Source: a virus. From it: 64,000 nucleotides of DNA. The DNA is taken from IMG/VR virus record IMGVR_UViG_3300037264_000690, positions 30,414-94,413 of that record. One strand, 5' to 3'. The notes under the pieces were generated by a model. That model searched no databases. It was not told where the DNA came from and worked only from the letters and a program-made list of their open reading frames with translations. Position numbers and translations under genes: made by a program. Positions 1 through 64,000 of this stretch are shown here, piece after piece; positions within the stretch are counted from its first letter, which is position 1; every line of letters begins with the position of its first letter.

Positions 1-30
1 TCCGGTACGTGGCATAATGTGAGTATGGCG

Positions 31-44
31 AGTAATTTTCTACT
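31..44. promoter_or_regulatory. AGTA-N6-TACT dyad, copy 1
   Basis: Inverted repeat AGTA ATTTTC TACT, extended to 5 bp by flanking G/C (positions 30 and 45). It lies 10-12 bases before the first start codon. It is one of six similar sites in the window, each upstream of a gene. The role (operator, promoter part or RNA hairpin) is inferred from recurrence only. Confidence 0.5.
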
Positions 45-56
45 CAGGAGTACATG

Positions 57-374
57 ATGGTCACGATCCGTTGTTTCCCTGGTGATGTGCTAACTCTGAC
101 GGTCAAGAATCGTGGTAACGATGGCGGTTTCTACATTTCGGCTACGAAGCCTGTGTGGACGCTGTCCAGCCACGTCCTAGCTGAGTTCTTCGAGATGGCT
201 CAGGATGGTCATAGCATCAAGGTTAAGGCCATTGCCGTCGGTGCTCCAGTAGTAACGGCGACCATTGACACCGGTAATGAGACCTTCACGCTTAATATCG
301 TGGCGCCACCGGCTCTGTCGAAGGTGCCAATGGGTGATTATGAGCGTAATCCAGCGTTGCGGCTCAAGCCGTAA
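57..374 (+). CDS. small Ig-like (BIG2-like) protein
   Basis: 105 residues. The start at 57 is preferred over an ATG at 54 because the CAGGAG SD at 45-50 then has a six-base spacer. No signal peptide is seen. The sequence is beta-rich, with a PVWT segment followed by alternating hydrophobic strands, a pattern typical of small bacterial Ig-like folds in phage virion proteins. The next gene (494-838) shares the same PVWT...V.A.A...V.I/T.AT...F.(I/L).(I/V)V.P layout, so the two look like diverged tandem copies. A decoration role is possible but unproven. Confidence 0.75.
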   Translation: MVTIRCFPGDVLTLTVKNRGNDGGFYISATKPVWTLSSHVLAEFFEMAQDGHSIKVKAIAVGAPVVTATIDTGNETFTLNIVAPPALSKVPMGDYERNPALRLKP

Positions 375-380
375 TCTGGT

Positions 381-410
381 TTGAACTAACCTGGCCAGAC
401 CTGGTAGAAT
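381..410 (+). promoter_or_regulatory. sigma70-like promoter
   Basis: TTGAAC (381-386), an 18-base spacer and TAGAAT (405-410) preceded by TG at -1/-2 of an extended -10 (TGGTAGAAT). It lies in the 119-base gap before the gene at 494. A 7-bp hairpin (441-460, ACCTCCC/GGGAGGT) would be in the transcript leader. Confidence 0.55.
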
Positions 411-493
411 CAAGTTGTAGTCGATGCCTTGGTTGATGGAACCTCCCTTGGCCGGGAGGTCAATCAGGCTAGACCACACGGGGGTTTATAATC

Positions 494-838
494 ATGGCCA
501 TTACCGTAACGACCCTGCAGCAAGTTAGGCTGCATGTCGCTGCAGTTGCCCCAACGGGCAAGGTTCCACCAGTACCAGCACCAGTGTGGACTAACAGCCA
601 TCCAACGAAGGTGGCGCTTGCGTTCCCGCAGGGCGATACCAACACGGTTATCGCTATCGGCCTGGCAACGCAGGTTGGTGTCAGCATTACAGCCACGAGC
701 GGTATCCTGGTGCAAGTCTTCACCATTGACGTCGTATCTCCTGATGCAACTGCACTCACCGGCTCCAATGAGCTGCCTGAGAGCCAGAATGACCTCAACC
801 GCAGTCGCGGTCGTGGTCTGGGTCTTGGCTACCAGTAA
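494..838 (+). CDS. small Ig-like (BIG2-like) protein, second copy
   Basis: 114 residues. The ATG at 494 has only a weak upstream GGGGG as SD. Residues about 28-95 match the architecture of the gene at 57 (APVWT start, alternating strands, ending in (D)VVSPDA), consistent with an Ig-like domain. The last 20 residues form an Asn/Arg/Gly-rich tail. A promoter precedes it and an intrinsic terminator follows, so it may be transcribed alone. Virion decoration is inferred; there is no direct proof. Confidence 0.75.
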   Translation: MAITVTTLQQVRLHVAAVAPTGKVPPVPAPVWTNSHPTKVALAFPQGDTNTVIAIGLATQVGVSITATSGILVQVFTIDVVSPDATALTGSNELPESQNDLNRSRGRGLGLGYQ

Positions 839-862
839 GCCGGCCTGCCGTCATATTTATTG

Positions 863-893
863 CCCGGCACTTCCCAAAAAGTGCCGGGTTTTT
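863..893 (+). terminator. intrinsic terminator
   Basis: Perfect 10-bp stem CCCGGCACTT/AAGTGCCGGG with a 6-base loop, followed by TTTTTC. It ends the unit of the Ig-like gene at 494. Confidence 0.9.
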
Positions 894-914
894 CTTTGAC
901 TGTGAGCTACCACT

Positions 915-1469
915 ATGTCTAGCAAAAAACTGATTCAGTTACACGAAGACAAACTATTCCTTCATGAAGCTCAGCGCTTTCGTAAGTATGCTGATAACGT
1001 TCCGACTCTCCGGAAACGGCTGGTCAAACTTGGTTATAAGGATCAGGCTTGTCTGCTTGATCAACTCCGCTGGCTTAAGGAGCCTGACAAGCTAATAGCA
1101 GTTGACGCACCTGACAGAGCTCCGATCAACATCTTCGGTGGCGGTCAGATCTCTCGACAACCGTTCAACTTCGGCACCATTCCTGATAAGCCAGTTGATG
1201 CTGTTAGCTGGTTGACTAACCTTGGCGCACTGCGTCTAGACAATCATTTTCAGTGTCACTGGGCTGCTTGCACCATCGTCATTGCGGTCAACGGTTGGCG
1301 TGATGATAAGATCACCCGACGCGGCCGGCGGTGGGTCTATCAGCCACCCGATTTACCGCGAGCGTCCTTCCTGTTGCATTGGAAGGATCATCGTGATGTC
1401 TTCAATGACTGGAAGCGACATATGGCCCGTCTTTGTATTGTCGCTGCAACCCTCTATAAAATAACATGA
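915..1469 (+). CDS. hypothetical protein
   Basis: 184 residues, ATG start just after a terminator, with a weak SD (GAG). I recognise no family. The protein is basic and Trp-rich (many W/R/K), with a helical N-terminus (about 1-60) and a C-terminal half rich in Arg and aromatic residues. It lies directly upstream of the SNF2-like helicase and may be transcribed with it. No membrane segment or signal peptide is visible. Confidence 0.65.
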   Translation: MSSKKLIQLHEDKLFLHEAQRFRKYADNVPTLRKRLVKLGYKDQACLLDQLRWLKEPDKLIAVDAPDRAPINIFGGGQISRQPFNFGTIPDKPVDAVSWLTNLGALRLDNHFQCHWAACTIVIAVNGWRDDKITRRGRRWVYQPPDLPRASFLLHWKDHRDVFNDWKRHMARLCIVAATLYKIT

Positions 1470-1534
1470 TGATAAGATGGAGTTCGTTCGCCAGTTGCCA
1501 CTCATGGTCAAAGTCCAGTTTAAGGGTGATGTAG

Positions 1535-3046
1535 ATGGCTAACGATGCAATGATGTCGCTGAATAAGGAGGTGGTCAGTCTCTTCGACTCGATCAAGCAA
1601 GCTGACATCCTTCCTGAAGTACAGATGCAGCCACATCAAGCACGTTTGCAGATGGAAGCGCAAGGCGAACCGTCTCGTAAGCTGCTCTATCATGCTCTTG
1701 GGTCAGGCAAGACGCTCTCGGCCCTAGGAATGGCGGAGGCTCAGCAGCAGCCGTATACTGCCATTGCACCAGCTGCCCTTCGCGCAAACTGGAAGTCGGA
1801 GATCCAGAAATTCACTGACGAGAAGACTCCGCAGCACGTCATGAGCTACTCCGAGCTGGCTCGTGGCAAACCTGTGCCATATCAGCACACAATCATCTTC
1901 GACGAGGCTCATCGGCTGCGCAACATTGGGACTGCTCAGACCAGTCAGGCCCTTCGCGCTGCAGAGAAAGCGCATCAGATTACGTTGCTATCTGGCTCGC
2001 CAGTCGTCAACGATCCACAGGATCTAGCAGTGCCGACTCGGATGCTCACCGGCCAGAAGATCAGCCCTCAGCAGTTCCGTCAGCGTTACGTTGGCGAACG
2101 GGAGGTCAGACCAGGCTTTTGGGCTCGCTTGCGTGGTGTGCCTGCTGGTCGAGAGGAAGACATCCAGAATGCTGAGGAGCTGAAGGCGTTACTCAAGGGT
2201 CGGGTTGACTACTATGCTCCGAAGTCGACGACCGTGCCAGTCAAGCACGAGGTTCATGATGTTGAAATGGGCGTTGAGCAGAGTCAGATCTATCGTGGCA
2301 TGTGGGAGAAGCTGCCGTGGCATATCCGATGGAAGCTGAAGAACGACTTCCCCATGAACTCCGAGGAACTACAGCGATCGGTCAGCTTCCTAACGGGGCC
2401 ACGGCAGGTCAGCCTGTCGCCATACCCGTATATGCGTGAAAAGAATCCGGTCAAAGCATTCCACATGTCGCCCAAGTTGATCAAGGCTCACGAGGAGATG
2501 CAGAAGCACCTCAGTCACCCGGACAAGAAGGCATTGGTCTTCAGCAACTACATCGACGCTGGGCTGACGCCGTACTCTGCCAAGTTGACAGAGCAGGGTG
2601 TACCCAATGCCCTCTTCCATGGTGGGCTCAACGACAAGCAGCGAAAAGAGCTCGTCGAGAACTTCAACACTGGCAAGATTCGTGTGGCCCTGATCGGTCC
2701 CTCTGGTAGTGAGGGCCTGTCATTTAGAGGCACCCAACTGATCCAGATGCTTGATCCGTATTGGCACCAAACCAGAACAAATCAGATGCAAGGACGTGGA
2801 CTGCGGTTCGATAGCCACACTGGTTTGCCGGAGGACCTGAAGGATGTGACTGTGCAGCAGTTCTCCTCGAAGCTACCCCTGGGCTTCAAGGATAGACTGT
2901 TGTCACGGATTGGCTTCGACCGGTCACGTCAGGCAGCTGGTGCTGATGCCTACTTGAAGGAAATGGCTGCTCGCAAGGAGAGGCTGAATCAGAAGTTCCT
3001 GAACCTCTTGAAGGAGGTTGGTTTACAGAATGGACGTGCAGCATGA
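1535..3046 (+). CDS. SNF2/SF2-type DNA helicase
   Basis: 503 residues. Motif I is GSGKT (56-60), motif II DEAH (123-126), motif III LLSGSP (about 151-156). The second RecA lobe has GPSGSEGLSF (about 388-397) and the arginine-finger motif QGRGLR (about 420). This is the order expected for SNF2/ERCC3-like superfamily 2 ATPases. Such proteins translocate on duplex DNA to remodel DNA-protein complexes or assist replication and repair. Compact length with no extra domains suggests a phage UvsW- or SNF2-like enzyme. Its stop overlaps the next start (ATGA), and the ligase gene follows, so a shared DNA-repair unit is likely. Confidence 0.88.
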   Translation: MANDAMMSLNKEVVSLFDSIKQADILPEVQMQPHQARLQMEAQGEPSRKLLYHALGSGKTLSALGMAEAQQQPYTAIAPAALRANWKSEIQKFTDEKTPQHVMSYSELARGKPVPYQHTIIFDEAHRLRNIGTAQTSQALRAAEKAHQITLLSGSPVVNDPQDLAVPTRMLTGQKISPQQFRQRYVGEREVRPGFWARLRGVPAGREEDIQNAEELKALLKGRVDYYAPKSTTVPVKHEVHDVEMGVEQSQIYRGMWEKLPWHIRWKLKNDFPMNSEELQRSVSFLTGPRQVSLSPYPYMREKNPVKAFHMSPKLIKAHEEMQKHLSHPDKKALVFSNYIDAGLTPYSAKLTEQGVPNALFHGGLNDKQRKELVENFNTGKIRVALIGPSGSEGLSFRGTQLIQMLDPYWHQTRTNQMQGRGLRFDSHTGLPEDLKDVTVQQFSSKLPLGFKDRLLSRIGFDRSRQAAGADAYLKEMAARKERLNQKFLNLLKEVGLQNGRAA

Positions 3047-3414
3047 TCACGATACTCTTTTTAATCAGTGTTGTAGCTAATAACATCATGATTGTATGGT
3101 GCTACTACACCCGTAGGTCTCGTAACGAGACCAGGTCATTGCGCGGTGGCTTTGAGCATATGTACTTCACTGAGAACGAAAAGCTCAGGAAGGCTCGGGC
3201 TCGTGTTCAAGAGCTGGAGACAGCCGTTGCTACCCATATGAACGCCAAGGGTCATCAGCGGTGCTGGATCAATGACTTGGAGCTGTACCGAGTGATCAAG
3301 CCAGAAGTTGATAAGATGAGTCTTGCTCTACCCTGTTTGCCAGAGTTCCTGCACAACTGCACGGTCTACTGGCGTGATAGCCAACCACCAGAAGCACGGA
3401 AACTCGGAGGCTAA
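3043..3414 (+). CDS. small membrane-anchored protein
   Basis: 123 residues, start coupled to the helicase stop by ATGA. Residues 1-23 form one hydrophobic membrane segment, followed by a charged, probably coiled-coil region (about 40-65), then a Cys/Trp-containing C-terminal part. Topology resembles an i-spanin, but no lysis neighbours support that. It has the same layout (N-terminal TM, short helix) as the gene at 5102. Function unknown. Confidence 0.65.
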   Translation: MITILFLISVVANNIMIVWCYYTRRSRNETRSLRGGFEHMYFTENEKLRKARARVQELETAVATHMNAKGHQRCWINDLELYRVIKPEVDKMSLALPCLPEFLHNCTVYWRDSQPPEARKLGG

Positions 3415-3416
3415 CT

Positions 3417-5105
3417 GTGCCAAGACAATCAGTTGGAATCCCCGATCATGATGCCTATGGTGATCCACTGGCTGGCCTGACTACTGGCCAGCTTGCTGAT
3501 TGGGTTGTGCAGCGTCACATGGCTCAACGCGCTGGCGAACACTATGATGTCCGCTTCGGCACACCTGAAACTGGACTGTATTCTTGGGCAGCACGTAATG
3601 GTCTGCCCATGCCTGGCCAGAAACACCTCGCTGTCCAACAACCCATCCATGCTCATGGGTATAAGGACTTCCAGGGTGTCATCCCTCGTGGTTACGGTGC
3701 TGGCTCGGTCAGTAAGACTCAGTCAGGTCACGTCTTGGTAACCAGGATCGAGCCGAATGCAATCCACTTCACCACTGCGCGAAGTCGATTTCCCGAACGA
3801 TTCGCTCTGATCAAGCCGAAGAGTGGCAAGAACTGGCTATTGCTAAACACTACCAAGACCCAACCAATTCCTTACGACAAAGTTCACTACGCGACCATCC
3901 CTACCGAGAAAGCTGAGGAGATTATTGATGGTCTTCAACCAGGAAGCTCAGTACAAGCAAAAGTTGATGGTGCAGCAAGTCTCACAAAACTGTTCAAAGA
4001 CCACGTCGAGGTGGTTTCCTATCGAACGGCAAAAGGAACTGGATACCCAATTGTCCACACCGAGCGAGTGTTCCACGGACGACCCGGGGCTCAGATCCCT
4101 CGTGAGCTTATTGGAACGGTTTTGCGGGGGGAACTATATGGCGTTGGTCCCGAAGGTCGTGCTATTCCATCACAGCAGCTTGGTGGACTCCTCAACGCCG
4201 GAGTGGCTAAGTCGATCCAAAGGCAACGGGATCAGCAGATCAAACTGCGTAATCTTGTTTTCGACATTCACCAGCTTGGAGAATCGCCAACAGCAGCTAT
4301 GCCCTACGCTCAGCGGCTTGCCAAGTTGAAGGAGATCCTGCCGCTTCTGCCGAGCAGCGAGACGTTTCATGCTCCAGAGGAAGCAAGGACTCCAGTTGAA
4401 GCCCGTGCGCTTTTCGAACGTATACGTGCTGGTCAGCATCCATTGACCAGTGAGGGTCTGGTCGTTCACTCACCTACGGGAGTTCCGTCCAAGATCAAGT
4501 TCATGGAAGACCACGATGTTCATGTTCGTAGCATCTTCCCTGGTGAAGGTAAGTATGAGGGCATAGGTGCTGGTGGCTTCAACTACAGCCATGAGCCTGA
4601 AGGTCCCATCATTGGTCGAGTTGGTACTGGACTGTCCGACGAGATGCGTCGTGACTTGTTGGAGAACCAGGACGACTATGTTGGTCGTGTCGCCAGGGTA
4701 CAGGCCCAACAGAAGTTTCCATCTGGTTCGTTACGGGCACCATCGTTCATTTCCTTCCATGAGGACTACCCAGCTCGTCAGGCAGCACAGACCGCTGCAT
4801 CCGAGATGGGGTCGGCACGTCAGCGTATTCGCACCATGCGGCAACCAACGGCTGGCAATCCAGCTGAGCACGTCGGTGGCGCCTTAGCAGCGTTACGTCA
4901 AGCAAAGAAAGAGTCTGATCGCGGTAACTGGCCAGCTAAGCATGATCTGCTACGACAGACCATTCGCTCCGAGCCACACAATTTCATAATTGACTCAGAG
5001 ATGGCTGGCATTACCGGCTTGACACACAAGCCAACCGGGTTCAAAATCCACATTCCAACCCCAACTGTGCCGACGGAGCTGCGAGTTGCAAAGGGGGCCA
5101 TATGA
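3417..5105 (+). CDS. LigD-like 3'-phosphoesterase / ATP-dependent DNA ligase fusion
   Basis: 562 residues. GTG start chosen for the CGGAGG SD six bases upstream. Residues about 40-105 match the LigD phosphoesterase domain: HYDVRF (42-47), SWA, a LAV..PIHAH.Y.DF.GVIP block, then GYGAG. Residues about 178-365 are an ATP-dependent ligase adenylation domain: AKVDGA with the candidate AMP-accepting Lys182, RGELYG (237-242), SEGLVVHS (about 344) and a motif V Lys near SKIKF. The region from about 390 could be the OB domain. Bacterial LigD joins double-strand breaks with Ku. Here the primase/polymerase domain is absent and no Ku is seen. The motif I Arg (KxDGxR) appears replaced by Ser. Confidence 0.85.
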   Translation: MPRQSVGIPDHDAYGDPLAGLTTGQLADWVVQRHMAQRAGEHYDVRFGTPETGLYSWAARNGLPMPGQKHLAVQQPIHAHGYKDFQGVIPRGYGAGSVSKTQSGHVLVTRIEPNAIHFTTARSRFPERFALIKPKSGKNWLLLNTTKTQPIPYDKVHYATIPTEKAEEIIDGLQPGSSVQAKVDGAASLTKLFKDHVEVVSYRTAKGTGYPIVHTERVFHGRPGAQIPRELIGTVLRGELYGVGPEGRAIPSQQLGGLLNAGVAKSIQRQRDQQIKLRNLVFDIHQLGESPTAAMPYAQRLAKLKEILPLLPSSETFHAPEEARTPVEARALFERIRAGQHPLTSEGLVVHSPTGVPSKIKFMEDHDVHVRSIFPGEGKYEGIGAGGFNYSHEPEGPIIGRVGTGLSDEMRRDLLENQDDYVGRVARVQAQQKFPSGSLRAPSFISFHEDYPARQAAQTAASEMGSARQRIRTMRQPTAGNPAEHVGGALAALRQAKKESDRGNWPAKHDLLRQTIRSEPHNFIIDSEMAGITGLTHKPTGFKIHIPTPTVPTELRVAKGAI

Positions 5106-5581
5106 TGAATATAAGTGTAATTGACCTGCTCGTGATATGTCTCGTCACGATGTTGCTCAACTGCATGTTGCTCGTCTTTGTGGCAGTGTGGTTGTACTGC
5201 TACTTTGATGAGAAGATCGAGCAACTGACCAGGTCGAATCGACGTTTGCTTACGCGTCTTGATTGTCAAGAGGATGCGACGAAGAGGTTGCAAATCTTCA
5301 ATCCGCTGGCAGAGGAGATCTATCCGCCAATCTTTGACTTGGCATCGATAGCTGCACAAGTATCACCGATGGCTGAGGAGTTGGCCACGGAGGAACCATC
5401 GCCATACTTCACCTACCTTAAATCACACAAAGAGTTGTGGAGGCTGCAAGTTAAGGGCGAGGATAACTCGGATTATGCCGACTATCTTCGTGGCGTCATG
5501 GACGAGTGCTACGCCAAGCTCAACATAGTTGAGCAAGAGAATGCTGATCGTGAATCAGCCGAGGCGTGGAAGAACATCTAA
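5102..5581 (+). CDS. small membrane-anchored protein
   Basis: 159 residues. The ATGATG start overlaps the ligase stop; SD GGGGG lies just upstream. Residues about 6-32 form a strongly hydrophobic membrane helix, followed by a coiled-coil-like charged helix (about 38-60) and an acidic C-terminal domain. It shares layout with the membrane protein at 3043. Function unknown; co-translation with the ligase suggests the same operon rather than a shared activity. Confidence 0.7.
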   Translation: MMNISVIDLLVICLVTMLLNCMLLVFVAVWLYCYFDEKIEQLTRSNRRLLTRLDCQEDATKRLQIFNPLAEEIYPPIFDLASIAAQVSPMAEELATEEPSPYFTYLKSHKELWRLQVKGEDNSDYADYLRGVMDECYAKLNIVEQENADRESAEAWKNI

Positions 5582-5636
5582 AAAGGTCATGGTAACGTGT
5601 CAGTATTCAGTGGCGTGGCTTATCATAAAGGCCAAA

Positions 5637-5658
5637 CATCTGCCATCATGAGCAGATG
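5637..5658. repeat. inverted repeat in intergenic region
   Basis: Seven-bp dyad CATCTGC/GCAGATG with an 8-base loop in the 227-base non-coding stretch 5582-5808. There is no T-run, so it could be an operator or leader hairpin. Nothing else convincing is seen in this stretch. Confidence 0.4.
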
Positions 5659-5808
5659 AGCGACGTCGTCCCACCAGTGCTGATTTTTACATCATAGCAC
5701 TTGATATAAGTGGCGAGGACGGTTACAGTTTCCTTATTGGAAGCATCGGGGATGGCAACGGTTGTCAACCTCACTACTTCTTTAGAGCTCAGTTCAGAAA
5801 GGTCAGTC

Positions 5809-5934
5809 ATGACGAACTCGTGTAGCGCACCGGGTGCACCCAAGCCAGCCGCCATCAAAAAGGGCACTCCCCGCAAGGGCAGCACGGCAAAGGGCAAGGG
5901 TACGAAGGGCAAGGGCAGTAGCCGTGGGCGTTAA
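5809..5934 (+). CDS. 41-residue Lys/Gly-rich basic protein
   Basis: ATG at 5809 with SD GAAAGG seven bases upstream. The product is 41 residues with a small Ser/Cys/Pro/Ala N-terminus and a tail made of repeated K-G/T-K-G units ending in SSRGR, so it is very basic. Such short lysine-rich tails bind DNA or RNA non-specifically; DNA condensation is a plausible but untested role. It stands alone between non-coding DNA and a strong hairpin at 5970. A longer in-frame reading from 5710 has no SD and is not favoured. Confidence 0.6.
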   Translation: MTNSCSAPGAPKPAAIKKGTPRKGSTAKGKGTKGKGSSRGR

Positions 5935-5969
5935 GCCCCGGTAACCGCATATTTGCCTCTGTAAGTACA

Positions 5970-5995
5970 CGAGGGGCTCCGCAAGGAGCCCCTCG
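5970..5995 (+). terminator. hairpin with GCAA tetraloop, probable terminator
   Basis: Perfect 11-bp GC-rich stem CGAGGGGCTCC/GGAGCCCCTCG closed by GCAA, 35 bases after the basic-protein stop. It is followed by TTGCGTTTC, a poor U-tract, so it may be a weak terminator or an RNA stabiliser. Confidence 0.6.
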
Positions 5996-6043
5996 TTGCG
6001 TTTCAAGCACAGCGCATTTTCTTTAAGCATCAGGGGGTTGGTA

Positions 6044-7246
6044 GTGTCAACGATGATGAAGATGTTTCAGGATGTCATGATATGTCTCGATCAACAGCTA
6101 AATGTGCTGCTGGTCAGTGCCCCAGGTATGGGCAAGAGTTCATTCACGAAATGGATGGCTAATGAACTGAATGTCTTGCATATCGATATCAATCTCTCGC
6201 AGAATGAGGGTATTGACGTTCACGGAGCTCGAATCATTGCCCGTGAACCAAAGACGATTAATGGGAAGCAATGCACGGTTACAGTGCAAGCCCCACCTGA
6301 TTACGCCATTGACGCTACAGACTCCAATCGTGGCGCATTGATCAACTTCGAGGAGTTGACCTGCATCCCGCCGGCTGAAGCTGGTCCAACACTGGGCATC
6401 TTCTCGGATTACATCATCGGAGGCATCCGTCTCGACAAGGAGAGGATTGGCATCACGGCGTGCTGTAATCCGCCGGAGATGTCCGCTGGTGGTTGGAAGC
6501 TTAGTCTACCCACGATTAACCGATTCGTGCGGCTCAACTTCGATCAAGACGTGACGGAGTGGGCAGAGAATTTCATCACTTACTGGGACAATCCACCAGT
6601 TATCAAGAGATGGAATCGTGAAACTTCTGAGTCCGAGTGGTCGCGTGATCGTGCAGTCGTCGCCTCGTTTGCCAGGCAGTTTCCTGACTTGGTGAACAAA
6701 CCACCCGAAGCTGGCTCCGCTGATGAATCCTTCTGCACATTCCGCTCGCTTGACTTTGCCAGTCGTATCAAGACAGGCTGTCGGCTGCGCAATGCAACCG
6801 AGGATGTGCGACAGAGGCTATGGGCTGGTGCGTTAGGAGGTGCCACCGCTAAACAGTTGTGGGAGTACCTCAACCATTTCGATCTTCCTTCTCCATCGGA
6901 GATCATTGATAATCCGGGGAACTTCGACATGACGATCGTCCCCTCGGACAAGATGTTCTACCTAATCATGGCCTGTGTCGCTGAGATCATGAATCGCAAG
7001 CGGCAGGGCGATGCCAAGAAGAAGGACATGAAGTTCCACAGCTACGTCATCAAGTCGTGGCAGAGTATGTGGGATATTCTGCTGCTGGTACTCAAGAGTC
7101 GTGGCCCAAAAGACATTGTGGCTGCAGCAGCTCGGCGGATTGCCGATCCAGCAAACTACCCGAAAGGTGCTGAGCCACCCACGGCGATTGAAGATATCGT
7201 TAAGGTGGTGCGGGCATCTGGCGTTGATTGGAGAAGGAAGGCATGA
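6044..7246 (+). CDS. MoxR-type AAA+ ATPase
   Basis: 400 residues from a GTG at 6044, chosen because GGGGG lies six bases upstream; ATGs at 6056/6059 are alternatives. Walker A APGMGKSS is at 26-33, Walker B LINFEE at about 99-104, a sensor-1 ACCNP near 140 and an Arg in TINRFVRLNF near 160. This is the MoxR/RavA pattern of AAA+ chaperones that work with vWA partners. The gene is followed by two small paralogous genes and a metallopeptidase-vWA gene with overlapping starts and stops, so the four probably act as one complex, perhaps in protein maturation or virion assembly. The acidic Walker B variant (NFEE) is as seen. Confidence 0.85.
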   Translation: MSTMMKMFQDVMICLDQQLNVLLVSAPGMGKSSFTKWMANELNVLHIDINLSQNEGIDVHGARIIAREPKTINGKQCTVTVQAPPDYAIDATDSNRGALINFEELTCIPPAEAGPTLGIFSDYIIGGIRLDKERIGITACCNPPEMSAGGWKLSLPTINRFVRLNFDQDVTEWAENFITYWDNPPVIKRWNRETSESEWSRDRAVVASFARQFPDLVNKPPEAGSADESFCTFRSLDFASRIKTGCRLRNATEDVRQRLWAGALGGATAKQLWEYLNHFDLPSPSEIIDNPGNFDMTIVPSDKMFYLIMACVAEIMNRKRQGDAKKKDMKFHSYVIKSWQSMWDILLLVLKSRGPKDIVAAAARRIADPANYPKGAEPPTAIEDIVKVVRASGVDWRRKA

Positions 7247-7845
7247 GTTTTGCCATCCAGCTCACATGCTCAGATGCAACCCACGAAGTTGTTGTCGATC
7301 TAGAGCGAAAGCTAATCTATCTACCCAGTCATGACGCCGAGTTCGTACGACGCTATCAAGCGTTGTATGAACTCGGCGGTGATCCTATTCCATGTTGTGC
7401 CATGGCCATCGACTTGTTGTCCGGTCTCCACCCTGGATACCTTCAATTGCATTACGATCTGTTTAATTTAGAAGTGCTCACGCCCACGTACTGTAACTGG
7501 CGTGACGCATTATCTAGAGCTATTGACTGTGTTTGTTATCGCGTAACCATCGTGTCAGGATTGAAATCACCAACCATCATTGGGCGAGTTGGTTTCTACA
7601 TCGGAGCAACTCGCGGTCAAATCATCCGTAATGTCAAGGCGTTTGAGGACAAGGGTGGAAAAACCATCTTCTATCCGCCAACGCTTCGTTGTCTTGTTGG
7701 GGAGCATTGGCTTATTGCAAACCGTCTCGTTGAGCGAGCTCTTGATGATGACTTCTCCCCAACAGATCCTGATCCAGCGTGGCATACCGCGACTCTTGCT
7801 GGAGGGCACTATGAGCCAGCTTCGCATTCCAGTGCGGTGCGATGA
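7243..7845 (+). CDS. unknown protein of a three-member phage family
   Basis: 200 residues. ATG at 7243 overlaps the ATPase stop (ATGA) with GGAGAAGGAAGG as SD. The first 60 residues (a C-x8-9-H-x-V start, a short strand, then RRYQALYELGGDPIPC) match the whole of the next protein (7811) and the start of the one at 24955. The remaining 140 residues are unique to this copy. No known domain recognised. Position between MoxR and vWA genes suggests an adaptor of that system. Confidence 0.75.
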   Translation: MSFAIQLTCSDATHEVVVDLERKLIYLPSHDAEFVRRYQALYELGGDPIPCCAMAIDLLSGLHPGYLQLHYDLFNLEVLTPTYCNWRDALSRAIDCVCYRVTIVSGLKSPTIIGRVGFYIGATRGQIIRNVKAFEDKGGKTIFYPPTLRCLVGEHWLIANRLVERALDDDFSPTDPDPAWHTATLAGGHYEPASHSSAVR

Positions 7846-8086
7846 GGCCGTCCACCACATCGAGATCGATCCGCTCAAATTGGAGGCGTATCTGCTCGAT
7901 CACCAGATCACCATGGAGCGCTACGCATGCCTTGAAGAGATCGGTGGCGATCCACCAATGTGCTACAAGATGTGCAAAGCCTTCAACGACATTTCAGCAC
8001 CATTCCGCAACACCCCGCAGAAGTTCTGGGAGTTCGTGACTGAACTCTCCGACTTTGCGAGGAAAAAGCACGAGGACATCCTATGA
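7811..8086 (+). CDS. small paralogue of the 7243 protein
   Basis: 91 residues. The ATG at 7811 has SD GGAGGG five bases upstream; longer in-frame readings would run back inside the previous gene. It overlaps the previous gene by 35 bases and the next by four (ATGA). Core motif: RYACLEEIGGDPPMCYKM, aligned with the first domain of 7243 and with the protein at 24955. No enzymatic motif is visible. Translational coupling ties it to the AAA/vWA pair. Confidence 0.75.
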   Translation: MSQLRIPVRCDEAVHHIEIDPLKLEAYLLDHQITMERYACLEEIGGDPPMCYKMCKAFNDISAPFRNTPQKFWEFVTELSDFARKKHEDIL

Positions 8087-9432
8087 GCGTTGTGACCGTT
8101 GAAATCCCACCTGAGCTTCTGGAAAGGGACATCTACTCTGCTCGTCTCCGTGCTTGTGATGCCACGACCGGGTTCCCTTTTCTCAGCTACGGTTTGATGA
8201 GCCTGATCCCTGTCATCACCAGTAAGGTGAAGACTTGTGCGGTCGACAAGTGGTGGCGGGTGTACGTCAACCCGGACTTCTTCAGCTCGCTGACTCCCGA
8301 CGAGGGAGCCATGGTCATGGTCCACGAGGTCTGGCACTTGCTGCTTGAACACGCACGACGTGCCGTCGACTACGGCATCCCCACAACCGATCACGAGATC
8401 TGGAACTGTGCAGACGACATTGAGATCAACCAGCACGACGCGATCTTCAAGCGGCTGCCAGGCAAGCCACTGACGCCGAATACTTTCGGCTTCAAGCGCA
8501 ACTTGCTGGCTGAGGAATACTACGAGCTGCTCAAGAAGAACACGACCACCATCGAAATCTGCTTCATGCCTGGTTCTGGTGCCTGCGGCTCGTGTGCTCA
8601 TGGCAATCCGGAGGACTACGAGTTGCCGGAACCGACCCACTCGACTGGTGAGTCCAAGGACGGTGAGTCCAAGGACGGTGAGGCTGGCGATGAAAACAGT
8701 CAGAAGGATTACGTGCCTGGCATCAGTGAGATGCGAGCCAAGATCATTGCCCAGGAGGTTGCAAGGCAGATCCAGGAGGCAGCCAAGTCTTGTGGCAACG
8801 TGCCCGAGGGTTGGCAGCGCTGGGCAGACCGGACGCTGACGCCGATGGTGGACTACCGTCCGTTCCTGCGACAGAGCATCCAGGGCATGATCGTTTCTAA
8901 GTCGGGCTATGTCTACCCGAGTTATCGTAAGCCCAGTCGCCGACAACACCTCAACCCCGACTTCCTACGGCCGTTCTACAAGGATATCCTGCCGCAGGTC
9001 GCCATGATCATCGACACCTCTGGTTCGATGAGCGATCAGCAGGTGGGGCAGGGCATTGCTGAAGTGGATGGCGTGCTGTCCACCTTCAGTCACCGGGCTG
9101 CCATCGCGGTGTATTTCACTGACGCTGCAGCTGCTGCAGCACAGAAGGTTTGCTGCACCAAAGACCTACGGCCCATTGGTGGCGGCGGCACAGATATGGG
9201 TGAAGGTTTCCAGGCCATTGACGCTGACGTGAAAAAGAACCCCGGTTCACAGCCATCGACCATCATCGTCATCACCGATGGCTACACGCCGTGGCCAGCA
9301 AAGCCACCCAGCTACGCTAACGTCCTCGTCGTCCTGGTGGGGGATGGTGACACGGCGCCATGGGCCAAACCACCCGTTCATGGCACAATCAAATTGAAGA
9401 TGCCTAAGCCGAAGCCGCAACGGCAGCATTGA
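8083..9432 (+). CDS. metallopeptidase-vWA protein (DUF2201/CoxE-like)
   Basis: 449 residues. The N-terminal half carries HEVWH (81-85) with a downstream NCADDIEIN (about 108-116), the arrangement of the zincin-like domain found before vWA in DUF2201 proteins. A low-complexity Ser-Lys-Asp-Gly linker lies near 190-205. The C-terminal vWA domain has the MIDAS motif DTSGSMS (about 310-316), a Gly-rich GGGGTDMG (near 366) and ITDGYTP (near 397). vWA proteins of this type are partners of MoxR ATPases, encoded here upstream with coupled starts. A role in remodelling or processing a phage or host complex is inferred. Confidence 0.85.
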   Translation: MSVVTVEIPPELLERDIYSARLRACDATTGFPFLSYGLMSLIPVITSKVKTCAVDKWWRVYVNPDFFSSLTPDEGAMVMVHEVWHLLLEHARRAVDYGIPTTDHEIWNCADDIEINQHDAIFKRLPGKPLTPNTFGFKRNLLAEEYYELLKKNTTTIEICFMPGSGACGSCAHGNPEDYELPEPTHSTGESKDGESKDGEAGDENSQKDYVPGISEMRAKIIAQEVARQIQEAAKSCGNVPEGWQRWADRTLTPMVDYRPFLRQSIQGMIVSKSGYVYPSYRKPSRRQHLNPDFLRPFYKDILPQVAMIIDTSGSMSDQQVGQGIAEVDGVLSTFSHRAAIAVYFTDAAAAAAQKVCCTKDLRPIGGGGTDMGEGFQAIDADVKKNPGSQPSTIIVITDGYTPWPAKPPSYANVLVVLVGDGDTAPWAKPPVHGTIKLKMPKPKPQRQH

Positions 9433-9457
9433 TAAACGGTTCCTTGGCCGTCCTGCG

Positions 9458-9494
9458 GAGTGGGTGGTGACATAAGTTGCCACCCACTCTTTTT
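9458..9494 (+). terminator. intrinsic terminator
   Basis: Perfect 10-bp stem GAGTGGGTGG/CCACCCACTC with a 12-base loop, followed by TTTTTCTTT. It closes the MoxR-vWA operon. Confidence 0.92.
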
Positions 9495-9556
9495 CTTTAC
9501 CCAACAAGACGTTACACTAGTAATAGTTATGTAGGACCTCTAACTTCGGGGGCAGC

Positions 9557-9865
9557 ATGACCATTAAGCTGTATGACGCTGTTCGTCAGTGCATCCGTGC
9601 TCAGATCAACATGCAAACAGCACAGCACAGCCTGTCTGATCCAGCCAACATCGATAGTCATCGTGACAATCTGAGACACAACTGTTTGCATGAGGCGTTA
9701 TACATGTCGCTTGGAGTTCTGGCTCGACTTGATGTCATCAACGACCCCATGAACGATCAAGCACAAACATCCGCACGCGAGTTGATCGGCGTACTTTCTC
9801 AACGTCTAGACATTGACGTGGAAGACAAGTTCGGTGTACCCTTAAAGTCTAGGGGTGAAGTGTAG
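9557..9865 (+). CDS. hypothetical helical protein
   Basis: 102 residues. The ATG has GGGGGC as SD and follows a terminator, so it starts a new unit. Predicted mostly helical, with an N-terminal helix rich in Gln/His/Asn and a C-terminal ELIGVLSQRLDI segment. No family recognised and no membrane segment seen. Confidence 0.65.
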   Translation: MTIKLYDAVRQCIRAQINMQTAQHSLSDPANIDSHRDNLRHNCLHEALYMSLGVLARLDVINDPMNDQAQTSARELIGVLSQRLDIDVEDKFGVPLKSRGEV

Positions 9866-9867
9866 CG

Positions 9868-9881
9868 AGTAGTTTTTTACT
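9868..9881. promoter_or_regulatory. AGTA-N6-TACT dyad, copy 2
   Basis: AGTA GTTTTT TACT, 14 bases upstream of the ATG at 9896 and just after the stop of the previous gene. Its reverse complement is identical to copy 4 at 39707. Confidence 0.55.
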
Positions 9882-9895
9882 GCAGGGATACAGTT

Positions 9896-10372
9896 ATGGC
9901 CAAGGGTCGTCACTATCGCTTTCGCAACCTCGACTACTGGGCTGAGCGAGGTCTCATCAACATCGTCGACGAACGCTTCCCGCCAAGTCATGACAAAGCG
10001 TTTACTGTCGTACCAGTTCGAGAGTTTCTTTATCGACTCAAGGGCCTCAACGATATGATTGGTCGCTGGGGTAAGCAGTGGCCCGATGAACGCAACGAGA
10101 TGCAAACCATGATCGAGAATGGTGTTGAGTGTTGTCGTGAGGCCAAGACACAAGGTCGGCCTGACGATCCTCGTGCTGTCGCCCAGATGCTCAGAGAACG
10201 TCGCCGCTTTATGCTATACGCTGGCACCGGCAGTGTATCGCCGGTTGGTGCGATCTCGTCAGATTTTGCACCTGAAAGCGTCAACCTACCGCCCATCCCG
10301 CAAGCTAATCCGAACAAGCCGATCACGTCGTTAGTCCCAGCGCCAATTACTCTATCCAAACTCTTTACTTGA
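9896..10372 (+). CDS. hypothetical protein
   Basis: 158 residues. ATG at 9896 with AGGGA as SD, preceded by the AGTA-N6-TACT dyad. The first 110 residues look helical and charged with several Trp and Arg; the last 35 are a Pro/Ser/Asn-rich disordered tail. No recognisable domain. It sits directly upstream of the exported serine protease. Confidence 0.65.
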   Translation: MAKGRHYRFRNLDYWAERGLINIVDERFPPSHDKAFTVVPVREFLYRLKGLNDMIGRWGKQWPDERNEMQTMIENGVECCREAKTQGRPDDPRAVAQMLRERRRFMLYAGTGSVSPVGAISSDFAPESVNLPPIPQANPNKPITSLVPAPITLSKLFT

Positions 10373-10385
10373 GGGGGGTTCCGCT

Positions 10386-11297
10386 ATGCTCAGAAAGACT
10401 ATGCTTGCAACTGCGTTTGTCATCATGATGGCAGCCATCACGGTGTCACAAAAGGTCGAAGCACAGAACAAGCCAGCATTCAAGGTTTCTCAGTATCTGC
10501 AGGACATTAGCGTCACAGTTCGCGCCGGCCAGTTCTCTGGCTCCGGAGTCATGGTGCAGACTAGCGACGGTCAAATCTGGATCTGGACGGCTGCTCACGT
10601 CACCGAGCCTCTACGTCGCACACACGAAGTCCTCGACGACAAAGGCGTGAGGCGTCTGAAGGTTGAGTTCGACGATGCCAATATCCTCCGATTCAACAAG
10701 AACAAGGAGGAAGGTCGCATCGTGTCAAGTTATAGCGGCGACGCTGAAGTGATCCGCTACTCTGACTCAAAGAATGGTCATGATCTATGTCTGTTGCGAC
10801 TGCGAGATAAGGACTTCAAGCCAAATAGCTCGGCGAAGTTCTATCTCGAAAAGGGCATCCCTGATATCGGTGAGGACCTGTACCACTGCGGCTCACTACT
10901 CGGACCAATCGGTTCCAATAGCTTGACCAGCGGTATCATGTCTCAGCACGGTCGTGTGTTCGATGGTAGGATTTACGATCAGACGACTGCAACGTCGTTC
11001 CCGGGCAGCTCGGGCGGCATTGTCTGTCTCAAGTTGGATGGACGCTACGTTGGCATGCTGGTGATGGGTGCCGGTGAAGGCTTCGGTCTCATCGTTCCAG
11101 TCAGACGAATGATAGACTGGTCTAAGAAGACTGGTGTTGAGTTTGCACTGGATCCGGCTGTCAAGGTGCCAACCGACGAAGAGTTGCGTAGCAAACCAAT
11201 TGAGGACGGTGTCTTCAGTAGTGGTGGCACCAATCAACACAAGCAGCGTGAAGCCGCCAAGCTGAAGTTTATGCTGAATAATCACCGCGACGATTAG
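10386..11297 (+). CDS. secreted trypsin-like serine protease
   Basis: 303 residues, SD GGGGGG. Residues 1-26 form a signal peptide (basic start, hydrophobic core, VEA cleavage site). The catalytic triad of the chymotrypsin/DegP fold is visible: His71 in WTAAHV, Asp133 in HDLCLLRL, Ser209 in PGSSGGIV. No PDZ domain follows; the C-terminal 50 residues are charged. The product should act outside the cytoplasm, for example on envelope proteins or as a released protease. It is unlike prohead proteases, which lack signal peptides. An exported protease in a phage replication region is unusual. Confidence 0.85.
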   Translation: MLRKTMLATAFVIMMAAITVSQKVEAQNKPAFKVSQYLQDISVTVRAGQFSGSGVMVQTSDGQIWIWTAAHVTEPLRRTHEVLDDKGVRRLKVEFDDANILRFNKNKEEGRIVSSYSGDAEVIRYSDSKNGHDLCLLRLRDKDFKPNSSAKFYLEKGIPDIGEDLYHCGSLLGPIGSNSLTSGIMSQHGRVFDGRIYDQTTATSFPGSSGGIVCLKLDGRYVGMLVMGAGEGFGLIVPVRRMIDWSKKTGVEFALDPAVKVPTDEELRSKPIEDGVFSSGGTNQHKQREAAKLKFMLNNHRDD

Positions 11298-11374
11298 GTC
11301 GATTTGCGGGAAATGAAGTGCCAGACCCTCTTCCCCCCGGTGGTGAAGCCGGAAGAATAATTCAGGGAGGCAAG

Positions 11375-11791
11375 ATGCCACTCTCATCTCGTGAAGCCTT
11401 CAAGCGTGGCTTCATCAAGCAATGTGTGGACGAGGGTCTGACTGAAGAGGGTCAGATCCTCGCCCTAATTTCTTCTTTTACCAGTGAGAAGCAAGCTGGT
11501 GGTCAGCTTGCTGATGCAGTTAACTGGCTGCATGCTCAGTATTTCAAAGCTCATGGTCCACATAAGAGTGATGAAACGACTAGCTCACCACTGCCAATGG
11601 CGCTAGCCCTTGGTGTTGGTCTTCCTGGTGCTGCCGGTGCTGGTGTCGGTTATCTGGGAAGCAAGTTAAAGGGAAACTGGCTCGACGAAGAGGACGTTAA
11701 GAACCAGGAGCTCATCGGTGAACTGCGGCGGCAAACAGATTTAGCCCGCCAGTTTCGTCGTATTGGGGGATCTTCGCCGTCGTCGTTCTAA
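11375..11791 (+). CDS. small protein with Gly-rich hydrophobic segment
   Basis: 138 residues. The start at 11375 is supported by SD GGGAGG; the in-frame upstream GTG at 11318 has no SD. The N-terminus has an amphipathic FKRGFIKQCVDEGLT stretch. Residues about 72-96 are hydrophobic and Gly/Ala-rich (possible membrane segment), followed by a charged helix. Function unknown; small phage membrane or virion-associated protein. Confidence 0.65.
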   Translation: MPLSSREAFKRGFIKQCVDEGLTEEGQILALISSFTSEKQAGGQLADAVNWLHAQYFKAHGPHKSDETTSSPLPMALALGVGLPGAAGAGVGYLGSKLKGNWLDEEDVKNQELIGELRRQTDLARQFRRIGGSSPSSF

Positions 11792-11815
11792 TGCCAAAGA
11801 TCAGGGAGGATCTTC

Positions 11816-12457
11816 ATGGCAGAGGAACAGAGAAAGATTTGCACCAGCTGCTACGTTGGTCGTCCGCTCAGTGATTTCCGGTTGAATAAGCGAGTGTTGC
11901 CATCTGGTGTCGTCCGACTGTATTATTCGAGCCCATGTCGAATCTGCCGTCGGAAGCTGGAAAAAGAGCAGCGTGGTGTAAAGGCAAAAACGATCAAGCG
12001 TGTTAATAAGCCGCAGTGTCGTAGGCAATACCAACCGGCCACGATCATTAGTACCGGTCACCGCACAAGTACCGACAAGACACATGCCCAGCACCTTCGC
12101 TGGACTTACGGTTTATCACTTGAAGACTACAACAAAATCTATGACCGGCAGCGGGGTCGCTGTGCAATTTGTCAACGTAAGCCACACCAAATACCCAGCC
12201 GGCAACGACGCCGGCTGGTTGTTGACCACGATCACACTACCGAGCAAGTTCGAGGTTTGCTGTGTCATGATTGCAATTTGGCTCTCGGTTTGTTTCGAGA
12301 TAACCCAGTGCTTATAGAAGCTGCTATGGCTTACTTGAAAGGATATTCGTGTCACTCTTCAAATTCTTCGGAGAACAAGGAGATCTGCACGGCGGGCGAC
12401 TCTTCTGGTCACGCAACTTGCCTGTTCCGTTCAAAGGCACGCATGCACCAACGTTAA
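11816..12457 (+). CDS. endonuclease VII-type HNH nuclease
   Basis: 213 residues, SD GGGAGG. Residues about 97-175 match the recombination endonuclease VII family: Y.LSLEDYNKIYDRQ, zinc cysteines C116/C119 and C150/C153, catalytic VDHDH (136-140) and RGLLCHDCN. The N-terminal 60 residues hold a further CxxC/CxxC pair. T4 gp49 of this family resolves DNA junctions, but many phage copies act as free-standing homing endonucleases. The last 35 residues lie over the start of the next gene and look like out-of-frame read-through, suggesting insertion upstream of it. Confidence 0.85.
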   Translation: MAEEQRKICTSCYVGRPLSDFRLNKRVLPSGVVRLYYSSPCRICRRKLEKEQRGVKAKTIKRVNKPQCRRQYQPATIISTGHRTSTDKTHAQHLRWTYGLSLEDYNKIYDRQRGRCAICQRKPHQIPSRQRRRLVVDHDHTTEQVRGLLCHDCNLALGLFRDNPVLIEAAMAYLKGYSCHSSNSSENKEICTAGDSSGHATCLFRSKARMHQR

Positions 12458-12795
12458 CACAGCAAGAGCTTGAAGCAGATGTTGCAATCCAGTTTGAGTA
12501 TCGCAGTGAGTTCTTTGATCTCTCTAGTGCTGAGCAGAAGCAAAAATACGATTGGGTGATGGATCGTGTTGTCAATGGTATGTTCGTCCATCACTTCATC
12601 GACCGACATGTCAACCATGCAAATGGTAAGGTAACGGTGTATATTGAGTGGAGTCAGCGCTATGCGCAGCTTTCTCCACAAGCACGGTTGGCTAGGAGTC
12701 AATGTCATGTCATTCCCACTAGTTCAAGCGGTTTACAAAGTCCGGGGTGGGATGCTGGGCTTGCTGGGCAGCAACACCCATCCGTTGGTATCTGA
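12349..12795 (+). CDS. hypothetical protein
   Basis: 148 residues from a GTG with SD GAAAGGA. It overlaps the nuclease gene by 109 bases at its start and the next gene by 89 bases at its end, more than usual here. N-terminal half is acidic and aromatic; an HHFIDRHVNH stretch is His-rich. No family recognised. The endonuclease upstream may have been inserted against it. Confidence 0.55.
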   Translation: MSLFKFFGEQGDLHGGRLFWSRNLPVPFKGTHAPTLTQQELEADVAIQFEYRSEFFDLSSAEQKQKYDWVMDRVVNGMFVHHFIDRHVNHANGKVTVYIEWSQRYAQLSPQARLARSQCHVIPTSSSGLQSPGWDAGLAGQQHPSVGI

Positions 12796-13645
12796 AAAGA
12801 CTGCAGCTGCGTCAGATGCACCTCTAGTGCCTACCCGTGGGCTTGAACTAAATGAGGATTGGGGTCAGCATCGTAATAAGTTGCTCAAGACCTTAGCACT
12901 GCTTGGGTTGAGTAGTGCTGCTATTGGCGGTGGTATAACTGGAGGTTTCGGTCTGCATCGCTTGCATCAAATGCGTAATGAGAAGCCAGAGGCTCTGCCT
13001 GGTAATATCCCGCTCACCATGCCGCCTGGTAGGCTACCACCTAGCGATGAGCCGGAGAAGATTGCAGCCTCAGTACCGTTTGGACACTGGAAGCAGCTCA
13101 TTGGTATGACTGCACAACATCCGTCTGACATTCCACTTGGCTGGCTTGCGGCTCCGGCTGTCGGCGTCGGTGGCCTACTTGGCAGTAGCGCTCTAATGAA
13201 TCGGATTTTGCATAACAAGATGAAGAGCGTACGTAGCAACGAGCTGGCTCAGTCACAGCAAGAGTTCGACAAGGCAATGTTAGAGCAGTATGACAGTCCG
13301 CAGCTACGTAGTGAGAAGATCAGCTCGGCTCTTGACTACCTATACGATGCAGTCGAGAAGCAAGCAATTAGCTCGATTACACCTGGTGCGGTGACCTCAA
13401 CCGACAAGCAACCACTAACAGATGCTAGCAGCTCTGGTAGTGTACTTGGTCCGCTGGCGCTAGCAGCCGCACTAAGCGGTAGTTTCGGTCTGCGCGCTGG
13501 CTATCGTTGGGCGGAAGGACGCAAACCTGAAAATCTACTGCGTGATGTCATGAAGCAGAGAGCGCTTCGCCGTGCACAGGCCATGCCTGAATCGATTCAG
13601 TTCGCAGCACCAAGGCCGGCTGATGAACAGGAACTTGACGAATAA
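12707..13645 (+). CDS. multi-segment membrane protein
   Basis: 312 residues. ATG at 12707 is preferred (GGAG eight bases upstream); an in-frame TTG at 12644 lacks an SD. Three Gly/Ala-rich hydrophobic stretches (roughly 62-88, 143-165, 258-280) could span a membrane, separated by charged, helical regions. No catalytic motif. Its stop overlaps an ATG of the RNAP reading frame. It may be membrane-bound or an internal virion protein; not recognised. Confidence 0.65.
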   Translation: MSFPLVQAVYKVRGGMLGLLGSNTHPLVSEKTAAASDAPLVPTRGLELNEDWGQHRNKLLKTLALLGLSSAAIGGGITGGFGLHRLHQMRNEKPEALPGNIPLTMPPGRLPPSDEPEKIAASVPFGHWKQLIGMTAQHPSDIPLGWLAAPAVGVGGLLGSSALMNRILHNKMKSVRSNELAQSQQEFDKAMLEQYDSPQLRSEKISSALDYLYDAVEKQAISSITPGAVTSTDKQPLTDASSSGSVLGPLALAAALSGSFGLRAGYRWAEGRKPENLLRDVMKQRALRRAQAMPESIQFAAPRPADEQELDE

Positions 13646-13659
13646 TGTTGGAGGGCACG

Positions 13660-16600
13660 ATGCCTAGTATTGTCACCGTGGGGCCAACGCATGACTCCGT
13701 TGAGAGCAGTGCGACGGCGACCACTACTAAGCTGCCAGCACAGCCGCCGCAGCAACGGTCCATTGTAGCTGGTCCTCCACCAGCCCCGGTGACGATGCGC
13801 TCATTCGGTGACTCCGACGCTACCCGCAAAGCTATCTATGATAACGTGCTCAAAGCAGCACAAGATATTCAGCCGGTAGCCAACAACCGTTACAGTCTTG
13901 AGCTAAACGAACCGCATTGGTCCAGTGACGAAGGTGTGTCTATCAACGAACGCAAGAGAGCCATCCTTCGCGGTGAGACACTGAACCGTCGGCTGCGTGG
14001 CACCTGGCGGCTCAAGGACGTTCAAGGTAACCTTGTCAGCGAACGTCTTGCTACGGTTGCGCACGTTCCTCGCATGACTAACCAGGGCACTTTCGTCGTT
14101 AACGGTTCCGAGTACACACTTGGCCATCAGATGCGATTGCGACCTGGTGTCTTCACACGTCGTAAGGAAAATGGTGAGCTGGAGAGCCACATCAACATCA
14201 TGCCCGGTAAGGGTCTGAGCCATCACTACTTCCTGGAACCAGAGACTGGCATTTTCAAGATCCGTGTTGGCCAAGCTAATATGCCACTCGTTTCAGTTAT
14301 GAAGGCGATGGGTGCCACCGATAGCGAATTGCGTGACGCCTGGGGTGCCGAGCTACATGGTCTTAACGCACAGAAGGACGATCCTCGCGTTATGGACAAG
14401 CTCTATGCTCGACTTATCGGCAAGAAGGGTGATCCTAATGCCAGTCTGGAAGACAAGCGTCAAGCAGTTGGTAAGGCGTTTAGTGAGATGGAGCTAGACC
14501 CAGAGGTCACAAAGCGGACACTTGGTCAGCCTTATGGTCGCCTCGGTAAAGAAGTTGCCATAGCGACCACCAAGAAGCTGCTTGGTGTCAGTCGCGGTGA
14601 GGCTGACACCGACGATCGTGACGCGCTAGCTTTCCAGCACTTCATGGGACCGGAAGACCTGTTCGCTGAGCGTATTGGCCGCGACAAGCGGGTACTCAAC
14701 GAACTGCTCTGGAAGGCGACCACGCACGGCAATCTGGATAAGATGCCGACTGGCGCCTTCACCAGACATATCCACGCCGCGCTGCTGGACAGTGGGCTGG
14801 GGCAGTGCTTTGATGTTGAAACAAAGGTGCTGACCGCGCGTGGTTTCATCGCTTGGCCAGTAGTCACCGAAGACGATCTATTTGCTTGCTTGATAAACGG
14901 CAAGTTGAGCTACCACAAAGCTTACAAGCTGTTCAAGTATGAATACGATGGACAGCTATACTGTCGAACAACAAAACGGCTTGATTATTGTGTTACACCT
15001 AACCATCGTTTGTGGTGTAAGTCTAAGTTCTACTCTGATTATCAGACAGAGTTAGCTGAACAAGCACACGGCAAGACCAGAATATTCAACATCGCGCTTC
15101 CACCATATGATGGTGTTGATACGGATTTCGTGTTGCCTTCAGTTAAAACAGGTCGGTGGCAGAATGACACTGGTCCGCTAACTACGCCTGGTGACATCTG
15201 GGCTAGTTTTCTTGGTTGGTATATTAGTGAGGGTTGGGTGTCAACCGAGACGCAGCGAAACGGTAACGAGACACGGCGTATCTGTATCTCGCAGTGTCCT
15301 GTAGCGCATCCGGTGGAGCATGCCGAGATAATTCGTGTGCTGTCGCAACTACCGTGCAAGTGGAATTACAATCATAGCAACAAAACATTCTGTATCAACA
15401 ACAAGCAGTTTGTTGAAGAAGTTGCAAAGTATGGTAGTAATGCTCGGGTTAAGCGTATACCACGATACTGCTTTAGTTGGACTAATCGACGGTTGGCATT
15501 GCTGTTGGATGCCTACATGGCTGGCGACGGCAATGTTTGCAATGGACACCACAAAGCTGAAACTGTTTCTGAACAACTTGCTGAAGATTTGTCGGAAGCC
15601 TTCAATCGTCTTGGTAATGCAGTTTATATCTCAAAGCGGAAGCTAAGTGAAAAGAATCCTGCGTGGGCCGATAGCTATGTTGTTAGTGTACTGAAGACTG
15701 GCTCTACAACTGCATTTGGCCACACTTGTCACAAGCGTCACTATGTAGGTCCGGTCTACTGTGCTCATGTACCTGGAGAGCGTCTTTACATTAGCCGCAA
15801 TCGACGTAACTCCTGGAGTGCCAATAGTTTAGAAGAGATAAATCCAGCAGATGTGTTCGATCAGCAGACCCGAGTCAGCCGACTTGGCTATGGTGGCATT
15901 CCCAGTATCGACGCTGTTCCCGATGAAGCTCGTTCAGTGCAGCCAAGCCACTTGGGTTACATCGACCTGCTCCGCACCCCGGAGTCGTTCAAGGTCGGTG
16001 TCGACTCGCGTGTGAGCCACGTTGCCAAGAAGGGCAGCGACGGGCGCATCTACACGCCATTCCTGGATCCCAAGTCGGGTCAGATGGTCTATCGCAGCCC
16101 GCAGGACGTGGCTGACTTGACACTGGCCTTCCCCGGCGAGCTGCAAAAAGGCAAGCCGCTGGTCGCCGCCATTGTTGGCGGCAAGACCCGGTATGTCCCG
16201 CGCGATCAAGTTGACTTGGCCATGCCGCACGCCGAGCACTGGTTTAGCCCGATCAATAACATGGTGCCAATGAAGTCGGCCGTGAAGGGCCAACGTGCCG
16301 CCATGGCCTCCCGCTTCCTCACTCAGGCCCTGCCGATCAAGGATGCTGAGTCCCCACATGTCCGTGGTCAGGTGCCGGGTGCTGTGGGTCGATCGTTCGA
16401 GGAGCACTATGGCAATCAAGTTGGTGCAGTGTTCGGCGAGCAACAGTCTGGTCGAGTCACTAGCGTGTCGCCCGATGAGATCACCGTCAAGTACGCCGAT
16501 GGTTCGACCAAGACCCACGAGCTGTACAACAACTTCCCATACAACCGGAAGACTTACATTCACAACGAGTCGCTAGTGCAGAAGGGTGACCCAGTAAAGC

Positions 16601-19152
16601 CTGGGCAATTGCTTGCCAAGTCGAACTACACCGACCAACATGGTCACGTTGCCCTGGGCAAAAACCTACGTGTGGCTTACGTTCCGTTCCGTGGGCTTAA
16701 CTATGAGGACGCCTACGTTATCTCCGAGTCAGGTGCCAAGAAGCTCTCCTCTGAGCATATGTACCAGCACGCGATGGAGTGGGATGAGCGGCATCGCAGG
16801 GGCCTCAACAGCTTCATTAGCATCTTCCCGGGCACTTTCCAGAAGCCACAGCTCAGGGGTATGGACACCGATGGTATTGTGAAGCCTGGTACTGTACTCA
16901 AGCCTGGTGATCCGGTTGTCCTTGCCGCTCGCGAACGTGAGTTGTCGCGCAAACAGGTTCACACCTCGCATAAGGGCAGCTTCATTAACGACTCACTCAC
17001 CTGGGATCACCATGCCGAGGGTATGGTCACTGACGTTGAGAAGACCGATAAGGGCGTGACAGTCGCGGTGAAGAGCCTCAACCAGCTGCAGGTCGGCGAC
17101 AAGATGTCTGGCCGCTATGGTGATAAGGGTGTCATCGCTGACGTTATACCTGATGATCAGATGCCGCATGATGAAGAGGGAAACCCCTATGAAGTGCTGG
17201 CCAATCCGCTTGGCGTTATTAGCCGCACTAATCCAGCTCAAATGATCGAGGCTACTCTTGGCGCAATTGCTGCTAAGACAGGTAAGTATTATGCTATCGA
17301 TGACTTCTCCAATATTAAGGACTTGACTGAGTATGCCATGAAGGAGCGTGAGAAGCACGGACTTAACAACTTCGGCAAGATCTTCGACCCAACCACTAAC
17401 AAGTCCATCGACAATGTCTTCACTGGCAATCGCTTCTTCATGAAGCTGCACCATACGTCAGAATCGAAGGGACAGGGTCGCGGTCTGGGTGGTTACACTG
17501 CTGAGGGCATGCCGGCCAAGGGCGGCGTCGAGGGTAGTAAGCGGATGGCCCTCATGGATGTCAATGCGATGCTCTCGCACGGTGCTGTCGAGACGCTGCG
17601 TGACGTCAAGTTGATTCGTGGTCAGAAGAACCAGGAATACTGGTCGAACTTCATGCAGGGCAATCGGCCACCGACGCCACGTGTGCCGATCGTCTACGAG
17701 AAGTTCGTCAACTACCTCAAGGCTTCTGGCGTCAACGTCGTCCGTAAGGGCACGCAGACACACCTGATGGAGTTGACTGATAAGAACGTCGATGACATGG
17801 CTGGCGACCGTGAGCTGCAGAACGTGAAGACGGTCGACTGGAAGACTGGTTTGACCCCCATCAAGGGCGGCCTCTTCGATGAAACGCTTACCGGCGGTCA
17901 CAACGGCAACCGCTGGGCCAAGATCACTCTGCACGAGCCGATGCCCAATCCAGTCATGGAGGAGCCGATCCGTCGACTGCTAGGTTTAACCAAAGAGAAG
18001 TTCGAGAAAGTAATTGCTGGTAGTGACCAACTTGGCGGTAAGACTGGACCAGAGGCTATCCAGAGTGCTCTGGCAGGCGTCAACGTGAAGCAGGCGCTAG
18101 CTCAGTGCCAGGCAGATATTAAGTCGGGTCGGAAGACCTTGCGTGATATTGCTGTGCGGAAGCTGCAGTTCCTCAAGTCGGCAGAGATGAAGGGCATTCA
18201 CCCCAAGGATTGGATGATGACCAAAGTCCCGGTCATCCCGCCCATGTTCCGTCCAATCTCGGTCATGCAGCAAAGCGGTGGTCGGATCATTAGCGACTCC
18301 AACTACCTCTACAAGGAGCTCTTCGACGCCAACCAGGCGCTCAAGGATGTGAAGGGCGTCTCGGAGGATATCGGTGACGAGCGACTTAACCTGTATAACG
18401 CCTATCGTGGCGTCACCGGCCTGGGCGACCCCGTTCATCCTAAGCTTCAGGAGAAGAAGATTAAGGGCTTCCTGCAGCATGTCTTCGGTACTAGCCCGAA
18501 GTTCAGCACAGTGCAGCAGAAGTTGATCGGTACTACGGTCGACCTAGTTGGTCGCGCAGTGGTTGTGCCAAATCCAGACTTACACATGGATGAGGTGGGT
18601 CTTCCCGAGGCCCGCGCCTGGGAAATCTACACTCCGTTCATTGCTCGTCGGCTAGTCAAGCAGGGCGTGCCCCGTGTGCAGGCCCTGGAGCACGTCCGTA
18701 ACAAGCATGACTTGGCCAAGCGGGCAATGCTTGAAGAGATCAACGAGCGTCCAGTTATTGTGACCCGAGCGCCAACTCTGCATCGCTACGGACTCATGTC
18801 ATTCTGGCCACGATTGACAAAGGGTGAGACTCTGCAGATCAGCCCGATTGTGGTTGGTGGCTTCAACATGGACTTTGACGGTGACGCCTCGAACTATCAC
18901 GTCCCGGCTTCTGATGAAGCGCGTAATGAAGCAGTGGACAAGCTGATGCCCAGTAAAAATCTATTCAACGTTAGCCGGTTTCAGGCGCACTACCTTTTAA
19001 GGCAGGAATACATAGGAGGAGTCTACAACGCAACTGCAAAAAAGAATGATAAGCCATCGCGAGTTTTTGCTACCAAACAAGACGCCTTGCGAGCATTCTA
19101 TAATGGTAGTCTGCAGCCAGCTGATCCGATCCATATTGTAGGTGACAAATGA
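13660..19152 (+). CDS. RNA polymerase beta + beta' N-terminal fusion, with intein
   Basis: 1830 residues (about 1490 after intein removal). Start at 13660 has SD GGAGGG; an in-frame ATG at 13645 is less likely. Beta blocks in order: GTFVVNGSEYTLGHQ (cf. GTFIINGTERV), the rifampicin-pocket/fork region rejoined as SLEEINPADV...SRLG, NYEDAYVISE, GDKMSGRYGDKGVI, then the YTAEGMPAKGG block. Beta' blocks follow: PVIPPMFRP, IVTRAPTLHR and the catalytic NMDFDGD (1736-1742) with all three Mg-binding aspartates. The protein stops just after the active-site domain; the rest of beta' is the gene at 22023. No alpha or omega is seen. It likely makes a phage multisubunit RNAP. Confidence 0.93.
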   Translation: MPSIVTVGPTHDSVESSATATTTKLPAQPPQQRSIVAGPPPAPVTMRSFGDSDATRKAIYDNVLKAAQDIQPVANNRYSLELNEPHWSSDEGVSINERKRAILRGETLNRRLRGTWRLKDVQGNLVSERLATVAHVPRMTNQGTFVVNGSEYTLGHQMRLRPGVFTRRKENGELESHINIMPGKGLSHHYFLEPETGIFKIRVGQANMPLVSVMKAMGATDSELRDAWGAELHGLNAQKDDPRVMDKLYARLIGKKGDPNASLEDKRQAVGKAFSEMELDPEVTKRTLGQPYGRLGKEVAIATTKKLLGVSRGEADTDDRDALAFQHFMGPEDLFAERIGRDKRVLNELLWKATTHGNLDKMPTGAFTRHIHAALLDSGLGQCFDVETKVLTARGFIAWPVVTEDDLFACLINGKLSYHKAYKLFKYEYDGQLYCRTTKRLDYCVTPNHRLWCKSKFYSDYQTELAEQAHGKTRIFNIALPPYDGVDTDFVLPSVKTGRWQNDTGPLTTPGDIWASFLGWYISEGWVSTETQRNGNETRRICISQCPVAHPVEHAEIIRVLSQLPCKWNYNHSNKTFCINNKQFVEEVAKYGSNARVKRIPRYCFSWTNRRLALLLDAYMAGDGNVCNGHHKAETVSEQLAEDLSEAFNRLGNAVYISKRKLSEKNPAWADSYVVSVLKTGSTTAFGHTCHKRHYVGPVYCAHVPGERLYISRNRRNSWSANSLEEINPADVFDQQTRVSRLGYGGIPSIDAVPDEARSVQPSHLGYIDLLRTPESFKVGVDSRVSHVAKKGSDGRIYTPFLDPKSGQMVYRSPQDVADLTLAFPGELQKGKPLVAAIVGGKTRYVPRDQVDLAMPHAEHWFSPINNMVPMKSAVKGQRAAMASRFLTQALPIKDAESPHVRGQVPGAVGRSFEEHYGNQVGAVFGEQQSGRVTSVSPDEITVKYADGSTKTHELYNNFPYNRKTYIHNESLVQKGDPVKPGQLLAKSNYTDQHGHVALGKNLRVAYVPFRGLNYEDAYVISESGAKKLSSEHMYQHAMEWDERHRRGLNSFISIFPGTFQKPQLRGMDTDGIVKPGTVLKPGDPVVLAARERELSRKQVHTSHKGSFINDSLTWDHHAEGMVTDVEKTDKGVTVAVKSLNQLQVGDKMSGRYGDKGVIADVIPDDQMPHDEEGNPYEVLANPLGVISRTNPAQMIEATLGAIAAKTGKYYAIDDFSNIKDLTEYAMKEREKHGLNNFGKIFDPTTNKSIDNVFTGNRFFMKLHHTSESKGQGRGLGGYTAEGMPAKGGVEGSKRMALMDVNAMLSHGAVETLRDVKLIRGQKNQEYWSNFMQGNRPPTPRVPIVYEKFVNYLKASGVNVVRKGTQTHLMELTDKNVDDMAGDRELQNVKTVDWKTGLTPIKGGLFDETLTGGHNGNRWAKITLHEPMPNPVMEEPIRRLLGLTKEKFEKVIAGSDQLGGKTGPEAIQSALAGVNVKQALAQCQADIKSGRKTLRDIAVRKLQFLKSAEMKGIHPKDWMMTKVPVIPPMFRPISVMQQSGGRIISDSNYLYKELFDANQALKDVKGVSEDIGDERLNLYNAYRGVTGLGDPVHPKLQEKKIKGFLQHVFGTSPKFSTVQQKLIGTTVDLVGRAVVVPNPDLHMDEVGLPEARAWEIYTPFIARRLVKQGVPRVQALEHVRNKHDLAKRAMLEEINERPVIVTRAPTLHRYGLMSFWPRLTKGETLQISPIVVGGFNMDFDGDASNYHVPASDEARNEAVDKLMPSKNLFNVSRFQAHYLLRQEYIGGVYNATAKKNDKPSRVFATKQDALRAFYNGSLQPADPIHIVGDK
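14806..15825 (+). mobile_element. LAGLIDADG intein within the RNAP beta domain
   Basis: 340 residues in frame (residues 383-722). It begins with Cys (CFDVETKVLTARGF, block A), has TPNHRLW (block B), two dodecapeptide-like helices (FLGWYISEGWV and LLLDAYMAGDGN) and ends VYCAHVPGERLYISR...SWSAN before Ser723. The penultimate residue is Ala instead of the usual His. Splicing would join GLGQ to SLEEINPAD in the conserved rifampicin-pocket region, the usual kind of site for an intein. Mid-region is more A/T-rich than the flanks, in keeping with separate origin. Confidence 0.92.
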
Positions 19153-19607
19153 CTGACCATCGTTGGAACTGGAAAGGCGGCAAGAAAGCTGGGCTTGCCA
19201 GAAAGAAAGCTGCTGGTATCTGTGTAGATTGTACAAACGAGACCAATGGCTGTGTGAAGTGCGATGCTTGCCGGCAGCGAGAAAAAGCTGGTCACAAGAA
19301 GAGGCATTCTAAACTAAAGAATGAAGTCTTCGCTGCCTATGGTGGTTACCACTGCAACTGTCCCGGTTGTGGTGAAACACGACCAAACTTCTTGCACATC
19401 GACCATGTCGACAATAACGGCGCCGAGCATCGCCGGCAGATGGGCGATCCAACTGGTGCCAACTTCTATTCATGGTTGAAGCAGCATGGCTTCCCATTAG
19501 GTTTTCAAGTTCTGTGCGCAAACTGCAACTGGGCCAAGGGTCGATATGGTAAATGTCCTCACGTCGATGAGGTCGAGAAGATTGCTAAGATTCCGTTACA
19601 CTACTAA
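19149..19607 (+). CDS. HNH homing-type endonuclease
   Basis: 152 residues; ATG overlaps the RNAP stop (ATGA). The N-terminal module has CVDC...CDAC (about 25-41) followed by a basic helix. The HNH domain has CPGC (71-74), HIDHVDNNG (83-91), EHRR and LCANCN (122-127). It is the same family as the genes at 34997 (fragment) and 36858. Free-standing HNH genes spread by cutting alleles that lack them, often next to essential genes. Here it lies exactly at the end of the beta'N coding region, where beta' is split. Confidence 0.88.
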   Translation: MTDHRWNWKGGKKAGLARKKAAGICVDCTNETNGCVKCDACRQREKAGHKKRHSKLKNEVFAAYGGYHCNCPGCGETRPNFLHIDHVDNNGAEHRRQMGDPTGANFYSWLKQHGFPLGFQVLCANCNWAKGRYGKCPHVDEVEKIAKIPLHY

Positions 19608-19655
19608 TGGGTGAACAATGGGTAGACTTGGCAACACACAGAAATGAGGACTGCG

Positions 19656-20159
19656 ATGGGACTCAACCAACATCTGGTAGAACTTGCTCTGGCGAAACTC
19701 GCTAACGATCCTGCTCCATCTCAGGCACTGAATCTCAGTATGACGCCTGGTTTGCCGGGAGCTCCAGGAATGAGCGGGCCGAAGGGTCCGAGAGGCCCAT
19801 TCTCGTTGGCCGGGCGTGGAGTTGATGCGCTTGGCGGAATGGCCATGAAACATCCGATGCTATCGATTAGTACGCCACTGGCTGCATACGGTGTGAAGAA
19901 GCTATACGACAAATACAACGAGCCGAGCGTCGACAAGCAAGCAAATTTGCCACCAGCTGCAACGCCTCCTGCGACCAATGCTGCACCAGTGGCCCCAGCA
20001 CCGGCCGCTCAGTTTGGCAGTGTGGAGAATGCCCCAGTGCAACAGACGGAACAACCACAGATGCAGGTAACGACCAGCCAGGGTGCCGCCAACGTGCCCA
20101 CTCCTGGTCAAGGCGCGGCCATGAAAGCTCCAGGACTCGTCAAGCCGGCCGGCAAATGA
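19656..20159 (+). CDS. Pro/Ala-rich protein with short collagen-like run
   Basis: 167 residues from ATG 19656 (SD GAGGA); ATG 19644 is an alternative. Residues about 32-49 contain six G-x-y triplets (GLPGAPGMSGPKGPRGP), followed by a short hydrophobic helix and then a Pro/Ala/Gln-rich tail of 80 residues likely to be disordered. No domain recognised. It may be a minor virion protein. It lies between the two RNAP genes. Confidence 0.65.
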   Translation: MGLNQHLVELALAKLANDPAPSQALNLSMTPGLPGAPGMSGPKGPRGPFSLAGRGVDALGGMAMKHPMLSISTPLAAYGVKKLYDKYNEPSVDKQANLPPAATPPATNAAPVAPAPAAQFGSVENAPVQQTEQPQMQVTTSQGAANVPTPGQGAAMKAPGLVKPAGK

Positions 20160-20165
20160 TAGAAT
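20157..20165 (+). promoter_or_regulatory. possible extended -10 promoter
   Basis: TG-A-TAGAAT overlapping the stop of the previous gene and 43 bases before the ATG at 20208. No good -35 box is seen. The TAGAATC word recurs at 405. Confidence 0.35.
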
Positions 20166-20207
20166 CAACGGGTGTACTCCCTGAAGCCACAAAGCAAGGA
20201 AGTCAAA

Positions 20208-21236
20208 ATGAATGGACTTAACCCAAACCTTCTAGCTGCTGCAGTCACCAGCTTGCGAGAGAAGTATGGCAGCACGAAGGCGGCGTTCGTGCCTTCTGAC
20301 GCTGCTGCTGGCGGTGGCGCCCCGCCTCCTGGTGATCCGGCTGCCGGCGGTGGTGCTCCGCCTCCACCTCCAGGTGATCCAAGCGCTGGTGGTGCTCCGC
20401 CGCCTGATCCAAGCATGGGCATGCCACCAGACGCTGGTGGTGGTGGCGCAATGCCTCCACCTCCTCCTGATCCAAGCATGGGCGGGGGCGGTGGTGCTGG
20501 CATGGCTGACCCTGCTTCCATCGCTGGACAGGTTGCCATGGGTGTCCAGCAGGGCATGGCGGCCACTGGCCTTCAGGGCAACAAAGGTGTCGGCCCCAAC
20601 GGCAAGCCTGCCGTCAAGCCCGATATCAACACCATCGCCACCGACGTATTCCAGCTGAAGAAGATGCTCTTTGCCATTATGCGTCACGCGAACATTGAGC
20701 TACCTCCAGACGTACTTGACGGTCCTAACCGCGATCCACAGACCGGTGCCCCGGCTGAGAGCCCGACTGGTGGCTCAGACGTTAGCCCTGGTGCCTCGAT
20801 GCAGCAGAGCGCTATCAAGCCAATTGAGGCAATGCAGGGTGCCTTCCCCGGCGGCGGTGGAGGCGGTGGCGGTGATATGGGTGGTATGGGCGGCGGCGCT
20901 CCGATGGGTGGAATGGGCGGTGGCATGGGCAAGCGATCGAGTGACCTTTTCACCAAGACTGTTGGTCGTGAGATCACACAGGCCATCACCGGCGATAGCG
21001 TGCTATCGAAGGCAGCGGCCGTTGCCCTCATGTTCCGTCGTCGTAACGAAACCGGCATGGACAAGGCAGGTATCGTGTCTAGCAATCCAATGACTGATTT
21101 TAGTATCGGTAAGGATGATGGCACGATTGACAAGACGATTGAAGGTATGCCAATCTCCAATTCTGCCCGTGAGAAGGCACATCGTCTTCGGAAAGTCATC
21201 CACGGTTTTACTTCACAGCAGCGTGTCCTTAGTTGA
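20208..21236 (+). CDS. Gly/Pro-rich virion-like protein
   Basis: 342 residues. ATG 20208 has SD AAGGAAG; the longer GTG reading from 20172 does not. Layout: short helical N-terminus (1-27), a Gly/Pro/Ala low-complexity region built of GDP..GGGAPPP units (about 30-100), a helical middle, a Gly/Met-rich hinge (about 215-248) and a basic helical C-terminus containing RRRNETGMDK. The scaffold-like protein at 33254 has a comparable Gly/Met hinge followed by a basic segment. Probably structural; not recognised. Confidence 0.7.
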   Translation: MNGLNPNLLAAAVTSLREKYGSTKAAFVPSDAAAGGGAPPPGDPAAGGGAPPPPPGDPSAGGAPPPDPSMGMPPDAGGGGAMPPPPPDPSMGGGGGAGMADPASIAGQVAMGVQQGMAATGLQGNKGVGPNGKPAVKPDINTIATDVFQLKKMLFAIMRHANIELPPDVLDGPNRDPQTGAPAESPTGGSDVSPGASMQQSAIKPIEAMQGAFPGGGGGGGGDMGGMGGGAPMGGMGGGMGKRSSDLFTKTVGREITQAITGDSVLSKAAAVALMFRRRNETGMDKAGIVSSNPMTDFSIGKDDGTIDKTIEGMPISNSAREKAHRLRKVIHGFTSQQRVLS

Positions 21237-21244
21237 GAGACATA

Positions 21245-21496
21245 ATGATCCTTCAGTTGCATGACAAACTCCAGAAGCCGCTGGTCATCAAGGCCACGCG
21301 GCTTCTGGCTACTTATGATGATGGCACTCCATTCGCGCTAATTGTGGAGGTCGTCCCTGGTCACGTTCGCGTTTTCCGTGCTGGTGACCCAGACTTTAAC
21401 GACCGACTCAGACAAGCGGCTATTGACCGTTCAGTCATCGTCGATAAGCTCGAACCAGCCAATCCCACGGCCCATCCCAGTCGTCTAATTTACTAG
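21245..21496 (+). CDS. small hypothetical protein
   Basis: 83 residues, ATG with SD GAGAGA. Beta-strand-rich N-terminal half (LLATYDDGTPFALIVEVVPGHVRVFRAG), then a helix. No family recognised. It is followed by a terminator, ending the unit that begins upstream. Confidence 0.6.
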   Translation: MILQLHDKLQKPLVIKATRLLATYDDGTPFALIVEVVPGHVRVFRAGDPDFNDRLRQAAIDRSVIVDKLEPANPTAHPSRLIY

Positions 21497-21518
21497 GCCA
21501 AACGTGTCATTATCTAAT

Positions 21519-21553
21519 AGCCAAGCGGTATACCTGCTTGGCTGTTTCTTTTT
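21519..21553 (+). terminator. intrinsic terminator
   Basis: Eight-bp stem AGCCAAGC/GCTTGGCT with a 9-base loop and GTTTCTTTTT after it. It separates beta'N and its followers from the next gene. Confidence 0.85.
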
Positions 21554-21586
21554 CTAGCTCAAGGGTTGAAGACACAGGAGGTTAAC

Positions 21587-21961
21587 ATGAACCTTCGCAC
21601 CACACCGTTTCTAGAACTCATCAACGCGTTCATCGAGCTGGAGGGATTATCATGGGTAGAGCAGTCAATTAGAGAGGAAAGAGAGGATCGTAGTTATACG
21701 TTGCTAGGAGCACTGTCGTGGCTAAGCAGAACCAGGCATAACAGCGGCAACCATGTCAGGCAACTTCAAGAACAAGGGGATTCAAGGGACTGGCCAGTCA
21801 TCTTCTCTGAGCTGTTGCTGTATCAGGTGTATGACATCTACGGTTGTGGTGGGTGGAATCGGTATTACGTAGATGCTCATGGCGAGATCAGGTTCAGTCA
21901 CTATCACTCCATAAAAGATGATCAGATCAAAGCGGCTAAGCTGGGGTTCGATGTAAGGTAG
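21587..21961 (+). CDS. hypothetical protein
   Basis: 124 residues, excellent AGGAGG SD. The sequence is rich in charged and aromatic residues with a DWPVIFSELLLYQVYDIYG segment and a Trp/Tyr/His-rich C-terminus. It is flanked by terminators on both sides, so it is probably transcribed alone. Resembles no family I can name. Confidence 0.65.
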   Translation: MNLRTTPFLELINAFIELEGLSWVEQSIREEREDRSYTLLGALSWLSRTRHNSGNHVRQLQEQGDSRDWPVIFSELLLYQVYDIYGCGGWNRYYVDAHGEIRFSHYHSIKDDQIKAAKLGFDVR

Positions 21962-21968
21962 AATCAAG

Positions 21969-22009
21969 GGTGGGCACGGTCAACCGTGCCCACCTAGTTA
22001 TTCTTTTTT
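21969..22009 (+). terminator. strong hairpin, terminator or leader of beta'C
   Basis: Twelve complementary pairs, GGTGGGCACGGT/ACCGTGCCCACC, with essentially no extra loop, then TAGTTATTCTTTTTT. The T-run is eight bases from the stem, so termination may be partial. It ends 13 bases before the start of the RNAP beta'C gene. Confidence 0.75.
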
Positions 22010-22022
22010 AGGTATGGAAGCC

Positions 22023-23909
22023 ATGCTCCACACAACCGCAGGTCAGCTAGCTGTTAACGAACTCCTCCCAGAGGAGATGCGTGACCATGCTCGCATCCTC
22101 GACAAGAAGGGCATCTCGCAACTCTTACAAGAGGTTGCCGAGAAGTACCCTGATAAGTACCGCGACATTGCTCATGGCTTATCCAAGGTCGGATATCATT
22201 CTGCTTATCACACTGGCGGACACAGCTTCGACTTGACGCACATGCGCACTGCTCGTGCGGCACTAACGGCCCGTCAGGAGATCGAGACCAAGATTCAGCA
22301 GATCCACGCCAACCCGCATTTGTCACCCGAGATGAAGGACAATCAGGTCATCGAGCTGGCGTTGAGCCATCATCAACCATTGACCGAGGCCATTCTGCAC
22401 GAAAGCAAGAAGGAGGGCAATCCCCTGGCCGAGCAAGTCACTGCTATCGGTCGTGGCAACCCGGTCAGTCTCAAGTCGCTGCGTGGTAGTGACCTCATGT
22501 ATGTCGACCACAAGGATCGGCCCATTCCAATCCCGATCCTTCGCAGCTACTCTGAGGGCCTGGAGCCGGTCGAATATTACGCTGGCACCTTCGGTGCTCG
22601 GAAGGGTGTCATGGACACCAAGTTCGCCACCCAGGATGCTGGTGCCCTGTCAAAGCAGTTCAACCAACTCGCCCATCGACTGGTCGTCACCAAGCACGAT
22701 CATGACGACGCGAACCATCACGCTCATCAGGGCATGCCTGTCGAGTTGGATGATCCTGATAACGAGGGTGCTCTGCTGGCTTATCCAGCAGGCGGCTATC
22801 CTCGCAATACCGTCCTGCGGCCCAAGATCCTCTCGCACTTGAAGAGTCTGGGTCTGAAGAACATAGTCGTTCGCAGCCCTATCACTACTGGTCCAATGGA
22901 CGGTGGCCTGTACGCCAGAGATGTTGGCTATCGCGAGCGTGGTGGTATTGCGCCACTTGGAGATAACATTGGCATCGCCGCCGCCCAGGCGCTTTCCGAA
23001 CCATTGGCACAAGCTCAGCTCTCGTCGAAGCACTCCGGCGGTATTGTCGGTGCGGCTAAGGGTGTCAGTGGCTTCAAGTTAATCAACCAGCTCACCCAGG
23101 TGCCTAAGACCTTCAAGGGTGGTGCTGCTCATGCCCAACTTGATGGCCGTGTTAGTGACATTGAAGTAGCGCCACAAGGCGGTAACTACATCGTCATCGG
23201 CGGCCAGCGACACTACGTTGGCACTGGTTACGACCCCAAGGTTAAGCGTGGGGATGAAGTCGAGGCTGGCGACGTGATCTCTGATGGCACTCCTAACCCA
23301 GCTGAAATTGTCAGGCATAAGGGCATCGGTGAAGGCCGTCGCTATTTCGTCGACTCCTTCCGCAATGCCTATAAGGAGTCTGGTCTGCCGCATCACCGTC
23401 GGAACATTGAAGTCATGGCTCGTGGCTTGATTGACCACGTTCGGCTAACTGAGGAGCATGGTCAGTATGTGCCAGGCGACATTGTGTCCTATAGCCGACT
23501 TGAGCATTCATATAAGCCGCGTGAGGGCAGCCTTCAGGGTGATCCGAAGCGAGCCATGAATCATTATCTGGAGAAACCAGTCCTGCACTACTCGATCGGC
23601 ACTAAGATTCGACCCAGCACTGTAAACACATTGCAGCAGTACGGCATCAAGAACGTCGTGGCTCATCCAGAGCCACCACCGTTTGAGCCGGAAATGATTC
23701 GTGGCATGGAGAACCTGAGTCATGATCCGGACTGGATGGTTCGCTTCCTTGGGTCATATCAGGAGAAGAATCTACTGCGCGGTGTTCACCGTGGAGACAT
23801 CAGTGAGGAGAAAGGCACCAGCTATGTGCCAGCACTGTCACGTGCAGTTGACTTTGGCAAGGTTGGGCCTGTGCAACCGTGGAAGCCGAGTTCGATCCTC
23901 AAGTCTTGA
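22023..23909 (+). CDS. RNA polymerase beta' C-terminal subunit
   Basis: 628 residues. ATG 22023 has GGAAG as SD; ATG 22014 is an alternative. The N-terminus (TTAGQLAVNELLPE...LDKKGISQLL) lines up with the beta' segment following TTVGRAIL. Then come the bridge-helix/trigger-loop block EYYAGTFGARKGVMDTKFATQDAG (with its conserved GARKG), and GDNIGIAAAQALSEPLAQAQL...KHSGG, matching VGVIAAQSIGEPGTQLT...FHTGG. With 13660-19152 it completes beta'. The break falls where cyanobacterial and plastid rpoC1 and rpoC2 are separate. It is reached only after four unrelated genes and two terminators, so it needs its own transcription or read-through. Confidence 0.92.
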   Translation: MLHTTAGQLAVNELLPEEMRDHARILDKKGISQLLQEVAEKYPDKYRDIAHGLSKVGYHSAYHTGGHSFDLTHMRTARAALTARQEIETKIQQIHANPHLSPEMKDNQVIELALSHHQPLTEAILHESKKEGNPLAEQVTAIGRGNPVSLKSLRGSDLMYVDHKDRPIPIPILRSYSEGLEPVEYYAGTFGARKGVMDTKFATQDAGALSKQFNQLAHRLVVTKHDHDDANHHAHQGMPVELDDPDNEGALLAYPAGGYPRNTVLRPKILSHLKSLGLKNIVVRSPITTGPMDGGLYARDVGYRERGGIAPLGDNIGIAAAQALSEPLAQAQLSSKHSGGIVGAAKGVSGFKLINQLTQVPKTFKGGAAHAQLDGRVSDIEVAPQGGNYIVIGGQRHYVGTGYDPKVKRGDEVEAGDVISDGTPNPAEIVRHKGIGEGRRYFVDSFRNAYKESGLPHHRRNIEVMARGLIDHVRLTEEHGQYVPGDIVSYSRLEHSYKPREGSLQGDPKRAMNHYLEKPVLHYSIGTKIRPSTVNTLQQYGIKNVVAHPEPPPFEPEMIRGMENLSHDPDWMVRFLGSYQEKNLLRGVHRGDISEEKGTSYVPALSRAVDFGKVGPVQPWKPSSILKS

Positions 23910-23934
23910 CAGACGTATATCAATGCGGCATAAT
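23906..23934 (+). promoter_or_regulatory. sigma70-type promoter for the RNA locus
   Basis: TTGACA (23906-23911), a 17-base spacer and CATAAT (23929-23934). It overlaps the beta'C stop codon. Transcription would start near 23941 and run through the structured RNA region and the tRNA to the terminator at 24398. Confidence 0.8.
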
Positions 23935-23940
23935 ACACCT

Positions 23941-24273
23941 AGTTCTTGGTTTCTGGTTTGGCCTGGCGGTGGGTAACGGAGTGCGGGCACCCGCCGCCAG
24001 GCACCCCTAAAATACACGTCTCATAGCGTCATTATTAAGTAGGGCCACTTATCCGGCATCGTGTCATAGTTGTTTATGACATGGGGTAGTGGTATCATTG
24101 AATCAGCTCTTGGTCTAACGGCAAGACGTTCGAACCTCAACCAGCTGCGGCTAGCTCAGCCGCGATAAGCGAACCAGGTGGAGTCGAAGTAGCCCGTTTG
24201 AGCAACGGCAGTGAAAAGCCCCACCTGCAACAGAGGGTTCGGAAAATCCGGGTTCGACTCCCGGCGGGCATCT
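23941..24273 (+). ncRNA. structured non-coding RNA with tRNA-like 3' end
   Basis: No credible ORF in this stretch. Seen helices: a 14-pair hairpin at 23961-24002 (GCCTGGCGG/CCGCCAGGC plus GGGT/ACCC around one wobble); a hairpin at 24062-24081 (TGTCATA/TATGACA); a D-arm-like GTCT AACGGCA AGAC at 24113-24127; a long helix 24129-24138 with 24233-24243; a hairpin at 24147-24163 (GCGGCT/AGCCGC); helix 24175-24181 with 24221-24227 (CAGGTGG/CCACCTG) enclosing CCGTT/AACGG; and a perfect T-arm CCGGG TTCGACT CCCGG at 24248-24264. It could be an odd or interrupted tRNA, a tRNA decoy or a new ncRNA. GCCCG (24192-24196) can pair with CGGGC (24265-24269) as a short acceptor stem. Confidence 0.55.
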
Positions 24274-24319
24274 TTCACTATGATGCGACACTGCAAGAAG
24301 CATGGCATGATTTGATTAC

Positions 24320-24391
24320 GGTCCCGTAGCTCAGCGGCAGAGCGATTGCCTGTTAAGCAATAGTGCCTGGGTTCGAGTCCCAGCGGGGCCT
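24320..24391 (+). tRNA. tRNA-Asn (GUU)
   Basis: Complete cloverleaf of 72 bases: acceptor GGTCCCG/CGGGGCC with one U-G, D-arm GCTC AGCGGCA GAGC, anticodon arm ATTGC CTGTTAA GCAAT with anticodon GTT, variable AGTGC, T-arm CTGGG TTCGAGT CCCAG. The 3' CCA is not encoded (TCT follows). Cotranscribed with the RNA element upstream and ended by the terminator at 24398. Confidence 0.95.
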
Positions 24392-24397
24392 CTCATG

Positions 24398-24442
24398 GCG
24401 ATCTTTCGGTAACAAGGCGACCGAAAGGTCGCTTTTTTTTTT
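24398..24442 (+). terminator. intrinsic terminator of the RNA/tRNA unit
   Basis: Thirteen-bp stem GCGATCTTTCGGT/ACCGAAAGGTCGC with one wobble, a 9-base loop and a run of ten T. Confidence 0.95.
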
Positions 24443-24462
24443 GTTGCGCCAGGAGAATTGTC

Positions 24463-24945
24463 ATGAAGATCAATTCAGTTGCGAACATCGGTGATAGGGT
24501 CATCTTCCAGCAAAAGAAAGGTAAATACCGTCTAGCCAGTTGGCAGCACGGCTGGGAGGTGGTTGGCGTTACGAAGAACGTACATGACATTGTTCACCGG
24601 ATCATCATCTCGAAGGGGAAAGTTAAACGGACGTTGGAAATCTTCAAGGAGGCCACCTATGTCGTGCCACCGCACCATCAAATCGCGCATTACGACGATG
24701 TGATTGCTAACTACTCCAATCTGGTAGTGGTCCGTCATCGTGGGACTGAACCACCAAAATATCGGCTCCTTTGTGTTGACTGCCATGCGGTCGTCAGTGT
24801 GACGCAGCAGTACACCGAATCATTCGAGCTGGTGTTAAGTAATGGCAGCATTGATGGTTCTAAACCGTACATCGAAGATAGCTCTGAGAAGGTTGGCTGC
24901 GAGTGTGATGGCAGACACTACGAGATTGAGTACGAACCCTATTGA
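24463..24945 (+). CDS. hypothetical protein
   Basis: 160 residues, SD CAGGAGAA right after the tRNA-unit terminator. The N-terminal half looks like a small beta barrel (GDRVIFQQKKGKYRLASW...GWEVVGV). The C-terminal half has CVDC (near 105) and CECDGRH (near 147), which may bind zinc. Not recognised. It is followed closely by the paralogous small gene at 24955, suggesting a small regulatory operon. Confidence 0.65.
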   Translation: MKINSVANIGDRVIFQQKKGKYRLASWQHGWEVVGVTKNVHDIVHRIIISKGKVKRTLEIFKEATYVVPPHHQIAHYDDVIANYSNLVVVRHRGTEPPKYRLLCVDCHAVVSVTQQYTESFELVLSNGSIDGSKPYIEDSSEKVGCECDGRHYEIEYEPY

Positions 24946-24954
24946 GGATGAACC

Positions 24955-25380
24955 ATGCGTCGCGTTGTAGCAACCGTTATGGTGTCGTGTGATGGTGCCA
25001 AGCATCGCGTTGGCTTATGTCGTGACGGTAGCTTCATCTACTACAATCACACCGCCATTCACGTCCGTCGTTATCGCTTGCTGGCTGAAATTGGCGCAGC
25101 CACGCCCATATGTCTGAGTTTTTACAAAGACAGAGCCAGCGAATTAATCGTCTACCCTGACATTTCAGAGGTCAACAAGAATCGACGATTCCGGGAAGCG
25201 ATTCGTCGTGTGCAATTGCAGCGTATAACCCTTAACCTTACTCGTAAAAGTGCTGCTACGTTAAAGCCGGTGCCTGTCAAGCAGCTACGCCGTAGTTGTT
25301 TTCGAAAGTCAAAATCTGCAATCTGGTGGTCTGTTGATGGACGGCCTCGACGACGGAAAGTGTGGGAAGTGTCACAGTGA
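24955..25380 (+). CDS. third member of the 7243/7811 small family
   Basis: 141 residues, SD GAGGATG. The first 60 residues (VSCDGAKHRVGL, then HVRRYRLLAEIG..TPIC) align with the proteins at 7243 and 7811: an initial C-x-x-A-x-H strand motif, a His, and a RRYxxLxEIGxxxPxC helix. The C-terminal 70 residues are strongly basic (many Arg/Lys) and unique, suggesting nucleic-acid contact. No function known. Confidence 0.7.
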   Translation: MRRVVATVMVSCDGAKHRVGLCRDGSFIYYNHTAIHVRRYRLLAEIGAATPICLSFYKDRASELIVYPDISEVNKNRRFREAIRRVQLQRITLNLTRKSAATLKPVPVKQLRRSCFRKSKSAIWWSVDGRPRRRKVWEVSQ

Positions 25381-25416
25381 GATCAGGATTGATCTTGCAA
25401 ACCAAGGAGGTGATTC

Positions 25417-25632
25417 GTGGCTCGATCTCAATTCGTCTGCCGGTTCTGTAATGACAAGGTTAGCACGGATGGAGCAATTTGCTTCACCTGTCAAATGGAG
25501 GGCCGAAGTACAGAGCCGGGCATTCCCAGTGCGCATGATTACTTGGATATGGATTATCACGGGTTTAATCGTGAGCCCGAACAGTCGTCACATAATCAGT
25601 ATCACGGAGATTCCATCCGTGATGACATCTGA
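25417..25632 (+). CDS. small zinc-finger protein
   Basis: 71 residues from a GTG with the near-perfect SD AAGGAGGTGA. Residues 8-25 hold CRFC...CFTC, a four-Cys zinc ribbon, followed by a disordered acidic/His-rich tail. Zinc ribbons of this size usually bind nucleic acid or proteins. A longer reading from 25334 in another frame is not favoured. Confidence 0.7.
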   Translation: MARSQFVCRFCNDKVSTDGAICFTCQMEGRSTEPGIPSAHDYLDMDYHGFNREPEQSSHNQYHGDSIRDDI

Positions 25633-25686
25633 TTAACACCAGCCGTCTCTTAAACTGAGCGGCAAACACTGAAAGGAAGACGCGGT

Positions 25687-25890
25687 ATGAGTATGCAACT
25701 GATCGAAAGCGTGATCAAGCAGCTTGATTACAATGAAGAGCTCCTCAAGACCCAACTGCAGGACATCGCACAGAAAAGGGCGAACGTCGTCAAGCTTATG
25801 GAAGGCCAACAGGCGCTAGACGTCAGCCTCAAGGCGATCGCCATCTGGCTGGACTCGCCTACGCTTTATCGGTGCAGAGTGGTCACCTGA
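25687..25890 (+). CDS. small coiled-coil protein
   Basis: 67 residues, SD GAAAGGAAG. Almost entirely one helix with heptad-like hydrophobic spacing (LIESVIKQLDYNEELLKTQL). No domain recognised. The 220 bases after it hold only a terminator and a possible promoter. Confidence 0.55.
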   Translation: MSMQLIESVIKQLDYNEELLKTQLQDIAQKRANVVKLMEGQQALDVSLKAIAIWLDSPTLYRCRVVT

Positions 25891-26007
25891 GATTTTCAGT
25901 AAATCCAGGAAAAAGATGCAGGCTGATCGACAAAGGATTGGTGCACAGACACGGCATGCCTCACAGTACGACCATGAAGTATTCTTTGGTTGACTGACAA
26001 AAGCCCT

Positions 26008-26050
26008 GTCGGGTCGCTCTTCGGAGCGACCCGACTTGCCCATTTCTTTT
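26008..26050 (+). terminator. intrinsic terminator
   Basis: Perfect 12-bp stem GTCGGGTCGCTC/GAGCGACCCGAC capped by a TTCG tetraloop, then TTGCCCATTTCTTTT. It separates the small-gene cluster from the head genes. Confidence 0.88.
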
Positions 26051-26066
26051 AGCTATCCGCTATAAT
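26036..26066 (+). promoter_or_regulatory. possible promoter of the head operon
   Basis: Consensus -10 TATAAT (26061-26066) with TTGCCC 19 bases upstream, overlapping the terminator tail, and 46 bases before the ATG at 26113. The spacing is long, so the -35 is uncertain. Confidence 0.45.
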
Positions 26067-26112
26067 CCTCAATAGGTGATCTGCTGACTTCTCAGTTCAA
26101 GGATGGACGGCT

Positions 26113-28971
26113 ATGACTGTAACCATGCCCGGATCTCTACGTAACCGACTTCGGTCTGGTGATTTCAATTTCAGTACCACTGGCACTTCCCCCGGTTGGT
26201 GGCTGAAGTCTGCGTCCTACTGGCGCGATGTATGTCGATATCATCGCTTCAAGCATGGTGAGGTCAAGACTGCCGAGCTCGGTGGCGGCCAGGACACTCC
26301 GTTCGAGCAGGCATTCTCCAACCTGGCCCACGCCTATCTCAAGGATAAGGCTCCGAAACTGCTCGACTATGAAGTTGGCTTCCAACTGTTGGAAAAGAAT
26401 CAGGAGAACACCAAGTCAGTCGGCGTGTTTGGCTTCAAGGTCGGCAGCCAGTGGATCTATTGCCCAGTGCTATTCCTCAATGGCGACTTGAAGGGCCATG
26501 AGCTCATGTACATCAAGTCGCAGGACATGTTCGTCCCGTTGAAGGAAGAATGGATCGATTACATCTTGGGTAAGAAGCCGGCCATCCTCGGCGAGGGTGT
26601 CAACCGTAACCTCAGCCTCATGGGTGTTATGCCGCCCAACCTTTACCAGCTCAGTCGCTCCCCACAGAAATTCGCTGCCGATCAATCTAGTGGCAAGATC
26701 GTACCCACGACGAACACCGAACCTGACCTTCCGATCACAACGCCAGCCGGCTGCCCGAAGATGGCTAGTTGGGCTCGTGAGTTCATGCCAACTCTGGGTT
26801 ACTTAACAACCACGCCAGTTGATTACACTGGCATCAAGGGCGTCCCCGATTTGCTCAAGGAGGCCGGCGAGACTCTCTTCCGCTTCGTTACTGATCAGAT
26901 CGGCGTGAAGTACCCAACCGTCTTCGCTGACATCGACCGCTTCTATGGTCATGAAATGTTGACTGATGTGGCACAGCACATCTATGCTCAGAAGAAGGCT
27001 GCTGCTAGCAAGAGCCTCGTCAAGAATTCCGCCACTATGGCGTTTGGCGACAAGCCGCCGAAGGACTGGAACGGCACTATGCAGCGGCCATCCAAGAAGA
27101 ACGGTGGCGTGCGTTCCGATGGTGAGGAAGCCTGGGATCTGTCTCAAGTCGGCCGCCGTCGGACTGGTGCCCACGTTGGGCACCTGGGCGATAGTGCCAA
27201 GATGGCTAACTATCCCGGCTGTGGCGGCCCGAAGGGTCCAGCATCGATGAAGTGCGAAAAGTGCGGCATGATCAACTGCAAGTGCCCGCACATGAAGAAG
27301 AAGGCATCGATCATCCCGTCGGAGATTGGCCCAACTGAGGCACTACCGGAAGGCATCAAGCATAAGGTCATCAGCAAGGAGACGGTCAAGCTCGATCCAC
27401 AGCTCGTCCACGGTATGTCGTCCGATGAACGGCAGACCCTGCTCAAGGAGCGGGTGGTCTTCAAGGATCATCGTGAGGACAAGGACGTCACGATTGCGTA
27501 CAACGTCCAGACTCCGCTGCGGATGCAGAACCCCGATCACACTGGCCTCTACTACGTCTTGGTCAAGCCAGACAAGTTCGAGAAGTGCCTGGTGATCTAC
27601 CACCCGTACAACGCCGAGCAGCGGCTGGGCCTCTGCACTGTTGTCCGTTTGGACGGCGAGAAGAACTACGTCAACACCCACCCGGCCAATGTTTGGCACC
27701 GGGGCGAGGTTGACAACGACACCTGGAAGAAGTGGCTCGACAAGGAGAAGACCTGCGAGTCGGTGCCGCTGCAGCGCCGCACCAAGAAGTACGGCGATTA
27801 TGATTATGATGACAAGCGGGTCTTTCTACTCCTTGGACCGAACGGCGAGGGTACAGCCCCGTTCAAGGCCAGAGAGGAGTACACCGGTGGCGATGACGAG
27901 CAAGTTGTCTATGACGTGCGGTTCGAGGATCATGAGTGGTCTAGTCGGCCAGCTTACCTGCCCGATCATGGTCGTGGCATGAAGAATTACGCCGATCCGT
28001 GCTGTTTGAACGCGGACGGTGAGCACCTAACATTGACCAAGCGCCCCGGCGTCAAGATCACCGTGAAGTCGGGCTACCTCATGGTCCCAGACCAGTTCAA
28101 GATTATTCAGTGCCGGGACGAGGATGCCTCCGAGAAGACTCGTAACAAGCCGCTGCAACTTGGTACACTTGTTGACGTTCAGACCAAGATCATGAGCTAC
28201 ACCGAGCCGCTGCGGGTGGTCTCCGATGGTAAGGATGTCACGGTTGAAGAGAACCGCATGGACAAACTGTCGGCCGTCATGCATCTCTTTTACGATTACG
28301 GTCTCCGCAAGGAAGCAGCCGAAGAGATCGTCGACCGTGCGCTCAAACATGGAAAGTGCGAGCCACGGTTGGTCTACTCGAATTACATCAAGGCTTGCTG
28401 GTCACTCACCGAGAAGCAAGCTGCTGACTCAGGCAATGACATGATCCGTGGTGCGCCAAACGCCCCGCCGTTCCCAGAGCCATACACTGGCTATGACCCA
28501 CTGACTGGTGGCAACGTTCCGACCATGCAGGAGTCTCAGTTCAACATCCCGATTCAGGACATGTCGGCCTCGAAGACAGATCGTTCGATCTACCATCCGT
28601 TCGGCCCGGACCCGAAGGCCATGCAGGTTGCACAGGATGCCAGCCGCACCGGGCAGAAGGAAGTCTTCGATACCGCCATGCTGGGCAGTCTGCTCAAGGT
28701 GCTTCGCCAGGACAACATGGTTGATCGCTACATGGGCGACCTGATGAAGGGTATGGATCGACTGGGCCGCATCCTATTCCTCTACTACTGGCATGGTGAG
28801 GAGTTTGAGGATCGCTATGGCAAGCAGGATATGCCTGAGCTGGAAGACGGCCTTCGCAATGCCTTTGAGGGTATCGGCGATATCGTCTTAGTCCTCAAGC
28901 GTAAGGCCATCGAGCCACAGATGTCGGACGATACTGGTAAGGTGGACCTTGGCCCAATTGCCAATCAGTAA
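26113..28971 (+). CDS. large virion-like protein of unknown function
   Basis: 952 residues, first gene of the head block. The N-terminal 200 residues form a mixed alpha/beta domain (FKVGSQWIYCPVLFLNGDLKG). A Cys-rich CEKCGMINCKCPH stretch (near 388-400) may bind zinc. The middle contains long beta-rich regions and the C-terminal 150 residues are helical and acidic. Gene order (upstream of protease, scaffold and capsid) fits a portal or internal head protein, but I see no portal signature. Size is large for a portal. Confidence 0.7.
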   Translation: MTVTMPGSLRNRLRSGDFNFSTTGTSPGWWLKSASYWRDVCRYHRFKHGEVKTAELGGGQDTPFEQAFSNLAHAYLKDKAPKLLDYEVGFQLLEKNQENTKSVGVFGFKVGSQWIYCPVLFLNGDLKGHELMYIKSQDMFVPLKEEWIDYILGKKPAILGEGVNRNLSLMGVMPPNLYQLSRSPQKFAADQSSGKIVPTTNTEPDLPITTPAGCPKMASWAREFMPTLGYLTTTPVDYTGIKGVPDLLKEAGETLFRFVTDQIGVKYPTVFADIDRFYGHEMLTDVAQHIYAQKKAAASKSLVKNSATMAFGDKPPKDWNGTMQRPSKKNGGVRSDGEEAWDLSQVGRRRTGAHVGHLGDSAKMANYPGCGGPKGPASMKCEKCGMINCKCPHMKKKASIIPSEIGPTEALPEGIKHKVISKETVKLDPQLVHGMSSDERQTLLKERVVFKDHREDKDVTIAYNVQTPLRMQNPDHTGLYYVLVKPDKFEKCLVIYHPYNAEQRLGLCTVVRLDGEKNYVNTHPANVWHRGEVDNDTWKKWLDKEKTCESVPLQRRTKKYGDYDYDDKRVFLLLGPNGEGTAPFKAREEYTGGDDEQVVYDVRFEDHEWSSRPAYLPDHGRGMKNYADPCCLNADGEHLTLTKRPGVKITVKSGYLMVPDQFKIIQCRDEDASEKTRNKPLQLGTLVDVQTKIMSYTEPLRVVSDGKDVTVEENRMDKLSAVMHLFYDYGLRKEAAEEIVDRALKHGKCEPRLVYSNYIKACWSLTEKQAADSGNDMIRGAPNAPPFPEPYTGYDPLTGGNVPTMQESQFNIPIQDMSASKTDRSIYHPFGPDPKAMQVAQDASRTGQKEVFDTAMLGSLLKVLRQDNMVDRYMGDLMKGMDRLGRILFLYYWHGEEFEDRYGKQDMPELEDGLRNAFEGIGDIVLVLKRKAIEPQMSDDTGKVDLGPIANQ

Positions 28972-28983
28972 CAGGAGATAGTC

Positions 28984-29454
28984 ATGCCTCGGGTCTACAC
29001 TCGAATCTTTTCTGATGAAGCATTTGCGGCTCGACTACCATCTAGTCAGCCTGCCGTGGTTATTGGTGGCACCAAGAAGCGGATTGTGCGCATGAAGATG
29101 GGCTCGGAAGGCCGACTCACTGAACTGACCGTCAAGCAGTTGGAGTCGGAAGCTCAGGTGGCGTTCACGATCGAGGTTCTCAAGTCAAAGATTCCGTTCC
29201 CAGTCGTCGACGCTGATATCGGTGTGGCTGTTGTTCCTGTAGACACCATTAGCCTTTATCGTGTTATATTGCCCATCGTTGGTGTAGCCGGCTCACCAAT
29301 CCAGCTCGACGAACAACATGGATTTGCCTACAAGAACATGGATGGTGGTTGGACAGAGAATCAGCAATTCCTCTATCTGTTGATTGAGCCCACAGCGGCA
29401 GTAGCGACGACATGGAAAGTCTCCATGACCGTCGAACGTGACATCGGTAAGTGA
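28984..29454 (+). CDS. virion-like beta-rich protein
   Basis: 156 residues, SD CAGGAGA, 12 bases after the 952-residue gene. Beta-rich with a repeated alternation of hydrophobic strands and an acidic loop. No family recognised; position within the head operon suggests a structural or assembly role. Confidence 0.65.
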   Translation: MPRVYTRIFSDEAFAARLPSSQPAVVIGGTKKRIVRMKMGSEGRLTELTVKQLESEAQVAFTIEVLKSKIPFPVVDADIGVAVVPVDTISLYRVILPIVGVAGSPIQLDEQHGFAYKNMDGGWTENQQFLYLLIEPTAAVATTWKVSMTVERDIGK

Positions 29455-29467
29455 GTATTTTTTTACT
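29454..29467. promoter_or_regulatory. AGTA-N6-TACT dyad, copy 3
   Basis: AGTA TTTTTT TACT overlapping the end of the previous gene (stop TGA 29452-29454) and ending three bases before the ATG at 29471. Almost the reverse complement of copy 6. Confidence 0.55.
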
Positions 29468-29470
29468 GCT

Positions 29471-30412
29471 ATGATTCCATCTAAAGATGATCCACTGAGG
29501 CCACCCGACTGGCGGTGGCTACGAGCAAACTGGCTTAGGTCCACTGGCAAGTACGCGAAGAAAAGCCGTGAGGACGCTGAGACAATGCTCATCAAGCGCT
29601 ACCTCTCAGCGAAGGCATTATGCCATAACGAGCTGCAACTGGAGCGGTTGATGTATAAGATGCCAGGTCTGTATCACGCGGAGCAGTTACACGACCGCGA
29701 GGATTTGGATCTGCGGTGGGAAATGGAGGCACGATTCCTGGCACGTGAATCGTTCGAGTCCATTGGCGGTAAGATTGGCATCGATGTTGAGGTAGTGTTC
29801 TGGTACGAGCGAGCCTTCTATAACGTGCTTGAGAAGCTCAACAACCAGAGCTACATTGGCAACGTGGCCATGGGTCGTTCAGTTCATCGTGGACTCTTTG
29901 AGCGTGACTATGACTTGCTGTGGAAAATGTTCGGCTATGCTTGCGGCCCACTGATGATTGACAGTCTCACCCGCAAGCTAACGAATCCACAACAGGTTGA
30001 TGCAGCAGATCAAGTTGACGTAGCCAAGCATGCGCTAACGAGCTCTGCTTTAGTCGATAAGGCTTTAACTGCAGCAATGACGATCCCGGTAAGTTACAAT
30101 CAATCTATCATCCTAGAGTTCTATCATAAGATGTTGGAGATTCAGCGGAACTCAGGTAAGGGCGGCGACATCATCGCGATGATTACTAATAACATCAATT
30201 CGGCGTTAACAGCTTTGCCTTTCTCAGCTGAGCGTTCAACAGTTACTGCACCACAACTGTCGTATTACGATGATCAGAGTGCCGAACTACGAGCAGACGA
30301 GGTGCTTGCAGTCGATTTGGGGTTCGACTCACCGGCTCTTCGAGATGCCGTAAAGGTTACCTTCCCGGGGGCCAAGGATGGCAACAATGCAGCGAATCAG
30401 CAAGGAAACTGA
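29471..30412 (+). CDS. HTH-containing head-operon protein, small-terminase-like
   Basis: 313 residues from ATG 29471; there is no SD, only the AGTA-N6-TACT dyad directly upstream, which is unusual here. Residues about 80-115 (ARFLARESFESIGGKIGIDVEVVFWYERAFYNV) resemble the helix-turn-helix region of phage small-terminase-like proteins. The rest is helical with an Asn/Gln-rich tail. The last 35 bases overlap the next gene. A packaging role is a weak inference. Confidence 0.6.
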   Translation: MIPSKDDPLRPPDWRWLRANWLRSTGKYAKKSREDAETMLIKRYLSAKALCHNELQLERLMYKMPGLYHAEQLHDREDLDLRWEMEARFLARESFESIGGKIGIDVEVVFWYERAFYNVLEKLNNQSYIGNVAMGRSVHRGLFERDYDLLWKMFGYACGPLMIDSLTRKLTNPQQVDAADQVDVAKHALTSSALVDKALTAAMTIPVSYNQSIILEFYHKMLEIQRNSGKGGDIIAMITNNINSALTALPFSAERSTVTAPQLSYYDDQSAELRADEVLAVDLGFDSPALRDAVKVTFPGAKDGNNAANQQGN

Positions 30413-31748
30413 GACGAAGCTCGTACGTTCGCTGGAGAAGGTGGCTAACCTTGTCCAGGATGGCGAGACGCCTAGTGACGCTATCGTCAAAGTGGCTCAA
30501 GGTGATGATCTGCCCATTGGGCATGTGCAGTTGATGGTTCAGGCGTATAACAACGCCCGGTTCAATCAACAGCGCAAGTCATCCAGCCTACTTGCCGAGA
30601 AGACAGCTCACTTTACATTGGCGAACCCGAAGGACATCTACGAGCAGCTTTGGCCAAGCAACGTTAAGGAAGCGCATGTCAAGCTGATGCGCAACCACAA
30701 CGAGATTGCTGATGATTACAGTCGGCCACCAGAGAACATCACACCAGATCGCTTCTCGATGCCACATTTCACCAAGGTGGCTAAGGCACTGTCTGCTAGC
30801 GGTAAGTCGTTGCCTCGTGAATCGGACTATCACATGAAGAAGGCGCATAGCTTACTCAAAGAGCTTGATGTTGAGCATGCAGAGAAGCGTCGCCTCATGA
30901 ACGCAGCGCGTGACAAAGTTGCTGAGTCCTTCGATGACTTGAACGATTATTTCAAGGGCAACTATCACTTGCCGTTCACAGCGGTAAAGGAAGCTGCCGT
31001 TTTACTGTATGGACCAGAAGCCGATCCGATCTTTGCTCATCTAGCTGATGTATCGCCGCGTCTGCTCAAGGATAGTGTTGGTCACTACAAGTGCGCTGTC
31101 GATCGTACCCAGCCGCCCTATACTCTGATCGAAAAGTGCTTAACCAATGTCAGCGACTACTTGCACCGCTTCAATGATCTTGGTAAGTTCAGCAAGCAAG
31201 CCGGGGCCGCGACTGCTGACTTGATGGAGCAGTTTATGCCGCTGCAACGCATCCCAATCAGGGGCTCGCTGCTGCAGCATCGAGGCGTTGAGAAGTGTGC
31301 TGATAACTTAGGCATGCTGACTGGTCCCATTGGTCAGATCGGTCAGACGGTTATGGGACACGCGCTAGCCTCGCAGTTGATGAAGGGTACCGAACCAAAG
31401 GAACCGGAGAAGATGGAGCGGAAGTCGCTCATCAGTCTCATGGACCCTGCTCACGAGCAGAGACTGAGAGGTGTCCGCGCTCAGGCTACCTTTCACGACC
31501 TAATGGCTAATGATGAGTATCTCCAAGGTGCTGATCCAACTCATGCCACCAAGTTGTACAACGAGATTTCTCGGGTGTCACCGCGTGCGGTTGACCAACC
31601 ACTGTTGATGCGTGCCCTGCTTCGTCGATACCTGGCACAGGGTCAAGTTGACCCGAGCGAAGTTCAGCAGCTTGCTGATATTGAAGGTAAACTCAAGGAC
31701 CGTGAAGCTCCACAAGAGCAGCATCCGCTCTTTGCTAAGCAGGAGTAA
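30378..31748 (+). CDS. helical virion-like protein
   Basis: 456 residues, starting inside the previous gene with SD GGGGG. Nearly all predicted helix, with many Lys/Glu/Ala and repeated VAK/VEK-type helical segments. No enzyme motif. Such long helical proteins next to protease and scaffold are often internal head or core proteins that the prohead protease cleaves. Function unproven. Confidence 0.65.
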   Translation: MATMQRISKETETKLVRSLEKVANLVQDGETPSDAIVKVAQGDDLPIGHVQLMVQAYNNARFNQQRKSSSLLAEKTAHFTLANPKDIYEQLWPSNVKEAHVKLMRNHNEIADDYSRPPENITPDRFSMPHFTKVAKALSASGKSLPRESDYHMKKAHSLLKELDVEHAEKRRLMNAARDKVAESFDDLNDYFKGNYHLPFTAVKEAAVLLYGPEADPIFAHLADVSPRLLKDSVGHYKCAVDRTQPPYTLIEKCLTNVSDYLHRFNDLGKFSKQAGAATADLMEQFMPLQRIPIRGSLLQHRGVEKCADNLGMLTGPIGQIGQTVMGHALASQLMKGTEPKEPEKMERKSLISLMDPAHEQRLRGVRAQATFHDLMANDEYLQGADPTHATKLYNEISRVSPRAVDQPLLMRALLRRYLAQGQVDPSEVQQLADIEGKLKDREAPQEQHPLFAKQE

Positions 31749-31753
31749 TCGAC

Positions 31754-33208
31754 ATGATGATTAAGTCGATTCTTAGTTCGTCATATGACTTTGGCGAGCC
31801 GCCCCTGCAGCTCGTCAAGTCTGGTGCGAATGGGCTACGTGGCGAAGACTTCCGTTCATTTGTTAAGCGGGCTGGTTTCGCAATGGCGGATGTTGCTCGT
31901 AAGGTCGAATTGCACCCAGGCGAAGAGCTGATTCATGGTATTGCTCTGGGCACAACCGAACACTATGGTCCGAACCGAAACGGCGATGGCTTCAAGGAAG
32001 CGGCCTGCCGGCTCTACCATCCCACATTCGTAAAGTACGCTCGGTGGTATCGCCATCACGCCAACAAGGACACCAAGAAGTCCTATGGCATCATCAAGTA
32101 CAGCCACTTCAACGACGACATGAAGCGCATCGAGCTCTTAGCGGCACTAAATCGCACGAAGGAAGCAGCCGAACGTAACGGCGGCCTGGTCGCCGACGAA
32201 GAGCTCGAAGCCCTACACGACGGCAAGGACGTGCCAACCAGTATGGCCTGCAAGGTTGCTTATGACGTGTGTGCTGGTTGCGGTCATAAGGCTAAGAACC
32301 GCACTGAATACTGCACTGGCAACGATGAAGGTGGCATGTGCAAGCGGGGCGGTGTGAAGAATCGGATGGGCTTCGTCCATGACGATGGCTTCATGAACCA
32401 CGTTGATAATCCACACCCGCACTTCTTCGATTGGTCGAAGGTGTATCGTGGTGCGGACCGGACGAGTTTCGCTGACGGCATCCTCAAGGCTGCCGCCACT
32501 GGTGGCGTTGTCATCGGTGGTGCTGAGCTGGCCGAGAAGATGGGAGTGCAGCTGCCCGACATCATCATGGACGTGCCAGCTGTTAACCTGTGGCCAACCC
32601 GACTTGAAAAGCTGGCTACCAAGCTGGCCGCCATCGAACAGAAGTTCGATCGTGGCGGTTACCAGCAGTACGACCTGGCCCTTTCGCCTGAGTTCGAGAA
32701 GGAAGCTGAGCTGGATGTCCTTCCGAGCGGGCCAACTCATCTTCAGCTCGCCGCGTTGGCAATGCAGAAGATCGCTCTGCCGGTTGAATCGTGGTTCAAG
32801 CTGGTCCATGGCGACTCGTGCAAATGGGCGAGCGCTGATATGATCCGTGATGGGCTTCCGGGTATCTACGGCCGTATGCTGGCCGATGGGTACATCAAGG
32901 AGGCAAGCGGATCATTGCCTTCGATTGGCGGCATGATTCCACACTCCCACTGTAAGTGGGCTTATGACCTGGCACCAGAACTTTCACTTGATCGCTCGCA
33001 CCTTGATATCCGCGTGAAGCGAGCAGCCATTCGTGGCTACTCTGTTCCTGACGTTCGCCGTGCACCGTTGGTGAAGTCAGCTGGTGCAGCCGAGACCCTG
33101 GCTCGTGGGTACGCGCTGTACAAGTTGGCCTTTCTCCAGGCACTTGAAGGTCGAGATACGGATTTCGATTTGACATGTACCATGGTGACACGGCAGAATT
33201 ACATTTGA
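31754..33208 (+). CDS. prohead maturation protease
   Basis: 484 residues, SD AGGAG. The signature of phage capsid-maturation proteases of the T4 gp21/SPO1-like group is visible: ELIHGIALGTTEHYGPNRNGDGF (about 57-79), HPTFVKYARWYRHHANKD, a SHFNDDMKRIELL strand, and the later CAGCGHKA...YC cysteine cluster followed by NPHPHFFDWSKV..GADRTSF. The family cleaves scaffold and capsid precursors inside the prohead. The C-terminal 200 residues are extra and may be a scaffold-like extension. It sits directly before the scaffold-like gene and five genes before the capsid gene. Confidence 0.8.
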   Translation: MMIKSILSSSYDFGEPPLQLVKSGANGLRGEDFRSFVKRAGFAMADVARKVELHPGEELIHGIALGTTEHYGPNRNGDGFKEAACRLYHPTFVKYARWYRHHANKDTKKSYGIIKYSHFNDDMKRIELLAALNRTKEAAERNGGLVADEELEALHDGKDVPTSMACKVAYDVCAGCGHKAKNRTEYCTGNDEGGMCKRGGVKNRMGFVHDDGFMNHVDNPHPHFFDWSKVYRGADRTSFADGILKAAATGGVVIGGAELAEKMGVQLPDIIMDVPAVNLWPTRLEKLATKLAAIEQKFDRGGYQQYDLALSPEFEKEAELDVLPSGPTHLQLAALAMQKIALPVESWFKLVHGDSCKWASADMIRDGLPGIYGRMLADGYIKEASGSLPSIGGMIPHSHCKWAYDLAPELSLDRSHLDIRVKRAAIRGYSVPDVRRAPLVKSAGAAETLARGYALYKLAFLQALEGRDTDFDLTCTMVTRQNYI

Positions 33209-33253
33209 TCTATCGGCAACCATGCCGTAACGAGCCAAAGGAGTGGCTTAGCA

Positions 33254-34513
33254 ATGCCTACTACGATTCCTCAGAACTCGGTAATCGGTCGTATCAGCTC
33301 GCTGATCGAAGAGATCAACGGCGTGAAGACCGCTGCTGACAAGGGTCACACCAAGAAGGGGACCGAGTTGGACCTGAGCGGTTCTGCCAAGCAGGACCCA
33401 GGTGGTTACAAGGGCAAGTCGGACCACCCAAGCGCTCGTGCTGCATCGAATGTCCAGAAGACTCCGCTTGGCTCTCGGGCCAAGGAGAATGAGACAGACG
33501 TCAAGCACGACCATCCCGGTGCCGGTGTGGATAACACCAGCGGCAGTGGTGGCGACCAGGATTCCAAGCAACTCAACATCGGCACGCATCAGTCTGCTAC
33601 CGGTGAAGACCCCAAGGTTGAAGACGACTTCAAGGGCACCAAGGAGGACGGGCGTGATGGTGACCGTGGTGGCACATCGCACCCGGCAAGCGCCGAAGAT
33701 ATTGGCGGAAAATACGCCTCGGCCAAGTTTGCTGACTTGACCAAGGTGGCTTACGCCAAGATGAATGAACTACTGGCGGATGTGGCCAATGGCTCAGCCC
33801 CAGTCAGTGCTCCGATCAAGACGGCATCGGTTAGCCAGAACGTGTCACAGGCTTCAGATGTCGAGAAGCAGGCTGCTGCTCAGGCAATTATCGAGCAGAC
33901 CATCATCGATGCTCGCGTCAACGCCGACCTCGTTGGTGAGTTCCTCACCAAGTACAGCGAGAAGTATGCACACCTCTTGAAGGGTGCCGCCACTGACGGC
34001 CCAATGGGTGGCGCAATGGATGGCGAAGGCGGCGATGTTGGTGGTGGTCCACCCCCAGAGATGGGTAGCGGCGCGCCGCCGGAAATGGGTGGCGGTCCTG
34101 AAGAGGGTGGTGGCGCTGAGGGTGGGCTTGACGAAATGATCAATGCCCTGCTTCAGATGGGCATGACCCCAGAGGACATTGAAGCGGCCCTACAAGCCCA
34201 CATGAACGGCGGCGGTGAAGGTGGCGCACCTGGCGGTGCACCGCCTCCGGAAGCTGCCATGGCCGGTGCTGGTGGCCCACCAATGGGTGGCGGTGATATG
34301 GGCGGTGGCGGTGATATGGGCAAGATGGGCTCAGCTCGTCGGCGTGGTCTGAACGAGGATCAGCTCATCATGTTCAAGGCTGCAAACATGGCTTCGTACC
34401 GGTTCCGCACCGGCAAGTGGCAGCCTCGCACTGTTCAGCCAGGCACCAAGGAAGCTCAGGAGCGCACTGAACTGCAGCGCTACATCCTAGAGGTTTGCGG
34501 CTTCAACCGTTAA
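33254..34513 (+). CDS. scaffold-like protein
   Basis: 419 residues, SD AAAGGAG. First 160 residues are hydrophilic, Gly/Asp/Lys/His-rich and probably disordered; 160-240 is helical; then a Gly/Met/Pro/Glu-rich low-complexity region; the last 70 residues are a basic helical domain. Position between prohead protease and capsid gene, high charge and lack of cysteine fit a scaffolding protein degraded during maturation. Inferred from context, not homology. Confidence 0.6.
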   Translation: MPTTIPQNSVIGRISSLIEEINGVKTAADKGHTKKGTELDLSGSAKQDPGGYKGKSDHPSARAASNVQKTPLGSRAKENETDVKHDHPGAGVDNTSGSGGDQDSKQLNIGTHQSATGEDPKVEDDFKGTKEDGRDGDRGGTSHPASAEDIGGKYASAKFADLTKVAYAKMNELLADVANGSAPVSAPIKTASVSQNVSQASDVEKQAAAQAIIEQTIIDARVNADLVGEFLTKYSEKYAHLLKGAATDGPMGGAMDGEGGDVGGGPPPEMGSGAPPEMGGGPEEGGGAEGGLDEMINALLQMGMTPEDIEAALQAHMNGGGEGGAPGGAPPPEAAMAGAGGPPMGGGDMGGGGDMGKMGSARRRGLNEDQLIMFKAANMASYRFRTGKWQPRTVQPGTKEAQERTELQRYILEVCGFNR

Positions 34514-34526
34514 GAAGGAGACAAGC

Positions 34527-34955
34527 ATGAACTTTCCAGAACGAGTCGTTGAGACTCTTCAAATCTCGGCGCTGGCATTGCAGAAAGCCGAGAAGGAAGC
34601 CAACGAGAAGACGTCCGCCGAACAGCGCTACACGAACAAGATTGCCAGTGCAGTTGAGAAGTGCGTGAAGTGTGGGCGTATCGATGACACCACCGATGAA
34701 CGTGAGAAGCTGGCTGCTTGGCTGATAACGCCAGAAGGTGCGCTAGAAGTCATCGAGAAGCTAGCCGAGCACGAGATCGATCCACCGATCGCTGCAGGTC
34801 TCGGCAAGCAGGTCGACGCACAAGGTCGATCCACAAGCAATGGTCATACCAAGAAGGCGTCCTATGACAGCCTGAATGATCCATACGTTGGTCGTCGTAC
34901 CGGTCAGGAGCCTGAGTCCTGGCGTCGACTGACAACTGGCCTGGGAATCGCGTAA
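34527..34955 (+). CDS. small head-operon protein
   Basis: 142 residues, SD AAGGAG. The first 95 residues are helical with a CVKCGRID motif (about 47-54); the last 45 are polar and disordered. No recognised domain. Could be a head accessory or a second scaffold component. Confidence 0.6.
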   Translation: MNFPERVVETLQISALALQKAEKEANEKTSAEQRYTNKIASAVEKCVKCGRIDDTTDEREKLAAWLITPEGALEVIEKLAEHEIDPPIAAGLGKQVDAQGRSTSNGHTKKASYDSLNDPYVGRRTGQEPESWRRLTTGLGIA

Positions 34956-34996
34956 TTGCTACAATCCGGTAGTATAAAATACCACTGGAGTTAGCA

Positions 34997-35182
34997 ATGG
35001 GTTGGTGTAACAACGAAAAACGTAGGGAACATGTTAGGCAACAGTTGCAAAACGGTGTTTGTCCAACTTGTTGTCGCAACAAAACAGAAGGCTTTAGTAG
35101 ATGTGCTGCTTGCAGACAGAAACATAATGAAGTCAGTAAGCAGACGCATTGGAAGTTGAAACAAAAGGTCTTTGGTCACTAG
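34997..35182 (+). pseudogene. truncated HNH endonuclease (zinc module only)
   Basis: 61 residues with SD GGAG. CPTC...CAAC zinc module and the helix KQTHWKLKQKVFGH match the start of the HNH protein at 19149 (CVDC...CDAC, then KLKNEVF) and stop where its HNH core should begin. No HNH homology continues after the stop in any frame I checked. It is probably a remnant, though a small functional DNA-binding protein is possible. A GTAT-AAA-ATAC inverted repeat lies just upstream (34972-34982). Confidence 0.65.
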
Positions 35183-35257
35183 GACTTACTGAAGAAAGTG
35201 GTTGAGATAGGGTTGGATGAATACTAGCCCTAACTCCTTTACGACACGGAGGTTATC

Positions 35258-35803
35258 ATGCCATTGCCAGGCCAGATGTTTGATCACATGCTGAACCCAG
35301 CCAAGGGCTGGCCACACATGGCTGCCCTTGACTTCCAGGCTCGGCAATCCGCCAACGTCCAGTATCGGCTACGTGCCGGACAGGTCGGCCACGTCAATCT
35401 GGCCGGCGAGCTGGAGCCTGGCGTGCAGTTGACGCAAATGGGTCTGTTCCTCTTCCAGGGCGCTGATGACCTGGACGTGAACAACCAGGGCAACGACCAG
35501 TGGACTCCGGTTAGCCCGTCCGGCCGGATCATGTGCCTCGTGGCCGGCGGTGACTATGAGCTGGAGACCACTGAGTTCATCGCCTCACTGACATTCCAGC
35601 CAAACAACATGCTTCGTTCACCGGTCGGTAATGCGGTGGGCGACGAGTTCCTTTCCGGGATGTTGCGCAACGATGCGCTCGGCACGTTGTACTCGGCTGA
35701 CACGGAAGCTATCGTTGGTGTGGTCAGTCGTGGTACGTTCAATAACGCCTACGGTCGGCGAGTCCTGGCCTTCTGGCCACGTTGGCTGCCAGGTCGCGTG
35801 TAA
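35258..35803 (+). CDS. capsid decoration-like protein
   Basis: 181 residues, SD CGGAGG. Beta-rich, ending in a hydrophobic FWPRWLPGRV tail. It lies directly upstream of the major capsid gene, the usual place for a decoration or stabilising protein, and contains a barrel-like pattern (VQYRLRAGQVGHVNLAGELEPGVQL). Family not recognised; role inferred from context. Confidence 0.6.
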   Translation: MPLPGQMFDHMLNPAKGWPHMAALDFQARQSANVQYRLRAGQVGHVNLAGELEPGVQLTQMGLFLFQGADDLDVNNQGNDQWTPVSPSGRIMCLVAGGDYELETTEFIASLTFQPNNMLRSPVGNAVGDEFLSGMLRNDALGTLYSADTEAIVGVVSRGTFNNAYGRRVLAFWPRWLPGRV

Positions 35804-35862
35804 TCTGAGTCAGACCAGGAGTTTCATTCCTACGGTCAAAACGGCACATGGAGGTGCTTAAA

Positions 35863-36789
35863 ATGGCGACTCCCGCTGAAGCCAGGATGGTGAACGAAGC
35901 TCTCTTTGAGCAGCTTGGCACTCCTGGTCTGGAGAAGCGTGCGATTGATGCGGTGAACGACTTCACGCGAACCAAGATGCGTGAAGACGGCTTCTACCGC
36001 CGTATCATTCCGCCGCTGCAGATCACCAATGACGAGCTCGATCGGCAGGTCGACACCGACAAGCCGGTCAAGGTCGTGGACAAGGAACCGGACAGCCCGG
36101 CTGCTATCAGCCTGCCGTTCGCCAACTTGCCCATCAACATCTACATCAAGGGTCCACGCTACCGGGTCCTGTTCGATCGCGTCGTCACACCTCGGTTCAC
36201 CAAGGATGTTGACGAACTGCGAACCTGGATCATGGACATTCGTCAGGTGCTGTCTGACAACAGCATCAAGGACATACTGGCCGAAGAGGACACCAAGTTC
36301 CTCACCGCCGTCAACACGGCGCTTGTCGGTCAGGACGTCATTCTGCCAACATCTGGTGTGGCTCAGTTCGTCGGTATTGGCGGTGGCATCACCCGCGAAA
36401 CGATGCAGGACGCCTTCAAGGTTATGCCACGGACTCCAAGCCACCTCGAAGTCCACACGGTCCTTATCAACAACATCACCATTCGTGAAGTGATGAAGTG
36501 GGATCGTGATGAGATGGGTGGTGACTTCAGCCAGGATCTCGTCAGGAACGGTTGGTCCGAGCAGGAGTTCATGAACGCCCGCTGGATCATCACGATCAAG
36601 CGGGACCTGGTTCCGGATGATCACATCTACATGTTCAGCGACCCGAAGTTCATCGGCAAGTCGTATCTTTTGGAAGACACGACGATGTACATCAAGCGGG
36701 AAGCCTACCTGCTTGAGTTCTTTGCCTACGAGACCATTGGCGGCGCGCTGGGTCATTATAATGGGTTGAGTCACGTGGTCTTTGAGTAA
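35863..36789 (+). CDS. major capsid protein, HK97-fold-like
   Basis: 308 residues; ATG 35863 has SD GGAGGT, while the ATG at 35848 does not. Helical N-terminal arm, an extended RRIIPP.QI strand (E-loop-like), a P-domain helix (MDIRQVLSDNSIKDILAEEDTKFL), an A-domain with HTVLINNITIREVMKWD, and a C-terminal strand block MFSDPKFIGKSYLLEDTTMYIKREAYLLEFFAYE. This arrangement, downstream of protease and scaffold and followed by neck and tail genes, fits an HK97-fold capsid protein. The HNH gene at 36858 lies immediately after it. Confidence 0.8.
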   Translation: MATPAEARMVNEALFEQLGTPGLEKRAIDAVNDFTRTKMREDGFYRRIIPPLQITNDELDRQVDTDKPVKVVDKEPDSPAAISLPFANLPINIYIKGPRYRVLFDRVVTPRFTKDVDELRTWIMDIRQVLSDNSIKDILAEEDTKFLTAVNTALVGQDVILPTSGVAQFVGIGGGITRETMQDAFKVMPRTPSHLEVHTVLINNITIREVMKWDRDEMGGDFSQDLVRNGWSEQEFMNARWIITIKRDLVPDDHIYMFSDPKFIGKSYLLEDTTMYIKREAYLLEFFAYETIGGALGHYNGLSHVVFE

Positions 36790-36796
36790 AAGTCCA

Positions 36797-36825
36797 TTGT
36801 AGTGTCCAACGTTGTTTGGTATGAT
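36797..36825 (+). promoter_or_regulatory. sigma70-like promoter for the HNH gene
   Basis: TTGTAG (36797-36802), a 17-base spacer and TATGAT (36820-36825) with TG at the extended -10 position. It lies between the capsid stop and the HNH gene. Confidence 0.6.
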
Positions 36826-36829
36826 AGCC

Positions 36830-36849
36830 CCTAGATTAATCAATCTAGG
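36830..36849 (+). promoter_or_regulatory. RBS-sequestering hairpin
   Basis: CCTAGATT AATC AATCTAGG, a perfect 8-bp stem whose 3' arm contains the AGG of the AGGAGG Shine-Dalgarno (36847-36852) of the HNH gene at 36858. In transcripts from upstream the hairpin should limit translation, as known for some phage homing endonucleases. Confidence 0.65.
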
Positions 36850-36857
36850 AGGTTATC

Positions 36858-37481
36858 ATGACCAAGAAAGAACTGCGTGACACCAGACGTGATGCTGGAT
36901 TGTGTATTGACTGCAATACACCATCAACGGCTTTAAGGTGTCCTGAACACACCACGAGAAACAAAAAGCAGCTTGCGAGCTTCTACACAAGGAAAAAGGA
37001 AAGACGCGAGTGTATTATTCCTGGGTGCAAGAAACGTGTGCTTGATAAAGCTGTCAGATGCGTAGTACACACCCAGGAACGAAAGGATGCTTACGCCAAG
37101 AAGGTTGCTCAAGGAGTATGTACCAAATGTCCATCGGCAGCAACGTGCGGCAACAAGTGCAATAAGCACGCAATAATGCAACAAGCACTCAACTGGCGAC
37201 GTAAGCAAATGATCATGGATCACTATGGTGGTCCGACTTGTGTAGGATGTAATGAGACAGAACTCGCAGTTCTACAACTTGACCACAAGGACGGAGGAGG
37301 CAACAAGCATCGAAGGAAGATAGGTAATGGTGATCTGCGGAAAGGTAGTGTCAACACTTACCAGTGGATCATCGAAAACAACTATCCGCCTCTCTTCCGG
37401 GTGCTTTGTGCTAACTGCAACGTTAGAGCTAGATGTAGACTGCAGTTTCCTCGTGAACGCGGAAAGCTCAAGGACGAGTGA
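36858..37481 (+). CDS. HNH homing-type endonuclease
   Basis: 207 residues. The N-terminal 110 residues carry several zinc-knuckle-like CxxC..CxxH modules (CIDC...CPEH, CTKC...CNKH). The HNH core follows: MDHYGGPTCVGC, LDHKDGGG, KHRRK and VLCANCN. Same family and module set as 19149. Located directly after the capsid gene with its own promoter and a hairpin over the SD, so it is probably expressed at low level. Such genes often target nearby conserved genes in relatives lacking the insertion. Confidence 0.88.
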   Translation: MTKKELRDTRRDAGLCIDCNTPSTALRCPEHTTRNKKQLASFYTRKKERRECIIPGCKKRVLDKAVRCVVHTQERKDAYAKKVAQGVCTKCPSAATCGNKCNKHAIMQQALNWRRKQMIMDHYGGPTCVGCNETELAVLQLDHKDGGGNKHRRKIGNGDLRKGSVNTYQWIIENNYPPLFRVLCANCNVRARCRLQFPRERGKLKDE

Positions 37482-37483
37482 GT

Positions 37484-37894
37484 ATGCCGTTAAGCAAGAC
37501 GACCTACGAAGATCGGAAGGCAAAAGGACTTTGCGTGCAGTGCGGCGAATCGACAGGTGGTATCATTGGAGCAGTAAGCAACGGCAAGGTTCGTTGCGAC
37601 GCGTGTCTCCGAGGCAACAAATTGGCCCGACGGAAACGTCGGGCTGATCGTAAGAAGACGGGTCTCTGCACTGAGTGCCCGAACAATGCAATGCCTGACT
37701 GCTCGCTCTGTGACAAATGTAGTGCTGTTAGGTCCAAGTCATCAACCAAACGTTACTACAAGAATAAGCAAGCGGGAGTGTGTCGGTTCTGCGGGGCTGA
37801 AACTGAAAACGGTGAGTCCCGTTGTCCAAAGCACAAAGAACAGCTAAGCAACTGGCGAGAACGACAGAGACAGCTGAAAATCCAAGAAGATTGA
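37484..37894 (+). CDS. tandem zinc-module protein related to the HNH N-termini
   Basis: 136 residues, starting three bases after the HNH stop. Three repeats of a GLC-xx-C...C-xx-C(H)+basic helix module (CVQC..CDAC, CTEC..CDKC, CRFC..CPKH), the same module as at the N-termini of the HNH proteins at 19149 and 36858, but with no HNH core. May be a partner, a regulator or a decayed endonuclease that kept its DNA-binding part. The AAGGA SD is about ten bases from the ATG. Confidence 0.7.
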   Translation: MPLSKTTYEDRKAKGLCVQCGESTGGIIGAVSNGKVRCDACLRGNKLARRKRRADRKKTGLCTECPNNAMPDCSLCDKCSAVRSKSSTKRYYKNKQAGVCRFCGAETENGESRCPKHKEQLSNWRERQRQLKIQED

Positions 37895-37918
37895 CATCAG
37901 ATAAAGGAAGGAACTGCA

Positions 37919-38314
37919 ATGCCGAATGAAATCCAGTTTCCTGGCGAATCTGTGGAGATTATGGCTGGCGGCCTCCACGATCCGTTCTTCTTCGACAAGC
38001 TCGCCTCTGCTTGGAACGTCGTCCCTCGGACGCAGTCTGAGCGAGAACAGCTACTTGAGTTAGCCACCATGCTTCGCGAAGCCCGCGACACTGAGACCGT
38101 GAAGCAAGCCGGCGACGGCAACCAGTTCCTGTCCGGCGCCATTGACAGCCTAAAGGTTGCCATGAGCGCCCACGGCTACGACACCGCACCTACCTCTGAG
38201 CTGATTGGAATCAAGAACGCTGCCGCTCAGATCGCAACTGACCCGCAGTTCCAGAAGGCTGCCCTTGACTATGGTATGTACCTGATCAACCTGGAGGCCG
38301 GCAACGGCAAGTAA
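37919..38314 (+). CDS. small head-region protein
   Basis: 131 residues, SD AAGGAAGG. Helical after a short strand; contains a DPFFFDKLASAWN segment and a C-terminal Ala-rich helix. Lies between capsid and head-fibre genes; likely a virion or connector protein, not recognised. Confidence 0.6.
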   Translation: MPNEIQFPGESVEIMAGGLHDPFFFDKLASAWNVVPRTQSEREQLLELATMLREARDTETVKQAGDGNQFLSGAIDSLKVAMSAHGYDTAPTSELIGIKNAAAQIATDPQFQKAALDYGMYLINLEAGNGK

Positions 38315-38372
38315 CTAATTGCCCTTCCTAACTAATGGTTAAGGATTGGCATTTTAGTAAGGAGAAAATGAG

Positions 38373-38708
38373 ATGCCTGACACCACTTGCCTTTACACGA
38401 CTGTGAAGAACCCACTAGCGTTTTCTCGCACCTATGGCTATCTAGGTGCTCACGGCAAACTGCTACCTGCTGGTGCACACTTCACACAGATCGGCGACCT
38501 GGTTGACACCTTGATGGGTAGCAAACGATACAAGAAGCGTCAGACGGCCGCCCTTGAGCGCGATCTACTGAACTCAAAGATCGAGATCATCACCACGCCG
38601 CGTCCCATCTTGAAGGACGCAACTACCTCCGCAATCAAGGCGCTTGATCTGGATGCCGCCGCCATCGGTGTCATTGACCCGTGTTGGGGCGCTTACACTG
38701 ATGTATAA
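38373..38708 (+). CDS. small head-region protein
   Basis: 111 residues, SD AAGGAG. Strand-rich first half (YGYLGAHGKLLPAG), a basic KRYKKRQ helix, and a hydrophobic C-terminus. Unknown; neighbours suggest a structural role. Confidence 0.6.
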   Translation: MPDTTCLYTTVKNPLAFSRTYGYLGAHGKLLPAGAHFTQIGDLVDTLMGSKRYKKRQTAALERDLLNSKIEIITTPRPILKDATTSAIKALDLDAAAIGVIDPCWGAYTDV

Positions 38709-38752
38709 CGCCTGATTTGCTAAGCCAAGTATCTTCCGGGGAGGGAGTACAA

Positions 38753-39640
38753 ATGCCAATACAAAGCGTTGCGCGTGATCTCTTCAGCACTCCGTTTGCG
38801 TGCCTTGCCGGCCTCGCTGTTGGCAAGTGTGTTTACCTGTCTGCAGGTAACACTGTAGCGGTTGCTGATGGTAACGACGTGGCCAAGATGCCATGCATTG
38901 GTATCGTCGTGGAGAAGCCAACAACCATTACCTGCATCGTTCAGCACGGTGGTGAGTGTGATGCAGTGGCCGGGCTGACTGCCGGTCAAACTTACTACGT
39001 CAACGCATCTGGCAACCTGGTGAATAGCCCAGCTGGCTTGGCTGTTCCACAGGCGCTTGGTTTTGCTCGTGACGCTGACACGTTGGTCATGTTCGGGCTT
39101 GTCGCTGGTGGTGACGGTGGTGGGTCAGATGCGTGGCCAGCGCTATTCGACGATTTGCGTGTGTGGGATGCCTTCGCCACATTGCTACCGGCCACGCCAC
39201 TGACGGACAATCTTGGGCTCGTGACCAACACCTGGTTGACGACCGCACCAACAGTTGAAACCGAAGACTTGAAAACTGCTGGTCTCACCACCAGCTTCTG
39301 CCGCTTCCAGTTCGCTGTCCCAGACAACTACGTGGCGGCTGGACCCGTCACGCTTCGACTCTTTGCTGGCATGAAGACCACTGTGGCTGACGTTACAGCT
39401 ACGATTGATGCTGAAGTGGTCCGTACTGCTGCGCCAAGTGTTGACATCTGTAGCACTGGTGCACAGAGCATCAATAGCTTGACTCCAGCCAACAAGGACT
39501 TCGTCCTTACTCCAACAGCAATTGTGCCAGGTGACATCCTTGACGTGCGTATCGCAATCGCCGTCAATGACGCAGCGTCTATCACTGTTGTCATTGGTCA
39601 ACTGCAGCACATCACCATGTTGCTGACTAACAATGGCTAA
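38753..39640 (+). CDS. head fibre/cement-like protein (DUF2190-like N-terminus)
   Basis: 295 residues; ATG 38753 follows SD GGGAGGGAG, the upstream TTG reading does not. Residues about 15-115 (GLAVGKCVYLSAGNTVAVADGN...GIVVEK...GLTAGQTYYVNASGNL) match the pattern of phage capsid cement or fibre anchoring domains. The C-terminal 170 residues form a beta-sandwich-like domain likely exposed on the virion. Followed by a terminator. Confidence 0.65.
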   Translation: MPIQSVARDLFSTPFACLAGLAVGKCVYLSAGNTVAVADGNDVAKMPCIGIVVEKPTTITCIVQHGGECDAVAGLTAGQTYYVNASGNLVNSPAGLAVPQALGFARDADTLVMFGLVAGGDGGGSDAWPALFDDLRVWDAFATLLPATPLTDNLGLVTNTWLTTAPTVETEDLKTAGLTTSFCRFQFAVPDNYVAAGPVTLRLFAGMKTTVADVTATIDAEVVRTAAPSVDICSTGAQSINSLTPANKDFVLTPTAIVPGDILDVRIAIAVNDAASITVVIGQLQHITMLLTNNG

Positions 39641-39660
39641 AAATCGCGGATGAAAATTTA

Positions 39661-39697
39661 CCCTCTTGTCTGATATATTCGGACAAGAGGGTTTTTT
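39661..39697 (+). terminator. intrinsic terminator
   Basis: Perfect 10-bp stem CCCTCTTGTC/GACAAGAGGG with an 11-base loop and TTTTTT. It ends the capsid unit. Confidence 0.93.
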
Positions 39698-39706
39698 AAT
39701 GGCCTG

Positions 39707-39720
39707 AGTAAAAAACTACT
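39707..39720. promoter_or_regulatory. AGTA-N6-TACT dyad, copy 4
   Basis: AGTA AAAAAC TACT, ten bases after the terminator and 11 bases before the ATG at 39732. It is the exact reverse complement of copy 2 (9868). Confidence 0.55.
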
Positions 39721-39731
39721 TGAGGTGAATC

Positions 39732-40280
39732 ATGCTGACGTATGTCTTGGCGGCGATGTTACTTGTTGGCGACCCAGATGACGTGGTTAAAATCGATCCT
39801 AGCTTGTACTACATCTGCGCTGATGAATTGCGTGACCTATCCGTTAGCCTGCAGATCATTGACGTGCAAGAGCGTCGTTACACCTTGGTTCTGCCATCAG
39901 ATTTTCATGAGGATCTAGCAAAACTACGCAAGCGTAATAACGAGCTACACGACGCACCGTCCGCTGAGGACGCACTTCGTTTTCCCAGTAGAGAAGTTGT
40001 CAATAAGCTCCTGGAGTTCAACCGGGAATATCGACAGCATCTTGTCAATGTGAGGGATGCATTCCCGTATCGTTACTGGGAGTATGTTTTTGTAATTGAG
40101 GAGACTGAAAGGTTGTACAGAATCTGGGATCTGGTTCGTGATGCCGGTTGCGAATACTACTACATCACAGTTAGACGACAGGCGTTGAAGGAATTACGCG
40201 ACCTGATCGGGTATGATGATTACTACAGAAGTAAGCTGCCGCCGTGGGTGCCGACTTGGCGGTTTCAAGCGATCAATTAA
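39732..40280 (+). CDS. possible exported or membrane-tethered protein
   Basis: 182 residues, SD GAGG. The first 13 residues are hydrophobic (MLTYVLAAMLLVG), short for a signal peptide. The rest is helical and charged with clusters of Tyr. No family. It follows a terminator and a dyad motif, so it begins a transcription unit. Confidence 0.55.
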   Translation: MLTYVLAAMLLVGDPDDVVKIDPSLYYICADELRDLSVSLQIIDVQERRYTLVLPSDFHEDLAKLRKRNNELHDAPSAEDALRFPSREVVNKLLEFNREYRQHLVNVRDAFPYRYWEYVFVIEETERLYRIWDLVRDAGCEYYYITVRRQALKELRDLIGYDDYYRSKLPPWVPTWRFQAIN

Positions 40281-40292
40281 GGAGGTCAAGAG

Positions 40293-41306
40293 ATGCTCAG
40301 GTTCATAGATGGAGCAGATCACTACGACACTGCCAAACTGACGACCAAGTGGAACAACGCGGTTGGTGTCACTGTGCTTGCTGCTGCTGGGCGTTTCGGT
40401 GGCAATGCCATTCGCATCAACGATGTTGGTGCTGGCGGCTTGCTACTCAAAACGATTAACGCCCAACCGACCTGGATTGTCGGTTTTGCGTTATATACTG
40501 GCACCTTCCCGACTACTAACACGATCATTCTCAAGGTGCTAGACGCAGGTGCTGTTCAAGTCGATCTGCGGTTGTATAGCGATGGCACCCTCGCGGTGAC
40601 TCGCAACGGTGCAGCTCTCTCCGGTGGTCAATCAACATTTGCACTCTCGACCAACACCTGGCATTATGTTGAGTTCAAAGTTACCATTGCTAACGCGATT
40701 GGGGCGAGCACCTGCCAAGTAAAGGTAGACAATGCCCAGGTGCTTGACGTCGCCGCTGGCCAGGATACTCAGGACACTGCCAACTCAACGGCCAACTCGA
40801 TTTCCTTCCACGGCTCTGTGCCGAACGCCACGTTTGACGACATTTACATCTGCGATGCTGCTGGCGGTGTTTGCACCGACTTCATCGGCGATAGTCGCAT
40901 CGTCACGCTGCTACCTAATGCAGCTGGTGACTTGACGCAGTGGACTGTCGTCAACGCAGGCAACAACTGGTCGGCTCAAGCAAATAACCCGTCGCTCAAC
41001 GATGGTCAATACGTCTACAGTGCTACACCTGGTCAGGTTGACCTCTATAACTTGCAGGATCCGTCGCTCACAGGTCCGATCAAGGGCATCCAGGCGTCGG
41101 TATACTCTCGCAAGGATGACTCAGGCATCAGGCAAATTGCCACGGATATCAAGACCGGTGGTGTGGAATTTGTTGGTACCACTCGCAACCTGACGACCAG
41201 CTACGTCTACTACAGCTCGATCTACGAGTTGAATCCGGATACCGTGTTGGCCTGGACTCCTGCCAACTTGATTGCCCTACAGGCTGGCATTAAATTGGTG
41301 GCGTAA
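40293..41306 (+). CDS. lectin/LamG-like virion fibre protein
   Basis: 337 residues, SD AAGGAGG. Begins with a FIDGADHYDTAKLTTKWN segment and a jelly-roll pattern of strands (WIVGFALYTG..., LRLYSDGTLAVTRNG, WHYVEFKVTI...) typical of concanavalin-A-like domains in phage surface proteins. C-terminal half is a second beta domain ending in AGIKLVA. Likely an exposed fibre or decoration that binds carbohydrate. Confidence 0.7.
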   Translation: MLRFIDGADHYDTAKLTTKWNNAVGVTVLAAAGRFGGNAIRINDVGAGGLLLKTINAQPTWIVGFALYTGTFPTTNTIILKVLDAGAVQVDLRLYSDGTLAVTRNGAALSGGQSTFALSTNTWHYVEFKVTIANAIGASTCQVKVDNAQVLDVAAGQDTQDTANSTANSISFHGSVPNATFDDIYICDAAGGVCTDFIGDSRIVTLLPNAAGDLTQWTVVNAGNNWSAQANNPSLNDGQYVYSATPGQVDLYNLQDPSLTGPIKGIQASVYSRKDDSGIRQIATDIKTGGVEFVGTTRNLTTSYVYYSSIYELNPDTVLAWTPANLIALQAGIKLVA

Positions 41307-41316
41307 GGAGGCCCTT

Positions 41317-41541
41317 GTGGCTGTTACTAATGCACGGTCGGCACAGGAAGCTGTCGAGGTTCTGGTCGAGCAGGTCCAGTTGGCTCGCTCGGCTCAGATT
41401 GCCGTTGAGGTTGCGGATCAGTCACCAGGTAGCGCCAGGTCGTCCCAGGTGCCTGTTGAAGCCATCTATGCAGACCCTGGCAGTGCAAGGTCATCACAGG
41501 TCGCGGTTGAGGTGTTGGTCACGAGGACGTGTCCTCCGTAA
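41317..41541 (+). CDS. small protein of four 17-residue repeats
   Basis: 74 residues from a GTG with AAGGAGG SD. It is built of four copies of ARS(A/S)Q-x-x-VE(V/A) followed by a variable 7-residue linker, ending in a short Cys/Pro tail. The repeats predict alternating strands. Similar short repeats occur in small phage proteins near neck genes, but I cannot name a function. Confidence 0.6.
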   Translation: MAVTNARSAQEAVEVLVEQVQLARSAQIAVEVADQSPGSARSSQVPVEAIYADPGSARSSQVAVEVLVTRTCPP

Positions 41542-41552
41542 GGAGGTGCGGC

Positions 41553-42011
41553 ATGCCGCCAAAAAATATTGCGATTGTGAAAGTACATTGGGTCGATGCT
41601 CACTCGCATGGAATCGGCTGGCTCGACGAAGACGAATTCAATCAGTGGCTCGACGAGCCTGGAATTATGGTCAGTGTTGGTCTGCTTCTACATCGCGGCA
41701 AGAAGTGGATTGCATTGTCGATGTCTGTTGGACTTGATGCCGTGTCTGACTGTTTGAAAATACCTATTGGCATGGTCAAGAAGGTTGAACGCCTGGGAAC
41801 AGTAACCGCGAAGGATATGGCCGGCCTACACCCAGGGGGGAGAAAGCGATGCCATCAATCCTTTGTGCTGACCAACTCACGGTCCGACCGGTCGTCTCGA
41901 TCTCATCTAATGGCCAGCCAATCCTCAAGCGCCCCCGTGGCGTCCAAGTTGCCCAAGGCCAAGAAGCGACCATCCGCTACACGATGCTCAGCCAGAACGG
42001 CGACCCGGTAG
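41553..42011 (+). CDS. small protein overlapping the next gene
   Basis: 152 residues, SD AAGGAGGTG. The first 95 residues look like a folded domain (KVHWVDAHSHGIGWLDEDEF, then strands). From about residue 97 the frame lies over the next gene and becomes a basic Ser/Arg/Lys-rich tail, so the real functional part is probably the N-terminal domain. The 163-base overlap is large for this genome. Confidence 0.6.
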   Translation: MPPKNIAIVKVHWVDAHSHGIGWLDEDEFNQWLDEPGIMVSVGLLLHRGKKWIALSMSVGLDAVSDCLKIPIGMVKKVERLGTVTAKDMAGLHPGGRKRCHQSFVLTNSRSDRSSRSHLMASQSSSAPVASKLPKAKKRPSATRCSARTATR

Positions 42012-42772
42012 ACTTGAGCGTCTGCCTCCTGGCCGGTGGGTCTGTGAAGGCTCGTATCCACGAAACAGCACTTTGTGTCCCACCTGACTATGTTCAAGTC
42101 AATTGCACCATAGTCAACAACACAGATAATGACCCCGGTAAGGATGGTTGCGTTGACTGTCTGCTGCCATCTGACATTGTTGCCTGTCCTGGCATCTTCA
42201 AGATCGAGTTCGCGTTGCTGGATGTCGATGACAACGTAAAATTCACCAACTGGATCTATCTTGTTATCAACAAGGGTCAGTGGGGTGCGGCTGGGTCGCT
42301 GACGCAGGTGGGTGGCTCGCTTACCATTCCCGAAGTAAAGTTGTTCCTTCGTGATAGTGATCCTGCTGACAACCTATGGCTGGGCGTTGAAGAGTTCGAC
42401 ATTGCCGAGATTGCAGCCTGCATAGCTTTGCCGATTGACTACTTCAACCAATCACAGCCGCCGCTTCATCAGTCGTGGACCACTCAGAACTTCCCGTGGC
42501 GGTACTTCTGGCTGCAGGCCACCTGCGCTCAGCTCTATAAGCTGGCTGCACGGCACTACACTCGCGTGCATCTGCCCTATCAGCAGCAGGGTGGTCTAAT
42601 GATCGACGACAAGAACAAGGCCAAGGAATACTGGGCCATGTACGAGCATGACTGGAATGAGTGGAAGGACTGGACGCTCCACAAGAAGGTCGAGCTCAAC
42701 GCTTGGGGTGCTGTGCAGGGCGTCGGCTCACCGTACTTTGGTATTCAGTGGGACAATAGCAACCACGGGTAA
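41849..42772 (+). CDS. neck/connector-like protein with N-terminal Ig-like domain
   Basis: 307 residues, GGGGGGAG SD. Residues about 10-150 form a beta domain similar to BppU/Ig-like phage domains (LKRPRGVQVAQGQEATIRYT...); the C-terminal 150 residues are helical and Trp-rich (WRYFWLQATCAQLYKLAARHY), with a PEVKLFLRD..WLGVEEFD start like head-completion proteins. Placed between head and sheath genes, so neck role is likely. Confidence 0.6.
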   Translation: MPSILCADQLTVRPVVSISSNGQPILKRPRGVQVAQGQEATIRYTMLSQNGDPVDLSVCLLAGGSVKARIHETALCVPPDYVQVNCTIVNNTDNDPGKDGCVDCLLPSDIVACPGIFKIEFALLDVDDNVKFTNWIYLVINKGQWGAAGSLTQVGGSLTIPEVKLFLRDSDPADNLWLGVEEFDIAEIAACIALPIDYFNQSQPPLHQSWTTQNFPWRYFWLQATCAQLYKLAARHYTRVHLPYQQQGGLMIDDKNKAKEYWAMYEHDWNEWKDWTLHKKVELNAWGAVQGVGSPYFGIQWDNSNHG

Positions 42773-42776
42773 TCAA

Positions 42777-43634
42777 ATGGCGGTCCTCTGTGAAAACCCA
42801 CTGGTCGTCTTCGAGCGTGTGACGGTTGATTTCGTCGTTACTGGTGGTGCGCGCATCAACTGGTATGTCAGCCCTCACTTCCACGGACCTGAGCCATGGA
42901 GCTTACAGGTCCAGACGGCTGAGTCTGACTTACTACAAGCAAACTGGGTTGATGTTGGCACCCCTGTGCAGAACACTTGCTTCGTGATCGATCCAGAGTG
43001 GCGGGTTAAGTTCGGCAAGGAGCCGAACATCTTCTACCGTGTTAAGTTGACTGATGCTGATAATGTGACTTATACCTCTGAGGCCATTCATGCCCTCGAT
43101 CGACTTGATTTCAAGTCATGGAATTACTTCCTGGAAATCCAACGGAAGGAACTGATCCGACTGCGAGCCTTGAATGTCGGTGTCAATGCTTGGCTGCTCA
43201 AGATCAAGCGGTCAGGTACGCCATGTCAGGTATGTCTGGATCAATTCACCCAGGAGGTGACGAACAGCAACTGTCCGACTTGCTATGGTTCTAGTTGGGA
43301 AGGCGGCTACTATGAGCCTGAGCCGCTGGTCTATGCTGACATTACCGGTGAGGAGACGTATCTGCAGCGGGCCACCGAGGACGGCATGGGCATGGTTGCA
43401 CCTATGACTGTTCGTGGTATGTGTCTCGCTAACCCACATTTGATCACGATGGATATCATTGTTAATCACCACACCGATGTTCGATATCACGTTCACAATG
43501 TCAGCCCAAGGACGCACATTCGCGGTGTGCCAACACTAGTTACCGTTGACCTGCGACCCGTGCCGTTTGACAATGTTGTTTACAAATTTCCGGTTCCGAG
43601 AACCTATCCACCTTGTCCGGTTCCTGGGTGCTAA
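42777..43634 (+). CDS. neck/tail-completion protein with zinc motif
   Basis: 285 residues; the ATG follows the previous stop by four bases, while longer readings overlap that gene. N-terminal beta domain to about 105, then a helical linker and a C-terminal domain with CQVC...CPTCYGS...GGYYEPE (about 145-180), the zinc-binding motif often seen in myovirus neck proteins, and a beta domain ending in VDLRPVP. Context between connector and sheath supports this. Confidence 0.65.
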   Translation: MAVLCENPLVVFERVTVDFVVTGGARINWYVSPHFHGPEPWSLQVQTAESDLLQANWVDVGTPVQNTCFVIDPEWRVKFGKEPNIFYRVKLTDADNVTYTSEAIHALDRLDFKSWNYFLEIQRKELIRLRALNVGVNAWLLKIKRSGTPCQVCLDQFTQEVTNSNCPTCYGSSWEGGYYEPEPLVYADITGEETYLQRATEDGMGMVAPMTVRGMCLANPHLITMDIIVNHHTDVRYHVHNVSPRTHIRGVPTLVTVDLRPVPFDNVVYKFPVPRTYPPCPVPGC

Positions 43635-43635
43635 A

Positions 43636-43821
43636 ATGAATAAGCCGGCAATCAGCAACCCGTTCTTCCCTGATGATTCTGGGCTAAGCTACATGCCAAG
43701 CTGTGCTGACATTGAACAGCAGTTGATTGATGATGCAGTGCTGGAGGAGATCCAAGCTGGTCGGTTGGCTGGACGGTTGTTGACCCCTGATACACAGGCA
43801 AGAATTCTTGGTAGCAAGTAA
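43636..43821 (+). CDS. short hypothetical protein
   Basis: 61 residues, starting one base after the neck-protein stop. Acidic and helical, ending in a DTQARILGSK tail. No family; small size and tight spacing suggest an assembly accessory. Confidence 0.5.
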   Translation: MNKPAISNPFFPDDSGLSYMPSCADIEQQLIDDAVLEEIQAGRLAGRLLTPDTQARILGSK

Positions 43822-44495
43822 TGTCTCATCAAACAACACCTGAGCAGGAAGTCTCACGGCTGGACGCTAAATGGTTCGCAGGCGTCTGTGAGCTTGGCCC
43901 TCGTCCGCTTGTGGCCACTGGCTGGTTAAAGCTGTGGATGCAGGGCCATTTCACTGATCGTGCCAATATTGAGGATTACCAGGGGCCTGACCCCACCGGT
44001 CCGCTTTGGAAGCCGGATTTCAAGATGACCAACATGGCCATCGAGTCAGCCTCCAGGTGGACCCCCGAGCTGACAGAAATGCGTCCTTCGATTATCATAA
44101 GACGTAATAGCTGGAAGCGCATCCGACTGGGTATTGACGATCGAATGTTCTTCCATTTGGCCGCTGATGCTCAAAACAGGTATGCTAACTGGTGGCAAGG
44201 AAGCCATACGCTTTTCTGTATCACTGGTGACGGCGCTGAGAGCGAGAAACTAGGTGCCGAGGTCTTTCGAGAACTGAACGAGTTCGGCCCCATTGTCCGT
44301 ATAATTCTTGATCTGAAGCGCTTTGAGGTTGTTGAAGTTGGAGCCCTGTTAAAGGTCAAGACGGATGCTCGCGAGAACTATGCGGTCCCGATCACGATTA
44401 GTTACGTGTACGAGGAAGCCTGGAAGGTCAATCAGGAAGCACCCAAATTCAAGCGGATGAGTCAGCGGATTGACTTGAAGCACTTCCAGCCCTGA
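43821..44495 (+). CDS. tail-completion/connector-like protein
   Basis: 224 residues. The start overlaps the previous stop (TAATG). Mixed alpha/beta; contains a FCITGDGAESEKLGAEVFRELNEFGP segment and strands VVEVGALLKVK...VPITISYVYEEAW, like head-tail joining proteins that precede sheath genes. Not assigned to a family by sequence. Confidence 0.6.
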   Translation: MSHQTTPEQEVSRLDAKWFAGVCELGPRPLVATGWLKLWMQGHFTDRANIEDYQGPDPTGPLWKPDFKMTNMAIESASRWTPELTEMRPSIIIRRNSWKRIRLGIDDRMFFHLAADAQNRYANWWQGSHTLFCITGDGAESEKLGAEVFRELNEFGPIVRIILDLKRFEVVEVGALLKVKTDARENYAVPITISYVYEEAWKVNQEAPKFKRMSQRIDLKHFQP

Positions 44496-44525
44496 CGCAG
44501 GATATAGCGACACGGAGGTCTGCAC

Positions 44526-47294
44526 ATGGCGGTTCTCACCCAAGCAGCGATCTGGACGGAGTTCAACACGGTCATCCCGGCCGAAGTGAAGCAGTATCTA
44601 CGTGCGCATATCGTTGGCCCGCAGGGCGAGCTTCATCGTTACTCCGATCCAGACGAAAAAGTTGACATTGCAGTTGGTCCGTATGTTGACGCCATGCCAA
44701 CGACTTATCCATGGCCGGCTAAGGAAGCAGATTCTCTGGTGGACCTGGACTCTGTGGCAGTCTTCATTGACAACGCCCTATTGCGTTACTTCACCGATCC
44801 AGAGGGTGGCGGCTCTGGCACCATCACTCCGGTAGCGTTGTATTTGAACCGGATCATCACCAACGCTGCTTCTGGCTTCAAGGAGAATGGTGTCTTAGTC
44901 CGTGACCCGTTGCTTTTCGATCGCGACGTACAGATCGGCGATGTGGTTCACGTCAAGCATCTTACCAGTGAGTTGTGGACCACGGTTCGTAGCCTCATCG
45001 GCACAGTCATCCCGGCAACTATTGCTGCAGCTACGTTTGATCCGGCTAACCCAGCCACTCAGGGTTTCTCAGACACCAACCTGCAGACTGCAGGTCTGGT
45101 CAACGACGTCGCCGTGGTTGAAAATGGCGCCGCCTATAACGGTCTGGAGTCCGGCTTTATCAATGAGACCTACACGGTCCTTGTGGTGCAAGGCTCTGTT
45201 GGTGGTGATGCAACTACTGCCAAGGTCAATGTCACTGCTGGCTCTGGTACTGATAACGCTACCAACGTTGTTCCAGCTGCGTTCGGTGTGGACTTTGCCC
45301 TTGGCACACGTGGTGCCTTGATGCGATTCACCCACGTTGGTGATGACCTGGTGGTTGGTCAGACCTGGTTGATCACGATTGCCCAGGCGTTCACACGACC
45401 AATCCCAACCTCGGGTGGCACGTACACCGGTGCTGTGTCACAAACCTACATCATCGAGGTTATCGACGGTGGCTTATACACTGACGTAAGTAAGCCGAAG
45501 GTGGTCGTAACCAGTAACCTTGGTATCGACTCTAGCGGTCCAACCGATGTACCCGCTGCTGTCACCAACGTTATTGTGGGCACGTTTGGTGTGCTGATAC
45601 AGTTCACTGGCACTCAACTTCGCAAGGGCGATAAGTATTACATAGTGGTTACCGGCCCAGGTGTTGGTGCCTACAAGACCATTGAGCTCAACGATAACCT
45701 GCCAGCCCCATTGCTGGTGGCTCCGGACATGTTGCTGGAACTGCACATCAAGAAGAACTTGCCAGTGCCACAGCAGCGCGTCAGCTCGCCGCCGACGCTC
45801 AACTGGACAGCTAGTCAGGGTAACATCAACCTCAACTCCGGCATTGATGCCACAGACTCGACCCTCACCAATCTAGGTGTGGAGTTCTACGTCCCGGTGG
45901 TTAGCGGTCCGACCCCACCAATTGGTACGACGGTCTACATTAGCTACCGTGCCTGGTCAACTGCCTGGTGTGCTAAGGTCGGTGAACTATCTGACCCACT
46001 GCTGGTTGAAAGCGTGATAGGCACAGTGACACCAGAAAACCCGCTGGCCTACGCCGTCTTCAAGGCGTTGCTTAATGCGAACGGTCAGACGGTGAACTTC
46101 ACCGGCATTTGCGATCCGGACGACTTGGCTCTGTGGGAGGACGCTTTCACTATCCTCGAAGGTCTGAACATCTCCACGATCGTCCCGCTGACCTTCGATG
46201 CCGATGTTGGGTTGGCTTTGCAGGATCACGTTGACGCTCAGTCGCAAGATGAGGTTGGCAGCTGGAGGCACGGTTGGCTGACCCTCCAGGCCACTCAGAG
46301 CGTCGCGATAGTCGACGAAGACCTCAGTAGCGACGACAATGTGGTTCTGGCTACACTCGGTGATGATCCAGGCACTGCTGGCACTCAGTACACTTACTTC
46401 ACGGTAACAACTGGCAATGCCAAGTTCGTCACCAAAGGTGTGCGGCTTGGTGATAAGGTTCGCTACCTATTCACCGTCGATCTCTTCGGCAACCCAAGCT
46501 ACACCGAGTTCACGGTTGCTACAGTAGTCAACGAAGATACACTCATCGTCTCAGCTCCAGGCAACCCAATTGCTGTCGGCGTGGCTCAGAAACTAGAGGT
46601 CTGGCGTAATCAGACTTCAGCCGAGATGTCTGCACAGCTTGCAGCACAGGCAACCGCGATGCTGAACAAGCGGATGATTATGCTGTGGCCTGACCAGGTA
46701 GACGCCGCTGAGGGCTCTGCTCTGCCGGGCTACTTCCTGACGGCTGCTTTCGCTGGCTTCGTCAATGGCGTTGCCCCGCATCAGGGCATCGAGACTGTAC
46801 CGATCCTGGGCTTCACCGCTGTGCCTCGATCGACATCGTTCTTCAACAACGGCGACCTCAACACCCTAGCCGCTGGCGGTGTCTTCGTCGTTTCGCAGAG
46901 TGGCTCTGAGATCTTCGCCAAGTTCGCTCGAACGACCGATCAGAGCTCAGCGGATAACAAGTGGGAACTTGTCGTACGCAATGATGACGCCGTCCGCCGC
47001 GTGATCTATGGTCGAGTGGCTCGGTTCTTTGGTATCAGCAACCTGACCCAGGCTGCTCTGGTCATCATCCGCAGCGAAATCGAATCGGCTTTCTTCATGC
47101 TGGAGAGCGCGACCTATATCGATCGAATCGATCGCATGGTCCTCTCGCACAGTATCACGGACATTCGGGTTAGCACCACTTCGCCAGATACTATCGTCGT
47201 AGTGGCAGTTGCAGAGCGTCCGATTCCAATTGGTGCCTTACAGTTGGAGTTGATCTTCATACACCCGATTATTTCGATCACTACCCCGGTGTAA
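44526..47294 (+). CDS. contractile tail sheath protein
   Basis: 922 residues, SD CGGAGG. The C-terminal part (about 690-922) has the sheath hallmark of a helix with AQATAMLNKRMIMLWPDQVD..., GLxx loops (YFLTAAFAGFVNG..PHQGIE), a beta strand FFNNGDLNTLAAGGVFVVSQ and an ending QLELIFI. Two related beta domains are inserted at about 178-290 and 300-395 (motifs ETYTVLVVQG, QTYIIEVIDGG, with GxxLxFT endings); similar inserts occur in the spike protein. Sheath size of T4 is about 660, so the inserts explain the extra length. The tube gene follows. Confidence 0.85.
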   Translation: MAVLTQAAIWTEFNTVIPAEVKQYLRAHIVGPQGELHRYSDPDEKVDIAVGPYVDAMPTTYPWPAKEADSLVDLDSVAVFIDNALLRYFTDPEGGGSGTITPVALYLNRIITNAASGFKENGVLVRDPLLFDRDVQIGDVVHVKHLTSELWTTVRSLIGTVIPATIAAATFDPANPATQGFSDTNLQTAGLVNDVAVVENGAAYNGLESGFINETYTVLVVQGSVGGDATTAKVNVTAGSGTDNATNVVPAAFGVDFALGTRGALMRFTHVGDDLVVGQTWLITIAQAFTRPIPTSGGTYTGAVSQTYIIEVIDGGLYTDVSKPKVVVTSNLGIDSSGPTDVPAAVTNVIVGTFGVLIQFTGTQLRKGDKYYIVVTGPGVGAYKTIELNDNLPAPLLVAPDMLLELHIKKNLPVPQQRVSSPPTLNWTASQGNINLNSGIDATDSTLTNLGVEFYVPVVSGPTPPIGTTVYISYRAWSTAWCAKVGELSDPLLVESVIGTVTPENPLAYAVFKALLNANGQTVNFTGICDPDDLALWEDAFTILEGLNISTIVPLTFDADVGLALQDHVDAQSQDEVGSWRHGWLTLQATQSVAIVDEDLSSDDNVVLATLGDDPGTAGTQYTYFTVTTGNAKFVTKGVRLGDKVRYLFTVDLFGNPSYTEFTVATVVNEDTLIVSAPGNPIAVGVAQKLEVWRNQTSAEMSAQLAAQATAMLNKRMIMLWPDQVDAAEGSALPGYFLTAAFAGFVNGVAPHQGIETVPILGFTAVPRSTSFFNNGDLNTLAAGGVFVVSQSGSEIFAKFARTTDQSSADNKWELVVRNDDAVRRVIYGRVARFFGISNLTQAALVIIRSEIESAFFMLESATYIDRIDRMVLSHSITDIRVSTTSPDTIVVVAVAERPIPIGALQLELIFIHPIISITTPV

Positions 47295-47307
47295 GTAGAA
47301 AACTACT
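47294..47307. promoter_or_regulatory. AGTA-N6-TACT dyad, copy 5
   Basis: AGTA GAAAAC TACT overlapping the sheath stop codon, 38 bases before the tube ATG. Confidence 0.5.
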
Positions 47308-47345
47308 GAGACGTAGCGACATGAAAACGTCAAGGAGGATTTTAG

Positions 47346-47804
47346 ATGGCTCTCGACATCTTTGGTCGCCTGCCAATGCAGTTTGGAGGCGCTTTTGCCG
47401 CTGACGCTGCCGTGGCTAGCTTTGGCGGTCTCGCCGGTGGTGGCGTCGGTCTGTTGTGTCAGCAGCTGCAGTTCTCGTACACACAGCGGATCACACGACT
47501 TTATGAAATCGGCTCACGATTCGTCTTCTACGTTGTGGGTCGTTCTCAGGGTGATGCAGCTGCTCAACGCGTACTTGGGCCGCGTCCGGTGTCGCTGGCC
47601 TTCTATCGACTCTATGGCAACCCATGTACGTCGGGCACCTTACTCTTCCAGGTTGGTGTAGGTTGCTTCCTCGGCGATATTACCGGCTCGTTGACGTTCT
47701 TGCTAACGGGTGTCATTCTCGTCAGCATTCAGATCTCGGTTCGAGCCGAAGACATGATTGTCGGAGAGGCCCTTCAGATGATGTACGTAGCTTTGGTTGT
47801 ATAA
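47346..47804 (+). CDS. tail tube protein
   Basis: 152 residues, SD AAGGAGG. Contains the tail-tube-like core LQFSYTQRITRLYEIGSRFVFYVVGRSQG and GPRPVSLAF, then a hydrophobic beta domain. Gene order sheath-tube with a terminator after it matches myovirus tail operons. The tube is made in many copies, which fits its own strong termination signal. Confidence 0.85.
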   Translation: MALDIFGRLPMQFGGAFAADAAVASFGGLAGGGVGLLCQQLQFSYTQRITRLYEIGSRFVFYVVGRSQGDAAAQRVLGPRPVSLAFYRLYGNPCTSGTLLFQVGVGCFLGDITGSLTFLLTGVILVSIQISVRAEDMIVGEALQMMYVALVV

Positions 47805-47829
47805 TCCGCCCGAAGCCTGGATAATGAAG

Positions 47830-47866
47830 GGCGATCCGCTCAGTCCCTCTGGGCGGGCCGCCTTTT
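47830..47866 (+). terminator. intrinsic terminator after tail tube
   Basis: Fourteen-pair stem with one mismatch (GGCG.TCCGCTCAG/CTGGGCGGGCCGCC, two wobbles), 5-base loop TCCCT, then TTTTG. It limits transcription past the highly expressed sheath/tube genes. Confidence 0.75.
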
Positions 47867-47885
47867 GTTGTTATGAGACGAGAAC

Positions 47886-50800
47886 ATGCTCGGACACTTT
47901 GTCCCAATCCTGGAACTCTTCCGCGCGGATCGTCGAGCATTGGCGCTAGAGCGAGCGATGTTGATGGAGAACCCATCAACACGTGCTCAACTTGCCTCCT
48001 CTCGTGATTCCTATGGTGCCTTATCGTCACAGCGGACAGCTCTTGAACGTGAGCCGTTCTTGTGTCTGGGTCGTGTTGGCGACCCCATTGCATACACGCA
48101 CTTCTATAAGATTCGGCTGTACCGTCAGGGCGGTATCATCCCGGCTTGTATGGCGACTCAGACTTCACATGAAGTCACCGGTGCGCACCAACTCAACGTC
48201 CTGGTGCCTGGCACTCAAGTTATTGTCATGTGGGCACCGCACATGGCGTTCGGCATCATCCTGGGTGTTGTTCCAGACTTCATGCTGTCGCCGCGAGATG
48301 CCATGGGCGATCGCGTTGTGCAGGGCAGCAACGTCGGTCTGAATATTGATGCCTACCACAACTTCGCCTTCAGTTTAGTAATGGCTGGTGGCATCATCGA
48401 CTGGTCAGCTGGTCGACCTAACGACCAGATCACCACTGGCGAGTGGGGTGCTACTACTGAAACTGGCCTTATGTTCTTCTTGGACCCGTTCATGATGATG
48501 ATGCGGGTTGATGAAGAAACTGGCGTCTTCGGCTTCTACGATGATCAGTTGCTACGTGTCGCTGGACATAATCTTGAGATTCGCTCGTCTGGTTATGAGC
48601 GGACGGACGATGACGATGAGTGGGAGTTCAACCTAATCGAAGGTGTGGTCCCGGGATATCTGTGGGAGGGACGTGGTGCATTCGAGCGTGACCGGGTCAT
48701 CTATCGCACCTATAGCACTGAGGACGTGCAAGCCACTTTGCCATGGTACTCCGAGCATGAGCCTTTTGACGACCATCAACAGGCCATCCGTCGCTATCGG
48801 AAGTACATGGGCTATCTGGGACAGGGTTACAAACGAACCTTGTTCATCCTTCCAGAACCGGACTCGGCCGATCGCAATGAGGAGATTCCGAACCTTCTCA
48901 AGATCACCGACTTGATCAAGTTCCCCGGCGTGGCCGAAGAACAATGGGGCATGGATGGCCACATTAGTCAGCGGTCTGCTAAGGGCATCATCCTCTCGAA
49001 GCGCATCCTCATTCCGATGGCCAAGCGGACGAAGCTGGAGGAGGATACGGCTGGCGATACAGCAGCCAACTACAAGCAAGATGGTGTTTTCGGTGTCGGC
49101 GCAGCTCACCTAGTTGGCGATATTGCCTATCCAAACTGTGTTGGCACCAACCTGCTGCAAGCTGCTGCCTTCTTAGACCTGTACGCTCATGTCTTCAATT
49201 GGCGTGGCCTGCATCCGTTCCATTACCACGAGCTCGATTACTACATGCCGGAGGATGATGACTACTGGTTTGCCCCGGAGATGGTGCGCGGCAACCCGCC
49301 ATTCATTGACTGTCGTAGCCCAAGTCAGGGTATGCTGGCTCCAATGCCACTCATGTTCACCGTAGATGAGCGGTATGGTCAAGTCATGTACTTCCCTAAC
49401 AACAGCTACATCGCCATGATTGATGATGGTGGTGTGGTCATTGGCGATGGCTACGGTTCGGAAATCCGGCTTACTGCTGGCAACATATATGAGACTGCTG
49501 CTAATGACATCTACGCGCTCCCTGGTAAGAACTGGGCCTGTTGGGCTGGTCATGACTTTGTGGCTCGTGCCAACTGGAATGCTCATCTGGTTGCTAACCG
49601 TTGCAACGTTTTTATCAAGGCTGAGAACAAGACCTTGATCATGGGTGGCAACGATAAGTGCGGCGGTGTGCTTATCGAGAGCAAATCACCCAAGACACAG
49701 TTCGAAACAGAAACACCGCCGAATAGTCCACCAAAGTGCTCTATTTCTCAGTCGGGTGGCTTCCGTAACAGTGTCACTGCTACGTGTAATTGTGCTGCCT
49801 ATACGCCGCCAAACCTCAAGGACATCTTCAGGATTTGTGTTACGACTGGAGGCGCCTTCGGGGCTGCTATCGGTGATGTTGTATCTGCTAGTGGCAATCA
49901 TGATGCTGCTGGTGTTGGTCTAGGCGCGCTATTAGTGGTTGGTGGCTGCAATATCAACTTTGCCACTTTGGGTGATGACTTTGTGGTTGGACAGGAGTGG
50001 ACGCTGTCTGTCACCGTTGACTCTAATGACTTGAATGACGAGACTATCGCCGGCGTGATCTTACGAGCTAAAGAGTCAACGGTATTCACCTATGCTGCTA
50101 ACATCGAGAACCTGCTTTCGCATGACGGCATCGGTGGTCTGATGATCTACGATGCTGGCCGCAACGGCATGCATGTTATGCACGGTGGCAACCTGGTGCG
50201 GCATACTGAAAATCACATGGATGACATCTTCTGGACGACAACACCTCCGTCATTTGAAATCCTCTTTGAGTCTACGGGAGCAATTAAGGACGCCACGTAT
50301 TACTTTGGCCCATATTGCACGTACACGATCAGCTGCATCGCAGGCAACTACGATCAGCCACTCAATGCTGCTCGTGTCAGCGTTACTTCAACATGCGGTG
50401 ATAATGATGACAGTGTTGTCGTGGCGGTCCCACCGACATTGACAGCCATTGGCAATCGTGGCTTCCGCTGGACGCCAACAGCAGCAAACATAGTCCCCGG
50501 TGATTCGTGGGCGTATCTGCTGAAACAGGATTTCGAGCCATGTGTTAACCACTGGGATAAGAAAAGTGCGACACTCTGCCAGGAATTGTGTGCTAACAAC
50601 ATTGTGGCCGAATGCATCATGGCCTCGGATAACATCACCACTTTGAAGGCGTTCGTCGGTGATAATTACGCACAACTGACTGCTGAGGACGTGGCGATTA
50701 TCGAAGGTCAGCAGCTGGATTGTGCCAATATACGTGGAGCACACTTTACCTGGGCCTACTCAGCTCGACAAGATCTAACGATTATCAAGGACAGCACCAA

Positions 50801-51167
50801 GGTCACCAAGATGGAGTTCTTCTTTCCGTCGTCGTTCCAAAACTGCACTGAGCCACCCTGGAAGCTATATGAGTCGCGATGGCAGCAGATGGATCGTCAT
50901 CAGGGCGGTGCGGCTGTGCTGTGGACTGAGCACTACGTCACTGGCGCTGATGCTTCATGCTTCGTTACTGCTACCTTCCAGCCGTGGCCTGGCAAGTTTA
51001 GCTGGAGTATTTGGGAGACCTATTTCAAGGAAGACGTCGATCTGTTCAAATTGAATCAGAATCTGTTGTTGGATCGTGGTGGGGCACCATACGAAGCACC
51101 GGCCTACAACCCGCCGACTTCTAGCCCCTTCAACGGTCAGTGGCGTATCATTGAGAACACCTGTTGA
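47886..51167 (+). CDS. baseplate spike/hub protein
   Basis: 1093 residues. Residues about 75-130 have a small OB-fold-like block (QTSHEVTGAHQLNVLVPGTQVIV). Residues about 520-600 show the repeated short strands of a spike beta-helix (GSEIRLTAGNIY, NDIYALPGKNW, HDFVARANWN, NVFIKAENKTLIMGGN, then GGVLIES), as in gp5/VgrG-type spikes. Two inserted beta domains follow (about 610-720 and 790-890), related in layout to those of the sheath. It probably pierces the host envelope. SD GAGACGAG is weak. Confidence 0.75.
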   Translation: MLGHFVPILELFRADRRALALERAMLMENPSTRAQLASSRDSYGALSSQRTALEREPFLCLGRVGDPIAYTHFYKIRLYRQGGIIPACMATQTSHEVTGAHQLNVLVPGTQVIVMWAPHMAFGIILGVVPDFMLSPRDAMGDRVVQGSNVGLNIDAYHNFAFSLVMAGGIIDWSAGRPNDQITTGEWGATTETGLMFFLDPFMMMMRVDEETGVFGFYDDQLLRVAGHNLEIRSSGYERTDDDDEWEFNLIEGVVPGYLWEGRGAFERDRVIYRTYSTEDVQATLPWYSEHEPFDDHQQAIRRYRKYMGYLGQGYKRTLFILPEPDSADRNEEIPNLLKITDLIKFPGVAEEQWGMDGHISQRSAKGIILSKRILIPMAKRTKLEEDTAGDTAANYKQDGVFGVGAAHLVGDIAYPNCVGTNLLQAAAFLDLYAHVFNWRGLHPFHYHELDYYMPEDDDYWFAPEMVRGNPPFIDCRSPSQGMLAPMPLMFTVDERYGQVMYFPNNSYIAMIDDGGVVIGDGYGSEIRLTAGNIYETAANDIYALPGKNWACWAGHDFVARANWNAHLVANRCNVFIKAENKTLIMGGNDKCGGVLIESKSPKTQFETETPPNSPPKCSISQSGGFRNSVTATCNCAAYTPPNLKDIFRICVTTGGAFGAAIGDVVSASGNHDAAGVGLGALLVVGGCNINFATLGDDFVVGQEWTLSVTVDSNDLNDETIAGVILRAKESTVFTYAANIENLLSHDGIGGLMIYDAGRNGMHVMHGGNLVRHTENHMDDIFWTTTPPSFEILFESTGAIKDATYYFGPYCTYTISCIAGNYDQPLNAARVSVTSTCGDNDDSVVVAVPPTLTAIGNRGFRWTPTAANIVPGDSWAYLLKQDFEPCVNHWDKKSATLCQELCANNIVAECIMASDNITTLKAFVGDNYAQLTAEDVAIIEGQQLDCANIRGAHFTWAYSARQDLTIIKDSTKVTKMEFFFPSSFQNCTEPPWKLYESRWQQMDRHQGGAAVLWTEHYVTGADASCFVTATFQPWPGKFSWSIWETYFKEDVDLFKLNQNLLLDRGGAPYEAPAYNPPTSSPFNGQWRIIENTC

Positions 51168-51178
51168 AAGGTAGAATC

Positions 51179-52351
51179 ATGGCAAAGTCCATTGGATTGA
51201 CTGAGGAACACACGAAGCAGCTGCCGGCTCGACACCCCGTACTCAGGCCACGTCAGATCAAAGGCGTGGCCGGCGTTTCGGGCACGATCCCGCTGCAACC
51301 TGGTGAGATCATCCTCTCGGAGTACGAGAAGAAGAAGCTGGCCAAGTTCGGCTGGAAGGAGGGCGATCCACTGCCAGGTAACATCGCCGATTTGATGGTT
51401 AAGGCCAAGCAGGAAGTCGCGGATGATATTCGCACTGCGCAACCGTTCAAGAACCGGCCGATTTTCAAGGCGCCAGAGCCGATCGACATTAACGATCTAA
51501 CCGACGATAAGCGTGCGGAGCTGCAGGCTCACCTGGCGAAGTTCAAGGAGCTAGCACCGAAGATTGAGGCAGCTGCAAGAAGCCAGGAGCACATGGCCGC
51601 CTTACCGCCTGAGATTCAGAAGGCGATACGTGATGCTGGTGGTGTTGAGGTTGTCGATAGTCGCGGTGAGCAATCCGACGATCCGGTTAAGGCGATGCAG
51701 CGTAAGATCGACGAAGCGGAGGGGCGTGTTGAGCCTGGTGATAGCGGCACTGGCCTTGAAGACGAGGATGAGCAGAGCAAGGAGAAGGTAGAGTCGCAGA
51801 CTGGGCTCACTAGTGAGCATATTAGCTGCCCTCGCTGCAACTGGACGCTAGCTGCCAAGCCAAACGAGCCATCACAAGCGGACAAGCTGAACTATGTCGC
51901 TGGCCTTCTCGGTGACAAGCTATTTGAGAAGGGCTACAGCCTATATGGCGGCAAGCTGCAGATCAACTTCCGACAACTCACAACCGAACGATCGGACATG
52001 ATTTTCTATCAGGTTGCCCACGAGATTCGTGCAGGCATTCTTGGTGAAGACACCTATCGTAAGGTGATGCTTTACCGAATGGTCTTGTCCATCGACACCC
52101 TCGCGTTGGGCGACAAGGAACCAATTGCTATTGGTAACGCTGTTGATGTCTTCATGGAAGAAGATAACAGCGAAATCAAGCCATATGACATGCTGCCTCT
52201 GGTTCTCAACCGGCTGCAGAAGACTGAGCCGCTCAAGAATGAGTCGGTGTGGCGTGCTTGTCGAGAGTCATTTGAGCGATTTAACACTCTGCTTGATGAT
52301 CTAGACGCGAGGGCCGACAACCCGGATTTTTGGAACGCGATCGAGAGCTAA
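51179..52351 (+). CDS. tail assembly chaperone (G-like)
   Basis: 390 residues; ATG 51179 with SD GAAAGG, the TTG at 51164 is not supported. N-terminal 200 residues are disordered and charged. A CPRC motif (about 220-223) precedes a helical domain ending in FNTLLDDLDARADNPDFWNAI, the C-terminal pattern seen in tail assembly chaperones. It is immediately upstream of a -1-frame ORF and of the tape-measure candidate, the lambda G/GT arrangement. TTTTT at 52327-52331 is a possible slippery site. Confidence 0.7.
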   Translation: MAKSIGLTEEHTKQLPARHPVLRPRQIKGVAGVSGTIPLQPGEIILSEYEKKKLAKFGWKEGDPLPGNIADLMVKAKQEVADDIRTAQPFKNRPIFKAPEPIDINDLTDDKRAELQAHLAKFKELAPKIEAAARSQEHMAALPPEIQKAIRDAGGVEVVDSRGEQSDDPVKAMQRKIDEAEGRVEPGDSGTGLEDEDEQSKEKVESQTGLTSEHISCPRCNWTLAAKPNEPSQADKLNYVAGLLGDKLFEKGYSLYGGKLQINFRQLTTERSDMIFYQVAHEIRAGILGEDTYRKVMLYRMVLSIDTLALGDKEPIAIGNAVDVFMEEDNSEIKPYDMLPLVLNRLQKTEPLKNESVWRACRESFERFNTLLDDLDARADNPDFWNAIES

Positions 52352-52779
52352 GCCTTCTGAGACAGGCCCATTTTGAGGGCCTCCTGGATTGCCGGGAGGC
52401 CCGACTCTCTGATCGCAGATGGTGGCGTAAAGCACGTTGGGCAATGGATTGGGCGGAGAAGCGCAACCGTAACGAGGTGCGACGCTTATACCACGAGCAT
52501 AACGTCGCCATGCTTGACTACTTCACCGGTGAACGAGCCATGGACTTGCACTGGGAGCAGTCTCTTCAAATTCAGAATCGCTTTGCCAAGGCGATCATTC
52601 CTTGGGAGAAGTATGGAAAACAGAAGTTCTCGCGGAGTCGATTCAACGATATGGTACGGCTGTGGGAGACTGTCTTTGGCAAGCTGGCTGATCCTGAAAC
52701 GCAGAAGCGTATTGAACATACAGCTCAACAACTCAGCGAAATAGCCGACAGAGCAATAAATGGAGTTCGTCATGGCTGA
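52330..52779 (+). CDS. chaperone extension ORF in -1 frame (T-like)
   Basis: 149 residues open in the -1 frame, overlapping the G-like gene by 22 bases. Its first codon is a TTG without an SD, and the next in-frame ATG (52444) also lacks one, so independent initiation looks poor. A -1 shift at GAT TTT TGG (52325-52333) would fuse it to the 390-residue protein. A GC-rich 8-bp hairpin lies at 52377-52402. Composition is helical and basic (RRWWRKARW). It overlaps the next gene's start. Confidence 0.7.
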   Translation: MERDRELSLLRQAHFEGLLDCREARLSDRRWWRKARWAMDWAEKRNRNEVRRLYHEHNVAMLDYFTGERAMDLHWEQSLQIQNRFAKAIIPWEKYGKQKFSRSRFNDMVRLWETVFGKLADPETQKRIEHTAQQLSEIADRAINGVRHG

Positions 52780-54217
52780 GCCCAACCAACGTAAACCGAG
52801 CAACCCGTTCGTTGGCGATATGGCTAAGTTCCAGGCGCCGGAGTTTGCCGGTGCGCGCGAAGCTGCGCGTGGTATTGCAGTTGGCGCTGGCGGTGCTGGC
52901 AGCGATAGTAACGTTGCCAGTGTCATGGGTCAGTTTCAGCAAGTTGGTGGTGGGGCATCCGGAGCGCAGGGCATGGAAATGCTCATGCGGACGACACAAA
53001 ACCTGGCACAACGAAATGGCATGACCTACAACGAGATGATTCAGATGGGTCGTGCTGGTGGGCAGGTTGGTGGTCAGATGGGCTTTGATCCACGTATTGG
53101 TATGGCAACGGCTATTCAGGCTGCTGGGTTCGGGCAGGCATATCAGGAGCGTGGCGGGCAATCATCACTGGCTCCAGCACAGGCACGTCAGTTGGACCAA
53201 GAGCTGCGACTATCTGCTGCACGTTCACCTATGGCCAATATGCTTGGTGCAGCTATGGCCATGTCTGAGACTGGTATGTTCAAAGGTAAAGGCGGTGCTC
53301 TGGGTGCATTGAGCGGCAACGACCCCGCTAAGCGACAGGAGGCATTGTCACAACTCGCTCGGTTAAACCCAGCACAGTTCGTTGACACCATGCGGCAGGC
53401 TGGTATCAACCCAGAGACAGCTTCGCAGTTCCTCGGGGCTCAGAATGCCAACCGCGATCAGATTGCTCGCCATGGCATCCAGGACATAGTTCGATCGCAT
53501 CAAGGTGCAGAAGTTCGTGGCATGATGGCTGAGGAGATGAGTGGTGCGTTCACCGGTGCTTTGCGACAAGCGGGTGTTCGTGATTCACGAGCACGTCGTG
53601 ATATGTCCATGTCTGCTGGCGACGCGATTCAGCAAGAGATGGCTGCGATGGCCGCTGACCCTAAATCTCGCAATCTCAGTACGGAGCAACGTAACCAGCG
53701 TCTTGCTGCTGCTGCGAATAAAGCCCTTAGTGGTTCGGGCTTGAACCAAGAGCAAGTCGGACAGTTGACGGCTGGTGCAGTTCGGAGCATGGAGGAACGG
53801 GTTCGTGCTGATCCTGACCTACGTCGCTTTGGTGATGTGCAGGGTCTGCTCAACATGAATCGTGGAGACGTCCTTCAGCAAGGTGCTGCTAATGCAGCTC
53901 AAGCAGAGGCACATGCTAAGGCCAATCTGGGTAAGGCCGGTCCACAACAAGGACCACAAAGAGCTGCACCGAACGCCGGTGGCGGTGGACCACCTATGAA
54001 CCATGAACAGAATGAACTGGTCAAACTACACAACGAACAGAAAGCTGCTGACCGAGCACAGGAGGCAGTCGGTGATCAGCGTGGCGGTAAAGGTGGTGCT
54101 GGCAATCAACAGGGTGGAGGTGGGCAGCAGACAGTTCGTATTGTCGGCACCTTAAACGTTCGTGCGGACGGTTCCGGTCAGCTCGACGATGCCACAGGTG
54201 TACCAGTCAACGAGTGA
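52772..54217 (+). CDS. tape-measure protein candidate
   Basis: 481 residues; ATG 52772 with GGAG SD (ATG 52760 is an alternative). Almost wholly helical, Ala/Gln/Gly/Met-rich, with few aromatic residues, and a short beta C-terminus (TVRIVGTLNVRADGSG) as in many tape-measure proteins. Directly after the chaperone pair. At about 1.5 angstrom per residue it would span roughly 70 nm, a short tail. No lysozyme or peptidase domain visible. Confidence 0.65.
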   Translation: MAEPNQRKPSNPFVGDMAKFQAPEFAGAREAARGIAVGAGGAGSDSNVASVMGQFQQVGGGASGAQGMEMLMRTTQNLAQRNGMTYNEMIQMGRAGGQVGGQMGFDPRIGMATAIQAAGFGQAYQERGGQSSLAPAQARQLDQELRLSAARSPMANMLGAAMAMSETGMFKGKGGALGALSGNDPAKRQEALSQLARLNPAQFVDTMRQAGINPETASQFLGAQNANRDQIARHGIQDIVRSHQGAEVRGMMAEEMSGAFTGALRQAGVRDSRARRDMSMSAGDAIQQEMAAMAADPKSRNLSTEQRNQRLAAAANKALSGSGLNQEQVGQLTAGAVRSMEERVRADPDLRRFGDVQGLLNMNRGDVLQQGAANAAQAEAHAKANLGKAGPQQGPQRAAPNAGGGGPPMNHEQNELVKLHNEQKAADRAQEAVGDQRGGKGGAGNQQGGGGQQTVRIVGTLNVRADGSGQLDDATGVPVNE

Positions 54218-54224
54218 GGTGGAT

Positions 54225-54692
54225 ATGGACATCTTCCGTCACAGCCGTGGTCGTGTAGTGGCTCACGATGAGCCGAGTGGCATCCCCATGCAGCTCTTGC
54301 TAGAGGGTTGGGGTGGATTCTTCGGTTTCAAGTCGATCATCACTAGCATGAAGCTGGAGGCCACCGGTGGTGTGCAGTTCCTGCATACACTGCGTGACTT
54401 CATCTACATCTACGTGTTCGGTGACCGAATCAGCTCGATGCAGATATCAGGACTATCTTTCTGGGATAGGTGCGATGCGCCTAACTACCATGGCATTGAG
54501 TATGTCAACGCCTACTACCTGAATAACCGCGTTAGCCAGAGGGCTACACCTGTTACGATGGTGATTGGAATTGGTACCCCGTTCTTTGGGTTCCTGATCA
54601 GGCTTTTCTTTGACTACAACGACCCAGAGCAACAGATCGCCCAGTTCACACTAGACTTCCGTGTCATTCCTGAAGCGAGCGCACTAGGATGA
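54225..54692 (+). CDS. baseplate/tail protein
   Basis: 155 residues; ATG 54225 with SD GAGGTG, longer readings overlap the tape-measure gene. Beta-rich with hydrophobic FGFLIRLFFDYNDPEQQIAQFTLDF C-terminus. Its stop overlaps the next start (ATGA). Unknown family; the position after the tape measure suggests a hub-adjacent protein. Confidence 0.65.
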   Translation: MDIFRHSRGRVVAHDEPSGIPMQLLLEGWGGFFGFKSIITSMKLEATGGVQFLHTLRDFIYIYVFGDRISSMQISGLSFWDRCDAPNYHGIEYVNAYYLNNRVSQRATPVTMVIGIGTPFFGFLIRLFFDYNDPEQQIAQFTLDFRVIPEASALG

Positions 54693-55474
54693 TAAACGCG
54701 CTGCGAACACTGTTGTTGAATCGATCGGGCTCTGATAATCCAGGGTTTTCGTATCCCGGTGAAGAGTTCGTGCCACCTTTGTATGCTGCCAAAAGCCTAC
54801 CTGTTGCATTGAAACTTGTGCATCAGTGCATCTTTGGCCTCAACCCTGATCGTGCACAACTCAACTGGCGTCTACGTGAGCTATTAGCTATCCTGCACAC
54901 TACGCCAATGGTTGAATCGGTGCTCGAACTTGACCCACGGGTGACCTATGTTCCATTTGCTAGCAATCTATTCACGGAAGTCACCGCCGGACCGGTGATC
55001 GAGCCGCAAGGTGGCACGACGGCTTTGCTGTATCCTCTGGTCAATTTAGAGGATGTGGATGATCAGGTCTACTACAGTTGGAACATCACCGTTGTTAATG
55101 GCACCGATGTGTCTATCCAAGTGCTAGCTAACCCGGTGCTTATTCCGCCGCCAGTCACCTTGAATTACACCGTGTCTGGTGGCATAAGCAGCGTGGTACC
55201 ACTACCAAGTTCGCAGCATAGCATACGCTTCCAGCCAACTGTTGGCGCTCGATGGATTTTGACGCTGCTACAACCACCAGCTCGTAACCTGATGGAGATC
55301 TACGACAACCTCAAACAAGGGCTGTTGCAGGATACAGCCAACGCACTTTTCGGTGTACCGCCAGTCGAGCCGTATCTATCGTTCAAGAATCTGTGGGAGC
55401 TGAGTCCGCATCCATCTTGGCAACTCTGCGGGCCAGTGTTGGCACTTGGTTACCGGATCAATGAACTGGGGTAA
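54689..55474 (+). CDS. tail/baseplate protein
   Basis: 261 residues coupled to the previous gene by ATGA. Helical N-terminal 90 residues, central beta-sandwich-like region (VYYSWNITVVNGTDVSIQV, Ig-like), and helical C-terminus. No recognised family; followed two bases later by the hub candidate. Confidence 0.65.
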   Translation: MINALRTLLLNRSGSDNPGFSYPGEEFVPPLYAAKSLPVALKLVHQCIFGLNPDRAQLNWRLRELLAILHTTPMVESVLELDPRVTYVPFASNLFTEVTAGPVIEPQGGTTALLYPLVNLEDVDDQVYYSWNITVVNGTDVSIQVLANPVLIPPPVTLNYTVSGGISSVVPLPSSQHSIRFQPTVGARWILTLLQPPARNLMEIYDNLKQGLLQDTANALFGVPPVEPYLSFKNLWELSPHPSWQLCGPVLALGYRINELG

Positions 55475-55476
55475 CC

Positions 55477-57114
55477 ATGGCGCTTACCAATTTTAGCGTG
55501 AACAAGATTCGGCTCTGGGCCGTCGTCAACGGCGTAGAGATCGAGCTGACGCGCGTTGAGATTGAACAACCATTGAGCGGCATCCCTCGATCTACGTTAG
55601 TGTGTGCGATTGGTCGAGAGGTGAAGACCAAGTCGCTAGCCCCTGCACCTATCCATGGCATATATGATCAGCTCAAGGTCAACGTACCCATTGTTGTTTG
55701 GTGTGAGGCTTTTGAAGCAGCGAACTCCGGTTTCTCTGGTGGTATCTGGCCAGCTGGTCCGTTCATCTGCTTTTTGGGTGTTATCGTCGGTGTTGGCTAT
55801 CGTAAGGCTCGCAGCGGTGCAGCTAACCTCACACTTAGCTGTCGGCACTTCACTGTCGACTTAGAGTTCTCGTGGTCACCGAACAAGAAGACCCATCCGC
55901 TTAACATGGGTAACTTCCACAATGAAGCTGGCATCAAGATGGCAGGTGGCATTCACTTCCTTATCAGCACGCTGGCGGAGAAGTATTTCACCCGTGACAA
56001 CGTCATTTCTGATTACTGGGCCAAGTCGCTACAGCCGTGGTTGGTGGACATCTGTAGCCAAAAGCAGATCTTCGAGGGTGAAGCTAGCGATGCCGGTAAT
56101 GCTGATGCTATTAGCGCGTTGAATCTATTTGAGCCATTCATCGCCGGTGGTTATAAATTCGGAGTGCCGATGACGATGTCCAATTTCGACATCCTCGGTA
56201 CTCGACCCGGTATTGATGCTGTTGTCACAGATGCTTCAAATGAGGGGCTGCGGTCATTTATTGGCAGCACGATCTGGGAGAAGATCGTCAGCGACTATGG
56301 CTCTCGCTACTTGTTCTCTATCTGCCCAATGGCAACTCGTGCTTTGGTGGTTCCTGTTATTCCAGGTTTGAAGACGCTGTGGACTACTATCGATCCGGTA
56401 GATTATGACTCTGTTGCGCTAAGCAACTTCCTGCCTCGGCCACTTCGTGGAGTGATACTAGAGACAGGTGCCAACTCATTGACTGGGGCCTGGGGACTAC
56501 TGCGAGGGCGAGGGCTTGACATCAACTCCATCGGTGGTCGTTTCGAGAATAACAACATGGATAAAGGCATGATATTCTTCCGCGAGGCGCCACAGTGGAT
56601 TGCTAACGGTGTCTCGCAGATGGCCTGGGCTCACAACGCTGCTCTGCTGCTTCATGGCAATGCGTTTGCTGGTGCTGTCGGTGCGGTGCCTCCACTACCT
56701 GATCCAAAGGTCTTGCGCAGAATGTGCAAGGTTCTGTGGGATGAGTATGCTAAGGCGATTTATCTTTACGAGGTATTCAAGACACGACGAGGTACGGTCA
56801 CTGGCAAGATTCGCTTTGATATTGCCCCTGGTTCCTCGGTTGGGCTGATTACAACTGAAGAGAAATTTGTGGCTGCGAGCGGTGTCAACCTTGGCTCGCA
56901 GATTCTCTTCGGGATCGTTACGAACGTGACGATTATGATCGATTCAGAGGCAGTGCAGGGCTATACCGCCTTCGAGATCAGCTATCTGCGAGATGAGATA
57001 GAGAATCTAGACCCTAACCTCACGACTGATAAACATCCACTGTGGTCGAAGCCGTGGGCTGGCGCACCGCTAGTTGAGCAGTTTGGTGGTCCTACGCCGC
57101 CGCCGGGTGTGTAA
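55477..57114 (+). CDS. baseplate hub protein (gp27/D-like)
   Basis: 545 residues. N-terminal beta domain with the GVEIELTRVEIEQPLSG strand and an IVVWCE...FICFLGVIVGV barrel, then LSCRHFTVDLEFS, a pattern like tail hub proteins of the gp27/gpD type that hold the spike. The C-terminal beta region has VGLITTEEKFVAASGVN. Overlaps dyad copy 6 at its stop. Assigned from pattern and gene order, not from a conserved catalytic motif. Confidence 0.6.
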   Translation: MALTNFSVNKIRLWAVVNGVEIELTRVEIEQPLSGIPRSTLVCAIGREVKTKSLAPAPIHGIYDQLKVNVPIVVWCEAFEAANSGFSGGIWPAGPFICFLGVIVGVGYRKARSGAANLTLSCRHFTVDLEFSWSPNKKTHPLNMGNFHNEAGIKMAGGIHFLISTLAEKYFTRDNVISDYWAKSLQPWLVDICSQKQIFEGEASDAGNADAISALNLFEPFIAGGYKFGVPMTMSNFDILGTRPGIDAVVTDASNEGLRSFIGSTIWEKIVSDYGSRYLFSICPMATRALVVPVIPGLKTLWTTIDPVDYDSVALSNFLPRPLRGVILETGANSLTGAWGLLRGRGLDINSIGGRFENNNMDKGMIFFREAPQWIANGVSQMAWAHNAALLLHGNAFAGAVGAVPPLPDPKVLRRMCKVLWDEYAKAIYLYEVFKTRRGTVTGKIRFDIAPGSSVGLITTEEKFVAASGVNLGSQILFGIVTNVTIMIDSEAVQGYTAFEISYLRDEIENLDPNLTTDKHPLWSKPWAGAPLVEQFGGPTPPPGV

Positions 57115-57123
57115 AAAAATACT
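57110..57123. promoter_or_regulatory. AGTA-N6-TACT dyad, copy 6
   Basis: TGTA AAAAAA TACT overlapping the hub stop codon and ending 11 bases before the sigma-factor ATG. Near reverse complement of copy 3. Confidence 0.5.
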
Positions 57124-57134
57124 GGAGGCTAACG

Positions 57135-57935
57135 ATGTCTAGCATTCTCAAGCAGGTTCCTATGACTCCGCCAGCTTCGGCTGCGCCAATCCAGGAACCA
57201 CAGACCATGTTAGAGGATGAGTTCACCGAACCATACAAGGCATGGAAGGCTGCGCCTGGACCAGCCACCATGACGCCGCTACTCAAGTCGCTCAATCCAG
57301 TGATCGACTCAGCCATGCGAACCTACGCTGGCAAGGGCAGCCCAACGTTGCGTAGCCGTGCTAAGCTAATCATGGCCGACGCGATTAACAAGTACGATCC
57401 ATCGAGGGGAAAGCTGCGGACACATCTAATGTACAACCTTCAGGGCCTTCGTCGCGCTAACGCACAGGAGAATCAGATCATTACGTTGCCAGAACGGGTA
57501 GCTATCGATCTGTATCACTTGAAGCAGCACGAGGGTAACCTTCGTGATGAGCTTGGCCGTGATCCTTCAATGAATGAGCTTGCTGATCGTAGTGGCTTAT
57601 CCAGGCGTCGCATTAGCTATATTAATAAGTCACAACCAGGATTGCCTGAAGGCATGTTGTCGTCAGAGGGTAATGCTGGTGAAGAACAGGTTGCACTGGG
57701 GCCAGCCGTTCAGCAAGCTGATGCCGAGCGTGTGTGGCATGAGTACATCTACCATGACCTGCAGCCGGCTGATCAAATTATCATGGAGCACACACTTGGC
57801 TTATTTGGTAAGCCAACGCTACCCAAGAAGCAGATTGCGGTGATGCTGGGCATATCATCTGGAGCGGTTACACAGCGAGCCGCCAAGATTCAGGAGAAGA
57901 TTGACCGTCGTGAAGAACTGAGTCCGATGACATAA
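57135..57935 (+). CDS. phage sigma70-family sigma factor
   Basis: 266 residues, SD GGAGG. Region 2-like LIMADAINKYDPSRGKLRTHLMYNLQGLRR (about 72-101). Region 3-like LPERVAIDLYHLKQHE...RDELGRDPSMNELADRSGLSRRRISYI (about 118-165). Region 4 HTH PKKQIAVMLGISSGAVTQRAAKIQEKI (about 230-257). This order matches FliA/SigB-like sigma factors. In a phage that also encodes RNAP subunits it probably directs late transcription, by the phage or host core. It is encoded in the middle of the baseplate operon and preceded by a dyad motif. Confidence 0.88.
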   Translation: MSSILKQVPMTPPASAAPIQEPQTMLEDEFTEPYKAWKAAPGPATMTPLLKSLNPVIDSAMRTYAGKGSPTLRSRAKLIMADAINKYDPSRGKLRTHLMYNLQGLRRANAQENQIITLPERVAIDLYHLKQHEGNLRDELGRDPSMNELADRSGLSRRRISYINKSQPGLPEGMLSSEGNAGEEQVALGPAVQQADAERVWHEYIYHDLQPADQIIMEHTLGLFGKPTLPKKQIAVMLGISSGAVTQRAAKIQEKIDRREELSPMT

Positions 57936-57943
57936 GGTGAACT

Positions 57944-58378
57944 ATGGGCGCCCCTACTATCATCCATACGGTTTTCGCTAACAATGTCGCCAACCAACAG
58001 GCGGTTTCGGACAAGGTCCATAAAGGCAATACTGATCTATCACAACGGATCTGGCGGATTCCACCAAGTTGGGCAGGTGATCCACTGGACATACCGTTGT
58101 TCAGCGTTCCGTTCACTCGACTGACCATCAACGAAGACTACATGCTCACGTTTCAGAGTGAGGATGGGCGTGAAGCTGATGCCATGGCTGCAAAGTTGCA
58201 GGGTGATCACGTCTCATCACAGGAGCGGGCATTCCGTTACCGACATGCTGGGCATATTCGCTGTGTCATGCATGGGGCTAACCGACGGAGGGGCCACGCG
58301 ATGGCTGGTTCTGGTATTCACGCTCGTATCGTGGAGCATGTTCAGGATGTGATCGTGTCCCGCAACGCGGGAGGGTAA
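57944..58378 (+). CDS. hypothetical baseplate-region protein
   Basis: 144 residues, weak SD AAGGTG after the sigma gene. Beta-rich core; C-terminal part has many His and Arg (RYRHAGHIRCVMHGANRRRGH). Its end abuts the gp25-like start. Not recognised; probably a small baseplate component. Confidence 0.55.
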   Translation: MGAPTIIHTVFANNVANQQAVSDKVHKGNTDLSQRIWRIPPSWAGDPLDIPLFSVPFTRLTINEDYMLTFQSEDGREADAMAAKLQGDHVSSQERAFRYRHAGHIRCVMHGANRRRGHAMAGSGIHARIVEHVQDVIVSRNAGG

Positions 58379-58379
58379 A

Positions 58380-58823
58380 ATGGCGTCACTGATTGACATC
58401 AAGGCTTTCCACATTCAATCCGATGGTCAAGTCGTGCAGGCATTAGCCAACGAGGAGACTGCCGGTGAGACTGTAGATGGTGCCACCAAGCTGACGCAGA
58501 AGTTCTGGATTCTGCTCATGGAACAGAAGGGCTCAGTGCCGTATTTACCGGCACAGGGCACAATCTTTATGAATCGATTCCTGACTGGTCAGTTCGTTGA
58601 CGATGCCGACGTCTTCGTTAATTTCTCAGCTGCCATGGTCGATATTCGACCACAACTGGAAAACACGGAAACAGTCGATGATCCACCCGATGAGCAGTAC
58701 GTTCGTGGCGTGATTGAGAAAATCTTCATTACACCAGACGAGATTCTGGTACAGGCCAGGGTTGAAACTCAAGAGAGCGAAGGAATGACCTTCTTGCTAC
58801 CTCTGAGATTCCTGGTTCGATAA
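58380..58823 (+). CDS. baseplate wedge protein, gp25-like
   Basis: 147 residues. Has the gp25/GPW-like pattern LTQKFWILLMEQKGSVPYLPAQGT followed by strands and an IEKIFITPDEILVQARV..FLLPLRFLV end. gp25-like proteins link sheath and baseplate. The J-like gene follows nine bases later, the usual order in myoviruses. Confidence 0.75.
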   Translation: MASLIDIKAFHIQSDGQVVQALANEETAGETVDGATKLTQKFWILLMEQKGSVPYLPAQGTIFMNRFLTGQFVDDADVFVNFSAAMVDIRPQLENTETVDDPPDEQYVRGVIEKIFITPDEILVQARVETQESEGMTFLLPLRFLVR

Positions 58824-58832
58824 GAGGAAGCT

Positions 58833-60491
58833 ATGCCTATCACAGTTCAAGACTTGGATGATCTGGACCCCACGCTGGTAACTCAGTTTGATGCTGCGCT
58901 AACAGCGATTGTCCAGGAAGACAACCCAACGTTCGAGCTGCGCGCCGGCGTGCTGCATGACATGCTGATTCACGTCAAGGCTCAGCTTGACGCTGCGACG
59001 CAGACCAACATCAACCTGGTACGACAGTCCAATAGCCTTCAGGCCATCGAAGAAAATCCCGACTTGGCTGACACCGAGGTCGTGGACCAGATGCTCTCCA
59101 ACTACAACATCGTCCGCAATCCCGGTGAGCAGGCTAGCGGCCCAGTCACCTTCGTCCTCGATACCATGATTGGCGTCGTAATCCCTAATACGATGGTGCT
59201 GACCATCAACGGCCTGGAGTTCAACCCAGACATCACTTACGCTGCTCGTACATCCTCGCTGTCAATCATTACTGACTCAGATACGCTGATCTACCAGATT
59301 GGTCCAAGTCTGTGGGCCTTCGATATCAATGTGACAGCTGTAGAGCTTGGCTCTGCTGGTAACGCGGCGCGTGCTGTTACTGCTACACCTGATGTGGAGC
59401 CTCCGCACTTCGTCAAGGCATATGTCAAGAGCGACTTCACCGGCGGTGTTGACGCAGACACCAACCAGACGTTGATCGATAAGCTGGAGTCTGGCTTGGC
59501 CGTGAAGGCGTGGTCTAATCGGCCAAGCATCCTGGGTCTGCTGCGTGAGCAGACTGACTTCGCCGACATCCTGTACATCAGCAGCATTGGCTTCGGCGAC
59601 CCGGAAATGGCTCGTGATCAGCATGCAGTCTGGCCTGGACATATGGGCGGTCGTTCCGACTTGTACCTACAGAGCCAGCCGCTCTACCAGAACCTCACGG
59701 TGCTTAAAACAGCCACTCTGATCTCCAAGGTGGGTCCGCTGGGCACTTGGCAGGCCGGTCTGGCTATTGATGAAGCCCCTGGCTTCTATCAAGTCGATCG
59801 TGTGCTGCTGCCGGACGTAGATCAGTCAACCCCCGGCTTCCCGGCATCGAGCGATGTACGATCCATCGACTTGATCTCACCGCCATCAGACACCTTGCTG
59901 CCGCCTGACATCATCACCGTACCTGAAGGTACGTATAGTCGATACCAGGCTGTCGTTATTCGATGGGCGGACACGATTACCGATGCCACACCTCTGGCCA
60001 TTGGTGCCACCAATGACTACAACGTGGTGGTGCGGATCATGCCGTTGATTGCTGAGATCCAGGACTTCCTGAACGGTCGTGAACAACGGCCGCCTATGTG
60101 CGATGTGCTGGTGCGTGGGGCCGTGCCGTGCTTCACCACGGTAGCCTTCACGGTCAATTACAAGAAGAATACCCCAGCGCCAAGCATCTCCGAGATTCAG
60201 ACGGCAGTTGCTAATGCCGTCAACAACATGGGCTTCACAGGTGAGCTGCCTCGGTCGTTCATCGACCAGGTGCTGCACGAAATGCTTAATAATCTGGTGT
60301 CGGTGGTGAATTACACCCTGTCTGGAACTATTCGTCAGCCGGACGGTATCAACGTCTTCATCACTGATCCACAGAAGCTCGTCATCCCCAGTGATCCGGT
60401 CAACACAGTAACTGGTCGGACAACCATCTTCTTTTTGAAGCCAGATGACATCACGGTTACATTAGTTGCTGTTGATGTGCCAGTAGTTTGA
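58833..60491 (+). CDS. baseplate J-like protein
   Basis: 552 residues, SD AGAGGAAG. N-terminal FDAALTAIVQEDNPTFELRAGVLHDML helices, an alpha/beta middle with SGPVTFVLDTMIGVVIPNTMVLTINGLEF and a VTAVELGSAGNAARAVTA strand block, then TNQTLIDKLESGLAVKAWSNRPSILGLLRE, all typical of gpJ/gp6-like wedge proteins. C-terminal FTVNYKKN and helices complete it. Ends the tail operon; a TATAAT element overlaps the downstream gap. Confidence 0.82.
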   Translation: MPITVQDLDDLDPTLVTQFDAALTAIVQEDNPTFELRAGVLHDMLIHVKAQLDAATQTNINLVRQSNSLQAIEENPDLADTEVVDQMLSNYNIVRNPGEQASGPVTFVLDTMIGVVIPNTMVLTINGLEFNPDITYAARTSSLSIITDSDTLIYQIGPSLWAFDINVTAVELGSAGNAARAVTATPDVEPPHFVKAYVKSDFTGGVDADTNQTLIDKLESGLAVKAWSNRPSILGLLREQTDFADILYISSIGFGDPEMARDQHAVWPGHMGGRSDLYLQSQPLYQNLTVLKTATLISKVGPLGTWQAGLAIDEAPGFYQVDRVLLPDVDQSTPGFPASSDVRSIDLISPPSDTLLPPDIITVPEGTYSRYQAVVIRWADTITDATPLAIGATNDYNVVVRIMPLIAEIQDFLNGREQRPPMCDVLVRGAVPCFTTVAFTVNYKKNTPAPSISEIQTAVANAVNNMGFTGELPRSFIDQVLHEMLNNLVSVVNYTLSGTIRQPDGINVFITDPQKLVIPSDPVNTVTGRTTIFFLKPDDITVTLVAVDVPVV

Positions 60492-60497
60492 TATAAT
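60489..60497 (+). promoter_or_regulatory. extended -10 promoter
   Basis: TG-A-TATAAT overlapping the J-like gene stop, 30 bases before the ATG at 60527. No clear -35. It would start the accessory unit. Confidence 0.5.
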
Positions 60498-60526
60498 TAG
60501 TCGTCGCCTCACCAAGGGAGCTTACC

Positions 60527-61354
60527 ATGAAGAATTGGCCACGAGGGGCAGTGCTGACTGCTGGTGTTGTGCTGCTGCTAGTAGCTGGAGCTGGTACCTG
60601 CACGAAGTATATCGGCCAAAACTGGTTTCCACCAACTCCGCCTGAGCCAAGGCCGAGCCCTAATCCGCGACCCGAGCCCTCAGACATATGGAAGTCGCTT
60701 GACTCTCCATCGTCTAACGTGCTCCAGGGTGTGCTGGTGTTGCCACCACCCATGGAGGTCAGTTCGAGCCGTCGCTTTGTGCCCATCGTGGCCAAGTGTG
60801 ACAATGAGGTCAAATGGCTGGTGAGTAGTCAGGCATCGCATCAAGTCGATGTACTGGAGAGTCGGGAGACCAACTCCATCATGGTCTTCCCGAAGCCCAA
60901 CCTCGACGACATGATCGTGGTGCTGGCCTACACCTCTAAGGAAGGCAAGCCGACCAACGCGGTCATCACCTTCATTGCTGTGAAGACTGACCGGCCGCCG
61001 CCTGGACCGACGCCACCCTCGCCAGACCCGCCAGTACCGGGTGCTATCACCAAGCTGCACGTCACCTTCCTATTGGACTACACCAAGCAGACTCGTGCGA
61101 TCTCTGACATCGTCAATAGCAAGGAATTACGACAGTGGCTGAAGGAGCGAGGACATGAGACGCACGAGCTGAGCGTTCGTGATAACCTCAAAGCCCTTGG
61201 CTTAGATGAACACGTCAAAGGCAAGACACCGCCGCTCTTGATCTTGCAGACGGCTGGTGAGTCGAACGTGCCGGAGGGCCAGGTGCTTTTCGTCGGCAAT
61301 CTGGCTTCAGTGCAGACGGTAAAAGATAGCGTCACCAAGATCACCGGCAAGTAA
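60527..61354 (+). CDS. anchored protein with Pro-rich linkers
   Basis: 275 residues. Residues 9-25 are a hydrophobic signal anchor (possible lipoprotein-like GAGTC site). Pro-rich linkers (about 37-52 and 165-183) flank a small beta domain. The C-terminal domain (about 186-275: LHVTFLLDYTKQTRAI...LRQWLKERGHETHEL...PPLLILQTAGE) looks thioredoxin-like in fold but lacks a CXXC. It should sit in the envelope. Role unknown. Confidence 0.65.
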   Translation: MKNWPRGAVLTAGVVLLLVAGAGTCTKYIGQNWFPPTPPEPRPSPNPRPEPSDIWKSLDSPSSNVLQGVLVLPPPMEVSSSRRFVPIVAKCDNEVKWLVSSQASHQVDVLESRETNSIMVFPKPNLDDMIVVLAYTSKEGKPTNAVITFIAVKTDRPPPGPTPPSPDPPVPGAITKLHVTFLLDYTKQTRAISDIVNSKELRQWLKERGHETHELSVRDNLKALGLDEHVKGKTPPLLILQTAGESNVPEGQVLFVGNLASVQTVKDSVTKITGK

Positions 61355-61364
61355 GGAGCTGGCG

Positions 61365-62372
61365 ATGGCTGTTCGATACATTGACGGCGTTCCGTGCATT
61401 GACGGCGGCGGTGAAATCCGCAAGCTCGCTGCTATGCCGCCACCGCCGCAAATGCTGGCCACGGCGAAGCAGTATACAGCCGACTACATGGCACCCGACC
61501 CGTCGACCTGGGCGGACTTCGACTTCGCTGACATTCTGACACTCATCATTCGCAACCAGAGCCAGTACGGCTCTTGTACAGGACACGCTGGTGTTACCGC
61601 TACGGACATCATCCTGCGGAAGATCGGCAGCGACGTACCGTTGTTGTCCTGCACCTTCCCATATGCGCAGGTGAATGGTGGTCGTGATAACGGTGCCAGC
61701 GTCAGCTCGATCCTCAAGGTGCTGACGCAGTTGGGCACCTGCACGCACGCTGAATGTGGCACGGATCAGATCTACAAGCAGCAGATCCCGCAGAGTGCCT
61801 ACGCGACCGCCAAGAAGTATCAGGTCACCGAAGCTTTCCTATGTCGGACTTACAATGAGATCGTCGATGCCATCAACCGTGGCTTCCCGGTCCCGCTAGG
61901 CATTCAGGTTGGTAACAACTTCAGTCGACTTGATAATAACGGTATTGCACCGCTGCCAGACATGGCGATCGGTGGCCATGCTTTGTGCGGCATTGGCATC
62001 AAGCAGTATCGAGGCGAATGGCTCGTTAAGGTGCAGAACAGCTGGGATACGCGCTGGGGCATGAAGGGCTGCTGCTATCTGACTCGCAGCCACTTCATCC
62101 ACATGATTGATGCCTACGCCATCATGTATGGCGACAACCTTAACCCACCACCAATTGCAAAAGCAGAAGAGAAGGTAACGCTACCAGAACTCGTATTACA
62201 GGAGGTAGTACCGCAAGCTCCTGAATCACAAGAAGTCACAGAGGAGAACTCACTCCTGGCTCAGTTCCAGGAATCTGAACAAGAGTTGGATGCAGGTACT
62301 CCTGGCTTAACTCACACAGACCCCGATGGTCTCATGGAGACCACTGGTAAGAAGAAACGTCACAAGCATTGA
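61365..62372 (+). CDS. papain-like cysteine protease
   Basis: 335 residues, AAGGAG SD. Papain-family residues: Gln65 and Cys71 in NQSQYGSC, His205 in AIGGHALC and Asn225 in KVQNSWDTRWG. No N-terminal signal or prodomain is evident. The C-terminal 70 residues are acidic, Gln/Glu-rich and probably disordered, ending in a basic KKKRHKH tail. Papain-like enzymes in phages are rare; it could cleave a virion, envelope or host protein. Confidence 0.85.
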   Translation: MAVRYIDGVPCIDGGGEIRKLAAMPPPPQMLATAKQYTADYMAPDPSTWADFDFADILTLIIRNQSQYGSCTGHAGVTATDIILRKIGSDVPLLSCTFPYAQVNGGRDNGASVSSILKVLTQLGTCTHAECGTDQIYKQQIPQSAYATAKKYQVTEAFLCRTYNEIVDAINRGFPVPLGIQVGNNFSRLDNNGIAPLPDMAIGGHALCGIGIKQYRGEWLVKVQNSWDTRWGMKGCCYLTRSHFIHMIDAYAIMYGDNLNPPPIAKAEEKVTLPELVLQEVVPQAPESQEVTEENSLLAQFQESEQELDAGTPGLTHTDPDGLMETTGKKKRHKH

Positions 62373-62379
62373 GGTGAAC

Positions 62380-62802
62380 ATGGCACGACCAAAGAAGCTC
62401 GTTCTCAAGGTTCCCAGCAAGGCAGCCCTTGTAAAGCAGGGTGCCACGCTTGGGCTCGATAACGCTCTGATCACCAAGCTGATCGGGCTGTTCGGACCAA
62501 AACTATTGGCACTGATCTTGAAGTGGCTAGCCGACAAACAGAAGCTTGGCGGTCTTTTCGACGGCGACTTGCTGCGTAAGATCGTCATTGACTTCATCGT
62601 CAATAGCCGCGACGAGGTGCTGGAGTGGGTTGAGACAGGCGAAGATGCCCTCTATGACGCCCTCACAGCACTGGTGGCCTCACGTGGCGCTGGACTGGCA
62701 CTGCTGCTCGCGCAGTACAAGGACAAGATCACCAGCCTCGACGACAGCATCACAGCGGAAGTCCTCGATCGTGTCATCGAGACACTGAAGAACGTCGACT
62801 GA
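62380..62802 (+). CDS. small helical protein
   Basis: 140 residues, GAGGTG SD. Basic N-terminus, a hydrophobic helix LITKLIGLFGPKLLALILKWL (about 30-50), then acidic amphipathic helices. It might associate with membrane (holin-like) but topology is ambiguous. Not recognised. Confidence 0.6.
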   Translation: MARPKKLVLKVPSKAALVKQGATLGLDNALITKLIGLFGPKLLALILKWLADKQKLGGLFDGDLLRKIVIDFIVNSRDEVLEWVETGEDALYDALTALVASRGAGLALLLAQYKDKITSLDDSITAEVLDRVIETLKNVD

Positions 62803-62826
62803 TCGCCTGTGATTGTGGAGCAAGTT

Positions 62827-64000
62827 ATGCGCATGATGCGCGCCATACTGTGTGTCGCAACTGCCGTCAGTTTGTATCTCACACTGGCGGCAGTTGCTGC
62901 GCCTCCAGCCACACCTGCAGCTCGCGCACGCGGTAGATTTCCAGTAAGCAAGATCGAAGGTGTCTTGCAGACTCACAGTGAGGCAGTGGAGGTTGCTGAT
63001 GTTGACTCAGCTATATTAGCCAAGACCGTAAGTCCGGAAGAGCTGTACTACATCCGCTACCTCGACATGCACAACATTCCTGTCTCACAGCGTGGGGTCT
63101 ATTGGGGTGTCACCTCTGTGATCCTGAATGGCTTCGCCAAGAGCCGTACAACCATAATCCGTCCAGCCTATGGTGGCCCAGAGAACATACTAATACGCAT
63201 TAACCTGTTTGACTACGGCATCGACCCCGCTGCTTGGGACCGACTTGCCGTCAAGGACCCCTACTTCCATCAGATCATTCTTCAGACTGATGTCATCACT
63301 AAGCAAGTGCAGACGAACGAGCTAGAGTGGTATCAGACCGGTCTGTACTATGGTGGTGATATCAACAAGCCGGAATGGAAGCAGCGCTATAAGGTTATTG
63401 CAGTGGTTGAAACCACCAGGCCAATCAAGAAGCAGGTTCAGGCTGCCTGGCTCAACAAAGATGCCGCAGGCAGGTTGGGTGTTCGACTCAAGACTAACTT
63501 TCCAATCCTGCGAGCAGATTGGTTTATTACCAACGTCACTCTAGAACCACACTACTCGGATTTTCTCGGCATCAAGACGCTCGATCAGCTCAAGGAACAC
63601 GGAGCATTTGATAAGCGAGCTGATGTCACCGAGGTCAAGGCCACCATCGTGACTTCTGGTTCTGATGGACTGTGTGCTCGTGTAGCTCGCCACAACCGTG
63701 TGCTGGCACGACGACAAACCATCTATGGTGATTGGTGGGAGACGTTCGACTTCAAGACTTCGATTGGTGATCAGAACGTCATCTTGAACTTCATTGCTGC
63801 GATCAAGGAAGCTGGTAGCAGGAAGCTCAAGCGTGATGCTGGCGAGTACATTGTGCGAGCACCTAATGGCTTGCAGTGGTATTTACTGGTCGACGGCGAA
63901 GACAAGACGGTTCCTGAAGGTGACATCAAGATCGTTACTGACACCATGGCACAGGACGCCATTGTGAGAAATGGCCGTAGCTGTATGTGGTGCCACACAG
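62827..64000 (+). CDS. secreted protein with CXXCH haem motif, cut by window end
   Basis: At least 391 residues, open to the window edge, ATG with GGAG SD. A signal peptide is seen (residues about 1-24, cleavage after Ala-rich stretch near VAAPPA). The last residues visible are RNGRSCMWCHT: a CXXCH haem-c attachment motif (about 386-390). Upstream there is a mixed alpha/beta region without recognisable domains (YYIRYLDMHNIP...). CXXCH with a signal peptide is how periplasmic c-type cytochromes are made. The remainder of the gene lies outside the window, so an accidental motif cannot be excluded. Confidence 0.75.
   Translation, partial: MRMMRAILCVATAVSLYLTLAAVAAPPATPAARARGRFPVSKIEGVLQTHSEAVEVADVDSAILAKTVSPEELYYIRYLDMHNIPVSQRGVYWGVTSVILNGFAKSRTTIIRPAYGGPENILIRINLFDYGIDPAAWDRLAVKDPYFHQIILQTDVITKQVQTNELEWYQTGLYYGGDINKPEWKQRYKVIAVVETTRPIKKQVQAAWLNKDAAGRLGVRLKTNFPILRADWFITNVTLEPHYSDFLGIKTLDQLKEHGAFDKRADVTEVKATIVTSGSDGLCARVARHNRVLARRQTIYGDWWETFDFKTSIGDQNVILNFIAAIKEAGSRKLKRDAGEYIVRAPNGLQWYLLVDGEDKTVPEGDIKIVTDTMAQDAIVRNGRSCMWCHT

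Follow-up and report, generated by a model that had tools for sequence, protein, structure and literature searches.

Iyer et al. (2021, PMC7824862) have already reported pairs of a MoxR AAA+ ATPase and a metallopeptidase-vWA protein from jumbo phages. The pair of the group 2.2 phages (ASV44729.1/ASV44728.2) consists of the same two proteins, with the same gene order and the same domain order (metallopeptidase at the N-terminus, vWA at the C-terminus), as the pair analysed here; it belongs, however, to another clade, and only our locus has genes of a Cys-His-His-Cys (CHHC) family between the two. In N4-like phages, gp24 and gp25 (Schitoviridae core genes) likewise encode an AAA ATPase followed by a DUF2201/vWFA protein. 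There the pair is core and middle-transcribed, and in the N4-like pairs examined no CHHC gene was found in between. Virus-encoded MoxR and vWA partners are also known from the archaeal spindle virus ATV (p618/p892), where they are thought to serve tail growth (PMC4124505), and the parallel with an archaeal virus drawn in the initial annotation is thus real, although p892 lacks a metallopeptidase domain according to Iyer et al. In the MoxR-vWA ternary conflict systems (eLife 2020, PMC7159879), the pair is joined by a third component, which is VMAP, iSTAND, FtsH or a beta-propeller instead of a CHHC protein (with ankyrin repeats in bacteria); in our locus, moreover, it is the vWA protein that bears a metallopeptidase. 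The closest named sequences are actinobacterial AAA/VWA-like DUF2201 pairs (35% identity, E 1e-41); the best phage isolate reached 6e-15. Several actinobacterial plasmids have a 4-nt overlap of the AAA and VWA genes, and several plasmid copies have, in place of a CHHC gene, three downstream genes (about 60 aa, about 390 aa and an AAA_30-type ATPase). The pair itself is not new: it is described in jumbo phages and core in N4-like phages. Uncultivated viruses often carry it, with 307 viral contigs found in one scan, and we found no tested function for it.

We analysed 64,000 nucleotides of the IMG/VR virus record IMGVR_UViG_3300037264_000690 (positions 30,414 to 94,413; hereafter the window), which carry such a pair within a four-gene operon at 6044-9432 on the + strand (Table 1). 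The initial annotation had described four overlapping genes closed by a strong terminator, and coordinates, overlaps and folding all agree with it. All ORFs were found where it had placed them; the AAA gene and the P0002 gene share an ATGA overlap (7243-7246), the P0002 and P0003 genes overlap by 35 nt (7811-7845), and the P0003 and DUF2201 genes again by ATGA (8083-8086). The terminator folds at -26.8 kcal/mol (z -6.45), which none of 200 shuffles equalled. The arrangement goes beyond chance, as it is also kept in a sister phage (IMGVR_UViG_3300031576_000512, L084) with the same ATGA junctions, 84% identity in the AAA protein and 78% in the vWA protein. The hairpin just upstream of the operon, with a weak T tract, is probably the terminator of the preceding gene.

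Table 1. Coordinates of the operon and related features in the window.
Feature	Position	Strand	Basis
Strong hairpin just 5' of the operon	5969..5996	+	-29 kcal/mol, z -6.45 (folding)
MoxR-clade AAA+ ATPase (P0001), 400 aa	6044..7246	+	PHROG profile match, motif alignment
CHHC-domain protein 1 (P0002), 200 aa	7243..7845	+	sequence, paralogy, HMM
CHHC core of P0002 (C9, H14, H30, C51)	7267..7395	+	alignment
CHHC-domain protein 2 (P0003), 91 aa	7811..8086	+	AlphaFold2, HMM
CHHC core of P0003 (C10, H15, H31, C51)	7838..7963	+	alignment
DUF2201 protein (P0004), 449 aa, HExxH metallopeptidase + vWA	8083..9432	+	Pfam, PHROG
HEVWH zinc-peptidase motif, residues 81-85	8323..8337	+	alignments
MIDAS DTSGS of the vWA domain	9013..9027	+	alignment
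Intrinsic terminator at operon end	9457..9490	+	15-bp stem, then TTTTCTTT
Third CHHC paralogue, 141 aa, outside the operon	24955..25380	+	HMM

Pfam, PHROG and profile-versus-PDB matches bear out the earlier identification of a MoxR AAA protein and a metallopeptidase-vWA protein. P0001, which starts with GTG (alternative ATG codons at 6053, 6056 or 6062), matched phrog_1297 (E 1.9e-32), and its relatives matched AAA_5, AAA_3 and bpMoxR. A profile built from the phage AAA homologues had midasin as its best PDB match (5.5e-20); the stretch from strand 2 to Walker B also aligns with midasin, at the sequence level only. Midasin belongs to the helix-2-insert AAA+ clade. The Walker A GKS, catalytic E104, sensor-1 N142, arginine finger R160 and sensor-2 R234 are kept, and Walker B has Glu instead of Asp (NFEEL) in the window and the sister phage. 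The same Asp to Glu change occurs in a M. intracellulare copy.

P0004 scored well above the Pfam cut-offs for PF13203 (93.4 bits, cut-off 23.2) and PF09967 (51.2 bits, cut-off 26.4) and matched phrog_1314 (E 2.9e-49). Besides the HEVWH motif, H90, D112 and N116 are invariant, as are the MIDAS residues D311, S313, S315, T370 and D399, and over the HExxH region the family profile also matched MJ1213 structures (E 0.0012). With HExxH and MIDAS intact, P0004 is a predicted zinc peptidase. The motif reads HQILH in the homologue of phage Atu_ph07, and since the catalytic Glu is there a Gln, peptidase activity may not be universal across the family. Automated labels call this half of the pair an HNH endonuclease (phrog_1314 and many RefSeq phage records); Pfam gives DUF2201_N, DUF2201 and vWA, and no HNH.

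The two small proteins encoded between the pair are paralogous (36% identity over 50 aa). Leave-one-out HMMs recovered them with E values of 1e-19 and 9.4e-18 (P0003), against about 0.15 for the best non-member. A third paralogue lies outside the operon; it was recovered by a leave-one-out HMM (E 4.3e-6; next non-member 0.39) and by an HMM from bacterial rows only (E 1.3e-5). The four CHHC residues are unchanged in six family members from the window phage and its sister, and the domain they define is probably metal-binding, judged from its conservation. In P0002 it is N-terminal to a region common only to the sister phage, while P0003 is nearly a bare CHHC domain, modelled by AlphaFold2 (pLDDT 90.6) as three strands followed by three helices. 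None of the libraries searched describes this domain, and no Pfam, PHROG or PADLOC match for the two proteins names a VMAP, iSTAND, FtsH or beta-propeller. Structure searches with the P0003 model reached E 1.6 (PDB) and 0.69 (BFVD) in Foldseek and Z 3.4 in VIA at best; the P0002 model gave no useful match beyond common arrangements (best Z 4.2, gelsolin-like).

The initial annotation held the small proteins to be a private family, a view that a search of too few loci at first led us to share. We abandon it: in a wider set the domain turns up alongside this pair at many loci of viruses and Actinobacteria. Scans with single proteins found the sister phage only. An HMM built from the two sister phages alone, however, matched a gene between AAA and vWA in another viral contig (L147, 3.9e-12) and proteins encoded upstream of AAA in Actinobacteria (L292, 2.1e-7; L261, 1.5e-6; L289, 3.5e-6). 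Iteration yielded 124 ORFs, with C/H/H/C conservation of 1.00/1.00/0.92/0.99. We examined the 80 viral and 80 bacterial loci that scored best in a search with two motifs, which are not a random sample, and whose IMG/VR contigs are predicted viruses, some possibly cellular. The vWA partner gene adjoins AAA in 73 of the viral and 79 of the bacterial loci, as in the window. CHHC genes were present in 25 of the 80 viral loci, 17 times between the pair genes, an interval that makes up only 6% of the viral sequence. In 58 of the 80 bacterial loci, mostly actinobacterial, a CHHC gene lies directly upstream of AAA; on actinobacterial chromosomes it adjoins the pair as in the window, but upstream and fused to ankyrin repeats rather than between the pair genes. 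Among 13,362 control ORFs from 100 loci of related phages the best E value was 0.023, and among reversed ORFs 0.14; the bacteria-only HMM gave E 0.00064 at one pair-less control locus (L095).

Ank_2 was found in 26 of the 47 CHHC proteins scanned (26 of the 47 being bacterial). Scanned singly, three bacterial CHHC proteins showed ankyrin repeats, which were found in none of seven viral ones. Neither toxin nor enzyme domains occurred in the CHHC proteins scanned. Tandem arrays comprise about ten copies in one viral contig (L159) and three in another locus (L291). No CHHC gene was detectable at many pairs, among them those examined in N4-like and jumbo phages, so the pair can work without one. 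In Schitoviridae, PA5oct, phiFa and phage G small genes separate the pair as well; neither these nor the small proteins of actinobacterial plasmids matched P0002 or P0003. For an association of MoxR-vWA with ankyrin repeats we found no usable publication among open-licence papers.

Between window and sister phage, AAA and vWA are under purifying selection (dN 0.11, dS 1.9 and dN 0.17, dS 1.7, respectively), whereas the CHHC genes evolve fast: dN is 0.55 for both, versus 0.18-0.20 for the flanking genes. The operon holds two small paralogues in the window and three in the sister. Among 94 phage records related by capsid or RNA polymerase, 93 had no vWA gene of the P0004 family; many of them are only fragments, yet it is also missing from several that span about 200 kb. 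The operon therefore looks accessory in its phage clade, unlike the core pair of N4-like phages.

We consider it quite possible that the four genes encode a three-part, ATP-driven remodelling and peptidase machine with the small CHHC proteins as adaptors or receptors that can be exchanged for one another. The MoxR protein would form a ring motor, on which the DUF2201 protein would dock via its vWA domain, carrying the zinc-peptidase domain. The putatively metal-binding CHHC domain would dock to this pair, its variable C-terminal part (ankyrin in Actinobacteria, other sequences in viruses) would bind the target, and targets would be cleaved rather than only remodelled. The case is made at the level of sequence: the pair is present with its motifs intact, and the CHHC family goes with it in viruses and bacteria, has expanded in tandem and evolves fast. 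It suggests that CHHC is a third, previously undescribed part of the machine, through which one could learn how the pair may come by its targets. As to the earlier suggestion of a remodelling or protease machine, this is a fair reading but not a new one, the same having been proposed by Iyer et al. (PMC7824862). More tentatively, viruses and Actinobacteria might share a three-component peptidase of a MoxR ring, a metallopeptidase-vWA protein and diversifying CHHC adaptors that choose the target by their other half (ankyrin repeats in bacteria), which in its logic would parallel adaptor-guided proteolysis. The ankyrin-fused proteins of culturable Actinobacteria and the viral tandem arrays make the adaptor idea testable.

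That only the pair matters and the small genes are unrelated passengers would fit the unrelated small genes found between the pair in other phages. It is nevertheless very improbable because homologous CHHC genes adjoin the pair in both viruses and Actinobacteria and the controls were negative. The CHHC proteins could instead be substrates or regulated effectors, activated, metallated or cleaved by the pair. NorQD-type MoxR-vWA pairs do insert metal into a client (PMC9976466), the CHHC domain looks metal-binding, and tandem expansion with fast evolution would suit a set of effectors as well. The ankyrin fusion in Actinobacteria fits target binding better, however, and with toxin and enzyme domains absent from the scanned proteins we hold this rather unlikely.

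Two further readings concern the target. A role in virion assembly or maturation, with the pair remodelling and trimming structural proteins, follows what Iyer et al. proposed for the jumbo phages of group 2.2. In ATV, p618 is part of the virion and interacts with the vWA protein p892 (PMC4124505), and the record of the PA5oct MoxR homologue gp149 carries the note ESI-MS/MS. But close relatives of the window phage seem to build virions without the pair, the genes around the operon are for helicase, ligase and RNA polymerase rather than for capsid and tail, gp24/25 of N4 belong to the middle genes (PMC4193335), and Actinobacteria have the same pair on chromosomes and plasmids, from which no virion is made. 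A virion role is thus not supported for the window phage, and we think this reading unlikely. The accessory look of the operon tips the balance slightly towards a host protein, rather than a virion protein, as target. A machine that puts a host protein out of action, for example a defence factor or a housekeeping complex, would also agree with small genes evolving about three times faster than their flanks and with a CHHC copy number that differs from the sister. No direct link to a host target emerged, though, and the occurrence of the same pair in bacterial chromosomes shows that it is not purely viral. PADLOC matched none of P0002, P0003 and P0004 and gave weak ATPase-domain matches only for P0001, which also leaves membership of the operon in a defence system without support. 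A counter-host function is, in our estimate, decidedly unlikely.

In phylogenetic trees the window VWA grouped with actinobacterial copies (support 99/98), as did the AAA (95/95). A pair taken straight from an actinobacterial plasmid was considered; this idea is weakened by a larger tree, in which the window pair falls among viral and bacterial copies in a clade whose inner branches are poorly supported. In the same tree ten isolate phages stand apart from the window pair, together with two plasmid copies, which places the window pair, by its sequence, in a different clade from the described phage pairs.

The source of the window is a linear IMG/VR virus record of 94,413 bases, covered here from position 30,414 to 94,413. 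By gene content it is a phage: its capsid protein has a match in Salmonella phage Arash, the major capsid protein of that phage, and the region encodes a SNF2-type helicase, a LigD_N-ligase and a multisubunit RNA polymerase. The initial annotation had described a four-gene operon, in which two small proteins are encoded between a MoxR-type AAA+ protein and a metallopeptidase-vWA protein, and all four genes were found as described. Along the operon the genes overlap by ATGA, 35 nt and ATGA; a 15-bp terminator closes it, and another strong hairpin lies immediately 5' of its start.

Features of the operon and its surroundings in the window
Feature	Position	Type or remark
P0001 (MoxR-type AAA)	6044-7246	ORF
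P0002 (small CHHC protein)	7243-7845	ORF
P0003 (small CHHC protein)	7811-8086	ORF
P0004 (metallopeptidase-vWA)	8083-9432	ORF
Trypsin_2 peptidase	10386-11297	apparent signal peptide
RNA polymerase	13645-19152	beta and beta-prime parts within one ORF
Third CHHC gene	24955-25380	solitary
Papain-like cysteine peptidase (putative, by eye)	61365-62372	QSQYGSC ... GGHA ... QNSWDTRWG

P0001 scored weakly against Pfam but matched phrog_1297 with an E of 1.9e-32. Its relatives match AAA_5, AAA_3 and bpMoxR, and the best solved structure for a profile of P0001 and its phage homologues was midasin. Of its ATPase motifs, the catalytic Glu, sensor 1, Arg finger and sensor 2 are conserved; in Walker B, Glu replaces Asp. 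P0004 matched PF13203 and PF09967, both well over cut-off, and alignment showed an intact MIDAS and an intact HExxH (H81-H85), with H90, D112 and N116 also invariant. Throughout phrog_1314, which P0004 matches, and in RefSeq phage records (for example NC_023581, NC_042013 and NC_071039) such proteins are labelled "HNH endonuclease", which seems to derive from the PHROG family name.

The pair by itself is not new, since jumbo phages carry it, with virion assembly and peptidolytic processing proposed (Iyer et al. 2021, PMC7824862), and N4-like phages have 14 core genes, N4 gp24/gp25 among them (PMC4193335; PMC2784036). In Agrobacterium phage Atu_ph07 (3899-5188 in locus L008) HExxH reads HQILH and the catalytic Glu is lost, although its pair appears to be the one behind the peptidase-processing proposal. 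The MoxR homologue gp149 of Pseudomonas phage PA5oct (2-1099 in locus L010) carries a record note of ESI-MS/MS, as do nearby structural proteins, and may be virion-associated.

Among phage isolates P0004 matched best at E 6e-15; actinobacterial plasmid proteins reached 35% identity (E 1e-41). Maximum-likelihood trees placed the copies of the window and of its sister phage (IMGVR_UViG_3300031576_000512) with actinobacterial ones (support 99/98 for vWA, 95/95 for AAA) and kept the described phage pairs separate. When 79 more viral loci were included in a larger FastTree, ten isolate phages stayed apart, joined by two plasmid copies, and the window fell inside a clade mixing viruses and bacteria, the inner branches of which were weakly supported. 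As the trees separate the window from isolate-phage pairs, there are, on phylogenetic grounds, at least two lineages of the pair among viruses. On five actinobacterial plasmids (L126, L127, L129, L131, L136) a five-gene module recurs: MoxR AAA, metallopeptidase-vWA, a protein of ~60 aa, one of ~390 aa (family unassigned) and an AAA_30-type ATPase.

A phrog_1314 search of 94 virus records, related through their capsid protein or RNA polymerase, matched the sister phage alone; many of the records are fragmentary, yet several of ~200 kb also gave no match. By this distribution the pair looks accessory, not core, in the clade, which counts against a virion role required by every phage of it. Two same-clade phages (L118, L119) encode another kind of AAA protein, which by eye resembles CobS, and no DUF2201 gene was found in their records.

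P0002, P0003, the third CHHC gene and three sister-phage genes group as a single family sharing C-x4-H ... H ... C, with leave-one-out E values of 1e-19 to 4e-6 against about 0.15 for the best non-member. Between its pair genes the sister carries one copy more than the window does. In the comparison of the two phages, dN was 0.55 for both small genes; AAA had 0.11, vWA 0.17 and the flanking genes 0.18-0.20. The high-confidence predicted structure of P0003 has three strands and three helices; structure searches returned no close structure. The third CHHC gene lies 15 kb from the operon, with a tRNA-Asn gene nearby.

An alignment of vWA proteins from the window, the sister and Actinobacteria served as the query of a scan that found relatives on 307 viral and 413 genome contigs, of which the best-scoring 80 each, not a random sample, were compared; the IMG/VR contigs may contain cellular DNA. 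An HMM from the two sister phages only, whose direct matches constitute the independent test, hit genes adjoining the pair, at best with 3.9e-12 in viruses and 2.1e-7 in bacteria, and all four residues (C, H, H, C) were present. After iteration, 124 ORFs carried the domain, and conservation of the four residues was 1.00, 1.00, 0.92 and 0.99. In these best-scoring sets, CHHC lies upstream of AAA in 58/80 bacterial loci and occurs in 25/80 viral loci, in 17 of the 25 between AAA and vWA, an interval making up 6% of the viral sequence. The iterated model found nothing below E 0.023 among 13,362 ORFs from 100 related-phage loci, and 0.14 was the best score of any reversed ORF. When built from bacterial rows only, the model recovered the window's three genes (1.3e-5, 0.0011 and 0.0018), a test not fully independent because these rows were recruited from the window; one pair-less control locus (L095) scored 0.00064. 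Pfam and NCBIfam hold no model of the domain. Its association with the pair in viruses and bacteria, as read from these loci, is a new observation; no description of the CHHC-ankyrin gene was found in open-licence papers, and one may exist elsewhere.

In bacteria, ankyrin repeats lie C-terminal to the CHHC domain (Ank_2 match in 26 of 47 CHHC proteins scanned; bacterial proteins, 26 of 47). They were absent from all seven viral CHHC proteins scanned singly. The C-terminal parts of viral CHHC proteins vary, that of P0002 being common to the sister phage only. Tandem copies occur, with three in an Actinoplanes couchii locus (L291) and about ten with one AAA/vWA pair on a 170 kb viral contig (IMGVR_UViG_3300037483_000594, 3521-11104), two inside the pair and eight downstream of it.

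In NorQD, the MoxR ring is plugged by the vWA domain, and the client is bound by the MIDAS (PMC9976466). By analogy, the AAA ring would act as motor for the metallopeptidase-vWA protein and the CHHC proteins would supply target choice, their constant CHHC half docking and their variable half recognising the target. An adaptor role is suggested by a core that stays constant while its partners expand and evolve fast. The same pattern is also compatible with the main alternative, that the CHHC proteins are clients or effectors of the pair. In this model metal binding, docking and cleavage, like the target, are all inferred.

Elsewhere in the window, the RNA polymerase ORF contains a LAGLIDADG-like insert (weak Pfam match) that looks like an intein. 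The Trypsin_2 peptidase, a few genes 3' of the operon, is kept in the sister phage at 74% identity.

What the first reader, a model, noticed from the sequence alone, without database searches (positions are those of the whole stretch)
14806..15825. Intein placed in the rifampicin-pocket region of a phage beta subunit
A 340-residue element with splicing blocks and LAGLIDADG helices would join GLGQ to SLEEINPAD, the segment equivalent to the E. coli rif pocket. Its penultimate residue is Ala rather than His. The pocket residues also differ from the rifampicin-sensitive consensus (His526 position appears to be Gln), so this polymerase is probably rifampicin resistant.
Basis: partly seen in the sequence, partly recalled or inferred. 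Interest (0 to 1): 0.75.

Follow-up and report, generated by a model that had tools for sequence, protein, structure and literature searches.

The report
Intein splitting a phage RNA polymerase
A metagenomic phage carries a 340-residue insert with all the marks of a self-splicing, self-copying protein element exactly inside the part of its own RNA polymerase that corresponds to the rifampicin-binding pocket of bacteria, and its relatives show that such inserts have colonised this one gene at about fourteen different places.

Summary
Window 14806-15825 (+) encodes a 340-residue LAGLIDADG intein, in frame in a 1835-aa ORF that fuses RNA polymerase beta to the N-terminal part of beta' (DFDGD motif included). 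Removing exactly 340 residues restores the sequence of a close intein-free relative (L018, 82% identical; LLDSGLGQ|SLEEINPAD), the best of all offsets tried. Two alignments place the junction between E. coli beta 513 and 514, inside the rifampicin pocket. AlphaFold gives a confident Hint+LAGLIDADG fold (pLDDT 93.8) matching solved inteins. C1, TPNH, terminal Asn, +1 Ser and both endonuclease acidic residues are present. Lack of the penultimate His is a trait of its relatives (nearly all Gly; Ala here). A second phage (L072, polymerase 47% identical) carries an allelic intein at the same bond. In relatives the same gene holds inteins at about 14 sites; those at seven of them, this one included, form one gene-specific clade. 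Pocket residues 514, 516, 526 and 572 differ from E. coli in most of the phage family, so rifampicin resistance is plausible, but untested and unrelated to the intein. New member of a known kind, at a site I found no report of.

The parts
13645..19152 (+). Host gene: RNA polymerase beta fused to the N-terminal part of beta' (ends after the NMDFDGD catalytic motif), interrupted by the intein; 1835 aa
   Evidence: Pfam Rpb2_6 E 2.9e-49, Rpb1_2 E 6.4e-24; aligned to Arash, D69 and L018-L118; catalytic residues equivalent to E. coli beta E565, R678, K1065, K1073, R1106, H1237 and beta' D460/D462/D464 conserved
13645..14805 (+). N-extein, ends ...LLDSGLGQ (Gln = E. coli beta Q513)
14806..15825 (+). 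Intein, 340 aa, C1...N340; GC 46% vs 55% in the exteins
14995..15006 (+). Block B TPNH (residues 64-67)
   Evidence: alignment A4; His67 invariant in 17 inteins
15190..15231 (+). First LAGLIDADG helix (FLGWYISEG; acidic residue E142)
15484..15528 (+). Second LAGLIDADG helix (DAYMAGDG; acidic residue D241, invariant)
15742..15825 (+). Blocks F and G (YVGPVYCAHVPGERLYISRNRRNSWSAN): Cys in place of the usual Asp, no block F His, penultimate Ala
   Evidence: relatives: YCxxVPxxxLYVRRNGKxxWSGN
15826..15828 (+). +1 nucleophile, Ser (AGT) = E. coli beta F514 position
15826..19149 (+). C-extein (SLEEINPAD... through beta and beta'-N)
15826..15888 (+). C-terminal side of the rifampicin-pocket segment (E. 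coli 514-534 equivalents; H526 is Gln)
14785..14805 (+). N-terminal side of the rifampicin-pocket segment (E. coli 507-513 equivalents)
22014..23909 (+). C-terminal part of beta' as a separate ORF
   Evidence: Pfam Rpb1_5 E 3.9e-21; 80% identical in L018

Best explanation
A bifunctional, mobile LAGLIDADG intein sits between the residues equivalent to E. coli beta 513 and 514 in a phage-encoded beta/beta'-N RNA polymerase. Shown here: the anatomy, exact boundary, predicted fold, allelic partner and empty-site relatives. Inferred: after translation Cys1 attacks (N-S acyl shift helped by block B Thr/His), the branch forms on Ser+1, Asn340 cyclises without a penultimate His, and the exteins are ligated as ...SGLGQ-SLEEINP..., restoring the pocket segment and an active polymerase. 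Also inferred: the LAGLIDADG domain cuts intein-free alleles at this junction, and repair copies the intein across during co-infection (homing). It belongs to an intein lineage that has specialised on this polymerase gene and occupies several of its most conserved, active-site-lining positions.
For: Exact in-frame 340-aa insert with all required residues C1, TxxH, N340, S+1. Intein-free relatives collinear across the site: L018, Arash, D69. Allelic intein in L072 at the same bond, LLNSGLAM|C...WSGN|SLEESNPM. High-confidence Hint+LAGLIDADG model matching solved inteins, and I-DmoI for the endonuclease part. Endonuclease acidic residues intact. Foreign base composition, GC3 0.44 vs 0.59/0.66. 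Patchy distribution: window+L018 and L072+L059 are each sister pairs at 100 in which only one member has an intein here, while the two inteins are sisters at 99/91. Polymerase active-site residues are conserved, so an unspliced 340-aa insert in the pocket would be expected to destroy an otherwise intact enzyme.
Against: No splicing, cleavage or homing was measured. The C-terminal splicing chemistry is non-canonical (no block F His, no penultimate His; Cys at the block F Asp position), so splicing efficiency is uncertain. The two allelic inteins are only 37% identical while their exteins are 47% identical, so recent homing between these two lineages is not shown; old vertical inheritance with many losses is possible. 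Intein_splicing (PF14890) does not score on this divergent copy.
Confidence: 0.92

Rival explanations
1. Splicing-defective or cleaving intein-like insert: the Hint domain only cleaves, so the phage uses a beta split at 513/514.
For: Non-canonical blocks F/G and penultimate Ala. At the neighbouring 566/567 site two relatives (L020, L080) have Met/Leu at +1, so loss of the splicing nucleophile does occur in this lineage. Split RNA polymerase subunits are normal in other phages (PMC7598289).
Against: All chemical residues (C1, TxxH, N340, S+1) are kept in the window copy and in L072; relatives lacking the penultimate His share the C1...N|C/S/T layout, suggesting a working family variant. The extein alignment to intein-free relatives continues without loss or decay on both sides.
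Confidence: 0.05
2. Conditional splicing: the intein works as a post-translational switch that holds the phage polymerase inactive until a signal (redox, temperature) triggers splicing.
For: Insertion in a functional pocket; two Cys that could pair (C1 and the block F Cys319); general precedent that some inteins respond to environment (background knowledge).
Against: The closest phage L018 and about 80% of non-redundant family members have no intein detected anywhere in the gene (18 of 86 with one), so no such switch is needed. Intact endonuclease and patchy distribution are what a selfish element predicts.
Confidence: 0.03
3. Group I/II intron with an ORF, or a free-standing homing endonuclease, rather than an intein.
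For: Vibrio phages D181/D148 do carry a group I intron plus HNH gene in the same polymerase gene at another position.
Against: No Rfam intron in the window; the insert is fully in frame, begins C and ends N|S, and its model is a Hint fold.
Confidence: 0.005

Closest known systems
Allelic intein in IMG/VR contig 3300035698_034402 (L072)
   Same: Same insertion bond (E. coli beta 513/514 equivalent), C1, block F Cys, ...WSxN|S, double LAGLIDADG; sister in the tree (99/91)
   Different: 37% identical; penultimate Gly instead of Ala; host polymerase 47% identical; not previously described as far as I could find
Gordonia phage GMA6 terminase intein and mycobacteriophage BeanWater/Cane17 nucleotidyltransferase inteins
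   Same: End-to-end homologues of the window intein
   Different: 21-25% identical, in other genes, outside the polymerase-gene intein clade
Eukaryotic and NCLDV RNA polymerase second-subunit inteins (RPB2-a/b/c, RPC2, RPA2, RPO; PMC1635734)
   Same: Inteins in the same subunit near the active centre; two (Bde RPB2-c, Ddi RPC2) lie in the fork domain; viral polymerase inteins (Marseillevirus LCMAC101, Catovirus, E. huxleyi virus) are among the best structural matches
   Different: From the +1 Cys and the alignment positions given in that paper I infer their fork sites at about E. coli 558-569, not 513/514 (inference, not tested); Ddi RPC2 ends with the standard His-Asn
Multisubunit RNA polymerases of phages (phiKZ/AR9 jumbo phages, PMC7598289; mReC Caudovirales, PMC7481178)
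   Same: Phage-encoded beta/beta' homologues; in the jumbo phages too beta' is split after the catalytic barrel
   Different: Here beta and beta'-N are one chain; neither paper mentions inteins; membership in mReC not tested

Membership tests
Intein with LAGLIDADG homing endonuclease (class 1) | In-frame insert whose exact removal restores a collinear homologue | tested here: met
   L018, Arash and D69 collinear; claimed excision best of all offsets
Intein with LAGLIDADG homing endonuclease (class 1) | N-terminal Cys/Ser, block B TxxH, C-terminal Asn, +1 Cys/Ser/Thr | tested here: met
   C1, TPNH 64-67, N340, Ser+1
Intein with LAGLIDADG homing endonuclease (class 1) | Penultimate His in block G (common, not strictly required: splicing inteins without it are known, background knowledge) | tested here: not met
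   Ala; relatives nearly all Gly
Intein with LAGLIDADG homing endonuclease (class 1) | Hint fold plus two LAGLIDADG motifs with acidic residues | tested here: met
   AF2 pLDDT 93.8; Foldseek to TliVMA, PI-PkoII, PI-SceI, I-DmoI; E142 and D241
Intein with LAGLIDADG homing endonuclease (class 1) | Protein splicing activity | not testable with these tools
   needs expression
Intein with LAGLIDADG homing endonuclease (class 1) | Homing: cuts the intein-free allele | not testable with these tools
   Patchy distribution, foreign GC and intact catalytic residues are indirect support
Class 3 intein | No N-terminal nucleophile; Trp (block B) / Cys (block F) / Thr (block G) motif | tested here: not met
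   Cys1 present; block F Cys319 present; the block B Trp is 3 residues after the His and varies to F/Y in relatives. That Cys319 takes part in the chemistry cannot be excluded
Multisubunit-type RNA polymerase beta/beta' | Catalytic DFDGD and the conserved active-site residues of beta | tested here: met
   NMDFDGD; E565, R678, K1065, K1073, R1106, H1237 equivalents conserved
mReC Caudovirales polymerase clade | Placement in the mReC branch of the polymerase tree | not tested
   The paper's alignment was not available; the published filter required NADxDGD, this protein has NMDFDGD

The most novel reading that the evidence does not exclude
The intein is one member of a lineage that became specialised on a single phage gene and spread within it. 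In a tree with 25 inteins from other genes or unidentified ORFs, 19 inteins from seven different sites of this polymerase gene form one clade (100/97), largely subdivided by site, so the element appears to have moved from site to site inside the same gene rather than between genes. With the other inteins found, the gene offers about 14 distinct insertion sites, roughly twice the 6-7 reported in Prp8.
Probability: 0.6. Interest if true: 0.68.

Novelty: new member of a known kind. Interest (0 to 1): 0.55.

Why it matters
An intein exactly in the rifampicin pocket means the phage polymerase should not have a normal active centre until the intein has removed itself, so splicing should gate phage transcription. 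The family offers natural empty, allelic and neighbouring-site versions, which makes intein homing, site-hopping within one gene and splicing without a penultimate His directly testable. Practically, annotation pipelines that expect clean beta/beta' genes will miss or mis-split these polymerases. The rifampicin angle matters only as an indicator: pocket residues differ across most of the phage family, independent of the intein.

Tried and rejected
Group I/II intron: rejected, Rfam found none in the window and the insert is in frame. Known class 3 intein: rejected because Cys1 is present. Recent transfer between the window and L072 lineages: not supported, the inteins are more diverged (37% identical) than the exteins (47%). 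Co-conversion: the +1 Ser codon is AGT in both intein-bearing phages and TCT in the empty L018, but other relatives use several Ser codons, so this is only a hint. A cellular source: the genome scan gave only two weak actinobacterial matches at 24-25%, so no donor was found. The A4 alignment could not be used for the genome scan (error), so A3 was used. phmmer against PDB sequences found only PI-PkoII at E 0.04; structure search was needed. PF14890 and the NCBIfam intein-terminus models do not reach their cutoffs on this divergent copy. A library search for intein with rifampin and the beta subunit returned nothing; absence in the held library is not proof of absence. A formal test of one-clade origin for all 21 polymerase inteins of the tree did not finish.

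Full report
What is there. The ORF 13645-19152 (+) encodes 1835 aa. Pfam finds beta domains (Rpb2_6, Rpb2_3) followed by the first domains of beta' (Rpb1_1, Rpb1_2), ending soon after NMDFDGD; the remainder of beta' is the ORF 22014-23909. G000 is an IMG/VR virus record of 94,413 bases and the window is 30414-94413 of it. The same beta/beta'-N fusion with a separate second part of beta' occurs in Salmonella phage Arash and Vibrio phage D69 and in about a hundred IMG/VR contigs. In some of those (e.g. L035, 2105 aa without an intein) more of beta' is fused on too.

Boundaries. Residues 388-727 (nt 14806-15825) run from CFDVETKVL to RNSWSAN and are followed by SLEEINPAD. The closest relative, L018 (82% identical), reads LLDSGLGQSLEEINPADVFDQQTRVSRLGYGG with no insert. 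Arash and D69 align without a gap across the junction once exactly 340 residues are removed. Testing all starts within about 13 residues and lengths 330-350, the claimed excision gives the best identity to L018 (115 of 120). The boundary is therefore supported by homologues, not only by motif reading.

Position in the polymerase. A MAFFT alignment with E. coli RpoB/RpoC and HMMER alignments to solved bacterial and Thermus beta chains are both ungapped here and put the insertion between E. coli beta 513 and 514. From background knowledge of rifampicin-RNAP structures, both residues touch the drug. In the window the pocket positions read: 510 Gly, 511 Leu, 513 Gln, 514 Ser, 516 Glu, 526 Gln, 529 Arg, 531 Ser, 533 Leu, 534 Gly, 565 Glu, 572 Asp. 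So 511, 513, 529, 531, 533, 534 and 565 match E. coli, while 510, 514, 516, 526 and 572 do not. Across the phage sequences of that table F514 and I572 are never found and H526 only twice, with or without an intein.

What the insert is. The insert alone passes the Pfam LAGLIDADG_3 cutoff and matches phage inteins over its whole length. The alignment of 17 relatives (A4) shows invariant C1, H67, D241 and N340, and nearly invariant C319 and W337. AlphaFold2 gives pLDDT 93.8 and pTM 0.90. The best solved matches are TliVMA, PI-PkoII, PhoVMA, PI-PfuI and PI-SceI, and I-DmoI for the endonuclease part. The best viral model matches include proteins named RNA polymerase of giant viruses. GC is 46% against 55% in the exteins. 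The penultimate Ala stands where the relatives mostly have Gly, so the absence of a His is inherited by the group.

Allelic copy and distribution. L072 carries a 350-aa intein at the same bond, LLNSGLAM|CFDADT...HWSGN|SLEESNPM. In the polymerase tree the window pairs with empty L018 and L072 with empty L059, each at 100, whereas the two inteins are each other's closest kin, 98/97 in a 17-row tree and 99/91 in a 46-row tree. Only 22 of 103 family rows have Ser or Thr at the +1 column (L072 itself is mis-set by one there and also has Ser), which limits where this site can be occupied. The pattern fits invasion and/or repeated loss. The divergence of the two inteins (37% identical) exceeds that of the exteins (47%), so timing and direction are open.

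A gene full of inteins. In-frame inserts with intein termini were mapped at E. coli-equivalent beta positions 513/514, 539/540, 548/549, 565/566, 566/567, 682/683, 762/763, 801/802, 1066/1067, 1077/1078, 1106/1107, 1266/1267, 1270/1271, and one early in beta'; Pfam supports most of those tested. 565/566 and 566/567 differ by one residue and could be one site. Several abut catalytic residues (K1065-M1066, R1106). 18 of 86 non-redundant polymerases carry at least one detected insert of this kind. In the 46-row tree 19 inteins from seven sites (513, 539, 548, 565, 566, 1077, 1106) form one clade (100/97) excluding 25 inteins from other genes or unidentified ORFs, with the 513, 548 and 1077 sites each forming a supported subclade. 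The two 1066/1067 inteins fall outside it, unresolved, and the 762/763, 801/802 and 682/683 inteins are of a different type ending in HN. For comparison Prp8 is reported with six or seven sites (PMC5784728; PMC6805012 abstract) and eukaryotic/viral second subunits with six (PMC1635734).

Mechanism and limits. Shown: anatomy, boundary, fold prediction, allelic and empty relatives. Inferred: splicing by the class 1 route with Cys1, Ser+1 and Asn340; homing by the LAGLIDADG domain. Not shown: any biochemical activity, rifampicin response, or expression. All genomes concerned, apart from Arash and the Vibrio phages, are metagenomic contigs, so single-read errors at any one locus cannot be excluded, but the window insert is supported by an independent allelic copy.

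Noticed in passing
window 19149-19607 and 11816-12457: An HNH-like ORF overlapping the stop of the beta/beta'-N gene and an endonuclease VII-like ORF upstream; neither has a tblastn match in the L018 locus, so together with the intein three endonuclease genes distinguish this locus from its closest relative.
   Followed up: partly
L020:9160-10170 and L080:9160-10179: Inteins at the 566/567-equivalent site with Met or Leu at +1 (GPEG|C...HWSGN|MNIG / LNIG), i.e. no splicing nucleophile; possibly cleaving or otherwise altered inteins.
   Followed up: partly
L073 ORF 6355-13506; L057 ORF 6826-12303: Non-intein in-frame insertion near position 258-272 of beta carrying 2H-phosphoesterase-like, LNS2/HAD-like and (L073) weak SET-like domains: enzymatic domains embedded in a phage RNA polymerase beta.
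   Followed up: no
[quoted passage not shown]
   Followed up: partly
L101:8953-13992; L112:7912-13806; L117: Intein-like inserts of about 500-650 aa directly at the beta' DFDGD catalytic motif; termini unclear (L101 seems to start with Glu, L112 to end with Asp).
   Followed up: partly
L023:4790-5821: Intein at the 1066/1067-equivalent site followed by an in-frame stop a few codons into the C-extein (YWSQN|SGRYG*), with a second intein further on; assembly error or broken gene.
   Followed up: no
L035, L092, L097 and others: Single-chain beta-beta' fusions of about 2000-2150 aa without inteins.
   Followed up: no
window 10386-11297: Trypsin-like peptidase gene (PF13365, E 2.2e-11) with a signal-like N terminus near the polymerase gene, also in L018.
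   Followed up: no
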